Source: Pseudomonadota bacterium
GTDB lineage: Bacteria; Desulfobacterota; Binatia; Binatales; Binataceae
Direction: 5' to 3'
Length of the DNA stretch: 64,000 nt
NCBI GenBank assembly: GCA_021323945.1
Contig: JAJPKA010000020.1
Coordinates: 744,001 to 808,000 of the forward strand
A model generated the notes under the pieces. That model saw only the letters and a list, made by a program, of their open reading frames with translations, did no database searches and was not told the origin of the DNA. Positions 1 through 64,000 of this stretch are shown one piece after another (within the stretch, counting starts at the first letter, position 1; every line of letters starts with the position of its first letter). The translations under genes were made by a program, and so were the position numbers.

Positions 1-456
1 GCGAGCCGTGGTTTTGACGCGGACCCGATCGAGCAGAGAACCGGAGTGTAGCGCCATCGCGTTGACGATCTGTTCATCGCTCGGGCTGATTTTGGTCATG
101 CCGCTGAAGCGAATCTCCCTGACCAGAGGTTCTTCATTAACCAAATACGTCAGGACGATGCCGTTGGGCTCACGTTTGACATAGGCGTTGACTCGGGTAA
201 AAAAACCCATGCGATAAATTGATTTGACGTCGGCGTCGACAGTGGCCGGGTTTAGAGGCTGGCCGACTTCAGAGGATATGTGCACCCGGATAGCATCGGT
301 TTCGACTCGCTGGTTACCGACAATTTTGATCTGCGAAATTGTCTGAGGGGACTGGGCCCAAGCCTTGGCTAGTGATAAAAATAGAGCCAAAAAAAGCCCA
401 ATCTTGTACAAGGAGCGGATACTCCGCCGACGCGTGATAAGCTTCGCCACCGTCAC
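1..456 (-). CDS. bamA: BamA, outer-membrane assembly factor (N-terminal part, runs off the window)
   Basis: Reading the minus strand from a GTG at 456 (a second GTG lies at 450) gives a basic start, a hydrophobic signal peptide (LFLALFLSLAKAWA) and then POTRA-type sequence (SPQTISQIKIVGNQRVET, later LVNEEPLVREIRFSG). BamA is the essential outer-membrane barrel that folds and inserts other beta-barrel proteins; its POTRA domains face the periplasm. Only about 150 residues are present, and the barrel lies beyond position 1. It sits downstream of lolD and lolC/E on the same strand, a common order in this group. No strong ribosome binding site precedes the GTG, so the exact start is uncertain. 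A TamA-like paralogue at 51.4-53.2 kb is distinct. Confidence 0.85.
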   Translation of the reverse strand, partial: MTVAKLITRRRSIRSLYKIGLFLALFLSLAKAWAQSPQTISQIKIVGNQRVETDAIRVHISSEVGQPLNPATVDADVKSIYRMGFFTRVNAYVKREPNGIVLTYLVNEEPLVREIRFSGMTKISPSDEQIVNAMALHSGSLLDRVRVKTTAR

Positions 457-612
457 CAATCATCAAGGCAGCGAACAAGCTAGCCAATCACCATTCGGAA
501 GTAAACTAACCTACCGATAAAAAACCAATAGTTATCGCGAGCCGATCGGGCAGTCGGTGATCAAGCCAGCCGTCGTCCACAAACCGTGGCTCATCCGCCT
601 CGGGGCGGACGC

Positions 613-1353
613 TCATGCCCGAATTGCGCCTGTCTCGTCCCATAATTTGCCTTGGTGCAGGCGTAGCGTGCGTCCCATGCTGCGTGACAGCCGTTCATTG
701 TGAGTTGCCACGATCAATGTGATACCGAGTTCGCGGTTGAGTCGGTGAAAGAGCGCATGCACTTCGTCGGCGGTCTGCGGGTCGAGATTGCCCGTCGGCT
801 CGTCGGCGAGTACCAGGGAAGGCCTCAGCACCACGGCGCGTGCAACCGCCACGCGTTGCTGTTCTCCCCCGGAAAGCTCGGCGGGGCGGCGATGGAGCTT
901 GTCGCCGAGCCCCACTAAAGCCAACATTTCCGCCGCTCGGGCCCGCGCCTCCCGATCGGGTAACCGCGCGATCAGAGCGGGCATCATCGTGTTTTCCAGG
1001 GCGCTAAAATCTGCCAGCAGATAGTGAAACTGAAAGATGAAGCCGAGTCGGGAGTTACGGAATTCAGCCAATCGCCGTTCGTCCATCGCGAACAGGTTCT
1101 CGCCCTCAAAGTAGACATTTCCGGCGGTGGGTGGCTCCAGGCTGCCCAGAACGTGGAGCAGAGTGGATTTACCCACTCCCGACTGGCCCACGATTGCCAC
1201 CTCTTCGCCCACTCCAACCTCGAGATCAAGTTTGCGCAGCACCCAGATCTCGCGACCTGCGTCGATGAATTTCTTGTCGATCGAGGCCGCCTGGAGCAAT
1301 TGGGGAGTGCGGCTGCTCGCCGCGCGTTGCAGCGGCAATGCTTCGTTACTCAT
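613..1353 (-). CDS. lolD: LolD, lipoprotein-releasing ABC transporter ATPase
   Basis: 246-residue ABC ATPase of the LolD/MacB class, with Walker [10 protein letters not shown], signature LSGGEQQR, Walker [13 protein letters not shown] and the H-loop ATHN. LolD powers release of outer-membrane lipoproteins from the inner membrane to LolA, together with the LolC/E permease. The ATG at 1353 is chosen over an upstream frame opening because it overlaps the stop of the permease gene (ATGAGTAA), which indicates translational coupling. It also gives the usual LolD length. The partner permease lies immediately upstream on the same strand. Confidence 0.93.
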
Positions 1354-2623
1354 AGCGAATAATTTCCACTGGTCGGAGCGCACGCGCCTGCCAAGCCGGG
1401 TAAATCGCACCGCAGAGGCACAAAATTATCGCCGCTGCGGCAACGGCGACGAAGTTAACTGCATAGAGTCGCACTGGTACGACACTGACCATGAAAAGAT
1501 CGGGCGGGAGATGAATCAGATGATACTTACCGATCAAAAAGGCGACGATGAAGCCCGCAGTTACACCGGTTATTGTGCCGCCCAGCCCCAGTATTGCGCC
1601 TTCACATAAAAAGATGGCCGCGATCGAGCCGGCGCGGGCGCCCATCGTACGTAAAATCGCGATCTCCTTGCGCCGTTCCATCACGATCATCACGAGCGTC
1701 GCGACGATATTGAAGGCGGCGACTAGCACTATCAACAACAGTACGAGAAAGTACGTCGATTTCTCGAGCTTAAGCGCGGAAAACAGCGGCGCATCGGTCT
1801 CCGTCCAGTCGCTGACGCGATATCGGCCCCCGGCTACTGCGGCGATTTTGCGCGCAATCGCCGGTGCGTCAAACAGATTGTGCACGCGGACCTCCAGGCC
1901 GGTCTCGAGCTGGGGGTCATCGGCTAAAAGGGTCGTGCTATTTTTCAACGCCACAAACATCAAAGATGAATCGTACTCATACATCCCTGAATGGAACAGG
2001 CCGCCGACCACGAATCGCCGAAGCCGAGGCGAGCCAATGCCCGAGGCAACGCTGGTCGGTGAGATGACGACCAGAGGATCTCCCACGCCAATGCCCAATT
2101 CTTCGGCAAGCGACTTGCCAACGATTATCCCGGGCAAACGCACGGTGCGTTTTTTGCCGTTTTCAGTCAGGCTGGTTGGAAGCATTTGGTCCAATTTCTC
2201 GAGAGAGCCGCTCTCAAGAGTGTTCTTCAATTCGCTCAACACCGGGTTGTTGGCCGGCACCACCCCCCGCAAAGTTCCCCCCGCCACGTAAGCCGGTTGA
2301 CCCGACGGCGTGGTCGAAACCACCAGGACTGGAGATACGGTGAAGGGAGCAACCGCCACGATCCCGCCAAGCGACTCGATTTTGCGTTCAAGGCCGGCCA
2401 GTCCTGGATCCGGCCCGGCAGTGCTGAGCGAAATCTCGGGGTTGAAAGCCAGCAACCGAGCTCGCAGATCTTCCTGGAAGCCGCTCATGACAGACAACAC
2501 GACCGTGAGTGCGAAGGTGCCGATTGCGACGCCGGCCACCGAAATCAATGCGATCAATGAGACGAAACGTTCGCGGCGCCGAGCTCGCAGATAACGCAAG
2601 CCGATCAAGTATTCGTAGCGCAT
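1346..2623 (-). CDS. lolC: LolC/LolE-type lipoprotein-releasing permease
   Basis: 425-residue FtsX/MacB-type permease. It starts with the LolC/E hallmark YEYLIGLRYLRARRRERFVS, a first membrane helix (about 23-47) and a large periplasmic domain (about 48-275). Three further helices follow at the C-terminus, with ERRKEIAILRTMGA between the first two, the conserved coupling segment for the ATPase. It extracts mature lipoproteins from the inner membrane. Only one permease gene is present, so the complex may be a homodimer of this subunit (LolF-like usage); whether it is C or E cannot be told. It overlaps lolD by 8 bases. Confidence 0.92.
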   Translation of the reverse strand: MRYEYLIGLRYLRARRRERFVSLIALISVAGVAIGTFALTVVLSVMSGFQEDLRARLLAFNPEISLSTAGPDPGLAGLERKIESLGGIVAVAPFTVSPVLVVSTTPSGQPAYVAGGTLRGVVPANNPVLSELKNTLESGSLEKLDQMLPTSLTENGKKRTVRLPGIIVGKSLAEELGIGVGDPLVVISPTSVASGIGSPRLRRFVVGGLFHSGMYEYDSSLMFVALKNSTTLLADDPQLETGLEVRVHNLFDAPAIARKIAAVAGGRYRVSDWTETDAPLFSALKLEKSTYFLVLLLIVLVAAFNIVATLVMIVMERRKEIAILRTMGARAGSIAAIFLCEGAILGLGGTITGVTAGFIVAFLIGKYHLIHLPPDLFMVSVVPVRLYAVNFVAVAAAAIILCLCGAIYPAWQARALRPVEIIRYE

Positions 2624-2913
2624 TCAGCTGACGAGTCGCGGGGTGAGATATTACCACCCGGCTTTGCCCAGCGAGGCTGCAGCATCAGCCGGCTTTGACC
2701 CTTTCCTTTATGCTCAAAATCGCATCTAGAACAGCATCCTCGATTTGCGAGGCTCGCGCCAGAGGCTGGACGCACGCTCGGGTAGAAGAACTTGACTGCC
2801 AGGGGCCGATCTGGATGAATTTTGTCGCCGACCGTGACGTCCAACCAAGGGCGGTTGATTAAGCTCGTGCTCCGCCTATAGACTCGCAGCGTATCTTTTC
2901 TGGGGGCTTTTTC

Positions 2914-5598
2914 ATGGAGTGCTTTCGGGGGCGAATTTTGTTAATCGCACTATGCTTCAGTCTGGGCACAACCCGAGTGCAGGCCGGCGAAACGCCGGTT
3001 CCCGATAAGCCCAGTCGAGTCGCTAACGCATCGGCGCTCAGTACTGCGAGCGCCAAGATCAACTCGAGTCGGCCCGTTGACTCGTCGGGCGAACGCGTCG
3101 CGAAGGCTGCCGGAGATTCAGCGGAAGTCGACGTCTCCGACGACAATCCAGCCGACGACAGCAATTCATCGGCTGAAGAAGGTGACGAAAAATCGGCAGT
3201 TGCGGTCAATGCCGAAAATTCCTCGAGTGTGCCGCGGGCGGTCGGCGATCAAGACCTTATCACTATGAACTTCCAGAACGTCGATCTGCCAGTGTTGGCG
3301 AAATTCATCAGTGAAATTACCGGCAAGAACTTTGTCCTGGATGAGAGTGTGCGAGGTCGAGTTAGCATCATTTCGCCGACCAAAGTCACGCCGGAGCAGG
3401 CTTATTCCATCTTTCAGTCGGTACTGCAGGTCAAAGGATTTACTACGGTCCAGGCTGGCTCGATCATCAAGATCATCCCTTCTCGTGACGTCCGGCAGTC
3501 CGCTGAGCTTACCCAATCACAGGAGCCGGGGTTCACCCAAGGGGATCAGTACGTCACCCGGATGGTCAAGCTGCGCAACACGGACGCGACCTCGATCATG
3601 AGCGTGATTCAGCCGATGATCTCCCATGACGGTCTGGTGGCCGCTTTCCCTCAGGACAACACACTGATCATCACCGATGACGCTTATAACGTTCAGCGGC
3701 TCCTGCGGATTGTTGGCAGCTTGGATGTGCAGGGCGTCCAGCAGAACGTGGCAGTGATCCCCCTTAAATTGGCGTTTGCTGACGATCTCGCGGAACAAAT
3801 CGAGAAGATCATGACCGCTCGGGAAAGTGCGATGCACGGTGGTACAGGCACCGGCAACTTCCTCCGTCCGGGCATGGGGGTAGTGGCGCCGTCGGCGCAA
3901 GGCGCCACAACGAAGTTCAGTATCGTGGCAGACGAGCGTACGAATTCATTGGTGGTGCTGGCAAGCCCACTGGAGATGCGGCAAATCAAGGATCTGGTTG
4001 CCCGGCTTGACATCCATCCACCTAATGAAACCTCGCGAATACATGTTTATCGCCTTAAGTACGCGTCCGCCGGCGAAATGGTCGATGTGCTCAACGGACT
4101 CCTGAACGGCGGTGGCGGTGCCTCGTCACTAACGCCGACAACGGGGCGCAATTCACTCGGTCGCGGCGGTTCGGGGCTGATGTCACTGGCCGGCGGCTTC
4201 GGTGGTTATGGCGGCGGCTTTGGCGGTTATGGCGTGTCCGGCTATGGTAGCGGCTATGGCAGTGGTTATGGGGGTGGGTTCTCAAGCTTCGGCGCAAGCA
4301 ACTCGAGTTTCGGCTCGGGACTGGCGGGTTCGATGATGAGTACCGGTTATGGGAGCGGCATGGGCAGCACTTCGCGAGGAACAAGTAGCACCGGTAGCAC
4401 CACCGCTGCCACCAGCGGGACCAAGAACCCCAATTTCGAAAGCCCAGTCAGCATTACCAGCGATCCGGCGACCAATTCACTGGTCATCAGTGCTGCCCCG
4501 CAGGATTACGAGACTCTCCGACATGTGATCGAGCAGCTTGATATTCCGCGCGTGCAAGTCTTTGTGCAGGCGATCATCGTCGAGGTGAACGTCGAGCACG
4601 CACGCGATATCGGGGTTGCAGGCTTTGCTCCCAGCTTTGGTCACGGCAACGTCCTGGGAGTCGGAACGCTGAACTTTGGCGCTCTTCAGAATGCCCTGGG
4701 TAATCCGCTCGGACTGACGGGCCTCGGCATCGGGCTATCCTCAGGGAGCAATTGCACGGTTCCGGGCACCCTGCTCAACTCAGCAGTCAGTGCGGTCAGC
4801 AGCGCCACAACCGCCACTGGGGCAGTCACGGTGCCGTGCGATATAGCTCTGATGACGGCGCTTGAGAGTGATACGCACAGTAACGTGCTGTCGGCGCCGA
4901 CCTTGCTCACTGCGGACAACGAAGAAGCCACGATAGTCGTCGGCCAGAACCTGCCATTTGTCAGTTCCGCCGCCGCGACTTCGGCGCTCTCTGGTCAGAT
5001 TTTTAACTCGGTAACGCGCCAGAACGTGGGAATTTCCCTGGATTTCATTCCGCAGGTCACCAGCGGCGACTACGTTCGTCTCGATGTTTATGAGGAGGTC
5101 TCGAACGTCGTCAACGGCACGACGAACCAGGCGACGAATCCGTTGGGTCCGACTACGACCATCCGTTCCGCCTCAACCTCGGTCCTGGTGCAGAATCACC
5201 GGACCGCAGTCATTGGAGGGCTTATCTCTAGTGACGTCGAAAACGCCCGACAGGGCATACCTTTCCTTTCCGATATTCCAGTGCTCGGCAATCTGATGAG
5301 TGATACCTCGCGTCAGGGTACGAAGGACAATCTGTTGGTCTTTCTAACGCCGCATGTCATCCGCACTCATGACGATTTGCAGGCCTTGGCATTGGATGAG
5401 CGGCAGAAGTTCGTGCGCTCGCTGGGCCGCAAGGAAGTAAACAGCATGCCCGTATCGCAGTTTCAGCAGCTCTATCAGCCGACATTCAATGCCTCGGTAT
5501 CACCGCAGCAAGACCTTATGCAGTCGCAAGCACAGGGTTCAGCGGGTGCATCTTCCGCCAGCGGCGCATCGGCGGCGGGTAACGGAACATCTCCTTGA
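2914..5598 (+). CDS. gspD: Type II secretion secretin (GspD family)
   Basis: 894-residue secretin. A signal peptide (about 1-25) and a Ser/Asp/Glu-rich linker precede the N0 domain (from about 113, starting ITMNFQNVDLPVLAKFIS). N1-N3 repeats follow, then the secretin core ending in AVIGGLISSDVENARQGIPF and LLVFLTPHVIRT. It forms the outer-membrane gate of type II secretion. Between about residues 399 and 503 lies a Gly/Tyr/Ser-rich insertion (GGYGGGFGGYGVSGYG type), longer than the usual N3 loop. No other gsp gene is in the window, so the rest of the machine must be elsewhere. A strong hairpin follows the stop codon. The promoter is presumably in the 290-base divergent gap shared with lolC/E, but no convincing sigma-70 boxes were found. 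Confidence 0.93.
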   Translation: MECFRGRILLIALCFSLGTTRVQAGETPVPDKPSRVANASALSTASAKINSSRPVDSSGERVAKAAGDSAEVDVSDDNPADDSNSSAEEGDEKSAVAVNAENSSSVPRAVGDQDLITMNFQNVDLPVLAKFISEITGKNFVLDESVRGRVSIISPTKVTPEQAYSIFQSVLQVKGFTTVQAGSIIKIIPSRDVRQSAELTQSQEPGFTQGDQYVTRMVKLRNTDATSIMSVIQPMISHDGLVAAFPQDNTLIITDDAYNVQRLLRIVGSLDVQGVQQNVAVIPLKLAFADDLAEQIEKIMTARESAMHGGTGTGNFLRPGMGVVAPSAQGATTKFSIVADERTNSLVVLASPLEMRQIKDLVARLDIHPPNETSRIHVYRLKYASAGEMVDVLNGLLNGGGGASSLTPTTGRNSLGRGGSGLMSLAGGFGGYGGGFGGYGVSGYGSGYGSGYGGGFSSFGASNSSFGSGLAGSMMSTGYGSGMGSTSRGTSSTGSTTAATSGTKNPNFESPVSITSDPATNSLVISAAPQDYETLRHVIEQLDIPRVQVFVQAIIVEVNVEHARDIGVAGFAPSFGHGNVLGVGTLNFGALQNALGNPLGLTGLGIGLSSGSNCTVPGTLLNSAVSAVSSATTATGAVTVPCDIALMTALESDTHSNVLSAPTLLTADNEEATIVVGQNLPFVSSAAATSALSGQIFNSVTRQNVGISLDFIPQVTSGDYVRLDVYEEVSNVVNGTTNQATNPLGPTTTIRSASTSVLVQNHRTAVIGGLISSDVENARQGIPFLSDIPVLGNLMSDTSRQGTKDNLLVFLTPHVIRTHDDLQALALDERQKFVRSLGRKEVNSMPVSQFQQLYQPTFNASVSPQQDLMQSQAQGSAGASSASGASAAGNGTSP

Positions 5599-5606
5599 GG
5601 GCGGCG

Positions 5607-5632
5607 GCGCGGAGTCAGAAGTGGCTCCGCGC
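5607..5632 (+). terminator. GC-rich hairpin after the secretin gene
   Basis: A 10-bp stem (GCGCGGAGTC with GGCTCCGCGC, one G-T pair) closes a six-base loop just 8 bases after the gspD stop. There is no T-run after it, so it is either a weak or factor-assisted terminator or a 3' stabilising structure that separates gspD from the acyltransferase gene. Confidence 0.4.
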
Positions 5633-5682
5633 TGGTTGCGCCTGCGCTTGTACTGACGGTATCGGTCACAAAAATCGCTTTA

Positions 5683-6603
5683 ATGGCGCGTCAGATTGGG
5701 CTCTTGCGGGCTTGGGTCGAGTGCGCTGGATTTGCGATCCCGTGGGCGCTATTGCGTGCTTTACCGCTGGAAACAGCGGTCCGCACCGGGGCTGCGATTG
5801 GCGCGCTCGCGTTGGCCTTTGACGTCTACAATCGGTCAATCGCTCGCCTTAATCTGGAAATCGCTTTTGCGGAACTGACGTCTGCAGAGCGCTCACGTAT
5901 CCTTAGAGACAGCTACCGGAACTTCGGCCGGATGGCGGCTGAGTGGGTGCACTTCCCGGAACTCACCGCGCACAATATCCAGCGCTACGTAACCTACGCA
6001 GGCAGTCAGCACTGGACCGATGCAAGCGAGCGTTCGCAAGGCCGGGGCATCCTCGTCCTCACCGGCCATTTTGGCAACTTCGAATTGTTGTCGCTGGCTC
6101 ATTCAATCTACGGTAACCGGATCGCGATCGTACAGCGCCCGAATCGTAATCCTATCCTAGATTACGCCATTGCGACGCGACGCCACCGCTTCGGCAACCT
6201 CACTATTCCGCGCAAGGGCGCAGCCCGCCAGGTGCTGCGGCTATTACGCGACGACTGGATGGTAGCAATCCCTCTCGATCTGGATACGCGCCAGGGGACC
6301 TTTGTCGACTTCTTTGGCATGCCAGCCGCAACTAGTCCAGCTTTGGCGCGAATCGCAATGGTTAGTGGAGCACCCGTACTGCCAGCCTTCATGGTGCGCG
6401 AAGGACAGACCACACGGCACCAGATAACCATTCTACCCGCGATCGAAGTTCGTCAATCCGGCTCGCGCGATGAATGTATCCGTGAATACACCCAGATTTT
6501 TACCTCGATAATCGAATCGATGATTCGCCGTTATCCGGACCATTGGAATTGGATCCACAGGCGGTGGAAAACGCGGCCTGGGGATGAAGCACGATTCTAT
6601 TGA
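5683..6603 (+). CDS. LpxL/HtrB-family lipid A or lysophospholipid acyltransferase
   Basis: 306 residues of the LpxL/LpxM acyltransferase family. The catalytic HX4(D/E) motif is seen as HFGNFE near residue 130, followed by the family block IVQRPNRNP, a second block around VAIPLDLDTRQGTFVDFFG, and the C-terminal RYPDHWNWIHRRWKTRP. The family transfers secondary acyl chains to the lipid A precursor at the inner membrane; related members acylate other lipids, so the substrate is not certain. A hydrophobic N-terminus would anchor it. The ATG at 5683 lacks a clear ribosome binding site. The next gene on the same strand is the DUF1614 protein. Confidence 0.88.
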   Translation: MARQIGLLRAWVECAGFAIPWALLRALPLETAVRTGAAIGALALAFDVYNRSIARLNLEIAFAELTSAERSRILRDSYRNFGRMAAEWVHFPELTAHNIQRYVTYAGSQHWTDASERSQGRGILVLTGHFGNFELLSLAHSIYGNRIAIVQRPNRNPILDYAIATRRHRFGNLTIPRKGAARQVLRLLRDDWMVAIPLDLDTRQGTFVDFFGMPAATSPALARIAMVSGAPVLPAFMVREGQTTRHQITILPAIEVRQSGSRDECIREYTQIFTSIIESMIRRYPDHWNWIHRRWKTRPGDEARFY

Positions 6604-6701
6604 GCTCCGAGATTCGAAAGTTCTGGTCCTAACGCGAGCTCCCGTCCAGGAGCCGGCGGCTTCGTCTTCGTGCGATCCGGATCATGCTATGATTGCCAAC
6701 C

Positions 6702-7388
6702 ATGTTCTTCGGTCCATTCCTCGCCTTCTACGCGATACTGTTTTTTGCCCTGCTGGCAGGCCTTTTCGTCATGCTGGAGATCGGGCTTATCAACTATGCG
6801 TTCGGCGCGCTCGGCCTGCCCCCAGAGTTGGCATTAATAGCTCTGATGACCAGCCTGATCGGGAGCTACATCAACATCCCGATCGCAGAGATTGAAAGTG
6901 GCGAACCCTACCTGGCTGAAATCGTAAGCGCTTTTGGTATTCGCTATCGAGTTCCCCTGCGCTATGCGCGAGGCGCCACGACGCTTGCCATTAACGTCGG
7001 TGGCGCCATAGTGCCGATACTGATTTCGATTTACGTCTTATCGCACCAGCCCGCAGCAATTCTTCCGGGCAGCTTAACCGCTGTCGTCGTCGCGCTGGTC
7101 GTTCATCGGTGGGCTCGACCAGTGCGAGGCCTCGGCATAGCCATCCCGATGTTTATTCCACCGATAGCAGCCGCAGTGACTGCCTCGGTAATGGCAGGTC
7201 TGTTCGGAGGCCCGCGACATGTTGATGCGATCGCTTATGTAGGTGGAGTAATCGGGACACTGGTCGGCGCCGACATCGCCAATTTGGGAAAATTGCGCGA
7301 GCTCGGAGCGCCGGTTGCCTCGATCGGGGGTGCGGGGACTTTCGACGGCGTCTTCCTGACCGGGATAGTGGCTGTACTGCTGGCCTGA
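6702..7388 (+). CDS. DUF1614 family membrane protein
   Basis: 228-residue integral membrane protein with about seven hydrophobic segments. It matches the DUF1614 family pattern: an early segment LIGSYINIPI, a central ATTLAINVGGAIVPI, and a C-terminus with VGADIANLGKL and SIGGAGTFDGVFLTGIVAVLLA. The family is widespread in archaea and anaerobic bacteria and has no established function. The ATG at 6702 is preferred to a TTG 9 bases upstream. It ends 57 bases before the converging methyltransferase remnant. Confidence 0.8.
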   Translation: MFFGPFLAFYAILFFALLAGLFVMLEIGLINYAFGALGLPPELALIALMTSLIGSYINIPIAEIESGEPYLAEIVSAFGIRYRVPLRYARGATTLAINVGGAIVPILISIYVLSHQPAAILPGSLTAVVVALVVHRWARPVRGLGIAIPMFIPPIAAAVTASVMAGLFGGPRHVDAIAYVGGVIGTLVGADIANLGKLRELGAPVASIGGAGTFDGVFLTGIVAVLLA

Positions 7389-7445
7389 GAGCGAGCCTTT
7401 GCGAGGCGGAGTCTTGCGCGAGAATCTTTGAGAGGATTCGAAAAG

Positions 7446-8197
7446 CTATCGGTTTTTCCGACCAGTCAGCGCGAGGGTACGCTGTTGAAACCGGATAGTG
7501 CCGTCACGGCGAAACGGCTGTGCGCCGCTCAAATCGTTGGTCCAGTCCTCTTCCAAGAGTCGTCGCACCTCGGCCGCATCGCGATCATCTGTTTTCGCCA
7601 CGTCCAGCCAGGATTCAAGCTCCACGATCAATTCATCAGAGAACATTCGCTGCAACTCGGTCGGAGCCAGGGCGCGGGTATAGGAATGGTCTCGCAAACG
7701 TTCAAGATGATTGTAATAAAATGCTCGCGCCGGCACTCCACTACTATATAAATCTTCTGCGGCAATCGTGCCTCCCGGACGGCACACCTGAGACATCTGA
7801 GCAAGAACGCGAGCACGTTGGGCGAAATGATGGAAGGCGAATCGACGGACGGCAATGTCCAGCTCACCGTCGATGCATGGCAGTTGCTCAGCGTCTGCAA
7901 CTACAAAGTGAACGTTATTCAGCGCTCGGCGTTTGCGTGTTCGGTTGGCAATCTTGACTGGTGCCTCGGTCAGGTCGATCCCGATCACCTCGTTACACTT
8001 GGCCGCCAGAGCCGTTGCAACATAACCTGGCCCGGTGGCGATCCCTATTGCACGTTGACCTTGATGAGGCGCAATGGCCTCGACCAGACGCGCTAAACGG
8101 GTTTCATCGTTTGTTAGCTGAGCCCCGCATAGGCGTCGGCGTGCTTAGTGAACTCCTCGCGAACGACAGCTTTATGACCGGAGTTAGCGATGAAGTG
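7446..8197 (-). pseudogene. SAM-dependent methyltransferase, frameshifted N-terminus
   Basis: The minus strand encodes a class I methyltransferase in two frames. The N-terminal piece (REEFTKHADAYAG) runs into a TAA at 8114-8116. The continuation (AQLTNDETRLARLVEAIAP, then the SAM loop GIATGPGYVATAL, IGIDL and FHHF) lies in the frame one base away. The break falls near a run of four G at 8123-8126, so a one-base deletion or a sequencing error is likely. Neither frame has ATG, GTG or TTG before the SAM loop; the first is a GTG at 7988, which would remove the cofactor site. The N-terminal piece starts directly after the DUF35 stop, so the gene was the last of a thiolase-DUF35-methyltransferase operon. 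Function beyond the fold is unknown. Confidence 0.7.
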
Positions 8198-8599
8198 CTA
8201 GGCTGGTCGGAACTTTACCAGTGTGTGATCCGGTGTGACATCATCGAAGTAGGCTACCACCGGCATCCCGATTTTTATGTGGTCCACCGGGGCTTCGAGA
8301 TTGGTTGTCATGCGCGGCCCCTCGTCCAATTCGACGATTGCTAGTACGTAGGGCTTGTCGGCGAACGAACGAGTCGCTGCACGGCGGACAATGGTGTAGC
8401 TGTACAACGTGCCACGTCCGCTCACCTTCTGCCATTCGAGTCGGTCCGACAGGCAATTCGGACAACGATCGCGTGGATAATAAATGAACCGGTTGCAGAC
8501 GCGGCAGCGCTGCAGCATCAGTTCGTGACGCTTCGCTGCGTCCCAGAAAGGTCGACTGGTAGCGGTCGGCCGGGGTAATGGCTTGGTGTACTCGCTCAT
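8198..8599 (-). CDS. DUF35 OB-fold / zinc-ribbon protein, thiolase partner
   Basis: 133 residues with a rubredoxin-like zinc ribbon near residues 32-49 (CRVC and CPNC) followed by an OB-fold domain (RGTLYSYTIVRRAA, YVLAIVELDEGPRMTTNL). DUF35 proteins form complexes with thiolase-like or HMG-CoA-synthase-like enzymes and channel or bind acyl-CoA. Its ATG overlaps the stop of the upstream thiolase gene by four bases (ATGA), so the two proteins are probably made in equal amounts and work together. Confidence 0.9.
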   Translation of the reverse strand: MSEYTKPLPRPTATSRPFWDAAKRHELMLQRCRVCNRFIYYPRDRCPNCLSDRLEWQKVSGRGTLYSYTIVRRAATRSFADKPYVLAIVELDEGPRMTTNLEAPVDHIKIGMPVVAYFDDVTPDHTLVKFRPA

Positions 8600-9756
8600 G
8601 CTCGGCGCTCCAGAATCAAACTCACCTGTTCGCTCATAATGCCGCCGTTACCATTTACATAGGCAAGGGCCGCGTTTCTCACTTGACGTTGGTCGCCGCG
8701 GCCCATCAATTGGCGAATTGCCTCCGTGACATGACTCATGCCTCCGCCCAAACCGGGCTGACCGAACGACAGTTGCCCACCATGAGTGTTGCATGGGAAA
8801 TCGCCTGCATAGGTCAGATTGTGCTCCATCACAAAAGGACCACCTTGTCCCTTTTTACAGAAACCCGCATCCTCCAATGTGATCAACACCGTGATCGTGT
8901 AGCAATCGTAGGGACAAACGAGATCGATGTCTTTGCGCTCGACTCCGGCCATCTCGAAGGCCAGGTCAGCAGCCGGCTTGATCGGCGAATCGGTCAGCGA
9001 TGGTGCATAGGTGATTGAGGCGTGGTTGGAGTATTCGCCGGCACCCAGCAACCAGACTGGTGGATTTTTGGCGCGCTTGGCTATTTCGGGTGAGGCGACG
9101 ATGACTGCGGCGCCGCCGCTGCAGGGGCTCACGATTTCAAAAAGGTGCAAGGGGTCCACAATCATACGCGAATTGAGAACATCTTCGATGGTGAGCGGCT
9201 TGTCGTTGAAGGTTGCCAATGGATTTCGCAGCGCGTTGGTCCGCTGGTCGACTGCAATTTTGGCCATCTGCTCGGGCTTGGTACCGTACTCGTACATGTG
9301 ACGATGGGCAATCATCGCGTAGCCGCAATTGGCTCCGATGTTGCCATAAGGCGACTCGAATTCCCGCTGGACTGAGACAACAGGCACCCTCTGGTCGCCG
9401 AGCTTGTTGAGGTCGGCCACGATGCAAAGTACGGCACGGCACATTCCCGCATCGATTGCAGCGGCGGCGCGCCAAATCATGCCTGCCGGCGTCGCCCCGC
9501 CGATATCAACCACGTTGAGCATCCGCGGATTTATGCCGAGTACCTCGCAGGCACTCGCCGGGTAGAGCATGCCGGGATCGGCAAAAGGCATTCCGACGAG
9601 GAATCCGTCGAGATCCTTCTTCTCCAGACCGGCATCGTCGAGCACTTGCGCAGTCAACTGCGCCATAAGCTTCAATGGGGTCAGATCCGGCGGCGGTTCT
9701 TTCCAGGGTTTAACCTCGGCAATCCCGATAGCGGCGGCCTTTCGCTTTAGACTCAT
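8596..9756 (-). CDS. Thiolase-family (SCP-x / acetyl-CoA acetyltransferase-like) enzyme
   Basis: 386-residue thiolase-fold protein of the lipid-transfer/SCP-x type that pairs with DUF35 proteins. Visible features are the N-terminal AAAIGIAEVKPWK, PCSGGAAVIVAS in the middle, and the C-terminal GGQLSFGQPGLGGGMSHVTE, which holds the catalytic His/Gly loop. Such enzymes cleave or condense acyl-CoA in degradation of branched, steroid or aromatic side chains; the substrate here is unknown. The ATG at 9756 has AGGAG eight bases upstream, which rules out the longer reading from 9795. It is coupled by ATGA overlap to the DUF35 gene. Confidence 0.88.
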   Translation of the reverse strand: MSLKRKAAAIGIAEVKPWKEPPPDLTPLKLMAQLTAQVLDDAGLEKKDLDGFLVGMPFADPGMLYPASACEVLGINPRMLNVVDIGGATPAGMIWRAAAAIDAGMCRAVLCIVADLNKLGDQRVPVVSVQREFESPYGNIGANCGYAMIAHRHMYEYGTKPEQMAKIAVDQRTNALRNPLATFNDKPLTIEDVLNSRMIVDPLHLFEIVSPCSGGAAVIVASPEIAKRAKNPPVWLLGAGEYSNHASITYAPSLTDSPIKPAADLAFEMAGVERKDIDLVCPYDCYTITVLITLEDAGFCKKGQGGPFVMEHNLTYAGDFPCNTHGGQLSFGQPGLGGGMSHVTEAIRQLMGRGDQRQVRNAALAYVNGNGGIMSEQVSLILERRA

Positions 9757-9961
9757 CGTGTGGCTCCTGCGGCATTTCTTGCTATCGACTATCACAAATT
9801 GATGACAAGGAACCAGTTGCTGGCGGAGGTCGGGGCGGAGCTGTCCCCCGCAAGGCGCGAAATCATCATCTCGTCGAGCGACAGGTGCTTTACCAACGAG
9901 GCGGTGGTCGGCTAATCCTTTGGTATCCGAACGTCTTGATCTGGAGGATCGCTTTGCGGAA

Positions 9962-11368
9962 ATGGCGGGTCAGACGCTTTTTGAGAAAATTTGGAACTCG
10001 CACGTCGTTTTTGAAGCACCCGGTCAACCGTCGTTGCTCTATATCGACCTGCACCTCATTCATGAAGTTACCTCGCCTCAGGCTTTCGAAGGATTGCTGA
10101 AGGCCGGGCGAAAGGTGCGGTGCCCAGCGCGCACTTTTGCGACCATGGACCACAATGTGCCTACCACCGATCGGTCCCTGCCTATCACTGATCCGGATTC
10201 CAAACTCCAGATTGAGATGCTGCGTGAAAATTGCGAGCGCTTTGGTATCAAGCTTTTTGATCTGGGCTCACCGGAGCAGGGGATCGTGCACGTGATCGGC
10301 CCTGAACTGGGTCTGACCCAGCCAGGGATGACGATCGTCTGTGGCGACAGTCATACGGCGACGCATGGCGCACTGGCCGCGCTCGCTTTCGGAATCGGAA
10401 CCAGCGAGGTCGAGCATGTACTCGCCACGCAGTGCCTGTGGCAAGCCAAACCCAAGACGATGGAAATTCGAGTTGAAGGCGAACTGGGATTGGGAGTGAG
10501 TGCCAAAGATTTGATCTTGGGCATAATAGGGCGCATTTCCACTGACGGCGGCACCGGCCATGTCATCGAGTACCGCGGCTCGACTATCAGTCGACTATCG
10601 ATGGAAGAGCGCATGACCGTTTGCAACATGACGATCGAAGGCGGTGCGCGGGCGGGAATGATCGCGGCTGACCAGAAGACCATTGACTACTTGCGGGGAC
10701 GGCGATTTGTCCCGACCGGTGCCGAATTCGAGCGGCTGGCGGACTACTGGCTGTCACTGCAGTCAGACCGCGATGCGACTTTTGACCGAAGCATGACATT
10801 CGATGCGGCGAGTTTCGCCCCTCAGGTTACCTGGGGTACTAACCCCGGAATGGTGGCCGATGTAAAGGGCAAGGTGCCGGATCCCGCAAGCTTTCAGGAT
10901 CCGACTCAGCGACGTGCGGCGGAATTGGCGCTCACTTACATGGCGCTGGAGCCAGGTACTCCCTTTGAGGAGATCAAAGTGGACCGCGTATTCATCGGCT
11001 CTTGCACCAACTCTCGCCTGAGCGATCTTAAAGCTGCAGCGGAAATTGTCAGAGGCCGGAAGGTCGCGCCAAATGTCCGGGCGATGGTGGTGCCAGGTTC
11101 GCAGCTAGTCAAAAATGAGGCCGAAGCGCTGGGCTTGGATAAAATCTTCACCGAGGCCGGCTTTGAGTGGCGGGAGGCGGGTTGCAGCATGTGTTTGGGC
11201 ATGAACCCTGATATTCTGCAACCGGGCGAGCGGTGCGCGAGCACCTCGAACCGCAACTTCGAGGGTCGCCAGGGCGCCGGCGGCCGAACCCACTTGGTTA
11301 GTCCGATGATGGCGGCCGCGGCGGCGATTGCCGGTCATTTCGTCGATGTACGTGAATGGGCGAAATAG
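9962..11368 (+). CDS. leuC: 3-isopropylmalate dehydratase large subunit
   Basis: 468 residues, the usual LeuC length. Iron-sulfur ligands are visible in [12 protein letters not shown] and in [12 protein letters not shown], the active-site block in [21 protein letters not shown], and the N-terminal [11 protein letters not shown]. With LeuD it isomerises 2-isopropylmalate to 3-isopropylmalate through a 4Fe-4S aconitase mechanism. The ATG at 9962 matches family starts ([11 protein letters not shown]). leuD follows after 28 bases. leuA is about 14 kb away, so the pathway genes are split. Confidence 0.96.
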
Positions 11369-11396
11369 GTGGCGAAACGAGTCTGCGAGGCATGGC

Positions 11397-11987
11397 ATGG
11401 AACCATTCAAGAATTTCACCGGGTTGGTAGCCCCGTTAGATCGCTCCAACGTTGACACTGACCAGATTATCCCCAAGCAGTTTTTGAAGGCCGTGGTCCG
11501 CAGTGGCTTGGCCCGGGGACTTTTTTATGACTGGCGTCAACGAGCTGATGGCCAGTTTGTATTGCAACAGCCACGGTTCCAAAAATCGACCATTCTCGTT
11601 GCGCGGGCGAACTTTGGCTGTGGCAGCTCGCGCGAACACGCGGTGTGGGCCCTCCAGGACTACGGGTTTCGGGCGCTGATTGCCCCCAGTTTCGCCGATA
11701 TCTTCAAGAACAACTGTCTCAAGAATGGGCTGCTGACCGTGGTCCTCGAGCCCGAGGAAATCGACGCAATTTTCGAGGCCATCAAGCGGCATGAAGGCTA
11801 TAAACTCACCATAAATCTGACCGAGCAAATAGTCTTCGATGACCTGGGCTGGAAAGCCCGATTTGAGATCGATGAGTTTCCCAAGAAATGCCTGCTCGAA
11901 GGGCTTGATGACATTTCGCTAACGCTTGCGCATGAGGCCGAAATCGCGGCTTTTGAGAACAATCATCCAATTCCTTACCGAATCTGA
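11397..11987 (+). CDS. leuD: 3-isopropylmalate dehydratase small subunit
   Basis: 196-residue swivel-domain subunit. Typical blocks are LDRSNVDTDQIIPKQFLK near the start and FGCGSSREHAVWALQDYG, which forms part of the substrate pocket with LeuC. The ATG at 11397 is chosen because the family begins with MEPF-like sequence. The stop codon overlaps the ribosome binding site of the next gene, so leuC, leuD and the pseudouridine synthase gene appear cotranscribed. Confidence 0.96.
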   Translation: MEPFKNFTGLVAPLDRSNVDTDQIIPKQFLKAVVRSGLARGLFYDWRQRADGQFVLQQPRFQKSTILVARANFGCGSSREHAVWALQDYGFRALIAPSFADIFKNNCLKNGLLTVVLEPEEIDAIFEAIKRHEGYKLTINLTEQIVFDDLGWKARFEIDEFPKKCLLEGLDDISLTLAHEAEIAAFENNHPIPYRI

Positions 11988-11998
11988 GAGGAGCTGCA

Positions 11999-13051
11999 CT
12001 GCAAGCACAAATCTGTTCTGAACCCACGCAAATTCTCGTAGTTAATAACGCTGCCGAGCGTCAGCGGCTCGACCAGTTTGTTACCGCGGCGCTGGCCAAC
12101 CAGCGTTCGCGTTCTCAGATCGCGCGAATGATCAAGGCCGGTCTCATCAAGGTCAACGGCATGGCGGTTCGCGCGTCATTTGGTGTCCGGTGCGGTGATC
12201 GGATTGAAATTCTCTCCAGCGATGCCGGCCGAGCTGATAGCACACTTCAGCGTGAAGCGACCAAAGGGTCATTCAACATTGAAATCCTGTTTAGCGACGA
12301 GGAGTTGATTGCGATAAACAAACCAGCCGGCATTACCGTTCATCCGTCGGCGGGTCATCCGGATGGCACGATTGCCAACTTTTTGTTGGCGCAGTTTCCT
12401 GAATTGGCAGTCATGGCGGAGCCGGACGGCGTGTTGCGTGCCGGTATCGTACATCGACTTGACAAACAAACCTCCGGTGTGATGGTAGTCGCGCGAACCG
12501 CCTTCGCGCGGATGGCACTCTCACAACAATTCAAGGAGCGGAGAGTGACCAAGGTCTATCTTGCCATCGCTCGCGGTCTTATCGCACGTGAGCGGTTCAT
12601 AGTTAACTATCCCCTCGGCCGTCATCCTACAGAGCGCAAGCGAATGTCGATTAAATCCCGGAGGCCACGGGATGCCCAGACCGAATTCCGAGTGATCCAC
12701 CGCTTCACCAACAAGGACAGTCCAACCACGTTGCTCAGCGCCCGGCCACTGACCGGTCGCACCCATCAGATCCGCGTCCACTTGGCTGCCGCGGGGCATC
12801 CGTGCCTCGGAGATGCGCTGTACGGTGGCAAAACCTGCTCAGCATGGAGTCGTGAGGGCCAGGCGCTGCACGCGCTGGCGCTGACCATCACACATCCAAG
12901 GAGCGGCGAGCCACTTGAGTTTGTCGCGCCTTTGCCTGCGGATATGGTTGATTTTATTCGCAGGGGCGGACTGGAGATTGATTCTGCGATGATTCGCCAA
13001 TGGGTGGCTCTGTCGCAGCCGCCTCCGCCAATTCAGGCAGCACGCGGTTGA
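11999..13051 (+). CDS. rluD: RluD-type 23S rRNA pseudouridine synthase, probable CTG start
   Basis: Pseudouridine synthase of the RluA/RluD family: an S4 RNA-binding domain (about residues 18-90), then the catalytic motif HRLDKQTSGVMVVA with its Asp, and later TGRTHQIRVHLAAAGHPCLGD. RluD-type enzymes modify helix 69 of 23S rRNA. The first ATG (12128) would cut away half of the S4 domain, whose beginning (QRLDQFVTAAL) is plainly encoded upstream. The frame is open back to 11957 with no ATG, GTG or TTG; a perfect AGAGGAG at 11987-11993 sits five bases before a CTG at 11999. That gives 350 residues, near the family length. Confidence 0.85.
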   Translation: MQAQICSEPTQILVVNNAAERQRLDQFVTAALANQRSRSQIARMIKAGLIKVNGMAVRASFGVRCGDRIEILSSDAGRADSTLQREATKGSFNIEILFSDEELIAINKPAGITVHPSAGHPDGTIANFLLAQFPELAVMAEPDGVLRAGIVHRLDKQTSGVMVVARTAFARMALSQQFKERRVTKVYLAIARGLIARERFIVNYPLGRHPTERKRMSIKSRRPRDAQTEFRVIHRFTNKDSPTTLLSARPLTGRTHQIRVHLAAAGHPCLGDALYGGKTCSAWSREGQALHALALTITHPRSGEPLEFVAPLPADMVDFIRRGGLEIDSAMIRQWVALSQPPPPIQAARG

Positions 13052-13076
13052 CAAAAAATAGAACCTTGGTTACGTT
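13048..13076 (+). promoter_or_regulatory. Possible sigma-70 promoter for rho
   Basis: A perfect TTGACA at 13048 overlaps the stop of the pseudouridine synthase gene. A 17-base spacer leads to TACGTT (three of six matches to the -10 box). It would give rho a leader of about 245 bases, in line with rho autoregulation in other bacteria. The -10 match is weak. Confidence 0.35.
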
Positions 13077-13329
13077 GATCATAGCTCCCGCACCCTTTGG
13101 CTGAGGCATCGCACGTTCCGGCCGCAAAAGGCGCCTGCGCTCTCCTAACCGTCGACGTTATTGTTCCGAGCGAATCGATAGGATGTACGGGAATAAATTT
13201 TAAGGGTGTCGCGGGCCCGGTCTTTCGCCAAATGTCTCGTATCGCAGTGTCGTGTACCAGACCCGGTTCAGCAGCGTCGCGACTACTGTGAGAGGGAAAG
13301 TCTAATGAGAAGGTTGCGGGGGAGGTTTT

Positions 13330-15036
13330 ATGCGTAAGGCTCGAGAACCAGCCAAGAACGAATTTCAGGAACAATCTGACGATAACTCAACGCCCAATCC
13401 GAGCTCCGGAAGCGCTAATCGCTATTCGAAGCGAGCCGCGGCCAACGGGGGGGAAGCTAATCCGACCGCGGCGGGTCAGCAGTCCCCGAACGCACGCAGC
13501 CGTTCCGCCCATCACCACGGTCGCCGTGAGCAGGAAAGGCGGGAGGCGGTCAACGAGGCCGCCTCGGCTGAAGAGACAGCTGATTTAAAGCGAGAGACTG
13601 GAGTCGCTTCCGAGGGCGCGGCAAACGGGACTGTATCAGCGGTGACTGGACCGACTGATCCTCCAGAGTCGCCGCCAGAGATCGAGCGGCGAAGCGGCGA
13701 AGTGCCCGCCCCAGCCGCGTCCGTAGAAGCGTCGGGCGCGAGCAACGGCAGGGCGTTGCCCTCGACCATCGTGAGCGAAACCGGTGCACTGAATCTTAAA
13801 GCGCTCAAGGGTGCCAAGATAACCGAGCTGGCGCAAATCGCCCGGGATTACAACATCGACGGCGCGACGAACATGCGCAAGCAGGAAATGATCTTTTCGA
13901 TCCTACAAGCGCAAGCTCAGCGCAACGGTTCGATTCTCGGCGAGGGTGTGCTGGAGATCCTGCCTGACGGCTTCGGTTTTTTGCGCGCTCCGGATTACAA
14001 CTATCTGCCCGGTCCGGATGATATCTATATTTCGCCCAGTCAAATCCGCAAATTTAATCTCCGTACCGGTGACATTGTCGCAGGTCTAATTAGGCCGCCC
14101 AAGGAGGGTGAGCGTTATTTCGCCCTGCTTAAGGTCGAGTCAATCAACTATGAGGAACCGGAGAAGGCGCGTGACAAGATCCTGTTCGACAACCTGACCC
14201 CGCTTTATCCGGAAGAACGGATCAAGCTCGAATATGATCATGAAGATTACACCACGCGAATTATCGACCTTATTGCACCGATCGGAAAGGGTCAGCGAGG
14301 ACTCATTGTCGCTGCTCCGTTCACCGGCAAGACAATGATGCTTCAGGCGATTGCCAAGGCGATCGCACGCAATCATCCCGAAATCGTGTTGATCGTGCTG
14401 CTGGTCGACGAGCGTCCCGAGGAAGTCACCGATATGCTGCGTTCGGTCCAGGGCGAAGTGGTCAGCTCGACTTTCGACGAGCCCGCCACCCGCCACGTCC
14501 AGGTAGCAGAGATGGTAATCGAGAAAGCGCGTCGACTCGTGGAGCACGGCCGGGACGTGGTTATTTTGCTCGACTCGATTACCCGCCTTGCCCGCGCCTA
14601 CAATACCGTCGTACCCCCGTCGGGCAAGATTCTGTCAGGCGGAGTGGACTCTAACGCGCTGCACAAACCCAAGAAGTTTTTCGGTGCGGCGCGCAATACC
14701 GAAGACGGGGGCAGTCTGACGATTATTGCCACGGCGCTGGTAGACACAGGTAGCCGGATGGATGAAGTGATTTTTGAAGAGTTCAAGGGTACCGGAAACC
14801 AGCAGATCTCGCTGGACCGCCGATTGCTGGAAAAGCGTATCTTCCCGACTATAGACATCCAGCGCTCGTCAACCAGAAAGGAGGAATTGCTGCTGCCGCG
14901 CAGCACCCTTAATCGGGTGTGGATTTTGCGCAAATTGCTGTCACAGCTTAACGCCGTGGAGGCCATGGAGTTTCTGCTCGACAAGATGCAGGGGACCAAA
15001 ACCAACGAAGAGTTTCTTGATTCGATGAACACCTGA
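13330..15036 (+). CDS. rho: Transcription termination factor Rho
   Basis: 568 residues. The first 150 or so are a low-complexity, charged, probably disordered extension. The Rho N-domain follows ([20 protein letters not shown], then the OB-fold RNA site with [11 protein letters not shown]), and then the RecA-type ATPase with [30 protein letters not shown] and [20 protein letters not shown]. Rho is the hexameric helicase that ends transcription. The P-loop reads AAPFTGKT instead of APPKAGKT, so the conserved Lys two places before the Gly is Phe, while the GKT remains. The ATG at 13330 has GGGGGAGG upstream. No rpmE follows, unlike in many genomes. Confidence 0.96.
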
Positions 15037-15225
15037 TCGCTCTTCGTGCGATACGCCCCTGTCCTGTTTACATTCAAAGGGGTTCCTAGCCCGGATTGAG
15101 ATGCTTGGATGAAGACAACGGCGGCTGATATATAGGATAACTCGAAATATTGTTGCTCGAATGAATTCAAAGCAGCCGATGCGTTCAAAGTCGCCTACGC
15201 GCCAAGAGGTTTAAAAAACAACATT

Positions 15226-15993
15226 ATGACCGAGATCAGTATGAAACAGCTGTTGGAAGCTGGAGTACATTTCGGACACCAGACCAGCCGCTGGAACCCA
15301 AAGATGAAGCCCTACATCTTTGGTGCGCGCAATGGCATTTATATTATCGACTTGCAGCAGACGGTTCGTCTGTTCCACGCGGCCTATGAGGCGGTGCGCG
15401 ATATCGCCGCTCAAGGAGGCACCATCCTGTTCGTCGGCACCAAAAAGCAAGCCCAGGATATAGTGCGCGAAGAGGCCGAGCGTTGCGGAATGTTCTATGT
15501 CAATAACCGCTGGCTTGGCGGAATGCTGACCAACTTCCAGACAATCCGGCAGTCGATTGAACGCCTAAAGAAACTCGAAGAAATCATGTCGGATCCCGAG
15601 ATGATTCGCGCGCTCACTAAAAAGGAAATGAGTGAAAACGCACATGAGCATGAGAAGCTCATGGCCACGCTGGCAGGCATCAAGAACATGCGCAAGCTGC
15701 CTGATGCGCTGTGGGTCATCGACACCAAAAAAGAAGAGATTGCGGTGGCTGAAGCTAACCGTCTAGGTATTCCAGTGGTGGCTGTGGTCGATACCAATTG
15801 CGACCCCGATTTGATCGCCTATCGAATCCCAGGCAACGATGACGCAATTCGCGCTATCAAGTTGTTTACCGCCGCCATCGCGGACGCCGTTATCGAGGGC
15901 AAGCGTTTGGCTGAGGAACGGGCGAAAGGGCTTGAAGAGGTCAGCGGCGGTGAGATCGGTCAGGCTACCGAGGCCGCGCCGCAACAGGTCTGA
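15226..15993 (+). CDS. rpsB: 30S ribosomal protein S2
   Basis: 255 residues with the standard S2 blocks: [20 protein letters not shown] at the start, [33 protein letters not shown], and [20 protein letters not shown] near the end. It is part of the small-subunit body and recruits S1. It heads the rpsB-tsf-pyrH-frr-uppS-cdsA-rseP block, a very conserved bacterial order. The 190-base gap from rho may hold its promoter, but no clear boxes were identified. Confidence 0.97.
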
Positions 15994-16052
15994 GCTGGAA
16001 TCGAGAAACGCGCGGAGTCTTATGGCAACTGACCCGCTGAGCGGGGTACTTA

Positions 16053-16679
16053 ATGGCGTTCAGGCAAGGAATGGAAGTAAACGCTAATCTGGTCAGGGAG
16101 TTGCGTGACAAGACCGGCGCCGGTGTGATGGATTGCAAAAAGGCGCTGGCGGAAAGCGGTGGTGACCTGGAGCAGGCGGTCGTGTGGCTACGCGAAAAAG
16201 GGATCGCACAGGTCGCCAAGCGTGCCGGCCGGGTGGCTTCAGAAGGCTCGATCGGGGCTTATATCCATGCCGGTGGTAAACTCGGCGTCCTGGTAGAAGT
16301 GAATTGCGAGAGCGATTTCGTGGCCAAGACCCCGGAGTTTCAGACCCTGGTCAAGGAAATCGCGATGCAGATCGCCGCGCAAAACCCGCGTTGTATTCGG
16401 CGCGATCAGCTCCCACCCGAGGTAATCGAGCAGGAACGCCAGATCTACGCGTCACAGTCGGCTGGCAAACCTGAACAGGTTGTCGCAAAAATTGTCGAAG
16501 GCAAGCTCGAGAGGTTTTTCCGCGAGGTGGTGCTCGAGGAGCAAGCCTGGGTGCGCGATCCTAATCGGACGATTCGCGATCTGCTCGGTGAGTACACCGG
16601 AAAGCTTGGCGAAAAAATCGAGATTCGGCGATTCAGCAGGTTTCAATTAGGGGAAAACCTGGACAGTAAATCGGTCTGA
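16053..16679 (+). CDS. tsf: Elongation factor Ts
   Basis: 208-residue short-form EF-Ts with the signature LRDKTGAGVMDCKKAL, the core EGSIGAYIHAGGKLGVLVEV, the conserved NCESDFVAKT, and one C-terminal repeat. It exchanges GDP for GTP on EF-Tu. A second in-frame ATG at 16071 (MEVNANLV) is an equally good start by family comparison; the ribosome binding sites of both are poor. It lies directly after rpsB, as in nearly all bacteria. Confidence 0.95.
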   Translation: MAFRQGMEVNANLVRELRDKTGAGVMDCKKALAESGGDLEQAVVWLREKGIAQVAKRAGRVASEGSIGAYIHAGGKLGVLVEVNCESDFVAKTPEFQTLVKEIAMQIAAQNPRCIRRDQLPPEVIEQERQIYASQSAGKPEQVVAKIVEGKLERFFREVVLEEQAWVRDPNRTIRDLLGEYTGKLGEKIEIRRFSRFQLGENLDSKSV

Positions 16680-16787
16680 AAGGCTTGCTGGACGAACCCA
16701 GGTTATCCTGAACAGTGAGGCACTGGCCGGAAATTCGCTCATGGTCGAAGGTCGCCTAATGACCCTTCAAGAGCAGGGTGTGTACGC

Positions 16788-17531
16788 ATGAGCACGCAGC
16801 ACCCTTTGTCTGGCCGACGAGCTTTTACCCGGGTCTTACTTAAGCTTTCGGGTGAAGCATTGGCCCCGGCACACGGGTCAGGAATCGATCTTGACGCGCT
16901 GGCGCAAATCACACATGAAATCAAGGAAACCGCGGCCCTCGGCATAGAGCTCGCCTTGGTTATCGGAGCGGGCAATATTTTACGCGGGAGTGAATACGAA
17001 GCGCGAGGAATGGACCGCGCCACGGCGGATCAGATGGGAATGCTGGCGACGGTTATCAATGCCCTGGCTCTGCAGAATTCGCTTGAGCAAGCTGGCGTAC
17101 CGACCCGGGTGCTATCGGCAATCACAATGCAGACGGTATGCGAGCCCTACATCCGGCGACGTGCGGTGCGTCATCTGGAGAAGGGGCGTGTCGTGATCTT
17201 TGCCGCAGGCACCGGCAATCCTTATTTTACGACCGATACTGCCGCGAGCTTGCGGGCCTTGGAAATTGGCGCTCAAGTGATTTTAAAGGCCACCCATCAG
17301 GTTGACGGTGTCTATGATCGCGATCCGTTACGGGAACCGGGGGCGACGCGGTTCGAACGGCTGACCTATCTCGAAGTGCTGCGGCGCAACCTTAAGGTCA
17401 TGGACTCTACCGCCGTGTCGATGTGTATGGATAATTCACTGCCGATAATCGTGTTTAATCTTCGCAAGCCGGGTAATATAAGAAAGGCAGTGACTGGCGA
17501 AGTGATTGGTACTCTCGTCGAAGGCGGGTGA
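16788..17531 (+). CDS. pyrH: Uridylate kinase
   Basis: 247-residue UMP kinase of the amino-acid kinase fold: [11 protein letters not shown] near the start, [26 protein letters not shown], and the nucleotide-binding [14 protein letters not shown]. It phosphorylates UMP to UDP for pyrimidine nucleotide synthesis. It stands between tsf and frr, and frr begins three bases after its stop codon, so the two are cotranslated. Confidence 0.97.
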
Positions 17532-17534
17532 GTT

Positions 17535-18104
17535 ATGCCCGACGACCCTACCACTGAGATAGTTGAAACTGCAGAGCTCGAGATGGACGAATCCGTCGAG
17601 GCGTTTCGACATGAGCTGAATCGCCTACGCACGGGACGTGCCTCAACCGCTCTGCTCGAGGGTTTGCAGGTAAATTATTACGGTACCAAGACCCCGTTAC
17701 GGCAGCTGGCGGGATTAGCCGCGCCCGAGCCTCGGCTACTGGTTATCACGCCTTACGACAAAGCTGCGATGCACGAAATCGAAAAGGCAATCCGAGCCTC
17801 GGACCTTGGCCTCAATCCGATGAATGACGGGAAGATTATCCGCGTGCCGATTCCGGAGTTGAACGAAGAACGGCGCCGCGAGTTGGTTCGTCAGATTCAC
17901 AAAAAAGCGGAGGAGTACAGGATCTCGGTTCGTAACCATCGGCGCCAAGCCAATGACAAGCTCAAGCAACTTAACAAGGAAAAACAGATCACTGATGATC
18001 AACTCCATGCGACCGAGGCCAAGGTCCAGCAGCTGACAACCAGCAGCATCGAAAAGCTCGATAAGATCCTGGCTGCCAAAGAAGCGGAGATCATGGAAGT
18101 TTGA
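17535..18104 (+). CDS. frr: Ribosome recycling factor
   Basis: 189 residues, the normal length. Recognised by the start MDESVEAFRHELNRLRTGRA, the central block ASDLGLNPMNDGKIIRVPIP and the basic C-terminal helix with VRNHRRQANDKLK. It splits post-termination ribosomes together with EF-G. The gene is tightly coupled to pyrH upstream and to uppS 37 bases downstream. Confidence 0.97.
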   Translation: MPDDPTTEIVETAELEMDESVEAFRHELNRLRTGRASTALLEGLQVNYYGTKTPLRQLAGLAAPEPRLLVITPYDKAAMHEIEKAIRASDLGLNPMNDGKIIRVPIPELNEERRRELVRQIHKKAEEYRISVRNHRRQANDKLKQLNKEKQITDDQLHATEAKVQQLTTSSIEKLDKILAAKEAEIMEV

Positions 18105-18141
18105 CTGACGGGGCGGCTTCCGAGGGATTTTTTTAGAGTCA

Positions 18142-18936
18142 GTGGAACCACATTCGCTGCCGCTTAATGAATTTCCGAACCTGTCCTTGGACCCGGCGCG
18201 GCTCCCACGTCATGTCGCCATCGTTATGGACGGCAACGGACGCTGGGCGCTAAAGCGGGGACTCAATCGCTGTGAAGGGCATCGTCGCGGCAAAGACTCG
18301 GTTCGCGCCGTGGTTGAAACCGCAAATGAGCTCGGTATCCAGTACCTGACGCTGTTCGCCTTCTCGAACGAAAACTGGCAACGGCCCAAAGGTGAAGTCC
18401 GATTCCTGATGCAGCTCTTCTACAGGTATCTGATTACGGAGTCCAAGCGCCTAATGAAACGCGACATTCGCGTCATTGCGATAGGCGAAATGTCACGATT
18501 GCCTGGTCAGGTGCGGCGTGTTCTGGCTGACACAATCAGCCGGACTGCCTCCAATCGGGGCATGACTGTGGTTTTGGCACTTTCGTATGGTGGGCGTCAG
18601 GATGTGGTCGGGGCCGCACGGCGGATTGCAGCGGCGGTGGCCGCAGGGCGCGTTACCCCAGAGCAGGTGGACGAGGCGATGGTCGAGCGGGAGCTGATGA
18701 CCGGGGGCATCCCTAATCCTGACCTGCTTATCCGAACCTCGGGCGAACTGCGTCTATCCAATTTTTTACTGTTCCAGTTGGCCTATACTGAGCTTTACTT
18801 TACTGACACACTGTGGCCTGATTTCCGTGAACATGACCTGCTGAAGGCCATTACTGCCTATCAGATGCGCACCCGTCGTTTTGGGATGGTGAACGAGGGT
18901 GGGCTAATCTCGCTTAGTGCTGCGAACCAGGCTTAA
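18142..18936 (+). CDS. uppS: Undecaprenyl (isoprenyl) diphosphate synthase
   Basis: 264-residue cis-prenyltransferase with the catalytic block VAIVMDGNGRWA, GHRRGKDSVR, LFAFSNENWQRP, and the C-terminal RTSGELRLSNFLLFQLAY. It makes the C55 lipid carrier used for peptidoglycan and LPS export. The start is a GTG at 18142; no ATG fits the family length. It overlaps cdsA by 20 bases. Confidence 0.96.
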   Translation: MEPHSLPLNEFPNLSLDPARLPRHVAIVMDGNGRWALKRGLNRCEGHRRGKDSVRAVVETANELGIQYLTLFAFSNENWQRPKGEVRFLMQLFYRYLITESKRLMKRDIRVIAIGEMSRLPGQVRRVLADTISRTASNRGMTVVLALSYGGRQDVVGAARRIAAAVAAGRVTPEQVDEAMVERELMTGGIPNPDLLIRTSGELRLSNFLLFQLAYTELYFTDTLWPDFREHDLLKAITAYQMRTRRFGMVNEGGLISLSAANQA

Positions 18937-19708
18937 AACCGCGTTTATCGCGCTCCCGCTGCTGCTCGTCGCAATCGTCCTTGCACCGAGGCCACTTTTT
19001 ACTGCCATCGTCGCAATACTTGCATTGTGGGGCCTGTTCGAGATTGGAGACATGACGCGAACGCAGGAGGCACGTTGGGTCCTGGTGACACTAGCCGGAG
19101 GTGTGCCGGGCGCTCAAATGCTCATAATGGGCCGCGCGCTTCCTGGCGGTTCGATGATCTGCCTGATGATTTTTTCCTTGTTGATGTTGCTAGTGGCGAT
19201 TGTCGGCAGGGAGGGCGCCGACGACAGAGGACCGTTGGCGTTGCTGGCAGTGCTTGGCGCCGCATGGGTGGGGTTATTCTTCCCTTATTTCGCGTTTTTG
19301 CGCAATCGCGATAATGGTGTCCCTCTCACGATTTTCATTTTATTGCTCGCCTTCGCAAGTGATACGGGGGCATATTTTGTGGGTCGCTGGGCCGGTAAGA
19401 TCAAGCTGATGCCACGGGTGAGCCCCAACAAGACAGTCGAAGGAGCGCTTGGCGGAATCGGTGCAGCGGTGCTCGGGGGAATGATTTTGCGAAGCAACCT
19501 GGTGCCTTGGTTTTCGCCCCTTGCTGATATGGTCCTCAGTTTTGGGGTGGCCGTTCTGGCGCAGGCTGGCGATTTAGCCAATTCGGCCTTTAAGCGAGCG
19601 GTCGGGGTAAAAGATTCAGGCTGGATCTTTCCGGGCCACGGCGGCTTGATGGATCGCGCCAGCAGTTTAGTCTTCCCGGCGGCCTTGACCTATTATTGCA
19701 TACGCTGA
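18917..19708 (+). CDS. cdsA: Phosphatidate cytidylyltransferase
   Basis: 263-residue polytopic membrane enzyme. The CdsA signature is complete as SAFKRAVGVKDSG followed by FPGHGGLMDR. It makes CDP-diacylglycerol from phosphatidate and CTP, the common precursor for the pssA and pgsA products encoded elsewhere in this window. It starts at GTG 18917 inside the end of uppS. dxr, which often follows cdsA, is missing here, and rseP comes next after 33 bases. Confidence 0.95.
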   Translation: MLRTRLKTAFIALPLLLVAIVLAPRPLFTAIVAILALWGLFEIGDMTRTQEARWVLVTLAGGVPGAQMLIMGRALPGGSMICLMIFSLLMLLVAIVGREGADDRGPLALLAVLGAAWVGLFFPYFAFLRNRDNGVPLTIFILLLAFASDTGAYFVGRWAGKIKLMPRVSPNKTVEGALGGIGAAVLGGMILRSNLVPWFSPLADMVLSFGVAVLAQAGDLANSAFKRAVGVKDSGWIFPGHGGLMDRASSLVFPAALTYYCIR

Positions 19709-19741
19709 ACCGGTGCGAACGGAACCTTCGGGGTTGTTTCT

Positions 19742-21166
19742 ATGCTCCTTTCAATTGTTGCGGCAGTTGCCATCTTCGCAGTGCTCGTGGTGGTTCATGA
19801 GGCGGGTCATTTCCTGGCTGCCAAGCGCCTCGGCGTTCGAGTCTTGCGATTTTCGATTGGCTATCCCCCGCGCCTGTTCGGTATCAGAAGCGGCGAAACC
19901 GATTATGCGCTGGGACTGACACCACTGGGCGGTTATGTGCGCATGCTGGGAGACGAGATGGGTGAAGAGCCCGGGCCCGACGCCATAAGATCGTATCTTC
20001 ACGAGATTGTGCTCGATCTATTGGGCGCGGCCAAGTCAAGTGGATGGCTCAGGTCTCACGCCGCAGCCGCGACTTCTGCGCAAGGTTCGAGGAAAGAATT
20101 TGAGGAACGCGCGGTCTGCGCCATCGCCGAAGCGTTGATGAAATCCAAGTCAGCGGTGCCAACGGCAAGTGGTGCCTCTGTCTCTGGCGAGCAGCAAGAC
20201 AGCCAGGTTGTGGTTTTGGGCCGCCATCCCACGGCCGCCGAAAGCAGGCTGCTGCGAGAAGTGCATCGTCTGGGTTCCCTTAACAACGCTATCGATTCGC
20301 TGGCTGAGGCGCGGCCGGGGCCGCTGGTAGAAAGCTTTAAGCTGCGGGCTTTTCCGACCCAGAGACTAGCTAAGCGCTTTGCCATTGTGTTGGCGGGTCC
20401 GACGGCAAATATCCTGTTCGCCCCCATCCTCATGATCCTGGTCTTGTTGATCGGTGTCCCGACGTTGCTGCCAGTAATAGGGAACGTGCGACAAGATATG
20501 CCGGCGCTGACCGCTGGACTTCGCCCAGGCGATCGAATTACGGCCATCAATGGCAAACCTATTAAGACTTGGGATGAGCTGTCTGATTCGGTTAAAGGTA
20601 GCGGAGGCGCTCCGCTACAGTTGACTGTTCTGCGTGCAGGTAACATCAGCCCACTCCATTTGACGGTCATTCCAAAGCGCTTGCCTGAGGAAAGCCTTTA
20701 CGGAAATAAAGTCCCGACCTGGGTTATAGGGGTCTCGCCCAGCGGAGACAAGGAAACCCTGAGGTATGGTCCGCTGGCAGCGATTCGCGCCGGCACCGTC
20801 CAGACTGCCCAGCTCTTCGCCACATTGTGCGTTGGCATCGCCAAGATCTTTGAAGGCGTGATGCCAGTGCGAGAGGCACTGGGTGGACCGATTATGATTG
20901 CCCAGATGGCCGGGCGAGAAGCACATCAGGGGTTTGCGGATTTGGCTTTGTTTACGGTGATGCTCAGCCTCGAGTTGGGCATCATTAATCTGCTGCCGGT
21001 ACCCTTGCTGGACGGCGGTCACTTGCTGTTCTTTGTGATAGAGGGCGTGCGCGGCAGGCCCATGCAGCTTCGCCACCGGGAAATCGCGATGCAGGTCGGC
21101 TTGTTCGTGCTGGTAGTCCTGATGGCCTTTGTGATCTTAAACGACATTTCGCGGATTGTCGGTTAG
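19742..21166 (+). CDS. rseP: RseP-type site-2 metalloprotease with an inserted segment
   Basis: 474-residue membrane protease. The zinc motif HEAGHF is in the first helix, GGYVRML follows, one PDZ domain spans about residues 240-320 (AGLRPGDRITAINGKPI), and the last zinc ligand lies in LLPVPLLDGGH. RseP cleaves anti-sigma factors and signal-peptide remnants within the membrane. Between MLGDE (about residue 77) and the second helix (RFAIVLAGPTANI, about 215) lies a stretch of about 135 residues, where E. coli has about 25. The extra segment is Ala/Ser-rich with helical charged parts and no recognised domain. Only one PDZ domain is evident, whereas E. coli RseP has two. Confidence 0.93.
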   Translation: MLLSIVAAVAIFAVLVVVHEAGHFLAAKRLGVRVLRFSIGYPPRLFGIRSGETDYALGLTPLGGYVRMLGDEMGEEPGPDAIRSYLHEIVLDLLGAAKSSGWLRSHAAAATSAQGSRKEFEERAVCAIAEALMKSKSAVPTASGASVSGEQQDSQVVVLGRHPTAAESRLLREVHRLGSLNNAIDSLAEARPGPLVESFKLRAFPTQRLAKRFAIVLAGPTANILFAPILMILVLLIGVPTLLPVIGNVRQDMPALTAGLRPGDRITAINGKPIKTWDELSDSVKGSGGAPLQLTVLRAGNISPLHLTVIPKRLPEESLYGNKVPTWVIGVSPSGDKETLRYGPLAAIRAGTVQTAQLFATLCVGIAKIFEGVMPVREALGGPIMIAQMAGREAHQGFADLALFTVMLSLELGIINLLPVPLLDGGHLLFFVIEGVRGRPMQLRHREIAMQVGLFVLVVLMAFVILNDISRIVG

Positions 21167-21434
21167 AACTTGGGAGTGGGTTCGCCATCAGCCCGCAAAT
21201 CCCGTCTGGCTGTGCTTGTCACCCCGGCTTACCAATGGTCATCTTTGAACACCGCGACCCCCCAAGCGTCGCGCCTATGAATGAATCCTGAATAACGGTA
21301 GAACCAATGGGGCTGACATCAGGAATCGAGGGGAGCCCTCCTTGAGACGAGCCGCACAGACGTTGTACCTTGCGGGAGAGAACCCTTAAGCCCCAATAGC
21401 AAAGAATCTCAAAGATCCTGTTTTTTACCGACAA

Positions 21435-22175
21435 ATGCTACTGTCGCCGGAAAGTTTGTTAAATGAAGCGGCCGCGGCCGGAGCGGTGCTGGGAATAGAT
21501 ACTGGTGGTCCAGTTGCGAGCTTAGGAGTTGTAATAAACGGGCGTTTCGCCAGCTCTGTGGTCCGTCCGTCGGGCTCTCACGCTTTTGAGCTGCCCGCCG
21601 CGGTTGAAGAGGTCCTGCGTGCCGCCAAGATCGGCTTCGGCGATCTTAATGCGATCGCCGTCGCTATCGGACCGGGTTCTTTTACTGGTTTACGTGTGGG
21701 CCTAAGCTACGCCAAGGGCATTGCTGTGGCAGCGCGGATCGCGATTGTTGGTGTCTCATCACTCGATGCTCTAGCATTATGTGCTGTCAACGGCGAACTG
21801 CACGAAGGTGTCAGCCTTTATCCGGTGATCGATGCGCGTCGCGGAGAGGTCTACACAGCACTTTACCGTTTTGTCGCAGGTGCGCTAGAAAGAGATTCAA
21901 GCGATCTTGTGTTGTCACTTCCCGAGCTAATTACCGAGCTTCGGGATTATGCCAGATTCGTGGGAGATTCCGTCGCTCAGCAGGCTTGCTCACTGGCTCA
22001 GGCGAAGGGGCGTCAAGCAGGGGTAGTTGAAAACGCCAACCTGGACCTCCGAGGGAGCTTTGTCGCGGCAATCGGGGCGACGAGAATCGCTCGTAAGGAG
22101 ACCGATAATATCGCGACTTTGGAGCCGATTTATCTCCGGCCGGCTGATGCGTCGCTACCAGGTTCGCTGTCTTGA
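21435..22175 (+). CDS. tsaB: tRNA threonylcarbamoyladenosine synthesis protein TsaB
   Basis: 246-residue ASKHA-fold protein with VLGIDTGGPVASLGV at the start, IAVAIGPGSFTGLRVGLSYA, and PVIDARRGEVYTALY. TsaB is the non-catalytic partner of TsaD in making the t6A base of ANN-decoding tRNAs. The C-terminus reads EPIYLRPADAS. The gene begins a new group after a 268-base gap without a visible gene. It is followed closely by the small DUF465 gene and ilvN. Confidence 0.93.
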   Translation: MLLSPESLLNEAAAAGAVLGIDTGGPVASLGVVINGRFASSVVRPSGSHAFELPAAVEEVLRAAKIGFGDLNAIAVAIGPGSFTGLRVGLSYAKGIAVAARIAIVGVSSLDALALCAVNGELHEGVSLYPVIDARRGEVYTALYRFVAGALERDSSDLVLSLPELITELRDYARFVGDSVAQQACSLAQAKGRQAGVVENANLDLRGSFVAAIGATRIARKETDNIATLEPIYLRPADASLPGSLS

Positions 22176-22194
22176 AAACCGGGAGAAGATATCG

Positions 22195-22428
22195 ATGGAA
22201 CGCCGAGAGGAAGAACTTATCCAGCAGTTGCTCGCTTACGATGAGGAACTGAAGGCCCTTTATCTTGAGCATCAGGGATTGAAACAAAAGCTGGAGACCT
22301 TTCGGAACAAGTTATATCTAACACCGCAAGAAGAGCTGGAGAAAAAGCGTATTCAGAAGCTGAAACTTGCCTCCAAAGATCGCTTAATGGAAGTGCTGCA
22401 CCGCCATCGGTCAGCTGCGGCTCACTGA
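22195..22428 (+). CDS. Small DUF465 (YdcH-like) coiled-coil protein
   Basis: 77 residues, very rich in Glu, Lys and Leu and almost entirely alpha-helical, with two helices broken at LYLTPQEELEKKRIQKLKL, the pattern of the DUF465/YdcH family. The family is widespread and has no firm function. The ATG at 22195 follows GGGAGA by six bases and leaves the longer upstream reading, which overlaps tsaB, unnecessary. It sits between tsaB and ilvN on the same strand. Confidence 0.85.
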   Translation: MERREEELIQQLLAYDEELKALYLEHQGLKQKLETFRNKLYLTPQEELEKKRIQKLKLASKDRLMEVLHRHRSAAAH

Positions 22429-22461
22429 CCGCCCTACTGACCGTGTGATGCAGAGCGTTAC

Positions 22462-22992
22462 ATGCCCAGCCATACTATCTCGGTTCTGGTTGAAAACGAG
22501 TTTGGCGTCTTAGCGCGTGTTGCAGGTCTCTTTTCGAGCCGAGGCTTTAATATCGAATCGCTCACCGTCAACGAAGATCCGATCGATCCAACGGTGTCGC
22601 GCATCGTTTTGGTCAGCTCTGGTGATGATCAGATCCTCGAGCAAATAAACAAGCAGCTCAATAAGCTGGTAACGGTCATCAAGGTCACGGATTTCCAAGA
22701 TACCGACACAATCGAGCGCGAACTCGTCCTGGTGAAAGTGGCAGTCGAAGAGCGAACACGTTCGGAACTCGACTCGATCGTGCAAGCCTTTCGGGCCCAT
22801 GTTGTAGATATCGGACCGCGTTCCCAAACCATCGAAGTTACGGGCGATACGGGCAAGATAAAGGCTTTTATTAATCTTGTTCGGCCGCTGGGTATCCGCG
22901 AGATTGTACGGTCCGGCAAAATCGCGATGGCCCGCGCGGTTCAAAGCGCGGCTCATATCGCGCTTCAGCGCTCAGCGCGCGAGGCGACTTAG
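22462..22992 (+). CDS. ilvN: Acetolactate synthase regulatory (small) subunit
   Basis: 176 residues: an N-terminal ACT domain (HTISVLVENEFGVLARVAGL, with FSSRGFNIESLTV) that binds valine, and the C-terminal domain (RELVLVKV, later GDTGKIKAFINLV). It stimulates and feedback-regulates the catalytic IlvB. ilvB usually lies directly upstream in this gene order, but here the place is taken by tsaB and the DUF465 gene, so the catalytic subunit must be encoded elsewhere. ilvC follows after 15 bases. Confidence 0.95.
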   Translation: MPSHTISVLVENEFGVLARVAGLFSSRGFNIESLTVNEDPIDPTVSRIVLVSSGDDQILEQINKQLNKLVTVIKVTDFQDTDTIERELVLVKVAVEERTRSELDSIVQAFRAHVVDIGPRSQTIEVTGDTGKIKAFINLVRPLGIREIVRSGKIAMARAVQSAAHIALQRSAREAT

Positions 22993-23007
22993 TCGGGAGA
23001 TGTCAAG

Positions 23008-24024
23008 ATGAAAGTCTTCTATGATCGTGACGCGGACCTGAGCTTGCTCCGGCCGCACAAGATAGCCATTCTCGGGTTCGGCAGCCAGGGCCACGCCCAT
23101 GCCTTGAACTTACGCGATAGCGGCATGGACGTAAGGGTCGGATTGCGTAGCGGTAGTGCTTCGCGCAGCAAAGCTGAGCAGCAGGGTCTTCGGGTCGTGG
23201 ACACCGCTCAGGCCGCCCGTGAAGCCGACATCATTATGGTGCTGGTACCGGACGAAATGGCAGCAGATATTTTCAAAGCCGAGATCGAGCCGGCATTGAC
23301 GGCCGGGAAATATCTTGCCTTTGGGCACGGCTTCAATATCCATTTCAAGTTCATCCAGCCACGAGCTGACGTCAATGTTTTCATGATTGCGCCCAAGGGA
23401 CCGGGCCATTTGGTGCGCTCCGAATATGTTAAGGGACGAGGGGTGCCCTGTTTGCTCGCGGTCCATCAGGACCCCTCAGGCGACACCGAAAAAATCGCGC
23501 TCGCTTATGGATGTGCGATTGGAGGAGGGCGGGCGGCAATTATCAGCACAACGTTTCGCGAAGAGACTGAAACCGACCTGTTTGGGGAACAATCGGTTCT
23601 ATGCGGTGGCCTGACTGAGCTTATTCGCGCAGGCTATGAGACCCTGGTTGAAGCGGGTTACGCGCCTGAGATGGCCTACTTCGAGTGTCTGCACGAAGTC
23701 AAATTGATCGTAGACCTGATTTACGAAGGCGGCATTTCGGATATGCGCTATTCGATCAGCAATACCGCTGAATACGGTGATATGACCCGCGGCCGAAAGG
23801 TAATCAGCCAAGCGACCCGCCAGGCGATGAAGGAAATCCTAGCGGATATCCAGTCCGGCAAGTTTGCTAACGAATGGATTGAAGAGTACCGTCGCGGTTT
23901 GCCGAACTTCAAGCGACTTCGCAAGGAAGCCGAGCAGCATCCTATCGAACAGGTGGGTCGACAATTACGATCCTTTATGCCGTGGCTCGGCAGCGATCGC
24001 CTGATTGACCGGGCTCGTAACTGA
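23008..24024 (+). CDS. ilvC: Ketol-acid reductoisomerase
   Basis: 338-residue class I KARI. It has the Rossmann motif [19 protein letters not shown], the cofactor-specificity loop [13 protein letters not shown] (typical of NADPH use), and the metal-binding block [16 protein letters not shown]. It converts acetolactate to dihydroxyisovalerate in valine/leucine synthesis and acts in the parallel isoleucine branch. It is in line with ilvN upstream and with psd, pssA and leuA downstream. Confidence 0.97.
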
Positions 24025-24108
24025 GCCGAAAGTCCGTTGCCTCATCGCGCCGAAACGTTCGGCAGTCAGCCCGCACCCCGGTCGTTTGCAGCCCGATGCG
24101 CTTCGTGG

Positions 24109-24741
24109 ATGGGGATTGCGCAAGAGGGCTTACGATTTGTGCTGCCGCTGGTCGGGACGGGAGCGGCGTTGCTGGCAGCCGGTTTTTTCCGGTCAGGAAT
24201 TGCTTTGGTCGCGTTCGGCGTTGCGGCCGGCGCGTTTTTCCGCGATCCCGACCGCGTCGTGACAACAACAACTAACGTGGTTGTTTCCGCGGCAGACGGC
24301 CGTGTTTGTGACATCGCGCCGGCGTTATCGCCTGAAAGCAGCAAAGAGCTTTATACCCGCGTGTCGGTGTTTATGTCGCCACTCGACGTTCATGTAAATC
24401 GGTCACCGGTTTCTGGCGAAGTGGAGACGCTGAAGTACTCCAAAGGAGGTTTTCGCGCTGCCTTTCGTGATGGTGCCAGCGAACACAATGAACGCAACCT
24501 CATTAAAATTAAAGATGAACATGGCAAGGAGCATATACTCGTGCAGGTCGCCGGCTATTTGGCACGACGCATAGTTTGCTACGTGCACCCGGGACAACGA
24601 TTGGAGCAGGGTCAACGAATAGGCTTAATTATGTTTGGTAGCCGTGTCGATCATTTCCTGCCGCCAGATTATCGCGTGTCAGTTGGGGTTGGCGCCCATG
24701 TGCGGGCGGGCGAGACGATAATCGGAGAAATGATCAAATGA
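24109..24741 (+). CDS. psd: Phosphatidylserine decarboxylase (short form)
   Basis: About 210 residues of the short PSD-A class. IAQEG at the start matches the family IAREG. Two N-terminal hydrophobic segments are followed by FFRDPDR, SVFMSPLDVHVNRSPVSG and the self-cleavage site FGSRVD, where the Ser becomes the pyruvoyl group. It decarboxylates phosphatidylserine to phosphatidylethanolamine in the inner membrane. ATG 24109 is preferred, but an in-frame TTG at 24037 would add 24 residues. Its stop overlaps the pssA start (ATGA), pairing the two consecutive steps of PE synthesis. Confidence 0.92.
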   Translation: MGIAQEGLRFVLPLVGTGAALLAAGFFRSGIALVAFGVAAGAFFRDPDRVVTTTTNVVVSAADGRVCDIAPALSPESSKELYTRVSVFMSPLDVHVNRSPVSGEVETLKYSKGGFRAAFRDGASEHNERNLIKIKDEHGKEHILVQVAGYLARRIVCYVHPGQRLEQGQRIGLIMFGSRVDHFLPPDYRVSVGVGAHVRAGETIIGEMIK

Positions 24742-25652
24742 ATACGTATAGTGCGATGAAGAGTCGCCGGCACCCAGCAGCAATGCAGCTAATCACTGGC
24801 CGTTTGCAGGAGCAACGACGGCGGGTAGCCGGCCCCCTGCGCCGCGGGGTTTCCGTAATTCCGGCCACGATTACGTCCTTGGGCTTGCTGGCCGGCTTCT
24901 ATTCGCTGATTTCCTCGATCAATGCACATTTCGAACTGGCGGCGGTGATGATCGCTGCCGCGTTTGTCTGCGACGGCCTCGACGGCCGCATAGCGCGAGT
25001 CTCGCGAACTTCCAGTCAGTTTGGCGTCGAGTATGACAGCCTCTCCGACGTCGTTGCTTTCGGTTGTGCACCAGCCGCTCTGATCTATAGCTGGGCTTTG
25101 AAGCCCTTGGGCGCGTTCGCGATTATGATAAGCGGCCTATATGTGGTAGCCGGCGCACTAAGATTGGCCCGTTTCAACGTTCAAACGGGTACCGTCGATA
25201 AGCGCCGGTTTGTGGGTTTGCCGATACCAGGGGCTGCCGCGATGATCGCCGGGACCATGCTGGCCTATAGTTACTTTGAACTGAAGTCGCCTCGTGCGCT
25301 CTGTGCATTCGCGACTCCAGTAACACTGGCGCTGGCTGCACTAATGATATCGCGAGTACCCTATCCAAGTTTCAAAGGATTTGACCTTCAAAAACAAGGG
25401 CGCGTGGAACTCCTGCTGGGGGGCCTCGTAATACTCGCCGCGATGCTTTTTGCGATGCCGCAGTTCACTACCTTCGCGGTGGCGACTACCTATGTTCTTT
25501 CGGGCCCCATTTTGTTCCTGCGCGGAGAGCGGATTGCAGGTGCTTCGACGTCGAATCGGGCCGGTGGGGGGCACGAACCCGCTAAGGAACTCTCGCCCGA
25601 GACACTGCAGACGCCGACGTCTGCGCCTCAATCAGCCGAGCGAGTTTCATAG
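24738..25652 (+). CDS. pssA: CDP-diacylglycerol-serine O-phosphatidyltransferase
   Basis: 304-residue CDP-alcohol phosphatidyltransferase with the family motif seen in DGLDGRIARVSRTS and EYDSLSD, and about eight membrane segments. It makes phosphatidylserine from CDP-diacylglycerol (the CdsA product), which psd then decarboxylates. The long C-terminal tail after the last helix (GAGGGHEPAKELSPE-like, Pro/Ser/Thr-rich) is unusual but probably disordered. It ends 59 bases before the leu leader peptide. Confidence 0.93.
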   Translation: MNTYSAMKSRRHPAAMQLITGRLQEQRRRVAGPLRRGVSVIPATITSLGLLAGFYSLISSINAHFELAAVMIAAAFVCDGLDGRIARVSRTSSQFGVEYDSLSDVVAFGCAPAALIYSWALKPLGAFAIMISGLYVVAGALRLARFNVQTGTVDKRRFVGLPIPGAAAMIAGTMLAYSYFELKSPRALCAFATPVTLALAALMISRVPYPSFKGFDLQKQGRVELLLGGLVILAAMLFAMPQFTTFAVATTYVLSGPILFLRGERIAGASTSNRAGGGHEPAKELSPETLQTPTSAPQSAERVS

Positions 25653-25675
25653 AGCCGCTAGAGGGTCAAACCGCT

Positions 25676-25704
25676 TGACCGCTCAACTGTCCTCGGATTA
25701 GAGT
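25676..25704 (+). promoter_or_regulatory. Putative sigma-70 promoter of the leuA leader
   Basis: TTGACG at 25676-25681, a 17-base spacer and TAGAGT at 25699-25704 (five of six and four of six consensus matches). Transcription would begin close to 25711, within a base or two of the leader-peptide ATG at 25712, so the leader would be read almost without a 5' untranslated region. Confidence 0.5.
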
Positions 25705-25711
25705 AACCGCG

Positions 25712-25795
25712 ATGACTCGGAATCTGCATCTATCGCTGCTGCTTAGCCTGGCCCTAATGAGGGCCCAGGCACGGCGCGTCTTGATGCAGAATTGA
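25712..25795 (+). CDS. leuL: Leucine-rich leader peptide of leuA (attenuator)
   Basis: A 27-codon reading frame (MTRNLHLSLLLSLALMRAQ, then ARRVLMQN) with eight Leu codons, seven of them within codons 5-15. It is followed by a mutually exclusive set of RNA stems and an intrinsic terminator, so its role as a sensor of charged tRNA-Leu follows the classical leu/ilv attenuators. There is no ribosome binding site before the ATG; the putative promoter would place the transcript start at the ATG, which suggests leaderless translation. Confidence 0.85.
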   Translation: MTRNLHLSLLLSLALMRAQARRVLMQN

Positions 25796-25866
25796 GCTGC
25801 TGTTCGAAATTATAGCGAGGACGCCCCGGGCGCTGGGCCGAGCGAAGGCGCCTGGGGCGTTTTTTT
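25750..25866 (+). promoter_or_regulatory. Leucine attenuator: competing stems and intrinsic terminator
   Basis: Three alternative pairings can be traced. Stem 1:2 is GGCCCT (25750-25755) with AGGGCC (25760-25765). The antiterminator is GGCCCAG (25762-25768) with CTGGGCC (25833-25839), helped by GCGTC (25776-25780) with GACGC (25820-25824). The terminator is a 14-bp GC-rich stem, 25821-25834 with 25847-25860, followed by seven T. A ribosome stalled at the Leu codons (25724-25756) covers the first arm of stem 1:2, frees the antiterminator and lets leuA be transcribed; with ample leucine the terminator forms. Confidence 0.88.
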
Positions 25867-25905
25867 ACGCGCATCGCCGGTCTCTTTGAAGTGAAGGAGA
25901 AAGCT

Positions 25906-27462
25906 ATGGAGCAATCGTACCCTGACGACTACGTGCGCATCTTCGATACGACTTTGCGAGACGGGGAGCAGTCCCCGGGCTGCACGATGAATGTCGACGA
26001 GAAGATCGCGGTTGCGCGCCAGCTGGAGCGGCTCAAGGTGGATGTTATCGAGGCCGGTTTCGCAGCGTCATCGCCAGGTGATTTTGAAGCGGTGCGGAAG
26101 GTTGCAGAAGTCGTTACGGACCCGATAGTCCTCAGCCTTTCGCGTACGCGCGAGGAGGATATTGACCAGGCGTTGAGGGCAGTTGAAAAGGCCCGTCACC
26201 CTGGAATTCATATCTTCATCGCGACCTCCGACATTCATTTACGATACAAACTGGCGATGACTCGCGAGGATGTTCTCAGTGCGGCCACCTGGGCGGTGGC
26301 GCGTGCCAAGCAGCACCTCGATTACATCGAATTTTCTTGCGAAGATGCGTCGCGCAGCGATTGGGATTTCATGGCTAAGGTCTGCACCGAAGTGATTCGG
26401 GCTGGCGCCCGGGTAATTAATCTGCCAGACACTACCGGTCACGCTATTCCAGAGGAATTCGGTGAGATGTTTTCTTACATACGCCACAATGTGGATGGCA
26501 GCGACCGCGTGATCTGGAGCGCTCATTGCCACAATGACCTCGGACTGGCGGTGGCCAACTCGCTTGCCGCTATTCGTAATGGGGCCCGCCAGGTTGAGTG
26601 CACCATCAATGGTATCGGGGAACGCGCCGGCAATACTTCAATGGAAGAGGTCGTGATGGCGCTAAAGACACGCCGCGACCTCATGCAGGTGCGATGCGGA
26701 GTCGATAGCCGCCAGATATACCCCGCCTCGCGGCTGGTATCGCAGATCATCGGGCAGCCCGTGCCGCCCAACAAACCCATCGTGGGCGATAACGCCTTCG
26801 CCCATGAGGCTGGAATTCACCAGGACGGCGTACTTAAGAACAAACTAACGTACGAAATCATGCGCCCTGAAGATATCGGTATTCCGTCCAACAAACTCGT
26901 CCTGGGAAAACATTCTGGGCGTCACGCTTTCATTAATCGCTTGCGCGAACTTGGAATCGACCCCGATACAATCGATGTGCAAAGAGCGTTCGCGGCGTTT
27001 AAGGCTCTATGCGACAAAAAGAAGATCGTCTACGACGATGACATCCTGGCGCTCGCCAACGAAGAAAGCCGCCAAGCCGCAGACGCCTTCGAGCTCGTCG
27101 ACGTTGTGGTTCGCTCGTCGACGAGAACCGAGCCGCACGCCGAGGTAATTATGCGAGTTGAAGGTGAGGAACGGCAGGCTGAATCCACCGGCGACGGCAT
27201 GGTTGATGCCTGCTACAAAGCGATTTATCGGATCACGGGACTCAGTCCTGCCCTCGAGCGCTATTCCGTGAAAGCCATTACCGGCGGAACCGACGCGCTG
27301 GGCGAAGTCTCATGCCTCGTGCGTGAGAATGGAATGACGGTTGCCGGGCAGGGAGCCCATAGCGACATCGTGATGGCTAGTGCTCTGGCGCTCGTCAATG
27401 CACTCAATCGTCTCAAAGCTCGCAAAGGCGTCAGCCACGAACTGCGCCGAGAAGGTCCGTAA
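25906..27462 (+). CDS. leuA: 2-isopropylmalate synthase
   Basis: 518-residue enzyme: TIM barrel with IFDTTLRDGEQSPGCTMN at the start, metal site SAHCHNDLGLAVANS, GNTSMEEVVMALKTR, and a C-terminal allosteric leucine-binding domain (from about residue 390). It condenses acetyl-CoA with 2-oxoisovalerate, the first committed step of leucine synthesis. The ATG at 25906 follows AAGGAGAAAGCT; a GTG 15 bases upstream is less likely. Expression is governed by the attenuator directly upstream, and the enzyme is presumably also feedback-inhibited by leucine. Confidence 0.97.
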   Translation: MEQSYPDDYVRIFDTTLRDGEQSPGCTMNVDEKIAVARQLERLKVDVIEAGFAASSPGDFEAVRKVAEVVTDPIVLSLSRTREEDIDQALRAVEKARHPGIHIFIATSDIHLRYKLAMTREDVLSAATWAVARAKQHLDYIEFSCEDASRSDWDFMAKVCTEVIRAGARVINLPDTTGHAIPEEFGEMFSYIRHNVDGSDRVIWSAHCHNDLGLAVANSLAAIRNGARQVECTINGIGERAGNTSMEEVVMALKTRRDLMQVRCGVDSRQIYPASRLVSQIIGQPVPPNKPIVGDNAFAHEAGIHQDGVLKNKLTYEIMRPEDIGIPSNKLVLGKHSGRHAFINRLRELGIDPDTIDVQRAFAAFKALCDKKKIVYDDDILALANEESRQAADAFELVDVVVRSSTRTEPHAEVIMRVEGEERQAESTGDGMVDACYKAIYRITGLSPALERYSVKAITGGTDALGEVSCLVRENGMTVAGQGAHSDIVMASALALVNALNRLKARKGVSHELRREGP

Positions 27463-27622
27463 TGGACAGCCGTCGGTGCTGGGCCTTGGGCAGGCCAGCT
27501 TAGCGTCGGCTGTGCCCATGCGTGGGCAGCACTCAATAGACAGAGTCGTTTGTCTTCGGCTGCGGCCGGGTCTATAAAATGCCGAGAAACAAACTGGTCT
27601 GAAAAGCGCGGGGTGAACGTAA

Positions 27623-28750
27623 ATGGAATACAACGTCATCGACGCAGACGGTCATGTTCTGGAACCGCCCGATCTATGGGAACGGTACATTGACCCGAAA
27701 TTTCGCGACATTTGCCCGAAGGTGTTGGTGACCGAAGACGGAGGGGAGATCCTGCGTATTGAGGGCGATGATGCAATAGATCTGGGTCGCGGCAAAAAAC
27801 CCATCAAACTCGGTGGACTCGGAACCTTCGGCGCGCGTGCGGGCGGGATTAACTCTTTTCGAGTCGCTTACCTTGAAGGTAAGCGCGGAGGTTTTGACCC
27901 TCACGCGCGGATTGCTGACATGGACGCTGAGGGAATCGATGCCGCCTTCCTTTATCCGAGCCTTGGCTTGTTTTTAGGCGCGACCAAGGATCCTGAATTT
28001 TCCGCCGCCGCTTGCCGCGCATACAATCGCTGGCTGGCCGATTATTGTAAGCCTTATCCAGACCGGCTTTTCGGCGCGGCAATGCTGCCGATGCAGTCCG
28101 TTGAGTACCTGGTTGACGAAATGATGTTCGCAGCCAAGGAATTAGGCTTTCGATGCGGCTTCATCCGCCCCAATCCGTACAACGGGCGTGTGCTCCACGA
28201 CCCTGCCTACGATCCGCTATGGGAAGCGGCTCAGGACATGAACTTTTCTATCGGCATTCATGGCGGTTCAGAAAGCGGACAGCCGACTCTTGGGTTCGAC
28301 CGCTTTACCAAAGGATTCGCGGTGCGGCATCTGGTCGCACACACGTTCGAGATGATGGCGGCGGCTACCAGCCTGATCATGTGCGGTGTGTGTGACCGCT
28401 TTCCTAAACTTCGCATTGCGTTCCTCGAATCCGGAGGGGGGTGGATGGCCGGGTGGTTGGACCGAATGGACCGGCATTTTGACGATGTTGGCATGAACGA
28501 CACGGGCTTGAAGACGCGGCCCAGCGAAATCTTCCGCCGGCAATGCTTCATCTCGTTCGAACCGGTGGAAGGTTCGCTTAAACATTTGGCCGATTACATC
28601 GGTTCCGAAAATATTCTATGGGCAACCGACTATCCTCATGCAGATGGGTTTCCCGATGCGCCAAATATGATCAAGCGGATGGGGTTGCCTCCCGAAACGC
28701 TGGCGAATGTGCTGGCCGGAGGCGCCAAGCGTTATTACAACCTCCATTGA
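27623..28750 (+). CDS. Amidohydrolase-2 family metal-dependent hydrolase
   Basis: 375-residue TIM-barrel protein of the amidohydrolase-2 (PF04909-like) family. The metal motif is at the start (VIDADGHVLEP, here DxDGH rather than the usual DxHxH), with IGIHGG in the middle and the last metal Asp in ILWATDYPHADG. Such proteins include decarboxylases and hydrolases of aromatic compounds, and are very numerous in some uncultured soil lineages. Substrate unknown. It stands alone after leuA, and a hairpin follows the stop codon. Confidence 0.85.
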   Translation: MEYNVIDADGHVLEPPDLWERYIDPKFRDICPKVLVTEDGGEILRIEGDDAIDLGRGKKPIKLGGLGTFGARAGGINSFRVAYLEGKRGGFDPHARIADMDAEGIDAAFLYPSLGLFLGATKDPEFSAAACRAYNRWLADYCKPYPDRLFGAAMLPMQSVEYLVDEMMFAAKELGFRCGFIRPNPYNGRVLHDPAYDPLWEAAQDMNFSIGIHGGSESGQPTLGFDRFTKGFAVRHLVAHTFEMMAAATSLIMCGVCDRFPKLRIAFLESGGGWMAGWLDRMDRHFDDVGMNDTGLKTRPSEIFRRQCFISFEPVEGSLKHLADYIGSENILWATDYPHADGFPDAPNMIKRMGLPPETLANVLAGGAKRYYNLH

Positions 28751-28775
28751 AGCAGGCATTACACTGACATGATCC

Positions 28776-28800
28776 GCGGGCGAGCGGCTTGCTCGCCCGC
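28776..28800. terminator. Perfect GC hairpin after the amidohydrolase gene
   Basis: GCGGGCGAGC pairs perfectly with GCTCGCCCGC around a five-base loop (GGCTT), 25 bases after the stop codon. No T-run follows on either strand, so it may act as a weak or Rho-assisted terminator. Confidence 0.5.
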
Positions 28801-29223
28801 AAACAATATTCGACCATCAGTTCAGAATCCGCGCGTGGCGTTCATCTGGCTGAAACTGATTGGGCACCGCGAGTGAACTCAAGTATCGGGACGCCGTCTT
28901 TCTTCCCGCAACCACGATCTCTTTGACCACTTGATTCGCCAATGCTTGCGAGTATGTGGAAATTGAGTGTGTCGACGATGCTCAAACGCACTCCTGGCAA
29001 TGGCCACGTTCCTGCTCACTTTCAGTTTCAGTCTAGTCTACTCAGTGACAGCGTCACCCCTTAAAGGCGGCCTGCCGGCGGAATAATTTCGTTTTCGCTA
29101 ACGCATATAGTCGTAGTCAACAGTATCAGCCGACGGTAGTGCGGATCGCGCTATGGGCACGTGATTCGTACCAGATTTAGGTCAGCTGCCCCAGGCAAAA
29201 CATTCTATTTGAAGACTAGCTAA
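28801..29223. other. Intergenic stretch upstream of the sensor-like cassette
   Basis: About 420 bases without a recognised gene. A 28-codon frame at 29000-29086 (MATFLLTFSFSLVYS...) resembles a hydrophobic leader but has no clear ribosome binding site and no second support, so it is not called. The promoter of the downstream cassette is presumably here; no convincing boxes were found. Confidence 0.4.
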
Positions 29224-29640
29224 GTGACTAACTGGACATGCGGATGGCCGCTTGGTCTGCCGACAAGTGTGGCCTGGCTGCCGCACGGGGTTTGCCTACA
29301 ATGGCAATGGCCACTGTTGCTGGCGCTGGTGGTGGCGAACTTGGGGATCGGTTTGGCTTACACCCTGATACCCCTGGCGCTAATTCGCTGCATCCGACAT
29401 TTGCCCCGTGTACTGCGGCCAGGCACGTTCCTGCTGCACTTTTTCGCGGCTTTTATTCTGTCCTGCGGACTCACCCATGTAATGTCAGTCGTCGTCATCT
29501 GGTGCCCCTGGTATTACTGGCAAGCGGTTTTGGACCTGTGGACCGCAGGCATATCGCTCTACACAGCCTGTTTACTGTGGTGGCTGCCCGCGGTGATTGA
29601 CCAGATCCGGGAGGCACTCAGTGGAATCGAAAGTCATTAA
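29224..29640 (+). CDS. Ethylene-receptor-like three-helix membrane sensor domain
   Basis: 138 residues with three membrane helices (about 28-55, 67-93, 99-123). The sequence follows the N-terminal sensor domain of plant ETR1 and cyanobacterial relatives: GLAYTLIPLALI in helix 1 and FFAAFILSCGLTH in helix 2. The copper/ethylene residues Cys and His are kept (C81, H85), as are Tyr, Ile and Pro of helix 1 (Y46, I49, P50); the usual helix-1 Asp is Asn (N39). In known proteins this domain is fused to GAF/PAS and histidine kinase modules; here it stands alone. Start is a GTG without a strong ribosome binding site. It overlaps the next gene by 20 bases. Confidence 0.8.
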   Translation: MTNWTCGWPLGLPTSVAWLPHGVCLQWQWPLLLALVVANLGIGLAYTLIPLALIRCIRHLPRVLRPGTFLLHFFAAFILSCGLTHVMSVVVIWCPWYYWQAVLDLWTAGISLYTACLLWWLPAVIDQIREALSGIESH

Positions 29641-29917
29641 TTGGCTGAGCGACGGACGGAATCTGCTGATAACGCTATTGGCCGCCGCCGTAGCGGTGTT
29701 ATCTGTGCTCGTTACACTTGCGGCGTTTTCTGCCGCGACTGCCCCAAGTCCCTATGAACGGAAGGATGCAGCGGAAGCTGCCCGGGCGGAGCTCCGGGAT
29801 CGGATCAACGCGGAACTTGCGAATCAAACTATCATCAATCGCGATCTTTATTCGCAACTTGATGATTTGAGGATGGAACTTTCGAAAACGCAACGAAGCA
29901 AGAAAGATGGGCGCTGA
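29621..29917 (+). CDS. Single-helix membrane protein with coiled coil
   Basis: 98 residues: one N-terminal membrane helix (about 15-38, LLITLLAAAVAVLSVLVTLA) and a charged helical tail (about 48-92) that would form a coiled coil on one side of the membrane. GGGAGG lies six bases before the GTG at 29621, which decides the start. Not recognised as a family member. It overlaps the sensor-like gene before it and the PAS gene after it (11 bases), so the proteins are probably translated together. Confidence 0.7.
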   Translation: MESKVINWLSDGRNLLITLLAAAVAVLSVLVTLAAFSAATAPSPYERKDAAEAARAELRDRINAELANQTIINRDLYSQLDDLRMELSKTQRSKKDGR

Positions 29918-30350
29918 CAAAAAAGATGCTGATGGGATCGATCTTAAGGATTTGGCTCAAAGACTCGAACGTGCTGAGCTGGAAGTACTCTCGCTGAAGG
30001 TCCGCGGACTCACGTTGCTGGAAACGTCGCTCGACGGCGTCCTCATAGTAGATAACAAGGGTCGCATTCTGGCAGCCAACTCGCGGGCTTGCGAGATGTT
30101 TGGTTATCCGCGCGATGAACTGCTTTTTCAGATCGTTGAAATATTGGTGCCTGAACAGCAGCGTGCTGCTCATGTCCATCATCGCCACGGTTACAATCTT
30201 TCACCCAAGTCGCGGCCGATGGGCCAGGGAATTGCGATGGGGCTGCAGGGACAACGCAAGGACGGATCCCTGTTTCACATCGGGATCAGTCTAAACCGCA
30301 TATCGGTTGAGGGCACGCCGGTCACGTGCCTGGTGTGCACTGAATTATGA
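29907..30350 (+). CDS. Stand-alone PAS domain protein
   Basis: 147 residues: a short helical lead (about 10-35) and one PAS domain (from about 36: LLETSLDGVLIVDNKGRIL, ANSRACEMFGYPRDELL, then RKDGSLFHIGISLNRISV). There is no kinase, cyclase or other output domain. PAS domains bind small ligands or mediate contacts, so this may be a soluble signal or adaptor subunit. Sequence is closest to generic PAS_9/S-box types. Its stop overlaps the next start (ATGA). Confidence 0.82.
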   Translation: MGADKKDADGIDLKDLAQRLERAELEVLSLKVRGLTLLETSLDGVLIVDNKGRILAANSRACEMFGYPRDELLFQIVEILVPEQQRAAHVHHRHGYNLSPKSRPMGQGIAMGLQGQRKDGSLFHIGISLNRISVEGTPVTCLVCTEL

Positions 30351-30628
30351 GCAATCTGCCGCCTTATAGCCCCACCGACTATGAGGCGCTCTACCGCCAG
30401 AGCGTGATCGATCGGCTCGACAAATTGGACAAGCGGTGTGAGGAAATGGCGGTGCGGCTCAATGAGCAGAATAGCCAGCTGGTCAGCGACATGAACCAAC
30501 TGCGAGTGGACCTGAGCGTGGTCGAGGCAGTACTGCGAATCAAAGCAGGCATTTGGGGAGCGAGTTCCGGCCTGGCGGCTGGACTGATGATGGTGCTTAT
30601 TTTCCTACTTACCAAAATTATCAAATGA
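30347..30628 (+). CDS. Coiled-coil protein with C-terminal membrane anchor
   Basis: 93 residues: a helical, charged part (about 15-62, DRLDKLDKRCEEMAVRLNEQ) and a C-terminal membrane helix (about 68-92, ending LLTKIIK). The layout recalls XhlA-type phage lysis or holin-associated proteins, and also tail-anchored scaffold proteins; neither is proven. ATGA overlap with the PAS gene and a three-base gap to the next gene place it in one operon. Confidence 0.7.
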   Translation: MSNLPPYSPTDYEALYRQSVIDRLDKLDKRCEEMAVRLNEQNSQLVSDMNQLRVDLSVVEAVLRIKAGIWGASSGLAAGLMMVLIFLLTKIIK

Positions 30629-30631
30629 CTA

Positions 30632-30892
30632 ATGGATGATCACCAAACGAGACTATTACTCGTGCTAACCCTCACCAGCCTGGTAATGCTGACGCTGAGC
30701 CTGTGGATGGCGTGGTCGGTCCGGCGCGAAGTCCGCCGGCTGGTGGCTTACGTCAGTAATCATATGGAAGGTCTGGTGCAAAAACAGCACGAAGTGTTGC
30801 GAGAAGTTGCTGGTGCGGCGAGCCGAGAAGCCGATATTCAGACAGCAACCGAACGGGTCCGCCTGATCGCCGCAAAGCGAATTTTGCCGTGA
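30632..30892 (+). CDS. N-terminally anchored coiled-coil protein
   Basis: 86 residues: a membrane helix at about 7-27 (LLLVLTLTSLVMLTLSLWMAW) followed by a charged helical tail (about 30-82). Family not recognised. It is the last gene of the five-gene cassette; the anchor is at the opposite end from that of the preceding protein, so the two coils could meet. A strong hairpin lies 65 bases after its stop. Confidence 0.65.
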   Translation: MDDHQTRLLLVLTLTSLVMLTLSLWMAWSVRREVRRLVAYVSNHMEGLVQKQHEVLREVAGAASREADIQTATERVRLIAAKRILP

Positions 30893-30957
30893 ACGCTGCC
30901 AGCCGGCCTCTGCGTTTACAGATTTGGTCTTAGTGCATCGGTCTCGGATTAGCTCAA

Positions 30958-30990
30958 CGGGAGAGGAGCAGCACTTTTACTCCTCTTCCG
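30958..30990. terminator. Hairpin between converging genes
   Basis: An 11-bp stem (CGGGAGAGGAG with CTCCTCTTCCG, one G-T pair) around an 11-base loop, located between the end of the cassette and the converging GST gene. No T-run. The 5' flank (TTAGCTCAACGGGAGAG) resembles a tRNA D-arm, discussed separately. Confidence 0.4.
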
Positions 30991-31040
30991 GTTGAGGCAC
31001 AGATTGTGACCAAAGGTCTCGCTTATGGTGGAAGTGACCG

Positions 31041-31793
31041 TTATTGCTGAACGCTTTCCAGCCATTCCTTCGGGATCGGCTGCGCTCGCTGATGGGTGAG
31101 CAGTTTGGCTCGTCGCGCGCGTTCCTCGGCCGAGATTGTTGCTGGATCCTCGCGATATTCGGGTCCGGCGGCCATTGCTTTCTTGACTGCTGGCCGCTCT
31201 CCAATTTCGTCCATCCAGCGCTTGACGTTGGGAAATTCGTTGATATCAATGTTGCGGCCCTGGAGCGTTACCGCCCACGGATAGCAAATCATATCGGCGA
31301 TGGTGTATTCGCCGGCTGCGAGATAGCGCTTGTTGAACAACCCCAGGTTCATCACACCGTACAGTCGATGCACCTCGCTGTCGAATCTCAGCAATGCGTA
31401 TGACAGGTCGCCGTTCTTGCCGCCCTCGGCGGCTCGATGGAAATGTCCCTGCTCGCCGAATTTCGGTCCCTGGTTGGCCATCTGCCACATGATCCACTGA
31501 GTTACTTCGTACTTGCGACGTGGGTCCTGAGGCCAGAACTTTCCGGTTTTCTCAGCGATATACATCATTATTGCGCCCGACTCGAAAATCGAAATCGGAG
31601 CCCCGCCGCCCAGCGGTTCATGATCGACAATGGCGGGCATGCGGCCATTGGGTGAGATTTTCAAGAACCATGGTGCGAGCTGGTCGCCTCGCGCTATGTT
31701 GATGGGCTTGATAGTGTATGGGATTCCACATTCTTCAAGCAAAATAGTAACTTTTTTTCCGTTTGGTGTAGGCCAGTAGTACAGATCAATCAT
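31041..31793 (-). CDS. Glutathione S-transferase family protein (YfcG/Ure2-like)
   Basis: 250 residues: N-terminal thioredoxin-fold domain (LYYWPTPNGKKVTILLEE, with NGRMPAIVD and the glutathione-contact block ESGAIMMYIAEKTG) and an all-helical C-terminal domain (YTIADMICYPW). Members of this subgroup act as disulfide reductases or in detoxification. The ATG at 31793 has AGGAGAG upstream. It is a single gene running toward the sensor-like cassette; no operon partner is seen. Confidence 0.9.
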   Translation of the reverse strand: MIDLYYWPTPNGKKVTILLEECGIPYTIKPINIARGDQLAPWFLKISPNGRMPAIVDHEPLGGGAPISIFESGAIMMYIAEKTGKFWPQDPRRKYEVTQWIMWQMANQGPKFGEQGHFHRAAEGGKNGDLSYALLRFDSEVHRLYGVMNLGLFNKRYLAAGEYTIADMICYPWAVTLQGRNIDINEFPNVKRWMDEIGERPAVKKAMAAGPEYREDPATISAEERARRAKLLTHQRAQPIPKEWLESVQQ

Positions 31794-32079
31794 TTCGCTC
31801 TCCTCACAGACTTTTACCTACTGCCGAGACAATCCCGGGAGCGAGGCCTGTTCGCTCTTGAGCAACATGCGCTGATAGGGCACGGGTGACAAGAGGCGCC
31901 CGACCTTTGCGAGCCTATTTTCGTGCGCCAGTCGCGGCCTTAATTGAGCAACGTGATTGACGCGGTTACTGGATATAAACCATTGCCATTGGTGAATGAA
32001 GACAGACCATCGGCGAAGGTGCGGTGCTTCTCCATTCCAAGGTAGATTGCGGCTGGGCGCGCCTGATCTCTTAAAATAC

Positions 32080-32172
32080 GGAGGGGGGAGGGAGTCGAAC
32101 CCTCCGGCGACAGTATTAGCCGCCAAGCCGGTTTTGAAGACCGGTGGGGCCACCGGGCCCCTTCCTCCTCCA
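32080..32172 (-). tRNA. selC: tRNA-Sec (anticodon TCA)
   Basis: 93 bases with all hallmarks of selenocysteine tRNA: an eight-base acceptor arm (GGAGGAGG with CCCCCTCC, one A-C mismatch), an extended six-bp D-stem (GGGGCC with GGCCCC) closing a four-base loop, anticodon loop CTTCAAA with UCA, a long variable arm (about 22 bases with a GGCGGC stem), T-loop TTCGACT and discriminator G. CCA is not encoded. It implies that the organism inserts selenocysteine at UGA codons; selA/selB/selD are not in the window. Confidence 0.93.
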
Positions 32173-32332
32173 TCAGTGCCCATACTGATCCGTTGTGCGC
32201 GGAACTATCGCCCAATGGAGCCACGCACGTGGCAGAGCATAAACGACAACAAGCTCTTCAAACCGCCCGTGATTGAAGCAGTTCGCACGAATCAATCCGC
32301 AATCTCAATAACCTCCGACGTGTCCGGCCCAT

Positions 32333-33259
32333 TCAAGCGGTGTAATGCAACTTCAACCCCGGCCGTGGCCAATCCATCGCTGCCAGTTTGCCTTGACCGG
32401 TCAGGGTGATATAGGCGGTTCGCAGATCCGGACCCCCAAAACAGATGTTGGTCGTCAAAGGGTCACCGGTGGGGATGAATTCGACTGACCTGCCGTCTGA
32501 AGATATAACCGTGATACCGCCGTTGACGAGTGTAGCCACACAGACATTTCCCGCTCCGTCAACCGCCATCGAATCGAGTAATTGATAGCCCGGCAACCCA
32601 ACCAGGAGCTTGCCCCCGCCCGGTCCGGACAGCAGCCCTCCGTGACCAGCTGCGGCGATCTCGCCAGGTCGCACGATATCCCACTGCCAGACACGGCCTT
32701 CGAAGGTTTGCGCCACATATAGCCTGCTATCGTCTGGTGCGAGGCCAATACCATTGGGTCCGTCAATTGGGAAAATCACTTCGCGGATCATGGAGCCGTC
32801 GGCCTTGGCATAATAGATCGCAGTGCGGTCTTTTTGTCGCTCCTGCACCTTGCCGAAATCGGTGAACCAGAACCCCCCGGCCCCGTCAAAGACGAGGTCG
32901 TTAGGGCCGCGCAATCGATGGCCATTGCATTCGGTATATAAAACTTCGACTTTACCGCTGGCGAGATCAACACGCTGAATGCAACCGCCCGTGTAGCCAT
33001 CCGGTAAGCCCTCCGTCGGCATACCTTCGGGAGTAAGTCTGAAGCCGCCGTTATTGCAGATATAAACCTTGCCATCCGGCCCAATCGCTGCGCCATTGGG
33101 GCCACCGCCCGTTTCAGCAACCACCTCTTTGGTGCCGTTGGGGCGGACCCGGGTGAGGGTACCGCGGGCAATTTCGACCACCAGCACGCTACCATCGTTC
33201 ATCGCGACCGGGCCTTCCGGGAATCGTAGCCCGGAGGTTATTTCTCTTAGTTGTGTCAT
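32333..33259 (-). CDS. SMP-30/gluconolactonase-family beta-propeller
   Basis: 308 residues with the six-bladed SMP-30 pattern: LRFPEGPVAMNDGSVLVVEI (first metal Glu), GGPNGAAIGPDGKVY, RGPNDLVFDGAGGFWFTDFG, and the metal Asp in LLDSMAVDGAGNVCVA. The family hydrolyses lactones with a divalent metal. The ATG at 33259 follows GAGAGGTG; an upstream frame extension is not needed. It lies between selC and tRNA-Val as a single gene. Substrate unknown. Confidence 0.88.
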   Translation of the reverse strand: MTQLREITSGLRFPEGPVAMNDGSVLVVEIARGTLTRVRPNGTKEVVAETGGGPNGAAIGPDGKVYICNNGGFRLTPEGMPTEGLPDGYTGGCIQRVDLASGKVEVLYTECNGHRLRGPNDLVFDGAGGFWFTDFGKVQERQKDRTAIYYAKADGSMIREVIFPIDGPNGIGLAPDDSRLYVAQTFEGRVWQWDIVRPGEIAAAGHGGLLSGPGGGKLLVGLPGYQLLDSMAVDGAGNVCVATLVNGGITVISSDGRSVEFIPTGDPLTTNICFGGPDLRTAYITLTGQGKLAAMDWPRPGLKLHYTA

Positions 33260-33576
33260 CTGCCTACACCTCTCATTTAGGACCGCTCGGTTACAGACTC
33301 TAGCCACAAACAGATAATCCTTCACCTGCGGAAAATTAATGAAGCTCTCGCGTTACAAGAAAACTATTACGAGATCGGTCCATGGCGACAGGCTCCAGGT
33401 GATTTTGACGAAGTTTAATTTTGCTTCATTCCGACGCAGCCTGACCGATCTCGGGGTGCGAAGAGGGACAGGAGGTGCGTGTCGCAAACTTACAGCTGGT
33501 ATTTCGGTTGTTCCTCTGCCAAAAATTGTTTATCTTTTTAGATGCTTGATTTCGACCTTGCAACTTCACAAGACAG
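33260..33576. other. Intergenic stretch before tRNA-Val
   Basis: 317 bases with no gene-like coding pattern. It must hold the promoters of the SMP-30 gene (minus) and of tRNA-Val/thrS (plus), but no convincing boxes were found. Confidence 0.4.
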
Positions 33577-33651
33577 AGGCACGTAGCTCAGCGGGAGAGC
33601 ACTTCCTTGACGCGGAAGGGGTCGGCGGTTCAATCCCGCCCGTGCCTACCA
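33577..33651 (+). tRNA. tRNA-Val (anticodon GAC)
   Basis: 75 bases including encoded CCA: acceptor AGGCACG with CGTGCCT, D-arm GCTC/GAGC, anticodon stem CTTCC/GGAAG with loop TTGACGC (GAC, reads GUC), T-arm GGCGG/CCGCC with loop TTCAATC. It directly precedes thrS (60 bases). Confidence 0.95.
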
Positions 33652-33711
33652 GCCCCCAACAGTCAGCTCAACGTTTCAACACGTTGCGATGCTGCCGCAT
33701 ACGCCGCCCAG

Positions 33712-35652
33712 ATGAGCGCTGAGGTAAGGATTACAGTCGGGGAAGAGGTTCGAACGGTCGCGAGCGGCACCAGCGTTCGGGATGTGCTCGACGGCAAACT
33801 TGGGCGCGACATTATTGCCGCTCGGGTTGATGGCAAGCTAGTCGATCTGAGCCGACCGCTGGAGCGAAGCGCAACGGTCGAGCCGGTTTCAGCTAGTAGC
33901 TCTGAGGGGCTGGATGTTATCCGTCACTCGACCGCACACCTGATGGCGCAGGCAGTCCAAGCGCTGTATCCGGGGACTCAGGTCACAATCGGACCAACTA
34001 TTGAAGACGGTTTCTTTTATGACTTTGCGCCGTCGAGGCCGTTTACGGTCGAGGACCTGCCTAAAATCGAACAAAAAATGCGAGAACTTGCCAAAGCCGA
34101 TTTGAAGGTTGAGCGAGTCGAACTAGCTCGTGACGAGGCGATCGCATTGTTCGAGAGAATGGGGGAGAAGTACAAGGTCGAAATTCTGCAGGGCATCCCT
34201 GACGAGCGGGTTTCAATTTACCGCCAGGGCGACTGGCTGGACCTTTGTCGAGGGCCACACGTCCCCTCAACCGGTTATCTTTGCGCTTTCAAGTTGACCA
34301 GTGTGGCCGGTGCATATTGGCGAGGCGACGAGCGCAATGCGATGTTGTCGCGCATCTACGGTACCGCGTTTGCTGATAAGGAAGCCCTGCAGGAGCATCT
34401 GGCGATGCTCGAGCTCGCGCGTCAGCGCGACCACCGGAAAATCGGGCGTGAGATGGGGCTGTTCCTGTTCGATCCAATCTCGCCGGGGCAGCCTTTCTAC
34501 CTGCCCAAGGGGATGATTATTTTTAATTTGCTGGTCGAATACATGCGCCGGCTCTACCGTCGTTATGGGTTTAACGAAGTCATTACGCCGCAGATCTTCA
34601 AGAACGAGTTGTTCCATGTCTCGGGTCATTGGGAGAATTTCCGTGACAACATGTTTTTGACGCCCGATCCGGAGGACCGTGAGGCGCGAGTCGACACTGG
34701 CCCCGAGGGCTGGCGTGTTGGCTACGGCGTCAAGCCAATGAATTGTCCGGGTCATACTTTTATCTATCGAGCCGAGAAACGCTCGTACCGTGACCTGCCG
34801 CTACGGATTGCCGAATTTTCGCGGCTTCATCGGGCGGAACGGTCCGGCGTCCTGCATGGCTTGACCCGAGTGCGCGTAATGTCCCAGGACGACGCGCATA
34901 TTTTCTGTGCCGAGGAGCAAATCGAGGATGAGGTCGCGATGAATCTCACGATGGTGCGTGAGGTTTATTCGGCCCTCGGTTTTACCGAGCCTGAGTTCAA
35001 ACTGGCGACCAGGCCCGAGCAACACCTGGGGACTGAGGCGCAATGGCGCACATCAGAGGAAAAGCTGGCGAGCGCTTTAAGGCGTAACCTGATCCAGTTT
35101 GAAATTAACCCGGGTGAAGGAGCGTTCTACGGGCCCAAAATTGAAATTTATGTGCCCGACGCACTTAAGCGCAAATGGCAGGTGGCAACCATCCAACTCG
35201 ACTACAATCTTCCAGAGCGCTTCGATCTGAAGTATACGACCAGCGCGGGCAGTGAAGCGCGTCCGGTGATGATCCACCGAGCGATCCTAGGCTCACTTGA
35301 ACGTTTTATTGGCGTGTTGCTGGAGCACACCGGCGGAGTGTTGCCTTTCTGGCTTGCTCCAGAACAGGTTCGAGTACTTTCGTTGAGCGAAAAGACGGAG
35401 AGTTATGCGCGTGAGCTGACAGAGTTGCTGAGTAAACTGGGGTTTCGAGCGCACGCTGATGTACGCAATGAGAAGCTGGGCTTCAAGGTGCGCGAGGCCG
35501 AGCTGGCTAAGGTTCCGTTCATGGTTGTAGTGGGCGAGCGTGAAGCCGCCGCCCGCCAAGTCTCTTTGCGCTTGCTGCGTGGAAGCAAGAGCGAGGTTAT
35601 GAGCGTGGAGGAGTTGGTGGCGCGCGCACAAGCCGAGCCTCTGCCATCTTGA
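33712..35652 (+). CDS. thrS: Threonyl-tRNA synthetase
   Basis: 646 residues: TGS domain (1-65), editing domain (HSTAHLMAQAVQALYPG), class II catalytic core (MNCPGHTFIY, RIAEFSRLHRAERSGVLHGL, and DDAHIFC) and anticodon-binding C-terminus. It charges tRNA-Thr and clears mischarged Ser. The ATG at 33712 is chosen because an in-frame GTG at 33607 lies inside the tRNA-Val gene. It heads the thrS-infC-rpmI-rplT-pheST-ihfA block. Confidence 0.97.
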   Translation: MSAEVRITVGEEVRTVASGTSVRDVLDGKLGRDIIAARVDGKLVDLSRPLERSATVEPVSASSSEGLDVIRHSTAHLMAQAVQALYPGTQVTIGPTIEDGFFYDFAPSRPFTVEDLPKIEQKMRELAKADLKVERVELARDEAIALFERMGEKYKVEILQGIPDERVSIYRQGDWLDLCRGPHVPSTGYLCAFKLTSVAGAYWRGDERNAMLSRIYGTAFADKEALQEHLAMLELARQRDHRKIGREMGLFLFDPISPGQPFYLPKGMIIFNLLVEYMRRLYRRYGFNEVITPQIFKNELFHVSGHWENFRDNMFLTPDPEDREARVDTGPEGWRVGYGVKPMNCPGHTFIYRAEKRSYRDLPLRIAEFSRLHRAERSGVLHGLTRVRVMSQDDAHIFCAEEQIEDEVAMNLTMVREVYSALGFTEPEFKLATRPEQHLGTEAQWRTSEEKLASALRRNLIQFEINPGEGAFYGPKIEIYVPDALKRKWQVATIQLDYNLPERFDLKYTTSAGSEARPVMIHRAILGSLERFIGVLLEHTGGVLPFWLAPEQVRVLSLSEKTESYARELTELLSKLGFRAHADVRNEKLGFKVREAELAKVPFMVVVGEREAAARQVSLRLLRGSKSEVMSVEELVARAQAEPLPS

Positions 35653-35790
35653 ACTAAGTTGGTTCGTCGCTTGCGTTGTTGGTCATTAATCTTTTAACCT
35701 CAAGGCGATTAAGGCAGCCGTTGCTACAAAGCATTAACGGCGCTGATCGCATGAGCTTAAAATCCGGCAGTAAACCGGAGGAGGTGGTTT

Positions 35791-36327
35791 ATCCGTAGAG
35801 ATTTTCGTACGCCCCCATCACGAGAGCCCGCTATCCGGGTCAATCAGCAGATCCGTGCCCCGGAAGTTCGCGTGATTGATGCCGACGGAAAGCAGGCCGG
35901 TATCATGAGTGTGCGCGATGCGATTCGGTTGGCCGAAAGTCGCGGACTCGATTTGGTTGAGGTTGCAGCAACCGCACAGCCACCAGTCTGCCGTATCATC
36001 GATTTCGACAAGTATCGTTACGCGCAAAAAAAGAAAGCTCACGACTCCAAGCGTGGCTCGGCAGGCAGTGCGGTTAAGGAAATCAAAATGGGCGCACTCA
36101 CCGAGAAGCACGATGTTGATTTCAAGATCAAGCACATCCGCCGCTTTGTTGGTGAGGGTCAGCGTGTTAAACTCTCAATCTCGTTTCGGGGCCGGCAGAT
36201 TACTCACCCTGAATTGGGCCGGAGTTTGATTGAAGGAATAATTGAGCAGGTGCGGGACGTGGCGCAACCCGAGGGTGCGGCCCGCATGGAAGGCCGCAAT
36301 ATGTCGGTGTTGCTCACTCCGCGTTGA
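35791..36327 (+). CDS. infC: Translation initiation factor IF-3, ATC start
   Basis: 178 residues with the IF-3 start IRRDFRTPP, then VNQQIRAPEVRVIDADG, and the C-domain KEIKMGALTEKHDVDFKI. It prevents premature subunit joining and checks the start codon. No ATG, GTG or TTG can give the full protein; GGAGGAGG at 35777-35784 stands six bases before an ATC at 35791. Rare AUU/AUC/AUA starts in infC are a conserved feedback device, because IF-3 itself discriminates against them. A later GTG at 35872 would remove 27 conserved residues. Confidence 0.94.
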   Translation: MRRDFRTPPSREPAIRVNQQIRAPEVRVIDADGKQAGIMSVRDAIRLAESRGLDLVEVAATAQPPVCRIIDFDKYRYAQKKKAHDSKRGSAGSAVKEIKMGALTEKHDVDFKIKHIRRFVGEGQRVKLSISFRGRQITHPELGRSLIEGIIEQVRDVAQPEGAARMEGRNMSVLLTPR

Positions 36328-36398
36328 TTGGAACCAGTTCAGGGCTAGCGCAAAGAAGCGAAAAACGCGCATCGGTTCCGATCCGCGCACATTTGTCT

Positions 36399-36599
36399 AT
36401 GCCAAAGCTGAAAACATCGCGCAGTGCCGCCAAGCGGTTTAAATTTACGAAAAATGGCGTGGTCAAGCACAAGCGCGCCTATCTACGCCATCTCTTGTCA
36501 AGCAAGAGCAGGAGTCGCAAGCGCCGTCTCCGACGTGCCGGCACGCTGAATAAAACTGACACAGCCACCGCTCACGCGCTCTTGCCTTACGGTCAATAA
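36399..36599 (+). CDS. rpmI: 50S ribosomal protein L35
   Basis: 66 residues, the typical start MPKLKTSRSAAKRFKFTKNG and a strongly basic tail (SRKRRLRRAGTL). Part of the large subunit near the exit site. It is 71 bases after infC and 59 bases before rplT, as in most bacteria, where this block is controlled by L20 binding its own leader; such a site was not identified here. Confidence 0.96.
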   Translation: MPKLKTSRSAAKRFKFTKNGVVKHKRAYLRHLLSSKSRSRKRRLRRAGTLNKTDTATAHALLPYGQ

Positions 36600-36658
36600 C
36601 TTGCTGTCAAGCTGCTTTGAGAGTGGTGCTGCCAAATAAAGAAGGGAAGTGATTCCGG

Positions 36659-37024
36659 ATGCCTCGTGCCAAGGGCGGACCCAAGACGCGTCGCCGACAC
36701 AAACGCCAGTTAAAACTGGCTTCCGGGTTCGTGGGCGGTCGCAAACTCTATCGCCAAGCTCGGAGCACGCTCGAGAAAGGTCTTACGTACGCTTATCGCG
36801 ATCGTAAACAGAAAAAGCGAAACTTCCGGGCGCTGTGGATTGCGCGCATCAATGCCTTGGTGCGCGAGCACGGCCTTAATTACAGCCGCTTTATCGACGG
36901 CTTGCATAAGGCAGGGATCGAACTCGATCGTAAGCAATTGGCAGTCCTCGCCCTCCAGCGGGACCAGTTGTTTAGCGATTTAGTGCGTGCTGCGCGGGAT
37001 GCGCTGGGCCTGCAGGCCGCCTAA
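36659..37024 (+). CDS. rplT: 50S ribosomal protein L20
   Basis: 121 residues with the L20 signature: [16 protein letters not shown] at the start, a long basic helix through [15 protein letters not shown], then [20 protein letters not shown]. It is an early assembly protein of the large subunit and in other species represses its own operon. A perfect hairpin 30 bases after the stop separates it from pheS. Confidence 0.97.
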
Positions 37025-37053
37025 GCACTAAGCATCTCCAAGCATGCATGTTC

Positions 37054-37087
37054 AAAGACCATGTGGCTGCCACATGGTCTTTCGTTT
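37054..37087 (+). terminator. Hairpin terminator between rplT and pheS
   Basis: A perfect 13-bp stem (AAAGACCATGTGG with its complement) around a three-base loop CTG; the stem ends in CTTT followed by CGTTT. It probably attenuates read-through from rplT into pheST. No Phe-rich leader frame was found next to it, so a classical pheST attenuator is not supported. Confidence 0.7.
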
Positions 37088-37179
37088 GGCCGCCTCGGGA
37101 ACAGTTGGATCCAAAAATGCCGGCGCCGAACCTCAGTCTTTGGTCGTAAGAACAATAACGGAGGCGAGCGCTAACCTTG

Positions 37180-38226
37180 ATGAGGGAGCAGCTGGAACAA
37201 ATTCGGGCCCAGGCGTTGGAGCAGTTGGGCGACGCGGCGACTCCGGAGCAGATTGAAGCGGTCCGCGTGCGCGTGCTCGGCCGCTCGGGTGAGCTGACTG
37301 AAATTATGCGCCGCATGCCCGAAGTCCCGCGAGAAGAACGCCCCGCAATCGGGCGGTTGGTCAACGAAATCAAAACCCAAATCGAAGAGCGAATCGCCGT
37401 CCTCAGCGAGCAACTCAAGCGGCTGGCGATGGAACGTTCTTTGGTCGAAGCGCGGATCGACGTGACCCTTCCGGGGTTAAACGTGCCGCGCGGCTGGCTC
37501 CATCCGGTGACCCAGAGCCGCGAGCGAATGCTGGATATCCTCGAATCGATGGGATTTGAGGTGGTCGAGACCCCAGATATCGAGGACGATTTCCACAACT
37601 TCGGCGCCCTAAACTTTCCCCCCGATCATCCGGCGCGCGAGATGCAAGATACGTTCTTCCTCTTTGGTGGTTTGTTGCTCCGCACTCATACCTCCAACGG
37701 GCAGATCCGTGTGATGGAGCAGCGTAAACCGCCGCTCGCGATCGTATGTCCGGGCAATTGCTATCGTCCGGATGAACTGACCGTACGCTCCTCGCCCATG
37801 TTTGGTCAGATCGAAGGTTTCATGATCGATCGTGCAGGCGTCATCACAATGGCTCACCTCAAGGGTGTGTTGACTGAGTTTCTCCGAGCCTTTTTCGGTC
37901 CTGAAAGTGCCGTGCGGTTTCGCGCCAGCTTCTTCCCCTTTACCGAGCCGAGCGCGGAAGTTGATATTTCATGCCTGCTTTGCGGCGGCAGCGGATGCCG
38001 AGTTTGCAAACAGTCCGGTTGGACCGAGATCCTTGGGGCCGGGATGATACATCCCAACGTGTTGCGCGCCGTAGGCTATGATCCGGAAGAATATCAGGGA
38101 TTTGCGTTTGGCATGGGCGTCGAACGAACGGCCTTACTCAAGCTGGGTGTTGAGGACATGCGGTTGTTCTTCGAGAACGACCTCCGATTTCTTCGCCAGT
38201 TTCGCTCGGGCGAGGCGGTGTCATGA
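37180..38226 (+). CDS. pheS: Phenylalanyl-tRNA synthetase alpha subunit
   Basis: About 348 residues: an N-terminal coiled-coil arm (to about 95) and the class II core (GWLHPVTQSRERMLDILESM, FHNFGALNFPPDHPAR, then GFAFGMGVERTALLKLGV). A four-Cys knuckle (CLLCGGSGCRVC) precedes the last motif, as in other bacterial PheS. With PheT it forms an alpha2-beta2 enzyme. The start is ATG 37180; a TTG three bases before is also possible. Its stop overlaps pheT (ATGA). Confidence 0.96.
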   Translation: MREQLEQIRAQALEQLGDAATPEQIEAVRVRVLGRSGELTEIMRRMPEVPREERPAIGRLVNEIKTQIEERIAVLSEQLKRLAMERSLVEARIDVTLPGLNVPRGWLHPVTQSRERMLDILESMGFEVVETPDIEDDFHNFGALNFPPDHPAREMQDTFFLFGGLLLRTHTSNGQIRVMEQRKPPLAIVCPGNCYRPDELTVRSSPMFGQIEGFMIDRAGVITMAHLKGVLTEFLRAFFGPESAVRFRASFFPFTEPSAEVDISCLLCGGSGCRVCKQSGWTEILGAGMIHPNVLRAVGYDPEEYQGFAFGMGVERTALLKLGVEDMRLFFENDLRFLRQFRSGEAVS

Positions 38227-40691
38227 AAGTGCCGCTGAGCTGGTTGCGTGAATTTGTCACTGTTGATGCGGCAACCGAGGAAATTTGCCGGCGGCTGACG
38301 ATGGCAGGCCTGGAGGTTGAAACCCTCACGCGCGTAGTGCCGGGTTTTACTGACGTCTTTGTCGCCAGAGTACTAAAGGTCGAGCGTCACCCCAACGCGG
38401 ACCGTCTTAGCCTATGCGATGTCGATGCCGGCAATGCAGGAAGGGCTCGCGTCGTGTGCGGTGCCCCTAACGTGCGTGCTGGGATGCTGACGGCGTTTGC
38501 GCGGGTAGGCGCGAGGCTGGCCAGCGGCGTTCATGGTCATGGTTCAGGTAGTCTGGAAGAGGCCGAGCCCCTGCAGGCAGCCGTGATTCGGGGAGTGCAA
38601 TCTGAGGGAATGTTGTGTTCGGAGCTCGAACTCGGCTTATCAAGCGATCATCAGGGCATTGTGGAGTTGGACTCGGACGCCAAGCCGGGCGAGCCGTTTC
38701 AAACCTATCTTAAGCTGCCGGATGCGGTACTCGACATCGCGGTTACGCCCAATCGCGGCGACTGCCTATCCATTCTAGGTGTCGCGCGCGAGGTGGCGGC
38801 GTTGTTCGGCTGTAAACTACGGCCGCCTAAGATCAAGGGGGTTCGAATCTCCCGCGAAGGCAGTCCTTCCGAATTCAGCTTCGATGTTGAGATTCGTGCT
38901 CCCGAGCTCTGCGCACGCTACGCTGCGCTCGCCATGAATCACATAACCGTAGCCCCGTCGCCGCTGTGGATGAGGCGTCGGCTCGAACTGTGCGGGATGC
39001 GTGCGCTGAATAACGTCGTCGACGTCACGAACTACGTGATGCTCGAGATAGGTCAACCGCTGCACGCGTTCGACCTCCGTCAAATTTCCGGTCAGCGAAT
39101 TATCGTTCGTCGCGCTGGTGAAGAGCGCGAGTTTGAGACGCTCGACGGAACGCGACGAGCATTACAGCCGGATGATCTGTTGATCGCCGACGCCGAGCGT
39201 CCGCTCGCAATTGCGGGTATAATGGGCGGTCGCAATTCCGAGGTCGTAGCGTCGACCCAAAGTGTACTGCTCGAAAGCGCTTACTTCGAACCCCTCAGTA
39301 TTGCGCGCACTGCACGAAGGCTCAACCTGCGCAGCGAGGCCAGTTATCGATTCGAGCGCGGAATCGATCGAGCGGGGCAGGTGAACGGCCTTTTACGCGC
39401 TGCTGAGCTGCTGGGTGCACTCGCCGGCGCGAAGCCAACTTCACGCTTGCTCGATGTCGAACCCCGTCCGGCTCAGGAGCGCCGGATCGAACTAAAACTG
39501 AGCTATCTGAACTCAGTTCTGGGTGCCTCTATCCCAGTAACGGAAGTGCGGAAGCGGTTGAAGTTTTTAGGCGCGCGTGTCGAAACGGGAACACGGACAT
39601 TGGTGGTGTTTCCGCCTAGCTTTCGACCGGACCTCAACGAACCGGCAGACCTGGTGGAGGAGGTCGCCAGGCTTACTGGATTAGCCGAAATCCCTGCGCG
39701 GCTGCCCCGGCGCGAGGCAGCAGTCGCCATAGTTCACGAGGAACGGCGGTTCGAGAAGAGGTTGCGCGAACTGATGGTGGGATGCGGGATGGTCGAGGTT
39801 AAAACTTTGGCTTTTATCGCAGCCGCCGATAACCAGCGTTTCCCTGGCTTCGTCTCGATCGAGGGAGGAGCGACCAGAGCTGAGCCGGCGAGAGTTATTA
39901 ATCCGTTAACTGCCGAATTATCGGAAATGCGCCTGAGCCTTTTACCTGGTCTGCTAAATGCGCTGCGCTTCAACCTGAACCGAGAAGCTACGGCGTTCCA
40001 CGCGTTTGAGATCGGCAAAGTATTCACAACGGTTGAAGGAATTCCACGCGAGCAGCGGCGTTTAGCCGCTATCAGCTATGGCGACTACGCCATGGGTGGA
40101 GTGGATCACCCTGCGGTCAAGGCCGGATTTTTTACCGCCAAAGGCATTCTCGAAACTTGCTTTCGCGGATTGGCAATTGAGGAGGTTTCGTTTGAGCCCG
40201 CTGCCCCGAGTTTGGCCCCGTATTTGCATCCGGGGCGAGCTGCACAGTTTTCGGTCGGCGGCTCCATGCTCGGCCTGATCGGAGAACTTCACCCGGCGGA
40301 GGTTTTGCGGCTCGACTTGGAACACCCTTGTGTTCTGTTTGAAGTTGACTTGGCGACTTTGATGACTTATGCCAGTCGGGCAGCGGTTACCGTGAATCTG
40401 CCGCCGCGGTTTCCCGCGGTGCGCCGCGACCTGGCACTGTTGGTCGATAGTGAGATCGCAGCTGGGCTTGTATTAGCAACCGTCCAGAAGCTGGACGTGG
40501 AGCTGTTAGAGAGCGTCGAACTGTTTGATGTTTATCAGGGTGAGTCTATTCCGCTTGGAAAAAAGAGCGTCGCACTGGCATGCCGATACCGCGCTAAGGA
40601 TCGGACCTTGACCGATGAAGAAGTCAATCGCGCCCACAACCTGGTGATCGAGCAGACGCGCTCGCGATTACGGGCCGAGCTACGCCTGTAA
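38223..40691 (+). CDS. pheT: Phenylalanyl-tRNA synthetase beta subunit
   Basis: 822 residues, full length: MKVPLSWLREFV start, EMAP-II-like tRNA-binding domain (about 40-160, VVCGAPNVRAGM), B3/B4 editing domain, B5 (SLLDVEPRP region on), catalytic-like domain, and C-terminal FDX-ACB domain (PPRFPAVRRDLALLVD). It recognises and edits tRNA-Phe with PheS. ATGA overlap with pheS couples translation. Confidence 0.97.
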   Translation: MKVPLSWLREFVTVDAATEEICRRLTMAGLEVETLTRVVPGFTDVFVARVLKVERHPNADRLSLCDVDAGNAGRARVVCGAPNVRAGMLTAFARVGARLASGVHGHGSGSLEEAEPLQAAVIRGVQSEGMLCSELELGLSSDHQGIVELDSDAKPGEPFQTYLKLPDAVLDIAVTPNRGDCLSILGVAREVAALFGCKLRPPKIKGVRISREGSPSEFSFDVEIRAPELCARYAALAMNHITVAPSPLWMRRRLELCGMRALNNVVDVTNYVMLEIGQPLHAFDLRQISGQRIIVRRAGEEREFETLDGTRRALQPDDLLIADAERPLAIAGIMGGRNSEVVASTQSVLLESAYFEPLSIARTARRLNLRSEASYRFERGIDRAGQVNGLLRAAELLGALAGAKPTSRLLDVEPRPAQERRIELKLSYLNSVLGASIPVTEVRKRLKFLGARVETGTRTLVVFPPSFRPDLNEPADLVEEVARLTGLAEIPARLPRREAAVAIVHEERRFEKRLRELMVGCGMVEVKTLAFIAAADNQRFPGFVSIEGGATRAEPARVINPLTAELSEMRLSLLPGLLNALRFNLNREATAFHAFEIGKVFTTVEGIPREQRRLAAISYGDYAMGGVDHPAVKAGFFTAKGILETCFRGLAIEEVSFEPAAPSLAPYLHPGRAAQFSVGGSMLGLIGELHPAEVLRLDLEHPCVLFEVDLATLMTYASRAAVTVNLPPRFPAVRRDLALLVDSEIAAGLVLATVQKLDVELLESVELFDVYQGESIPLGKKSVALACRYRAKDRTLTDEEVNRAHNLVIEQTRSRLRAELRL

Positions 40692-40742
40692 TAACCGGGC
40701 ACCGAGCAACCGTGGCTTGGGGGTGGCAATTGGTTGCTGGAA

Positions 40743-41018
40743 ATGACCAAGAGCGATCTCGTGGAAGTCATCTACGAGCGCGTCGGACTCTCGAGGAAAG
40801 AGGCCGCCCAAGCTGTGGATAACGTGCTGGAGATCATCAAGGACACCTTGCGCCGAGGCGAGAAGGTAAAGATTTCGGGTTTCGGCACGTTTGTGGTCAG
40901 TCGCAAACGTGCTCGCAGGGGTCGTAACCCCCAGACGGGGACCCCTCTCATCATTGACTCACGTTGCGTGCTATCTTTCAAAGCCAGTGACATTCTCAAA
41001 GAACGGCTCTGCGGGTAG
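40743..41018 (+). CDS. ihfA: Integration host factor alpha subunit
   Basis: 91-residue HU/IHF-type DNA-bending protein: MTKSDLVEVIYERVGLSRKE, GEKVKISGFGTFVVSRKRAR, and the DNA-intercalating GRNPQTGTPL. pheT-ihfA is a very common order and marks it as IHF alpha rather than HU. The tip Pro lies in RNP. The MerR-type gene starts inside its 3' end in another frame. Confidence 0.93.
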   Translation: MTKSDLVEVIYERVGLSRKEAAQAVDNVLEIIKDTLRRGEKVKISGFGTFVVSRKRARRGRNPQTGTPLIIDSRCVLSFKASDILKERLCG

Positions 41019-41532
41019 GGGAAGGCGCGGCTCGGGTCGAGGTAGCGTTGGAGGGCCGAAGAAGGTCAAGCTGCGCAAAGCAACCCGCAGTCCGGAGCAA
41101 ATCAAGCGCGCGGAGCGCCCGCTTAAGATCGGCGAAGCTGCTAGTCTGGTGGGTGTCGAACCTTACGTTTTGCGCTTCTGGGAGACCCAGTTTTCATTCA
41201 TCCGTCCTAAACTGTCCCGCTCAGGCCACCGCTTCTATAGTCAGAGCGACATAGACACTCTGCGATACGTCAAGCATCTGCTTCACACCGAGGGCTACAC
41301 AATCGCAGGTGCAAAGAAGTTCATCCGCGAAAGAGGTCTGGACGGTGCCAAGCAAATGCTCACCCGCACCCGAATTTCGACGAGTACCCGCGTAAAAGAA
41401 AAACAACAGTTGCGCCTGCCCCTCTCGGGCGAGCAAAACTCGCTCCCTGTCGCAAATCGTGCTTTCGAACGCACTTTGCGTGAAATCCGCGACGACCTCA
41501 GAGCATTGCACAGGTTGCTCGAGAGCGCCTGA
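40987..41532 (+). CDS. MerR-family transcriptional regulator
   Basis: About 181 residues: a basic, Gly/Arg-rich lead (to about 40), then the MerR winged helix (LKIGEAASLVGVEPYVLRFW and RSGHRFYSQSDIDTLRYVKH), a short linker helix (TIAGAKKFIRERG) and a C-terminal tail without metal-binding Cys. This subtype, next to ihfA and thought to bind DNA only, is typical of deltaproteobacterial relatives. The only usable start before the domain is GTG 40987, inside ihfA, without a clear ribosome binding site. The ligand is unknown. Confidence 0.85.
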   Translation: MTFSKNGSAGRGRRGSGRGSVGGPKKVKLRKATRSPEQIKRAERPLKIGEAASLVGVEPYVLRFWETQFSFIRPKLSRSGHRFYSQSDIDTLRYVKHLLHTEGYTIAGAKKFIRERGLDGAKQMLTRTRISTSTRVKEKQQLRLPLSGEQNSLPVANRAFERTLREIRDDLRALHRLLESA

Positions 41533-41559
41533 GCTAGAGGCTTTGGTGCGGGTTGGAAA

Positions 41560-42408
41560 TCAATCTTGCCAGGCTTCGCCTTCAGCAGGGCGTAAGGTGA
41601 ACCGGAGCGGAACCTCGAGAAGTACTCGGACTAACCGGCCCTGGCTATCGCGACCTGGGGTAAACCGCCAACGGCTGACGGCTTCGACAGCGGCAGGATC
41701 AAGCAGAGGGATTGATTGAACGACCTGAATGTTACGTTCCACGTCGCCCCGGGTGTCGACCACTATCCTTAAGACTACCTCACCTTGGATGCCTCTCAGC
41801 CGAGCCAACTCGGGATAGTCGGGTGCCGGCTGCGAGACGGGAATTGGCGGGTGCTCAACTTGCTCTGCAACCAGCGGAGCACTATCCAAGACACTATTAC
41901 TGACCTTGCTAGCTCCGTTCGGAGCTCGTTCCGGGTCGCGCTGGCCGGTACGCAAAGCAGTTCCCGATTCCCTCCGTGCTTTGGTTTCGATAGCCGCGGT
42001 GACTGTAGACCGCGCGAACTCGTCGGGCATCGATTCGTTCTCGAGCTTTTTCCTGCGATGTCTGACTGGCAACCGTGAGCGGTTCCGGAGTCGCCTCGCG
42101 GTTGAGGCCGACAAGGTCGACGACTTCTGAGTGGGATTGAATGAATGTGGCTCGGGCGCTTTTCCGTTCGATGAGCTCACTAGTGTGACATAGAACAGCC
42201 GATTCTCCGGAAAGCCTTTCCTGACAGAAGAGCTCGAATGACTGATTGCGATTGTGATGACGAGGGCCAGCGCGTGAACCGACGCGGAAACCAGCGCCGC
42301 CGCAGCCAGGCGATATCGGTTGTAATCAGAAGCCAGTGGAGAGGCCATAAGCTGCGCTTTAGTGATACGGTCAGGCTTAACCGCTCTGCGGCAAAAGTCA
42401 TTTGCCAT
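41560..42408 (-). CDS. tonB: TonB-family energy transducer
   Basis: About 282 residues: one N-terminal membrane helix (AAAALVSASVHALALVITIAI), a long charged Ser/Arg/Pro spacer and the TonB C-terminal domain (YPELARLRGIQGEVVLRIVV, then AVEAVSRWRFTPG). It passes proton-motive energy to outer-membrane receptors, presumably the receptor two genes upstream. ATG 42408 overlaps the DUF4198 stop; an internal ATG at 42348 is also possible. No exbB/exbD is present. Confidence 0.9.
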   Translation of the reverse strand: MANDFCRRAVKPDRITKAQLMASPLASDYNRYRLAAAALVSASVHALALVITIAISHSSSSVRKGFPENRLFYVTLVSSSNGKAPEPHSFNPTQKSSTLSASTARRLRNRSRLPVRHRRKKLENESMPDEFARSTVTAAIETKARRESGTALRTGQRDPERAPNGASKVSNSVLDSAPLVAEQVEHPPIPVSQPAPDYPELARLRGIQGEVVLRIVVDTRGDVERNIQVVQSIPLLDPAAVEAVSRWRFTPGRDSQGRLVRVLLEVPLRFTLRPAEGEAWQD

Positions 42409-43180
42409 GATCCGGTACAAAGAAAGTGAGGCTTGCACCGTAGTCATCATAATCGGAGAGTTGTGGAAAACGCGGCGGGGTACGGTAATCCACCGCGATT
42501 ACCTGCAAACCTGCTTGCGATATGGGAACGAGCGCGATGCCGTTCTCATTTGTCTTATACCGTGGGATGTTTGATTCGCTGATCCGAGTGCGGCCGTCGC
42601 CGACCTCGACTCCTAGGCTCGCAATGGGCTTACCTCGCCAAAGGATTTGGACCGGGAGTGTGTCTCCGGTGCGTATCCGAAACGGGTTGTTCAGCGGTAG
42701 GATCTCAAGCTCCATGCCAAGCGCATGCTCAAACGCACGATTTAGCGCCGCGGCCGGGAATAGTGCCTTTGCAAACTTAAGAAAGTAACCGCTGTCTTTG
42801 CTGTGCGCGAGTTGCACCTTGGAGGTATTGAAGTATCTTGTCGGCGAGTTTGCTGACCAGAAACCGTTATCGTATTCGGCAGAAACCATCAGAACTTTGC
42901 GTCCCTGTAGTAGGGGTTGCAGCTCGAGAATTGTTTGACCCCCGCACTCTTTCGGGAGTGCACCGAGCAACGACAGTGGAGACCACTGGCCTGCAACGTA
43001 GGCATCCAGGTGGATCAGCTTGTCCGGATCCGGAGATTGGTATGCCTGCGGATGACCGAATTCAATCGAGAGGCTCTGCGAGCCAGTCGCTATCAACACC
43101 AGATCGTGGGCAAGGGCTGGCTTGGCGTCAGGCCCGATCAGCATGGACACAAACACGACTACGAGAAGCATATTGTTCAT
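42398..43180 (-). CDS. DUF4198-type periplasmic metal-uptake-associated protein
   Basis: 260 residues with a signal peptide ending at ALA (about residue 24), so the mature start is HDLVL. The beta-rich body matches the DUF4198/NikK-like group: GMELEILPLNNPFRIRTGD, VQILWRGKPI, and the C-terminal DYDDYGASLTFFV. These proteins often accompany nickel/cobalt uptake. The mature N-terminal His would be a metal ligand. It lies 12 bases after the receptor gene and overlaps tonB. Confidence 0.75.
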   Translation of the reverse strand: MNNMLLVVVFVSMLIGPDAKPALAHDLVLIATGSQSLSIEFGHPQAYQSPDPDKLIHLDAYVAGQWSPLSLLGALPKECGGQTILELQPLLQGRKVLMVSAEYDNGFWSANSPTRYFNTSKVQLAHSKDSGYFLKFAKALFPAAALNRAFEHALGMELEILPLNNPFRIRTGDTLPVQILWRGKPIASLGVEVGDGRTRISESNIPRYKTNENGIALVPISQAGLQVIAVDYRTPPRFPQLSDYDDYGASLTFFVPDHGK

Positions 43181-43192
43181 GTGCGGTTTTGT

Positions 43193-45358
43193 TTAAGGAA
43201 TGCCCGGTAGCAATCGGAGTGGCAAATGGACACCCGCCTGAATCGTCAATAGCGATTTTGGGGCGATACCCACTATGGTGGGACTTAACTCTACTGCGGT
43301 TTCATTGAAACGACCGAACAGATAGGTTGTCATCTCGAAGTAGGCACTGGCCCCGAGCCAATGGGTGTTGGTGTACCAAGCATCCAGATTGAAACGGGAA
43401 TAAGCTCCAGCGTGCTGAGCTGCCGCGGGATCAAGCTCGCTTTCGCCGACGAACTGCTGGTTGGCGTAAATGAAAATGACGTGTGCGGAGTGCGGACCGA
43501 ACAGCGGCCATCGCAACTCGCCGCCATACTTGGCCAGCCACTTGGGAGTGTTCGGTACGTCGGTGCCTTTTCCGTGTTGATTGCCCTCAAGCCGCGCCTG
43601 CAACGCACTATAGTTCGCCAACAGCGAGCACGTGATACCGCGCTCTGTTTCGAGTAAACGATACCCACCTTCGAGGTCAAAGCCTTCGCGCCGAGAGGGT
43701 CCGAGATTTTTGGGGAGCTCCGGCGGGGGATTCTCCTGAATCTCGTTCGTTAGTTGGCTGGTGTATACGGAGCCGAGAACATGCCATTGCTGGCCAGGCG
43801 AGCTGTACTGAACCCCGACTTCCTCGCTTGTCACTGTGGTGAGATCAATGCTTGGGTTGAGCGGCAGATCGGACACTGCACTAGGTGAGCGTACACCTTG
43901 TCCAATATTGGCGAACAAATCCACCCCAGGAATCGGTGTTATGGTAATGCCGCCCTTCGGTTCGAATGCTCCCGTATCCGGAGCTACATGCCGAGTCGGC
44001 GCTATAAAACTATGTACATCGAAGAAGAATTCATCATACCGAAACCCGCCGGTAAGCTTCAGCCAGGAGAATGGCTTGATGTCAGTCTGAGCATATCCGA
44101 ACGGGTTGTGAACATTGAAATTGACATTGATTGTTTGACTGCGCGGAAGTCTCTCAACCGTGTTGAATTGCTTGGCGTTGGCGATGTCAGAACGGATGCC
44201 CAAACCCGTCAGTAAGTCGGCCTTCATGCCAAAAGGCAGGGAGAGGAGCCAAAATTTGCTCCCGCTGCCGCCCAGTATGTATCGCCGGTCAGCACTAAGT
44301 GCCTGTCCTGGCTGAGTGGGATTGATGGGAAGCCCGTTCGGATTGAATGTGGCATACCGGTTGAAGACATTGTGAATCGCATAAAGGTTTACCGACAGCG
44401 GTTCACTCGCAGATAGTTGCCGATAATTGAAAACTACATTTTCCTCGGTCCGGTTGCCCCCATCGGTTGAATTAATCGCACTGTTGGGACTCAGTCGTCC
44501 CGACTCCACAAGCGCTCGGCTTATATAACCGGGCGCACCGAAACTGTCGTTGAAGAACTGAAAGCGGAAAGTGCCCGAGCCGTTGAGCAACGGAAACGTT
44601 ATCTTGTCGAACGTGTTGATACGCATCAGACCCTCGTTGTGTCTGTAGCCTTGTGTATCGTCCACCAGCAGAGAAAGGAAACCGCCAACATCACCGAGCT
44701 TGGCCGAGTAGATTCCGTTTCCGTGCACCATTCCGAATTGGCCGCCGCTAAGGGTAATGCCCGATGGAGGGGCATCCATCGTCCTGTATTCAACCGACCC
44801 ACCGACATTGAAGTCCCCCGCGCGTATGTCAAACGGTCCGCGTGTCAGCGTCACCTGACTAACCAGTTCCGGGTTGAGATCGTTCAGATCGGTGTAGCCA
44901 TTGACTTGAATCGAAGAGGTCTGGTTTTGAGGCACGCCATCGACGAATGTCGCGACGTCGCGCCCATGCTCGAGTTGATCGAAGCCACGAATGGCAATCC
45001 CGTAGCCCACGCCTCCCTGGCCATAGTTGTCAACTGTCACCCCGGCGAAGGGGCGCAATAGTTCCCCGTAAGTTGTTGTGCTGCGTCTGATCTCCGCTGG
45101 ATACTTCGCCACCGACAGCGAGGCCGGGTTGGCAGTGCGGATCGGCGAAAGGTCGGTTTTGCCAGGCTCAGCGGCAACTCCATAAATAACCATTTCTTTG
45201 AGGCGCTGCGGGCGTCTTGGCTGAGGCTTGTTATCCGTCTTAGCCGTGCGCGTGGTTCGGCCGTCGACTGAGCTCGATAAAGCTACTCGACTGTCAATGG
45301 CGGTCAGCAGGGCGCACACTACCGCGACCAGGCCAACGAAAAACGTTCGCTTGGACAT
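43193..45358 (-). CDS. TonB-dependent outer-membrane receptor
   Basis: 721 residues: signal peptide (MSKRTFFVGLVAVVCALLTA), a plug domain (YGELLRPFAGVTVDNYGQGG, GIAIRGFDQLEHGRDVATFVDGVP, LNDLNPELVSQVTLTRGPFD) and a 22-strand barrel. It imports a chelate or metal at the expense of TonB energy. The ATG at 45358 has GGGGGA upstream. The neighbours (His-rich protein, DUF4198, TonB) suggest a divalent metal such as Ni, Co or Zn rather than a siderophore, but the substrate is inferred. Confidence 0.92.
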   Translation of the reverse strand: MSKRTFFVGLVAVVCALLTAIDSRVALSSSVDGRTTRTAKTDNKPQPRRPQRLKEMVIYGVAAEPGKTDLSPIRTANPASLSVAKYPAEIRRSTTTYGELLRPFAGVTVDNYGQGGVGYGIAIRGFDQLEHGRDVATFVDGVPQNQTSSIQVNGYTDLNDLNPELVSQVTLTRGPFDIRAGDFNVGGSVEYRTMDAPPSGITLSGGQFGMVHGNGIYSAKLGDVGGFLSLLVDDTQGYRHNEGLMRINTFDKITFPLLNGSGTFRFQFFNDSFGAPGYISRALVESGRLSPNSAINSTDGGNRTEENVVFNYRQLSASEPLSVNLYAIHNVFNRYATFNPNGLPINPTQPGQALSADRRYILGGSGSKFWLLSLPFGMKADLLTGLGIRSDIANAKQFNTVERLPRSQTINVNFNVHNPFGYAQTDIKPFSWLKLTGGFRYDEFFFDVHSFIAPTRHVAPDTGAFEPKGGITITPIPGVDLFANIGQGVRSPSAVSDLPLNPSIDLTTVTSEEVGVQYSSPGQQWHVLGSVYTSQLTNEIQENPPPELPKNLGPSRREGFDLEGGYRLLETERGITCSLLANYSALQARLEGNQHGKGTDVPNTPKWLAKYGGELRWPLFGPHSAHVIFIYANQQFVGESELDPAAAQHAGAYSRFNLDAWYTNTHWLGASAYFEMTTYLFGRFNETAVELSPTIVGIAPKSLLTIQAGVHLPLRLLPGIP

Positions 45359-45446
45359 AGTTCCCCCAATCCGAAGGCAGAGGCCCCAGGCAGATCTCAA
45401 ACGAGCGCCGCGCCCCTGGCGATCGGTGCAAAAGTTCGATGATTTT

Positions 45447-45899
45447 TCAGAAGGCCGTCCGCAGCGGAGGAGCTCGCGCCAGCGAATCGAATTCGCTTTG
45501 CGTTGGATCAATCGGAAAGTCGACCAGAGTTACCCAGCCGACACAGATCGCCACTACGAGGAGCTGATGGGTAAGCTGGATGGCGGGGACAGGAATTACG
45601 AAGTGCCAATGTCCATTGCTATCATGATGCTGCGATTGATGGCGGTGTCCGGCCGAGGCCCCGATTCTGTCCGGGTTCGGGTTGGAGTCCTGATGGTGGG
45701 GATTATGGCCAGTCAGTCGACTGAAGTCTCGCTTGCTGCTTTCCAGATGAGCATGCGCACTGTGACTCACAGGATGTCTGTGCCAAATCAGGCGACCAGT
45801 TCCGAAACTGGAACCCGCATACAGCAGCAATAGGTCTGCTGGACGCGGTGTGCGGTAGGTTGCTAACCAATACCTGCACCGTCTGCTAAGCGCTTTCAC
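45447..45899 (-). CDS. His-rich small membrane-associated protein
   Basis: 150 residues, not recognised as a named family. About 15 His are concentrated in the middle (HRHPVSHSAHAH, GHNPHHQD, GHRHQSQHHDSNGHWHF), flanked by hydrophobic segments (ADLLLLYAG and LLVVAICVGWVTLVDF). The His clusters suggest binding of Ni, Co, Zn or Cu. Start is a GTG that overlaps the stop of the preceding small gene (GTGA). It lies 88 bases upstream of the TonB-dependent receptor. Confidence 0.6.
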   Translation of the reverse strand: MKALSRRCRYWLATYRTPRPADLLLLYAGSSFGTGRLIWHRHPVSHSAHAHLESSKRDFSRLTGHNPHHQDSNPNPDRIGASAGHRHQSQHHDSNGHWHFVIPVPAIQLTHQLLVVAICVGWVTLVDFPIDPTQSEFDSLARAPPLRTAF

Positions 45900-46078
45900 T
45901 TCCTCACCAACTGGCGCACGGCTGAAGCCTTGGAGGTTGGAGCGGATCGTTCCGCCAACAGAACAGCAGCAAGGACGGCCAGGATCAAGGCCGTGGCCAG
46001 GCGGGATCGGCCGTGGCCATTCGTGACCGGAAAATCAGCGACAAGCGGATGCATCAGGTCCAAAAAACGATCTGACAA
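45896..46078 (-). CDS. Small single-helix protein
   Basis: 60 residues with one likely membrane helix (RLATALILAVLAAVLLAE) and a C-terminal basic tail. No family recognised. Its stop codon overlaps the start of the His-rich gene, which is the main support for it being real. It would be the first gene of the metal-uptake-like operon. Confidence 0.45.
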   Translation of the reverse strand: MSDRFLDLMHPLVADFPVTNGHGRSRLATALILAVLAAVLLAERSAPTSKASAVRQLVRK

Positions 46079-46135
46079 GCAACGCGCGTGTCAGCTATCT
46101 GAGTCGCTTCAGGTGCTGTGCCGCTTGAAGCAGTT

Positions 46136-47470
46136 TTAAGTACCTGCCATTTGGGGCCGTCTGTCAGGCCGCTCGTCAAATTGGCCCAGTACCAGATCCT
46201 TCACCGTTATTTTGCTAAGAGTTTGCTGCTCGGCGGCAGCCAGCGTTCTCAGCACAGCCCAAATGCGTTCATCTCCATTTGTGGCAGGGATTCGCATGAA
46301 TTGTTCGAAGACTTCGGCGAGTGTCAGAACTGAGGAATCGCGAGCCAGAAAAAGTCCCGATTTCGATGCCGGCGAATTATCATTCACTTCCACAATTACC
46401 CCCGCACGTTCGAGCTCATCGATAATCGGTCGCAGTATTGCTGCGGGCGCGTCCAGCTCTGCTGCCAGGCTCTCGAGCGTACAGGCCGGCGCGTTACGGG
46501 ATAGCGCTCGCTCTGCGGTCCGAAAGACAGTCAGTAATATCGCGGTCCTGACAAAAGCGGGGGAGCGGTAGTCGAGCGAGAAACTAGGTTCAGTACCCTG
46601 AGCCGCGGCGGCAAGTTCGGCTCCTGCGAGTACGGTTGTCCAGGCGATATAGATCCAGGTGAGGAGAATTGGCACCGAGGCAAGTGCTCCATAAATGGCT
46701 TCATAGCGGCCCGCGCTCACCTGGAACTTAATGTAAGCCCATTGTCCAATCTCGAGCACGATAGCCGCCACCAATCCCCCCAGCGCCGCACAGTCCCATC
46801 GCACTCTTCGATTGGGAAAAAACAGATATAGGAAGGAAAAACCGACCCACACCGGCAAGGTAGCGGCGATCCATCCCAACCCTGGCAGGTGCGGTAGGTT
46901 AGCGGCGAAACCGCTCTTTACTGATACTGCCACCGCCAGCAGTACCGGCATCGTAAAGGTGATACTTAGATAGTCAGTGAATTTGCGTAGCCACGTTCTT
47001 TCGTTGGGCACATTGAAGATGGTATTCAACGCGCGTTCGATAGTGCTGAGCGTCAACAGCACCGTAATCAGTAAGCTGGCGCCGCCCACGGTGCCGAGCG
47101 TTGCCGCATTGATTCGACCTACGTACTCCAGGATGTGGTTAGTCAACTCCGATGATTGGATGGCCAGGTATTGCTCGATCACCGGCTTGATCGCGTCGGT
47201 CCCGATCAGCCCTTTGACGGCGGAAAGCGCGACAGCGAGAATCGGTACCAACGACAGACTGAAAGTATAAGTCAGCGCCGACGCCCACAGCGTATCGTTA
47301 TGATTTTTAAAACCGACGACCGCGGCGCGAACGATCCCGAGTAAGCCACGATGGGTTAGCCGCTCGAGCCGCTCCAAATCAGCCTTGGCACGTTCCGCCG
47401 ACAGACGGCGGTAAAGCAGCTGACCAAGAGTGTGACTCTGGCTGGGCTGTTGGTCAGAGTTCGGCGGCAT
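46136..47470 (-). CDS. YihY/BrkB-family inner-membrane protein
   Basis: 444 residues: six membrane helices (about 50-310, with YTFSLSLVPILAVALSAVKG and AIVLEIGQWAYIKFQV) and a C-terminal soluble winged-helix-like domain (LESLAAELDAPAAILRPIID, then FLARDSSVLTLAEVFEQFMR). The family was once misnamed ribonuclease BN; its role is unclear, and links to envelope lipid homeostasis (AsmA-like/TamB context) have been proposed. It is 17 bases downstream of the tamB stop, so it may be cotranscribed. Confidence 0.9.
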   Translation of the reverse strand: MPPNSDQQPSQSHTLGQLLYRRLSAERAKADLERLERLTHRGLLGIVRAAVVGFKNHNDTLWASALTYTFSLSLVPILAVALSAVKGLIGTDAIKPVIEQYLAIQSSELTNHILEYVGRINAATLGTVGGASLLITVLLTLSTIERALNTIFNVPNERTWLRKFTDYLSITFTMPVLLAVAVSVKSGFAANLPHLPGLGWIAATLPVWVGFSFLYLFFPNRRVRWDCAALGGLVAAIVLEIGQWAYIKFQVSAGRYEAIYGALASVPILLTWIYIAWTTVLAGAELAAAAQGTEPSFSLDYRSPAFVRTAILLTVFRTAERALSRNAPACTLESLAAELDAPAAILRPIIDELERAGVIVEVNDNSPASKSGLFLARDSSVLTLAEVFEQFMRIPATNGDERIWAVLRTLAAAEQQTLSKITVKDLVLGQFDERPDRRPQMAGT

Positions 47471-47487
47471 GCTGGCTTCCTTTTAGC

Positions 47488-50400
47488 TCAGTATTGCTTG
47501 ACCAGGTTCAGGTCGATCTCGTGAGAACCATCAGCGGCGCTGCTGGTTGTAATTGACAGCCACGGCAGGAGGAAATATTGGATGGAAATTTTCTGACCTC
47601 GGCTGCCTCCGATCGACTGAGAAGCTGAAACATAAGTATTTTCGCCGAGATAGCGTCCGATACCGAGCGCCGGTCCGCCTGAGCTGGCCTGGCTTAAGGT
47701 TATTCCCAGTTGCTGAAGCCCCATTGAACTAGCCACGGCCTGACCAAGTTGTTGAGCGGCAATGCCAGTCGCCATCTTGGTCGCCTGTTGTTGCAGGCTT
47801 GCCTGTTGACCTTGGCCGAGTGCGTCCATGGTTTTGCCGAAGAGTATCAACGACAGAATGTCGGCTTGCGGAAGATCTGGTTGGCTTTTGAGTTGCAGCG
47901 TGGGTTTGCTTGCGGTACCACCCACCATGAGATCCACTATGTAGTTGGTAACGCGATACTCAGCATCTATATCCAGACTGGGATCGATCTTGCGCCCCCC
48001 GGTGAAACTAAAGATGCCAGTCTTCAGCGTAAACTGCCGATTATAGTAGTCGATCCATCCCCGTACTGTACGTATCTCACCGGCGAGTCGTATCGGGCCT
48101 CCGGGTTCCTTCTCCACATCGAGGCTACCCTCAAGTTCGGCAGCGGCGTTCGGATGCCTAATCCAGGTATTGCGATGGATGAGCACAGATATCTTCATCG
48201 CCAGGCTGTTGAAGGTCGAAGTCTGACGCGGAGCTGCGGGTGGTGGGAGCTTCGGCGAATTGGCGACCGGAAAGCGGTTTGTTGGTGTGCGGACGTCCTC
48301 ACCCGGTTCGATCACTTGTATTGTGTTGTCGGGCGAAAGGTCGGAGGTCGCGCTCAAAAACGATATGTCGGGCTGGATAACTCCACGGAGCACCTCGAGC
48401 TGACCCTGCAGTCGAGGATTACTTACAGTGCCGTCTGCAGAGAGATAGCCTCCAATCCTCGCGGCGTATTGGTCGGTGTTGATTGCAGGCCACTGGTGAA
48501 AGTTTAGATTGATACTCAGTCGGTCTGGCGCATATTGCGCCAGACCGACGAAACCATTACCGCTTATGCTCCCGCCGCCCGAAACCGCTCGCAGCACCCG
48601 AATCTGCACGGCACTCGGCTCGAGCCCAATGATTAGTTGAGCTTCGGAGATGGTTATGCCGAGTGGTACAATCTTGCCCGCAACATCGCGCAGCTCGATT
48701 GATCCGTTCGGCTCGGGCTGCCTAAGGTCACCGTGGAGGCGCAAATTCACCAAGGCGTTGCCCTGCAGGTGTTGCAGCTGGTCGGGAAACAGGTTGCCAA
48801 GTTCTGTCAGGCTCAGCCTTGTCGAATTGACTGCGACATCGAGTGTGTTGCCGATTCTGGTTCTGATCCCGTTATTCCAATGCAGACTAACTGGGAGAGA
48901 GCCTTTCGCCGTCAGCCGACTTGACGCGCTCTGCTCGATTAGAATGTCGAATGAGACCTCGTTACTTCTATAATCCGCCGTTGCAATAAGGTCACCAACC
49001 GGCTGGGAGCTGACAGCCAAGTGCACTGCCTGCAAAGCAAAGTTTATCAGCGGCGCTGCAGCGTTTCCTGTGATCCGCAACCTCGCGGACACGGTGCCGT
49101 GAACGCTGCGTAATCGGGGGGCTAGCGGTCCGAGTGTTCCGATATCGAACCGATCAAGTTCCACCATAAAATCCTGTTCACCGGCAAGTGCAACCCGCCC
49201 CTCCATCAGCAATTGGCGGCTGCCGCTGCGCATTTTCAGCCGGCCCAATGAAAAACCCTCGCGCTCTCGTTGGTAATTGACCGGGTGTACCAAATGCCAG
49301 GTGCCGGTGGGAAGATCCAGTACCAGTTGGGTTAGTTGACCCGATATCGACGGGAGCTGGTAAACGAGATGCGTGGAGACGAGATCTCTGCGTCCGGCGA
49401 GGTCAATCACCTCGACGTTTAAAGTGGCAGCATGCACCCGGCCGGCCGGTGCCTCAAGTGCTATAACTACGGAACGGAGCTTCGGACCCGCCTGGAGCCC
49501 GGTGAAGACTGCCTTAATCTTTCCAGAGGGCGCCCGTGACCCAGTGACCGCCAGCTCATAGTTAGCGAGGCCTTGCTCAAGGGAGTAGCCGGCGGACCGA
49601 ATCGACCTTAATTCGAGAGTGCCCCGCGTCGAAAGAGCTGAGCGGGATCCAACAGCCGTACCGTTAAGGCTGAGTATCCCTGTACCTTTGGTTCTCGCTA
49701 CTGCCAGGAGGTCTTCAATATTCGGTGAACGCAATCTGTAAGTAATGGTTGCAGGCCCGTTGGCTCTTAGCCCGGCGCTCCCGTGAACGTCGAGTGTAGC
49801 CTTGGCGGCTTCGGCATGTAGTTGCTCGATGTCAGCACGATCTTGCGCTATGTGCACCAGAAGAAAGCCTCTGTCGACACGAACCTGACCCACCCGCGAC
49901 GGAGCAATCGTGAGCTTGACTCGGGTATCGAGCGAGCCTTCCTTAAGTCCTCGACCGTCAATCGCCGTAGTGAAATTCAGGTCAGTCAAGGGGCCCTTGA
50001 CGTTAAATCCCGCCTTGCTGATATCGAGATGCTGCGCGGTGAATTGCACTTGATAAACCGGATCAAAGCTAATTTGCGAGTTAGCTTGAGCTATCAATCG
50101 GCCAGCCGGTGCAGCAAGCTTGACAACCAGGTGGGCATTTTTGTTGACCGTATTGCCCGTAAGGTCGAGCGCCCCTAGCTGATATTGTCTGGTCGATAAT
50201 TTTCGGCCGTGCAGCTGGATTTTTGCCGTGCTGGACAGCACATCTGAACCCCTGCCTTCGGCATCAACAGTGGCATTGAGTAGTCCGGCGACACTGCTGG
50301 CGCTGAAAATTTTCTGTAAATTCACATCAGTCAGCTTGAGAGTCGCCGCGTACGGATAAGACTTTTGTGTGAGATCGGCGTTGACGATGCCATCCAGCCT

Positions 50401-51297
50401 CGCATCCCCGCAGTTTAGCGTGATTCGAGTGCGCAGCGAGGTTTCGGGTCCGCGGAACATAACAGTGCCTGTCAAATCCGGCTTGAGTGGAGATGAAGGA
50501 TAAAGTCGCCTGATATCGGCCGCGGCTAATCGATGTAGCCAGAGCTTGACATTAACCGCAGGGACCTGTGCCAACGTGACTTCGCCGCTGAGCGAAATGG
50601 TTGATTGTTGGGTTCGCAAATCAAGATCCCTTAAACGTAGTGCGGGCGGTGAATTCACTCCGGCGTAATCCGCGGCAACCGCAGTATAGAGCACGGGTAT
50701 CTTCGGCCCACTGATCGTGGCCGTAAGGCTGTGAAGCTTGGCTGCTACTCCCAGGCTTGACAAGGTGAGCGACATATCGGCCTTGACTTCGTCGGCGCGA
50801 TAGTTGGGACCGTGCGCGCCGCTGGGCAGGACTTGTAAGTGACCGTTGCTGACTCGCACGGAAGTTAAGGCGATCGTCAGCGCTCGTTCGGTCGACTTGG
50901 TCGATGCCGGTACCTTCTCCGCGAGCGCATCAAGTAGATTCCATTGTCCATTCGCCAGGCGGCTTACCTTGATTTGTGGTGACTCGACGAAAATTCGAAG
51001 CTTGACCTGGCGCCACAGCAAGGGAACAAGCGAGTATTCAAGCGAAAGGCGCGGAATCGACACAATCTGCTTTCCTTGGTGAGACAAGGCGACTTGGTCA
51101 AGTCGAAGACTACCCCAAACCGAACCCTGGATGCGGCCGATGCTCAGGGTGCCGCGGTAAGTTGAGTTTACCAATGCGACGACCTGGTCGCGCACCAATT
51201 GGTGGAGAAACTGGGTCCGGGCGAGAATCGCCAGCAGAATAACGGCCAATAGCATTAGCCGAAGAATTATGCTGAGCGCGCGGCGCAAAAATCGCAT
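47488..51297 (-). CDS. tamB: TamB-type translocation and assembly protein
   Basis: 1269 residues: one N-terminal membrane anchor (LMLLAVILLAILARTQF), a very long beta-rich periplasmic body of AsmA/TamB type, and the C-terminal DUF490 domain (LQLKSQPDLPQADILSLILF, then ALGIGRYLGENTYVSASQ). TamB is thought to bridge the two membranes as a lipid conduit with TamA. It lies 67 bases downstream of the tamA gene on the same strand, an order seen widely. Confidence 0.93.
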   Translation of the reverse strand: MRFLRRALSIILRLMLLAVILLAILARTQFLHQLVRDQVVALVNSTYRGTLSIGRIQGSVWGSLRLDQVALSHQGKQIVSIPRLSLEYSLVPLLWRQVKLRIFVESPQIKVSRLANGQWNLLDALAEKVPASTKSTERALTIALTSVRVSNGHLQVLPSGAHGPNYRADEVKADMSLTLSSLGVAAKLHSLTATISGPKIPVLYTAVAADYAGVNSPPALRLRDLDLRTQQSTISLSGEVTLAQVPAVNVKLWLHRLAAADIRRLYPSSPLKPDLTGTVMFRGPETSLRTRITLNCGDARLDGIVNADLTQKSYPYAATLKLTDVNLQKIFSASSVAGLLNATVDAEGRGSDVLSSTAKIQLHGRKLSTRQYQLGALDLTGNTVNKNAHLVVKLAAPAGRLIAQANSQISFDPVYQVQFTAQHLDISKAGFNVKGPLTDLNFTTAIDGRGLKEGSLDTRVKLTIAPSRVGQVRVDRGFLLVHIAQDRADIEQLHAEAAKATLDVHGSAGLRANGPATITYRLRSPNIEDLLAVARTKGTGILSLNGTAVGSRSALSTRGTLELRSIRSAGYSLEQGLANYELAVTGSRAPSGKIKAVFTGLQAGPKLRSVVIALEAPAGRVHAATLNVEVIDLAGRRDLVSTHLVYQLPSISGQLTQLVLDLPTGTWHLVHPVNYQREREGFSLGRLKMRSGSRQLLMEGRVALAGEQDFMVELDRFDIGTLGPLAPRLRSVHGTVSARLRITGNAAAPLINFALQAVHLAVSSQPVGDLIATADYRSNEVSFDILIEQSASSRLTAKGSLPVSLHWNNGIRTRIGNTLDVAVNSTRLSLTELGNLFPDQLQHLQGNALVNLRLHGDLRQPEPNGSIELRDVAGKIVPLGITISEAQLIIGLEPSAVQIRVLRAVSGGGSISGNGFVGLAQYAPDRLSINLNFHQWPAINTDQYAARIGGYLSADGTVSNPRLQGQLEVLRGVIQPDISFLSATSDLSPDNTIQVIEPGEDVRTPTNRFPVANSPKLPPPAAPRQTSTFNSLAMKISVLIHRNTWIRHPNAAAELEGSLDVEKEPGGPIRLAGEIRTVRGWIDYYNRQFTLKTGIFSFTGGRKIDPSLDIDAEYRVTNYIVDLMVGGTASKPTLQLKSQPDLPQADILSLILFGKTMDALGQGQQASLQQQATKMATGIAAQQLGQAVASSMGLQQLGITLSQASSGGPALGIGRYLGENTYVSASQSIGGSRGQKISIQYFLLPWLSITTSSAADGSHEIDLNLVKQY

Positions 51298-51364
51298 CTT
51301 GGATTGCCTATTTGTGTGCTAAACGCAGGATCGTCGGTTTGAAGGAGCACGCGCCGTTGTCGAT

Positions 51365-53182
51365 TTAAAACCATTGGCCAATGCTGAAATACACCTGCCA
51401 ATGGTTATCGCCCCGCGGTGTCTTGGTTGGCATACCCAAGTCGATAAGCACTGGACCCACTGGCGTCGACAAGCCTAAGCCGGGACCAAAGCCACACTGC
51501 AGCGCATCAACCGGGACCCGGTACGAGTGAGTCGACACCTGGCCGCAATCAAAGAAAAGGGATCCGTTGATCTTCCAAAACAGCGGGCGTCGTAGTTCGA
51601 GTGATCCTTCAACCAGACTGACACCGCCGAGGGGCTGATTGGCGAGACTCAGAGGACCTATGCGACGCAGGCCGTATCCTCGCACACTGCCTTCGCCCCC
51701 CGAATAAAATCGCTCTGAGAGTGGGATGTCGCGAATCGAGCCGTAAGAATGTTCGAAACCCAGTTTAAGGCGCTCCGCGAGGACAGTCTGCCACCCCAAT
51801 AAGTGGTACTTGCGAATTTCGCCAAGTGCGCGCCAGTAGCGATAGTCACTGCCCAACACATGGCTGGCGGTGCTCGCATAGAATGTAGCTATCTCACCGT
51901 GTTGCGGGTTAAACGGATCTTCGGTGTTGTTCCAGACCAGCTGCCCAAAAGGACCCGACAGGATACCCTGGCGCCGTACGCCGCCAATCGCATCGATGGT
52001 CTGCGGGTTGAGCGAATAAAACCGGAGATCGGCGAGGCGCCAGCCAACAGTACCGGTCAGCTGGGGAAGGAACTGATAACTAAGATGCGGCTCGATCTGA
52101 GCAGCATTGAGACTGTACGTTTGATAAACTTCCTGCCACAGGTTTGCTTCTGCGACAAAAGTTGATTGCTCCGAGAACAAAAACGGTTGCAGCAGTTTCA
52201 AGTCAACCGTGCTCACGACGTTTGAATATTGAGCCAGGAAACTTAGCCGTCGGCCGCCACCGATGAAGTTGTAGTTGTCCCACTGCACGCCGACATTGAA
52301 TTGACTCTCCGTGTTATAACCCAAGCCGAGATTAACCGAACGTTTGGGCTTTTCCTGGACCTTTATTTCGATCGGGACCACATGAGGATCGGCGGGATTG
52401 GTTTGTGGAATAAACTCAACTGCGCGGAACAGGTTTAATCCTACAATCTTGGTGCGCGATTCAGCCAATTTAGTCGAGTCGAACATTTGACCGCGCTTGT
52501 ACGTGAGTTCGCGCAACACAAGTTGCGGCGATATCTTCCTGGTGCCGAGCACGGTGGTGCGACCGAAGACGCCGTAATTGCCGGTCCTTACTGAATACCA
52601 AATATAGGCCTTGCGCGGTCCGACAAAGACCTGTGCGCGCCGCTCGACGCGTGCCCGTGCGTAGCCATGGCGCATGTAGAGGTCCATCAACTGCGTTTCG
52701 CCCGATTCATAGGCGTTCTGGTTAAAGATGTCTCCCTGTTTGAGGGGCAGTTTGAAAGATGGCTCAAGCGATCTTGGCGGTGGTCCCGGTCCTTTTACAG
52801 ATACCTCGACACTACTCACCTTGACCGGCTCTCCTTCGTTAATGGAAATTTTGGCATTCACAAGCTGGTGCTCGATCGTGAGGCGGTAACTAACGCGTGC
52901 ATCATAGTAACCGTGCACACGGTAGAATTGGCGAATTTGGCCTACATCGCCTTTAAACCTGACTGGGTTAAACGCTGGACGCCGCTTCCAGAACTCGTAG
53001 GCCGGTCGCGTCTTGGTCTGCATCACCGCCGACAAGTCGGCGTCGGAAAAATGCTGATTACCTGTAATGGTAATCGCTCCGACCTGGTAATGGGCCGCAG
53101 AATCGAGCGTACCGAGAGCAGCCGCGTAAGCAGGGGCAGGACTCAGGCCCAAACCTACCGCCAGGAGCAATCGCATGAGCAT
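51365..53182 (-). CDS. tamA: TamA-type Omp85 outer-membrane protein
   Basis: 605 residues: signal peptide (to about 20), three POTRA-like repeats (about 30-290; first ITITGNQHFSDADLSAVM), and an Omp85 barrel with the diagnostic YSGGEGSVRGYGLRRIGPL and the C-terminal FSIGQWF. It is the outer-membrane partner of TamB and is shorter than BamA. Two close ATGs (53182 and 53176) are possible starts. Confidence 0.92.
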   Translation of the reverse strand: MLMRLLLAVGLGLSPAPAYAAALGTLDSAAHYQVGAITITGNQHFSDADLSAVMQTKTRPAYEFWKRRPAFNPVRFKGDVGQIRQFYRVHGYYDARVSYRLTIEHQLVNAKISINEGEPVKVSSVEVSVKGPGPPPRSLEPSFKLPLKQGDIFNQNAYESGETQLMDLYMRHGYARARVERRAQVFVGPRKAYIWYSVRTGNYGVFGRTTVLGTRKISPQLVLRELTYKRGQMFDSTKLAESRTKIVGLNLFRAVEFIPQTNPADPHVVPIEIKVQEKPKRSVNLGLGYNTESQFNVGVQWDNYNFIGGGRRLSFLAQYSNVVSTVDLKLLQPFLFSEQSTFVAEANLWQEVYQTYSLNAAQIEPHLSYQFLPQLTGTVGWRLADLRFYSLNPQTIDAIGGVRRQGILSGPFGQLVWNNTEDPFNPQHGEIATFYASTASHVLGSDYRYWRALGEIRKYHLLGWQTVLAERLKLGFEHSYGSIRDIPLSERFYSGGEGSVRGYGLRRIGPLSLANQPLGGVSLVEGSLELRRPLFWKINGSLFFDCGQVSTHSYRVPVDALQCGFGPGLGLSTPVGPVLIDLGMPTKTPRGDNHWQVYFSIGQWF

Positions 53183-53415
53183 TTTGACTGAAGGAACAGC
53201 CGCAAGGTCGAGTATGAATTAGCCTGACATCTCCCAAAACGACCACGCTTCAATCCATAATCTTTACAGTCATCAATCTTAATGTGACCCCCGAACCTAT
53301 GGAACGAATTAGTGGAAAGATGGCGGGTGCCCCTAAATTCGCACATCTGGCGATCAGTTATCATCTTCTACTCCCAGATCCCGACTCGGTTGAGCAGTTG
53401 TGTTACAGTGGCCGT

Positions 53416-53844
53416 ATGCCACGCCCACAATGTCCGCCAATTGCTGCTGACGTGATCGTCGAAGTCGGCCCTCAGATCGTGCTGATCGAACGGAAGAATT
53501 TTCCGTTTGGTTGGGCAATTCCTGGCGGCTTCGTCGATTTTGGCGAAACGGTTGAGCAAGCTGCGGTCCGCGAGGTTCGCGAGGAAGTCTCGCTCGACGT
53601 AGAATTACGGGCTCTCCTGGGCGTCTACTCCAGACCCGACCGTGACCCTCGCGGGCACACGATCACCGTCGTTTATATCGGCCGCGCACTGGGCACACCA
53701 ATTGCTGCCGACGATGCTCAACGTGTCGGTGTCTTCTCGCCTGAGCAGCTGCCTTCACCATTGGCATTCGATCATGCGGAAATTCTTGCTGACTACTTGA
53801 AGTTTATAAAAACTGGCCAATTACCGACACCTTGGCGACGTTAA
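53416..53844 (+). CDS. NUDIX hydrolase
   Basis: 142 residues with a complete NUDIX box ([20 protein letters not shown], then EV) and the family start [11 protein letters not shown]. Hydrolyses nucleoside diphosphates linked to another moiety; the [10 protein letters not shown] segment is typical of the ADP-ribose or 8-oxo-dGTP type subgroup, but the substrate cannot be assigned. ATG 53416 is preferred to an upstream opening at 53284 because it fits the family. It is divergent from tamA. Confidence 0.9.
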
Positions 53845-54481
53845 CGATCCTTCGAGCAGCGCTACTCGCAACGGCTCGGTAGCCCCACTTGAGCTCCAAC
53901 GATAAGCACCTTGCATACCGGGCTTCGCCCTTCGTGGCACTCTCTTGTTTTTGGCTTACTTCCATTCGACTCGAAGGAAGGTTGCGCGGCGAATGCTGCC
54001 GTTAATCGCTTAAATTTGAGAAAAGGGCCGAACAATTCGACTCCGAAGGTTTGTGAACCTTAGAGAGAGCAAGTTCGAAATGCGAACTGATCAGGAAAAA
54101 GGCCAGGCAGCCTCAAGCGCCGGACCGAGCTCGCGCCCTTAAATTTGCGTTGAGCCTAGGAAGAGCGGCCTCTTTTATAAATTGTTTCGCCAGTGGCAGT
54201 TCATTTGCTTACGAAAGTTGTCCTCGCCATGTTCGGATGTATTATTCGGAAGCTCAAAGTGTTTTTGCTCGACAACCGCTTTTATAAGAAAAGCTCGGAA
54301 AGTGGTACGCTGCAATTTTCGCCGCCTGTGGTTAGAAGACAGCGTTTGTTGGTCTCGCGGTTTTCGCGCCCAGACACTCAGTTAACCAAGTCGTCACATC
54401 AGTTTTCGCAACACCTCGATTTTGCCCCGGAGACTCCGACCATCGCAAAGCGGGAATAAAGTCTGAGAGGAGAATAACTCT
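53845..54481. other. Intergenic stretch after the NUDIX gene
   Basis: 637 bases without a well-supported gene. An 88-codon frame from a GTG at 54193 (MAVHLLTKVVLAMFGCIIRK...) has no recognisable family and no good ribosome binding site, so it is left out. A short AAGAG/CTCTT hairpin followed by TTATAAA near 54160-54180 is too weak to call. Confidence 0.4.
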
Positions 54482-54874
54482 ATGCTATCAGCCACAGAAG
54501 CGATCATCTTGGAGAGTCGGTTACTCAGATTCTCGACCGCTGCTTCTATCGCCTTTGCCATGCTGCTGATCACGAGCCCCGCCTTGGCGCAAACCAGCAA
54601 CGAGGCGGCAGAAGGTGCAGGCTTTGTCGCCTGGATCCTCGTTGGCTTAATCGGAGGTTACCTTGCCAGCCGCGTGGTCAATAAGCGTGGGGAGGGTATG
54701 TTGCGCGATATTATTTTAGGAATCATCGGCGGAATCATTGGAGGAATGATTTTTCGGGCCTTTGGTGGACACGGTGTCACGGGCTTTAATCTGTGGAGCA
54801 TCCTAGTCGCGTTTGTCGGCGGGGTAGTGCTGCTATTGATCTATCATGCTATACGAAGGCCCGCCCGTGCGTAG
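54482..54874 (+). CDS. GlsB/YeaQ/YmgE-family membrane protein with signal peptide
   Basis: 130 residues: an N-terminal hydrophobic signal or anchor ending near LAQTSNEAAEG, then the GlsB/YeaQ core (WILVGLIGGYLASRVVNKRG, ILGIIGGIIGGMIFRAFGG) of three helices. The family (formerly transglycosylase-associated) is often stress-induced; function unclear. AGAGGAG lies nine bases before the ATG. It is a single gene between two gene-poor stretches. Confidence 0.88.
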   Translation: MLSATEAIILESRLLRFSTAASIAFAMLLITSPALAQTSNEAAEGAGFVAWILVGLIGGYLASRVVNKRGEGMLRDIILGIIGGIIGGMIFRAFGGHGVTGFNLWSILVAFVGGVVLLLIYHAIRRPARA

Positions 54875-55524
54875 GTCTGGCTCAGAATACAACAGGTTTT
54901 CACGTAAGTTCCGATGGCTGTGTTGAGGACTTAGGGCGTCCTGCGCCTCAACGCCTGTCCCGCTGGGCGCGGCTGAATCTCGATCCACCATCGCTCCGCG
55001 TTATAGGGCTAGGCGCTGGAAGCTTCGCGGGCCGGACTGGAGAGTTTGCGATGTTTGGGAGGTCAATTCCTGGAAGACAATGTCCTGAGGTGCCAGAATG
55101 ACCTTGGTGAGGCCAAGCAATTTCGGGTTTTCTCCAGGAGTCAAGTTGGCAAGAGTGGAGGCGAAACGGTGCGCCCTTTACCTGAAAGGTGTGGCGCCCT
55201 ATCGGCCACTCGGCCAGGTGGGCATGCGTCGCTTGGATGTTTATATCTTTATATTCCACGTGCGATATTCCACGTGCGGTTGATTGCCGGTCAGGAGCGT
55301 TATCGTTGTCTGCATCAATCGGCTGCGAGCTAGCGGAGCGCCGACCTCCCTAATCTGGTAACGGATTATTCCACCGTCCGCGTAACGCGGCCGACTCATT
55401 ATGTGTTCTCGTTGCTTGAGAGTAGCTTGAGGATCTGCTCTGGCGGTCGAAGGCGTTGGCGGAGCAGCTCGCTGCCCTTCGGCGCCCGCAGCTTGAGCCC
55501 GCAGCGCTGCTGATAAAGGAACTG
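54875..55524. other. Intergenic stretch before the aminotransferase
   Basis: 650 bases without a supported gene. The only structure seen is the 14-base tandem repeat at 55251-55278. Confidence 0.4.
55251..55278. repeat. Tandem 14-base repeat, two copies
   Basis: ATATTCCACGTGCG occurs twice in direct succession. Two copies only; the core CCACGTG is nearly palindromic. It may be chance or a small duplication, and no function is proposed. Confidence 0.6.
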
Positions 55525-56694
55525 ATGCTTACTGCCGATAGCTTGGAGTTGTTTCCGCTGTCCGCGCGGGTGACCTACCTCAATCACGGGGGATTTGGCG
55601 TCACCCCGCGAACTGTTCTCGACGAAAAGAAACGAATCCTTGACCGAATAGAAGAGAATCCAGCCGGGTTCCTCAGCCGCAGGATCAAGTTGCATTGGCA
55701 GCAGGTCGCCGACATGGTAGCCCAACGGTTCGCGGTCAACCCGGGCAGTCTCGCGCTGGTTGAGAACGCTACTGACGGCGTCGAGGCGGTTATACGTGCC
55801 CTCCCTCTGGCGAAGGGCGACGAAATACTCGTTACCTCGATGTGCTATGGCGCGGTTGCAATGGCGGCACGGCATATTGCAAGCAGCAGGGGAGCAAAAG
55901 TTATAACCGCCGAATTACCATTCCCTCCTCGCGATGTTCAGCAATATGTCATGACAGTCGCCGAGGCGATAACGCCGCACACCAAATTGGCGATCTTGGA
56001 TCATATAACATCGGCGACCGCGCTTTTGATGCCGGTCGAGGAGATGATCGCGGTCTGCCGTGAGCGCGGCGTTTCCGTTTTAATCGATGGTGCTCATGCG
56101 CCGGGCCAGACTGCCCTCAACATCGCGGCTTTGAATGCTGACTGGTATGTCGGCAATTTGCATAAATGGTATTTTGTACCAAGAGGCTGCGGTTTCCTTT
56201 GGGCTGCGCCGGGGAAAGAGGTGGGTTTAATGCCTAACGTGATATCGTGGGAGATCAACCGGCCCTTTCCTTCCAATTTTGCGTGGACCGGTACCCGGGA
56301 TCCTGCCAACTGGCTGGCTGTGCCGGCGGCATTCGCCTTCATGGACCGTTTTGGAGAGAACACCGTCCGCAAGCATAATCACCAGCTAATACTTGACGCC
56401 GTGGCAATGCTGGCCAATATGTGGGGATTCCGGCCGACGATCCCTGCTGCCATGACCGCAGCTATGTCATTAGTGCCGGCTCCAGAAGCGTTGCCCTATC
56501 CCCCTACAGACGAAGGGCGTGCAAGGTTGGAGGTCGACCTGGAAGACAAGTATTCGGTCATTGTCAATGCGTCTTATGTCAGTGGAGGCCGAATCTGGCT
56601 GCGCATCGCAGCGCAAATCTATAACCGTATCGAGGACTATCAGAGACTGGGTGAATGTGTTCTTGCATTGTGTCAGGCACAAGCCAGACGTTAA
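55525..56694 (+). CDS. Class V aminotransferase (isopenicillin-N-epimerase-like)
   Basis: 389 residues of the PLP-dependent class V fold: TYLNHGGFGVTPRTVLDEKK at the start, the cofactor Asp in VLIDGAHAPGQ, and the Schiff-base Lys in NLHKWYFVPRG. The early NHGGFG is typical of the epimerase-like/cysteine desulfurase-related subgroup. Substrate unknown. ATG 55525 (after AAGGA) is preferred to an upstream in-frame GTG. It is a lone gene. Confidence 0.88.
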   Translation: MLTADSLELFPLSARVTYLNHGGFGVTPRTVLDEKKRILDRIEENPAGFLSRRIKLHWQQVADMVAQRFAVNPGSLALVENATDGVEAVIRALPLAKGDEILVTSMCYGAVAMAARHIASSRGAKVITAELPFPPRDVQQYVMTVAEAITPHTKLAILDHITSATALLMPVEEMIAVCRERGVSVLIDGAHAPGQTALNIAALNADWYVGNLHKWYFVPRGCGFLWAAPGKEVGLMPNVISWEINRPFPSNFAWTGTRDPANWLAVPAAFAFMDRFGENTVRKHNHQLILDAVAMLANMWGFRPTIPAAMTAAMSLVPAPEALPYPPTDEGRARLEVDLEDKYSVIVNASYVSGGRIWLRIAAQIYNRIEDYQRLGECVLALCQAQARR

Positions 56695-57059
56695 CCACGA
56701 ACTTGCAGTCGGGTCCTTTCCACTCGGGGCTGGTTGCTACAACTCAGCCCATCACACCAGGTCCTGCAACCTTGCAGCATATTGAGTGTGGCTTGGATGT
56801 ATACGGGGAGCGTGGCTTAAAGCTGCTATCCAGAGCGATTCGGCCGACGAGGTTCAAGCGCCCCAGGACGCGCCCCCTTTGTTAGTGTCCCCGCACGAAG
56901 TGAACTTCGTTGGCACGATTAGGTCGGTAAATTTCGAGAAGGTCGAAAAAGATGCGATCGGCTCTGTAATCGCGTTCGTGCAGTGAATCAACTCAGGCAA
57001 AGTTGGGGCAGGTGGAACTTGAGTGGAATCGCGGACTGCTCTAAGCTAGCCGAGGTTTC
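56695..57059. other. Intergenic stretch before the copper cluster
   Basis: 365 bases; a 66-codon frame at 56786-56986 has no family resemblance and is not called. The promoter for the copper-type cluster may lie here, but no copper-responsive palindrome was recognised. Confidence 0.4.
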
Positions 57060-57371
57060 ATGAAAGTGCTTTCCAAATGCGACGCGCGTATCTTGAGTAT
57101 CCTGCTTGCGGTCAGCATCCTGCTGGGAAGCATCCCACTGAGCGAAGGGATTATCGTCCGGTCTTATCCCAAGCAACCCGCCTTCACGCTCAATATTTGC
57201 GCGCCCTTACAGAGCGGCTTGGCGGGATCAATGACTACGATCGCGCGGCCCGCAACGAGCTCTCTCGGGCTGGTTCTGATGGAGTATGGCAAGCTCTGGG
57301 CCGATTTGCCCAACTCGCTAACTGAACCGAGCAGGGCTCCCGAAAGTCCTCCTCCAAAAGCCCGCATCTAA
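57060..57371 (+). CDS. Small predicted secreted protein
   Basis: 103 residues: a convincing signal peptide (ILSILLAVSILLGSIPLSEG) and a short mature part with one Cys (NICAPLQSG) and a Pro-rich tail (EPSRAPESPPPKARI). GAGG lies five bases before the ATG. No family recognised. It is the first gene upstream of the beta-barrel/CopC/CopD group on the same strand, which suggests a periplasmic role in that system. Confidence 0.5.
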   Translation: MKVLSKCDARILSILLAVSILLGSIPLSEGIIVRSYPKQPAFTLNICAPLQSGLAGSMTTIARPATSSLGLVLMEYGKLWADLPNSLTEPSRAPESPPPKARI

Positions 57372-57499
57372 ATGCCCAGGCTCTCGTCAACGAGGGCCGT
57401 TTCAGGACCAGACCTCATCTTCATGGCTGCACCGAGGCGATCGGTACCGCCATGGACTCTATGGGCGGAGCTGCTCCGGCTTGGCCGAATTGGAGTCTC

Positions 57500-58420
57500 A
57501 TGAAAGCAATTGGCTTAATTTCTTGCCTGCTACTGCTCGCTGGTACTCGCAACGTTGCTCTGGCTCACGGCGTTGTCGGCGACTATGTGTTCCTGGAGCC
57601 GCTGGTCGCCGAAGATCCAACCCCTGCAAACGAACTGGATTTAGTGCAGCCCAGATGGGTCAAAAGGAGCGACGCGAACGATTATTCACTCGGTTTCGAG
57701 ATCGAGAAGGTATTGTATCGAGACCAAAACTACATGCCGCGGTTCAGTCTTACCGCCACCACCGCCTGGCACCACCTTTCGCCCAGCGCAGGTGACAGTG
57801 CGGAGGGCTTCGAGAATTTGGAATTGGGGGCGAAGTGCGCACTCTTTTATTCGCTTAAGCATGAGTTCCTCGCTTCAGCCGCACTGGCAGTTCAACTGCC
57901 GGTTGGCGCAGCCGGCATTCGCGAAGAGAGCCACACGAGCATGGGGCCCGAATTTTTGTGGGAGAAAGGTTTCGGCGACTTGCCCAACCTACCGGCACTG
58001 AGGTTCCTGAGGCCGTTGGGAATTCAAAGCGACGTGGGTTATCTGCCCGCGCTGGGTGGACACACGAATCATGAGTTGTTTGCGGATGCAGTTCTGGAGT
58101 ACTCGTTGCTATACCTAAGCAACAATGTTCGGGATATCGGGCTTAAGCGGCCTTTTCGGAACCTCTTCCTGTTTACCGAATTCAACTATGACCAGCTCGT
58201 AGCGGGACCCTCAGGTGAGACGTTCCCTACCGTCCTGCTGACTCCGGGCGTCGCGTACGTGGGCTACCGGTTCGAGATCGCCCTCGGAACGCAGCTGGCG
58301 CTTAACAACGCCGCGGTCGCGGGAACACATGCCGCGGTGCTCGGGCTGATTGACATCTTTTACGATTCGATCATCCCGCGTTTTGGCAACTGGACCATCA
58401 ATAAGGGGTTCAGCGAATGA
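57500..58420 (+). CDS. Predicted outer-membrane beta-barrel protein
   Basis: 306 residues: signal peptide ending at ALA-HG (about 23), then beta-strand-rich sequence with acidic turns of the MetA/phenol-degradation type channels (GFENLELGAKCALFYSL, VLLTPGVAYVGYRFEIALG). The ATG at 57500 follows GGAG. ATGA overlap with copC suggests joint function, perhaps as the outer-membrane pore or anchor of a copper system; that is inference from context. Confidence 0.65.
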   Translation: MKAIGLISCLLLLAGTRNVALAHGVVGDYVFLEPLVAEDPTPANELDLVQPRWVKRSDANDYSLGFEIEKVLYRDQNYMPRFSLTATTAWHHLSPSAGDSAEGFENLELGAKCALFYSLKHEFLASAALAVQLPVGAAGIREESHTSMGPEFLWEKGFGDLPNLPALRFLRPLGIQSDVGYLPALGGHTNHELFADAVLEYSLLYLSNNVRDIGLKRPFRNLFLFTEFNYDQLVAGPSGETFPTVLLTPGVAYVGYRFEIALGTQLALNNAAVAGTHAAVLGLIDIFYDSIIPRFGNWTINKGFSE

Positions 58421-58794
58421 CTGTGCGGGCTTTGACCTTACCAGCCGCAGTAGTTTACAGCTTGTTAGCGGGCGTTTTGCCGGCTTCGGCCCACTCCTTT
58501 CCGGAGCAGGAGAGTCCGCCGGCTGGAGCGACACTTAGCCAACCGCCGCCCGAGATCACTATCCAGTACGATGCGCCAATAGAGAAATTGTTTGCATCGC
58601 TTCAAGTGCTCAACTCGGCAGGTCAGGACGAGGTGGCCGGCAAGCCGGAGGTTAGTGCCGACGGGTCGAAGCTATCGGTTCCGGTGAACAAACTGGCGCC
58701 CGGCCAATACATCGTCCGATGGAGCGTGGTATGCATTGATACCCATCGCACTCAGGGATCCTATTCGTTCACCGTTGAGGGACCACATTCGTGA
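58417..58794 (+). CDS. copC: CopC-type copper-binding periplasmic protein
   Basis: 125 residues: signal peptide (to ASA), mature N-terminal His (HSFPEQESPPAG), the Ig-like CopC fold (ITIQYDAPIEKLFASLQVL) and the C-terminal IDTHRTQGSYSFTV with Asp and His of the Cu(II) site. The Met-rich Cu(I) loop of some members is absent. CopC carries copper in the periplasm and passes it to CopD, encoded next with an ATGA-like overlap. Confidence 0.9.
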   Translation: MTVRALTLPAAVVYSLLAGVLPASAHSFPEQESPPAGATLSQPPPEITIQYDAPIEKLFASLQVLNSAGQDEVAGKPEVSADGSKLSVPVNKLAPGQYIVRWSVVCIDTHRTQGSYSFTVEGPHS

Positions 58795-59711
58795 CAGCAG
58801 ATGTGGAGCGCGCGCTGCTGGTATGGCCGATCGTGGCGTCCCTGGTTGCCACTTTTGGAACCGCTGCCTTCGTTTTTCTGGTTGCTCGTGAGGGGTTCTT
58901 CGATCTGCCAGCCATCGCCGCACCGTTGCTCAATTGGTGGCGTTTCTTTGCTACCGTGATTTTTCTCCTGTCCCCGCTGTTGTTGCTCAGCGTGACTGCG
59001 GATATGGCGAGCGTGTCGTGGACAAGCGCTGTCGATCTTGTACCCCAGGTGTTGAAGGGTACTCATGCAGGCCGGGTGTTTGAATGGTTTTTGCCGATGG
59101 CATTGCTGCTGTTCCTAAGCGTACATCTTGCCCTGCAGCAGTCCAGCAGGACTGTGATGATGCTACTGTTTTCCGCGGCCCTCTTGCTTCTCCTGGCGCT
59201 GCTCAGCCATGCCATCGATAAGGGAAACGTAGCTGTCGTAGTTTACTTTCTGCACGAGATAGCCGTGGGTTTGTGGACTGGTTCCCTGCTCACTCTTTGG
59301 ACTGTGGCGCGCTGTGAAAATTCTCGCGATGAATGGATCGAGCACGCCGCCGGATGTGTATCGAAAGTAGCCTTCTGGTCGGTTATTGTCCTCGTCATCA
59401 CCGGAACTTACACTGCCTACAACTGCATTGGACTTGATATCTACAGGCTGGTTTTTTCCGCCTACGGGCGCACGCTAATCGTTAAAGTTACGATTTTTGC
59501 TGCTGTCTTGGTGATTGGAGCCTACAACCGCTACTATTTGGTGCCGAAGGTCAGCGAGTGTGGGGCGCGCAATAGCCTTTTGCGCAACGTTCAGATTGAA
59601 TGGCTGATTCTGATCTTCGTTGTGATGGGGGTGGCATCGCTTTTGGCCAACACGCCCCCCGCGCACAATATGGCGGGCCATCCAATGAGCGAAGGCAGCT
59701 GCACAATGTGA
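58791..59711 (+). CDS. copD: CopD-type copper transport membrane protein
   Basis: 306 residues with about eight membrane helices of the CopD family (WSVIVLVITGTYTAYNCIGL, VTIFAAVLVIGAYNRYY). Thought to import copper to the cytoplasm together with CopC. The C-terminus holds extra His/Met/Cys residues (HNMAGHPMSEGSC) that may bind copper. Start 58791 overlaps copC by four bases. Confidence 0.88.
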   Translation: MTADVERALLVWPIVASLVATFGTAAFVFLVAREGFFDLPAIAAPLLNWWRFFATVIFLLSPLLLLSVTADMASVSWTSAVDLVPQVLKGTHAGRVFEWFLPMALLLFLSVHLALQQSSRTVMMLLFSAALLLLLALLSHAIDKGNVAVVVYFLHEIAVGLWTGSLLTLWTVARCENSRDEWIEHAAGCVSKVAFWSVIVLVITGTYTAYNCIGLDIYRLVFSAYGRTLIVKVTIFAAVLVIGAYNRYYLVPKVSECGARNSLLRNVQIEWLILIFVVMGVASLLANTPPAHNMAGHPMSEGSCTM

Positions 59712-60412
59712 TTTCGCTGCTCGAGCGACTGGCTTCAGCTGCAGCTTTGTTGCTAGAGCTTGTCTTTCGGTTGAACGGAAAGTTGAAGACTGAATCGTTG
59801 CTGCGTTGAGTGGTCTGCAGACTCTCTTCTGAGTCTCATATTGATTGACAAAAGCGGGTCTCCATTGTGGTTTTGTGCTGGTTTCGGCCTTTTCTGGTCG
59901 ACATCGAGGGCTGCGAAATCAAGCATTTAATGCTCGCCTCGGAGTTTTTTATCAGGGCTTGGAAGAGAGGTTCGCAACGATCCGAACCTTTTCGCCGTGG
60001 CTTTGAAAGGCACGAGAAAAACGTGGCCAATCAGAGTATCGGTTGCGGTGCAGCAGACCAATTTTGTTACAGAGGGTTTGATTATATTTAATAGGCTCGC
60101 CTGTACCCGATTCGACATCGGGACAATTGCGAACCCTGAGACTCGATCGAGCCGCGAAATTCAGCTGGCGGCAGTATGTGCTGCACCCGGAAACTCTGGT
60201 TAAAAAATGAATTATTAACGTTGAGAAGATAGTAAGTGCGGTTCAGTTCCGGCAATACGAATGAGACCGATACAAAGTTATAAACTGCTGACTTTTCAAT
60301 TTAACCCTACCCGTAAACAAAAGTTTTTGAAACTTGAATAGTTAATTAAACAGACCTTTGCTACTGGATCCCGCCGACTGTTGGTCATTTAGACCTGTCA
60401 GGGAGGAAGTTT
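59712..60412. other. Intergenic stretch before the phosphoesterase gene
   Basis: 701 bases with no supported gene. The last 170 bases are AT-rich (TTAATTAAAC near 60345) and probably carry the promoter; no PhoB-box repeat was recognised although the next gene is a phosphoesterase. Confidence 0.4.
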
Positions 60413-62317
60413 ATGAAGGGCATCCAGCGGCTTAGATTAAAAGTGGCTAGTACACTCTGCGCAATGTCAGTAGCGCAGGCGGGAGCGCTGATCCCCGTGG
60501 TGCAAGCGATAGCTGCTACCGCAACACCAATAGAGCACGTGATAATAATAGTCGGCGAGAATCGGACCTTCGATCAATTGTTCGGGACCTATGTTCCGCC
60601 AAAAGGTCAGACCGTGCGAAATCTACTCTCAGAAGGGATCGTGTTGCCCAATGGCCAACCGGGCCCCAACGCAGCAAGAGCGCGACAATACGAAGCTTCC
60701 GATACCGCGGTTTATTCAATCAGCCCGACTTTGACTAACCCGTACAAAACTTTGCCGCAGCCCCATGTGGGGAATCCGAGCCCCTATCCGCCCCAGACCG
60801 ATGGACAGGCTCCGTTCGCGAGCGTCGAACTGGCGAACTCGATCGAGCCCGGCCTACTGCCGATCGATGGTTGGCGTTTGACGGTGGGTGGGACGGGAAT
60901 TCCCGGCGGACTCGATACGCGTTTTCCTGACCCGCTGCCGAATGCACCTTTCCAGCTGACTCGATGGATCTCCTATAACGCCTATGCCGGCAGCCCGGTG
61001 CATCGCTTCTTTCAGATGTGGCAGCAGCTTGATTGCAACTCCAGCGGACGAGCGTTCGACCCAGTCAAAAATCCCACCGGATGCGCAGCAGACCTCTTCC
61101 CATGGGTCGAAGAGACGGTGGGGCCGGGCAGCAATGGGGCCGCGCCGCCGTCGGGGGGATTCGTCGGAGCGGGAGCCATCGCGATGGGTTTTTACAACAA
61201 TTTAACGGGCGATGTGCCCTATTTTCACAGTCTTGCCCGTCAATATGCGATTGCGGACAACTATCATCAACCAATAATGGGCGGCACAGGGGCTAATAGC
61301 CTGACTTTGGGCTACGGCAAGACGATTTACTATGCGGACTCCAGCGGCGCTCCGGCTACACCACCATCAAATCAGATCGAAAATCCCAACCCCCAGAAAG
61401 GCACGAACAACTTTTATACACAAGACGGTTATAGTGGAGGATCGTATGTCAACTGCTCGGATTCAACCCAGCCTGGTGTTGCTCCTATCCGTCAATATCT
61501 GTCGAGCTTGAACTACCACCCTCGACCGAGGTGCATTTCGAACGCGTACTACCTAGTAAATAACTACAATCCAGGTTACTTTGGCACCGGCGAAGTGGCG
61601 TTCACCGGTGACCCCAATGATTTTACAATACCACCGAGCAGAGAAAATAATATCGGTCTGGTGATGTCCAAGGCGGGTGTGAGTTGGAGTTACTATGGTG
61701 AAGGCTGGGACAACGGGACCGAGCAGGGCCCAAATGGCACCCAAGCATATTGCAATATCTGCAATCCGTTCCTTTATTCCACGCAGATCATGACCAATGA
61801 GGCATTGCGGTCCAACCTGAAAGATATAAACGAGCTCTATAACGATATCCAGAGCGGCAACCTACCGGCGGTCTCATATGTTAAGCCTGATGGTTTCCTC
61901 GACGGCCACCCGGCATCCTCGAGATGGGATCTCTTCGAAGCGTTTACCCGCAAAATCGTTACCATGGTCCAAGCCAACAAGGCGCTTTGGGCAAAAACCG
62001 CGATATTTATCACAGAGGACGAGGGTGGTGGTTACTATGACTCAGGTTATGTTCAGGTTCTCGACTTTTTCGGCGACGGCACACGAATTCCGCTAATCGT
62101 GGTATCGCCATATTCGCAAGGAGGCGCAGTAGTCCATACCTATTATGATCATGTCTCTATATTAAAGTTCATCGAGTACAATTGGGGGTTGCCCACTATT
62201 TCCTCCGATAGCCGCGACAATTTACCAAACCCGTTACCCTCGTCAGATCCCTATGTGCCCGCGAATCAACCCGCGATCGGGAATTTGCTCGATATGTTCA
62301 ACTTTCCGGGAGATTGA
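60413..62317 (+). CDS. Secreted phosphoesterase (phospholipase C / acid phosphatase family)
   Basis: 634 residues: signal peptide to about residue 36, then the phosphoesterase (PF04185-like) start HVIIIVGENRTFDQLFGTY with the catalytic Glu/Asn. Further conserved blocks are QYAIADNYHQPIMGGTG, FITEDEGGGYYD and DHVSILKFIEYNWGLP. Members include phosphatidylcholine-hydrolysing phospholipase C and AcpA; the substrate is not certain. AGGGAGGAAG precedes the ATG. A hairpin follows the stop. It is a single gene. Confidence 0.92.
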   Translation: MKGIQRLRLKVASTLCAMSVAQAGALIPVVQAIAATATPIEHVIIIVGENRTFDQLFGTYVPPKGQTVRNLLSEGIVLPNGQPGPNAARARQYEASDTAVYSISPTLTNPYKTLPQPHVGNPSPYPPQTDGQAPFASVELANSIEPGLLPIDGWRLTVGGTGIPGGLDTRFPDPLPNAPFQLTRWISYNAYAGSPVHRFFQMWQQLDCNSSGRAFDPVKNPTGCAADLFPWVEETVGPGSNGAAPPSGGFVGAGAIAMGFYNNLTGDVPYFHSLARQYAIADNYHQPIMGGTGANSLTLGYGKTIYYADSSGAPATPPSNQIENPNPQKGTNNFYTQDGYSGGSYVNCSDSTQPGVAPIRQYLSSLNYHPRPRCISNAYYLVNNYNPGYFGTGEVAFTGDPNDFTIPPSRENNIGLVMSKAGVSWSYYGEGWDNGTEQGPNGTQAYCNICNPFLYSTQIMTNEALRSNLKDINELYNDIQSGNLPAVSYVKPDGFLDGHPASSRWDLFEAFTRKIVTMVQANKALWAKTAIFITEDEGGGYYDSGYVQVLDFFGDGTRIPLIVVSPYSQGGAVVHTYYDHVSILKFIEYNWGLPTISSDSRDNLPNPLPSSDPYVPANQPAIGNLLDMFNFPGD

Positions 62318-62788
62318 TCTGTAATAGACAGGCGACTCACATTTGATTTGACAGAAGCGGGACTGGCGCGATAGCCAGCCCGTTTCTGTCCGGAGACAAT
62401 CACTTTCGAATCTATGTGCAGCGCCCGGGGCGACTATAACAGCACGCAACCGCGTTTTGGCCTGCTTGGACCTGATCCTGGGATGGCGCGCCTGAACGGC
62501 GGTGCGGCCCGCCATCGCTGGTGCGACTCAACGCATATACTCGCGTCGGAGTTGCCTAAGTGTCGCCCATCGGGGGAGACGCACATGGTCCTACCTGGGC
62601 ATGCAGTTGACCTCGGGCGCGCCCTCTGCGCCGTTCCGTCGCCGCGCCCTTGATTCTTTCGACAACTTAGTGATGAAGAAGTAGCCAGATTTTATGCCCG
62701 GCTTACCACAAGAGGGTGCAACCCTCACTCCCAGGCCTTGGGCCCCCTCTAATCCGCACAGAGGCTCGTGAGTCAACCGAAGTCCGGG
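62318..62788. other. Gene-poor stretch between the phosphoesterase gene and tRNA-Gly
   Basis: 471 bases, containing the hairpin at 62350-62390 and a small palindrome (GAGGGT/ACCCTC, 62712-62726) that could end tRNA-Gly transcription on the minus strand. No gene is supported. Confidence 0.4.
62350..62390 (+). terminator. Hairpin after the phosphoesterase gene
   Basis: GACAGAAGCGGG(A)CTGGC pairs with GCCAGCCCGTTTCTGTC with one bulge and one G-T pair, loop GCGATA. It begins 33 bases after the stop codon. There is no T-run, so it may be a Rho-assisted or processing structure. Confidence 0.6.
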
Positions 62789-62864
62789 TGGAGCGGGTGA
62801 ACGGTTTCGAACCGTCGACCTTGTGCTTGGCAAGCACACGCTCTACCAACTGAGCTACACCCGC
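62789..62864 (-). tRNA. tRNA-Gly (anticodon GCC)
   Basis: 76 bases with encoded CCA: acceptor GCGGGTG with CACCCGC, discriminator T, D-arm GCTC/GAGC, anticodon stem TGTGC/GCACA with loop TTGCCAA (GCC), and T-loop TTCGAAA. It lies between the gene-poor stretch and pgsA, on the same strand as pgsA. Confidence 0.96.
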
Positions 62865-62938
62865 TCTCCAACGCAATTCTATTTTCGCGGTGGTTGCCAT
62901 AATTGTCAACGCGAGTCCGCTGGAGCGCTTTGACCGTG

Positions 62939-63526
62939 CTACATTGCGGCCCGCTGGACCGGTTGACTACGCTCGCGCACTGTCAAAAGCCGAAAGCCTT
63001 TGATGAAATAATCGATCGCCGACCAGATGCTTACAATCAGCGCGATCCAAAGCAAGAATAGGCCTGCGGCGAAGAAATCGATGTTGAAATAAGTATAATG
63101 GATCAGGAGGCCTTGGACGGCCATTGCTTGCAACACCATCTTGTATTTGCCGAGTTCCTCTGCGCCGATGATCTGGCCTTCGGCTGCTGCAAGTCCGCGC
63201 AGACCAGTGACCAGGATCTCGCGGGAGACCAGTATTACCACCATCCAACCCGGGACCCGGGGCGAACGTGAAATGCCGGTAAGCATTATCAGAGCGGCGG
63301 TAACAACCAGCTTGTCGGCGAGTGGGTCAAGGAATTGCCCAATGGTGCTGCCGCTGTCGTAATTGCGGGCAATATAGCCGTCGAGAAAATCCGTTATGGT
63401 GGCGATGAAAAAGATTGCGGCCGCGCCCGCCGACGCCCCTCGCCCTGGGAACATCAGCGCCACCACCAGCAGCGGTACCGTGGCGATTCGAATCAGGGTC
63501 AGCAAATTGGGAGTTGTCAATGTCAC
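62939..63526 (-). CDS. pgsA: CDP-diacylglycerol-glycerol-3-phosphate 3-phosphatidyltransferase
   Basis: 195-residue CDP-alcohol phosphatidyltransferase with the motif seen as DFLDGYIARNYDSG and FLDPLADK, and about five membrane helices (NLLTLIRIATVPLLVVALMF first). It makes phosphatidylglycerol phosphate, the anionic branch of phospholipid synthesis, from the CdsA product. It is followed downstream on the same strand by tRNA-Gly (74 bases). Confidence 0.95.
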   Translation of the reverse strand: MTLTTPNLLTLIRIATVPLLVVALMFPGRGASAGAAAIFFIATITDFLDGYIARNYDSGSTIGQFLDPLADKLVVTAALIMLTGISRSPRVPGWMVVILVSREILVTGLRGLAAAEGQIIGAEELGKYKMVLQAMAVQGLLIHYTYFNIDFFAAGLFLLWIALIVSIWSAIDYFIKGFRLLTVRERSQPVQRAAM

Positions 63527-63820
63527 CGACCGTGGAGCTTCCGAGATCTTGGGCGAGGCCAGCAGTCTTCGCGATTACATGAGGCGCGGCTCAGCGCTCG
63601 CGGCCAATTTGGCAATTCGCAAAAGTTGGTCACCCATCAGTTCGACAATAAGGCAACTGTAGTCGTGTGGCAATGTGAGCAATCTGGCAGCTGCTACACA
63701 GATTGGCTTAACCTTCCACATGGTCCACCGTCGGCACTGGCAATGCCAACGCGAGTTAGCTTGACTGTTCGGGTAACCCTCGATTAGCGTCGGGCGTTTG
63801 GTTGGGCGCTTTTAGTTTTT

Positions 63821-64000
63821 ATGGATCCAATTAGGACCGATTTCCTGGTAATAGGCGGGGGCATTGCCGGGCTGCTCTTTGCCATCAAAGCTTCGCGTCT
63901 GGGCTCGGTCACGGTTCTGACCAAAGCCGGCAGTAACGAAGCCAATACCGCCTATGCGCAAGGTGGAATCGCGAGCGTCTGGAGCGTGGATGATTCGTTC
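63821..64000 (+). CDS. nadB: L-aspartate oxidase (N-terminal part, runs off the window)
   Basis: The first 60 residues are seen: the FAD-binding start TDFLVIGGGIAGLLFAIKAS and NTAYAQGGIASVWS, which identify L-aspartate oxidase of NAD synthesis (aspartate to iminoaspartate). Succinate-dehydrogenase flavoprotein is the other relative but has a different loop. The ATG at 63821 fits the family. The gene is divergent from pgsA, 294 bases away. Confidence 0.85.
   Translation, partial: MDPIRTDFLVIGGGIAGLLFAIKASRLGSVTVLTKAGSNEANTAYAQGGIASVWSVDDSF

Follow-up and report, generated by a model that had tools for sequence, protein, structure and literature searches.

Five consecutive small genes of the bacterial genome G000 were found to encode a stand-alone ethylene-receptor sensor domain (ETR1_N), a stand-alone PAS domain and three singly anchored, coil-like proteins. 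The group is read, with a probability of roughly 45%, as a membrane sensor cassette of phage type that lacks a kinase and now stands alone in a bacterial chromosome. In G000 it would be either the remnant of a phage or a cassette since co-opted.

Layout and chromosomal setting of the cassette

The window, that is the whole stretch of 64,000 nucleotides analysed, corresponds to contig C8:744001-808000 of G000 (3.74 Mb, 22 contigs). All five genes lie on its plus strand. Gene 1 (29224..29640; 138 aa, GTG start) contains the ETR1_N domain and is followed by gene 2 (29621..29917; 98 aa from a GTG start, or 106 aa from an alternative TTG start at 29597), which encodes an N-anchored protein with one transmembrane (TM) segment and a coil-like remainder. 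Gene 3 (29907..30350; 147 aa) contains the PAS domain, gene 4 (30347..30628; 93 aa) encodes a coil with a C-terminal TM segment that belongs to the 'IKAGIWG' family, and gene 5 (30632..30892; 86 aa) encodes, as judged by hydropathy and composition, another N-anchored single-TM protein with a coil-like remainder. Successive genes overlap by 20, 11 and 4 bases, and a gap of 3 bases precedes gene 5. This arrangement, described in the first-pass annotation, was confirmed from the ORFs, and the module types named there were correct: Pfam identified genes 1 and 3 as ETR1_N and PAS, and genes 2, 4 and 5 each combine a single TM segment with a coil-like part. The G+C content was lowest at the second codon position in 5/5 cassette genes, as in the two upstream genes checked.

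No kinase ORF was evident by reading of the ORF list between 26 and 35 kb of the window. By reading, the surroundings consist of chromosomal metabolic genes, no endolysin adjoins the cassette and no phage genes flank it, the last of which counts against the phage-type reading. A foreign base composition was ruled out for the cassette, the G+C content of which resembles that of its surroundings, and an RNA element at its end was likewise rejected (Rfam gave nothing at E ≤ 1 in 28700-31400 and ARAGORN made no call there).

In G001, the genome of a sister species in the same genus, homologues of the genes flanking the cassette, by their sequences an amidohydrolase and a GST gene, were found to be adjacent without the cassette, with a non-aligning spacer of about 520 bp. 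Protein identity between the two genomes is 95% over 324 aa for the first of these flanking genes and 90% for the second. The cassette would have been either gained in G000 or lost in G001, and gain is favoured because gene 1 was matched in none of the other relatives searched (0/37; among the 38 genomes searched the match was confined to its own genome).

Sensor and PAS domains

Gene 1 matched the Pfam family ETR1_N (PF25487) at E 3.4e-20 with 72.5 bits against a cut-off of 27 and so belongs to this family; its ORF contains ETR1_N only, without a kinase or any other output domain. The AlphaFold2 model, for which 60 aligned sequences were supplied (the window protein, 25 from viral contigs and 34 cellular), reached a mean pLDDT of 87.6 and contained helices at residues 29-57, 62-93 and 97-119 followed by a shorter one at 121-136. 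Searches with gene 1 gave nothing at E ≤ 1 in either the PDB or PHROGs v4, and no relatives were found in viral contigs by exact peptides.

The residues of gene 1 were mapped to ETR1 numbers by motif and spacing. The copper site of ETR1 consists of Asp25, Cys65 and His69 (PMC12643061). Cys81 and His85 of gene 1 have the same spacing as the Cys and His of this site and both are kept in the alignments, and Asn39 occupies the position of Asp25, so that the three residues of an ethylene-receptor copper site are not all present. Across 28 ETR1_N proteins that are stand-alone or come from phages, gene 1 being one of them, this position was occupied 12 times by Asp, 12 times by Asn, three times by His and once by Gly, and by reading the nearest fused relatives of gene 1 (L014 and L015) contain Asn there too. 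Ethylene binding by gene 1 is therefore not claimed. Cys81, His85 and Tyr46 were conserved in 28/28 of these proteins, followed by Cys24 (27/28) and His21 (25/28); Cys81 and His85 lie inside the motif used for the viral scan, and Tyr46, Cys24 and His21 are absent from it.

Gene 3 matched Pfam PAS (PF00989) at E 4e-12, and its nearest solved sequences in the PDB are DosP and FixL (E about 1e-9). His89 aligns with the haem-ligand histidine of DosP and FixL and is a candidate proximal histidine. Gene 3 differs from these haem PAS proteins by standing alone, and its haem binding is putative.

Among cellular genomes the family was found mainly in long frames. In 297 genomes of the phylum, four contained an ETR1_N match and two of these were above the cut-off, namely G000 itself and G153, which carries two copies in frames of 820 and 433 codons; the weak matches in G041 and G216 were, by reading, other proteins and were rejected. 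A scan of GTDB with gene 1 matched at least 590 stretches, of which at least 558 were relatives; the best 80 matches were fused, 75 in closed frames of at least 322 codons each from stop to stop and five in frames running off the stretch. Of 398 Pseudomonadota genomes, 29 contained a match (28 above the cut-off), and 30 of the 31 rows above the cut-off lay in frames of at least 401 codons, the remaining row being a 26-position fragment in a 48-codon frame. Eighteen plasmid records contained an ETR1_N match, and among the six inspected by reading two Acaryochloris frames were shorter (298 and 264 codons). One of these short frames adjoins an IS1 transposase gene; the other is followed by a separately annotated kinase piece.

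AzoEtr1 of Azospirillum brasilense contains sensor, PAS and kinase in one protein (PMC11819568). The cassette resembles the bacterial ethylene receptors AzoEtr1 and SynEtr1 of Synechocystis in the three-helix sensor, the Cys-x3-His of the copper site and the PAS part, but differs in that sensor and PAS are separate genes, that a kinase is lacking, that anchored coils are added and that Asn stands at the Asp25 position. The contrast between a cassette without a kinase and known receptors fused to one, drawn in the first-pass annotation, held in the samples surveyed.

Viral ETR1_N genes and their neighbours

An alignment scan of viral contigs, in which one of two alternative patterns contains PHG.C, yielded five ETR1_N loci, all of which pass the ETR1_N cut-off. 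Four of them are stand-alone (135, 114, 123 and 164 aa), and the fifth (L105) is a 352-aa protein fused to STAS. A motif scan yielded 43 stretches, 34 of them matching at E ≤ 2.5e-8 a seven-protein profile that includes gene 1, the proteins of four re-found loci and Colly_1 (nearly identical to the re-found Molly), with E-values calculated for 43 sequences. The four stand-alone loci were re-found among the 34, together with a 124,695-bp record corresponding to Maribacter phage Molly. Closed frames of 116-213 codons from stop to stop accounted for 25/34, including one partial frame (L220) and the duplicates L185/L196 and L205/L212. The other nine comprise long frames reading as kinases (L195, L192, L221 and L223), frames running off the stretch (L197 and L209), and ETR1_N frames of 253, 297 and 279 codons (L203, L190 and L201, respectively). 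Conservation of F74, F77, I78, C81, G/A82, H85 and A108 in the motif-scan matches is by construction because the motif contains these residues.

A 289-aa hypothetical protein matching ETR1_N at E 3e-16 was found in eight INPHARED records of Maribacter phages, namely Colly_1 and Molly_1 to Molly_5, with RefSeq copies for two of these. Its gene shares a 4-bp overlap with an N-anchored coil gene, and 3 bp separate its end from the Amidase_3 endolysin gene that follows. The accessible part of the isolation paper lists an amidase as the sole lysis gene of Molly, mentions several proteins of 1-4 TMDs close to the lysins in this set of phages, and lists no integrase for the Maribacter phages (PMC8776804). 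The genes gp062-gp063-gp064 of Colly_1/Molly resemble the cassette in that ETR1_N overlaps an N-anchored coil gene and no kinase is present; they differ in about 150 extra residues of gp063 without a Pfam match, in the endolysin that directly follows, and in that no PAS gene was noted. A fold search in viral proteins gave 135 matches at E ≤ 10, of which one lay at E ≤ 0.001 (E 3.3e-4), an unnamed protein of 289 aa. This is also the length of the Maribacter ETR1_N protein.

A terminase match (phrog_2) was found in one of five viral records tested, that of L107, which by reading also contains portal-, capsid- and tape-measure-like ORFs. The ETR1_N gene of L205/L212 is flanked by terminase and portal genes, those of L189 and L185 lie near tail genes, and further viral ETR1_N contigs contain tail, baseplate or endolysin genes; the phage nature of contigs L188, L193 and L201 is uncertain. 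Nine phage ETR1_N proteins matched no PHROGs v4 family at E ≤ 0.01, and phage ETR1_N would be a phage gene family absent from that library. In a literature search that left most subscription papers and all preprints outside its reach, no report of a phage ETR1_N or ethylene-binding domain was found.

Anchored coil genes were counted as neighbours when the product had one TM segment and a coil-like remainder and the gene lay on the same strand within 400 nt of the ETR1_N gene. Such a neighbour was found for 17/26 viral ETR1_N genes, against 3/73 control ORFs on the same stretches, chosen by length and codon phase without annotation, and against 2/63 of the bacterial fused genes that could be tested (Fisher 5e-10 in both comparisons). 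Left out of the 26 were the STAS fusion (L105), the frame that runs off (L209), the partial frame (L220), the four kinase frames, L196 and L212 (proteins identical to those of L185 and L205) and L190 (a near copy of Colly_1). With one gene taken per lineage, the neighbour was present in 13/19 lineages, grouped at about 70% identity and with L197 also left out. The nine genes without it are L104, L107, L185, L188, L193, L197, L199, L202 and L208. L185 has a coil of this type 549 nt off, and the stretch of L197 ends at the gene. The rule is home-made from hydropathy, composition and up to six start codons, and it misses members since gene 5 passed it but genes 2 and 4 were called single-TM only.

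An ETR1_N gene followed by a gene-4 homologue was found in L216 (4-bp overlap), which contains after it a partial lysozyme-like ORF below the cut-off, and in L213 (268 nt away), where a papain-like peptidase precedes ETR1_N; the viral gene-4 profile contained P0025 of L213 and not the L216 protein, and gene 4 was also compared directly with P0025. Stand-alone PAS proteins accompany ETR1_N in two loci. L107 contains one with a 4-bp overlap and a Pfam score exactly at two cut-offs, and in L185 the ETR1_N gene is followed by an N-anchored coil and two PAS proteins, the first being Pfam-supported and 42% identical to gene 3 over 92 aa and the second identified by reading. Matches of both loci to the PAS profile prove nothing because the profile was partly built from L185 and L107. 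Hydrolases within 2 kb of ETR1_N were above the Pfam cut-off in L106, L111, L211, L215 and L219, and L107 contained a PHROG amidase (E 5e-21). Candidates in L103 and L216 remained below the cut-off, that of L213 was the papain-like peptidase, and those of L104 and L199 gave no match. The hydrolase was thus clear in 6/11 lineages with a profile-searched candidate, of 19 lineages in all, the ORFs being hand-picked rather than systematically counted.

Origin and possible role of the cassette

Genes 2, 4 and 5 matched no Pfam family above the cut-off. Gene 2 is 41% identical over 80 aa to P0008 of G001, and gene 4 is 51% identical to P0009 of G001. On a 5.7-kb contig of G001 (C187), from an assembly with 6% contamination, the gene-2 homologue is followed by the gene-4 homologue, and the pair lies between Phage_base_V and GPW_gp25 genes. 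No PAS gene lies between the two homologues there, and ETR1_N had no match in G001. By reading, contig C7 of G000 carries a matching tail module with a lipoprotein-like gene in the corresponding slot; the slot between the baseplate-V and gp25 genes varies, since its small genes differ between G001 and C7. Gene 4 had homologues in 2/148 genomes of the class (its own and G001) and, in a search of viral contigs, in six viral loci; it scored 48.1 bits against a profile built from five viral proteins of the family, and 500 shuffles reached at most 15.7. A two-sequence search with gene 2 matched 3/148 genomes, namely G000 and G001, which supplied the query, and one weak partial match, and no relatives were found in viral contigs with the two query sequences. 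At the limits used, searches of 50,697 phage records with genes 3 and 4 gave nothing, and neither did those with P0025, P0019 and P0016. Gene 5 had no relative in viral contigs by exact peptides and matched a coil of phage locus L204 weakly (E 6e-4 in a two-sequence comparison); by these comparisons it has no confident relative. Phage small-membrane coil proteins such as the 'IKAGIWG' family share with gene 4 a coil with one TM segment and an XhlA-like layout, and they occur in viral contigs and beside tail genes. The proposed XhlA type of gene 4 did not hold beyond this likeness of layout, no XhlA profile having matched at E ≤ 1 in the Pfam search. Genes 2 and 4 are very probably of phage-type origin.

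In a tree of 60 domains, gene 1 was found to group with L014 (Obscuribacterales) and L015 (a cyanobacterial MAG) with support of 100/97; by reading, both are fused kinases. The 25 viral rows required six changes, at least three of them forced by starred branches. The bacterial rows of this tree are the best matches to gene 1, several end branches are long, and the bootstrap had not settled. As gene 1 branches with fused kinases and not with the viral groups, it has not simply descended from the phage genes sampled, and its grouping with fused bacterial receptors suggests that such cassettes were put together repeatedly. Repeated origins are likewise suggested for the stand-alone ETR1_N domain itself, and gene 1 probably arose when a fused receptor was trimmed independently and joined to a phage-type coil pair. 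Nowhere else were all five genes found in this order; pairs and triples of the same kinds of gene did occur elsewhere. The phage-derived origin that the first-pass annotation had offered as an alternative is now the better-supported reading of genes 2 and 4 and of the gene combination.

Under the sensor-complex reading, for which the odds are about even, the core of the complex would be the three-helix ETR1_N domain of gene 1, which would lie in the inner membrane and respond to a ligand or a metal. The single-TM coil proteins (genes 2, 4 and 5) would pair with it and carry the output that is borne by the kinase linker in known receptors, and the PAS protein (gene 3) would add a second, cytosolic cue. 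In a phage, such a complex would most likely tune some late step that is controlled at the inner membrane, with lysis timing as the leading candidate because endolysins lie near several phage copies. The association with lysis is not universal, as the terminase and portal genes beside L205 and the tail genes near L189 and L185 indicate, and lysis control is on the whole doubtful. A more general proposal is tentative and rather less likely than not: phages may carry an undescribed class of repeatedly assembled split gas or copper receptors, in which anchored coils, sometimes together with PAS proteins, would link an inner-membrane ETR1_N domain to the lysis or late programme without a kinase, and the window cassette would be a chromosomal member with three coil proteins.

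An origin within the host would make gene 1 a sensor cut from its kinase there, with coils that dock in trans onto a host kinase or chemoreceptor. The position of gene 1 beside L014 and L015, the likeness of the PAS and coil proteins to receptor parts and the metabolic genes around the cassette agree with this, but gene 1 is unmatched in all 37 other relatives, genes 2 and 4 are of phage type and similar constructions recur in phages, so that such an origin is improbable. No more probable is a plain lysis part, in which the three-TM ETR1_N protein would be a non-sensing holin or antiholin scaffold and the coils spanin- or XhlA-like helpers. It would account for the small membrane proteins that several phages encode close to endolysins and for an amidase being alone among the Molly lysis genes in the accessible part of the isolation paper (PMC8776804). 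P0019 shows a weak, sub-threshold Phage_holin_2 match (E 0.0033, 18.1 bits, cut-off 32) and one L106 coil shows weak matches to Rz-like spanins (E 0.0025 and 0.007). A mere pore would have no need of the invariant Cys81, His85 and Tyr46, of which the first two lie in the scan motif and Tyr46 does not, and the PAS genes of two loci and the placing of ETR1_N between terminase and portal in L205/L212 also count against the plain lysis part, which is accordingly unlikely.

A moron or superinfection-exclusion cassette, whose membrane proteins would alter or guard the envelope of a lysogen without sensing or lysing, is very unlikely. The variable small genes of the baseplate-V/gp25 slot resemble those of cargo slots and the cassette persists alone in the chromosome, but a lytic role fits better with the endolysins near ETR1_N in several phages and with its presence in Maribacter phages, for which the accessible part of the isolation paper lists no integrase (PMC8776804). 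That the cassette is a decaying, functionless prophage scrap or mosaic is scarcely credible: it is isolated from other phage genes and absent from the relatives searched, yet each of the five frames is open and shows a codon phase like that of coding sequence, the genes still overlap tightly, and genes 2 and 4 have stayed intact at only 41% and 51% identity to their G001 counterparts.

Should phages indeed use this sensor of the plant-hormone receptor as a membrane part of its own, the timing of their action on the host may be governed by a gas, copper or redox cue, and a receptor module would signal without a kinase. The stand-alone ETR1_N domain would then hint at an undescribed way for phages to sense conditions from the host membrane.

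The slot between terminase and portal

Small proteins similar to gene 4 of the cassette (the coil with a C-terminal transmembrane segment) were found at L101:4959-5189 and L102:3479-3709, in each case between terminase-like and portal-like ORFs assigned by reading. This slot is the same as that occupied by ETR1_N and a coil in the duplicate loci L205 and L212. In L212, the gene positioned two genes after the ETR1_N gene (L212:2701-5385) was found to be that of a phage portal protein; its 894-aa product also matched the anti-CBASS family Acb1 over residues 518-658 (E 1e-32). Judged by these sequence matches, the gene is a predicted portal-Acb1 fusion.

Tail genes and tRNA in the source and sister genomes

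The source genome was found to contain its own contractile-tail module (G000:C7:44500-64000), with a gp25 match and with baseplate-V-like and spike-like ORFs, both assigned by reading. The sister genome contained a type VI secretion-like gene set (by reading) with a gp25 match on G001:C204. The tail genes of this genome were adjoined by an alanine-rich, repetitive protein of 914 aa (L096:441-3185), for which Pfam and PHROG searches returned no match at E <= 0.1. Downstream of the cassette, a tRNA-SeC was predicted by ARAGORN on the minus strand (window 32079-32171).

ETR1_N in longer proteins

In a 91-kb IMG/VR contig, a 352-aa protein (L105:4833-5891) was found to carry both ETR1_N and a STAS domain, joined through a linker that is coil-like. 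Long ETR1_N frames were also present in the IMG/VR contigs L192, L221, L223 and L195 and were assigned as kinases by reading; these kinase-like frames may represent either phage cargo or host DNA.
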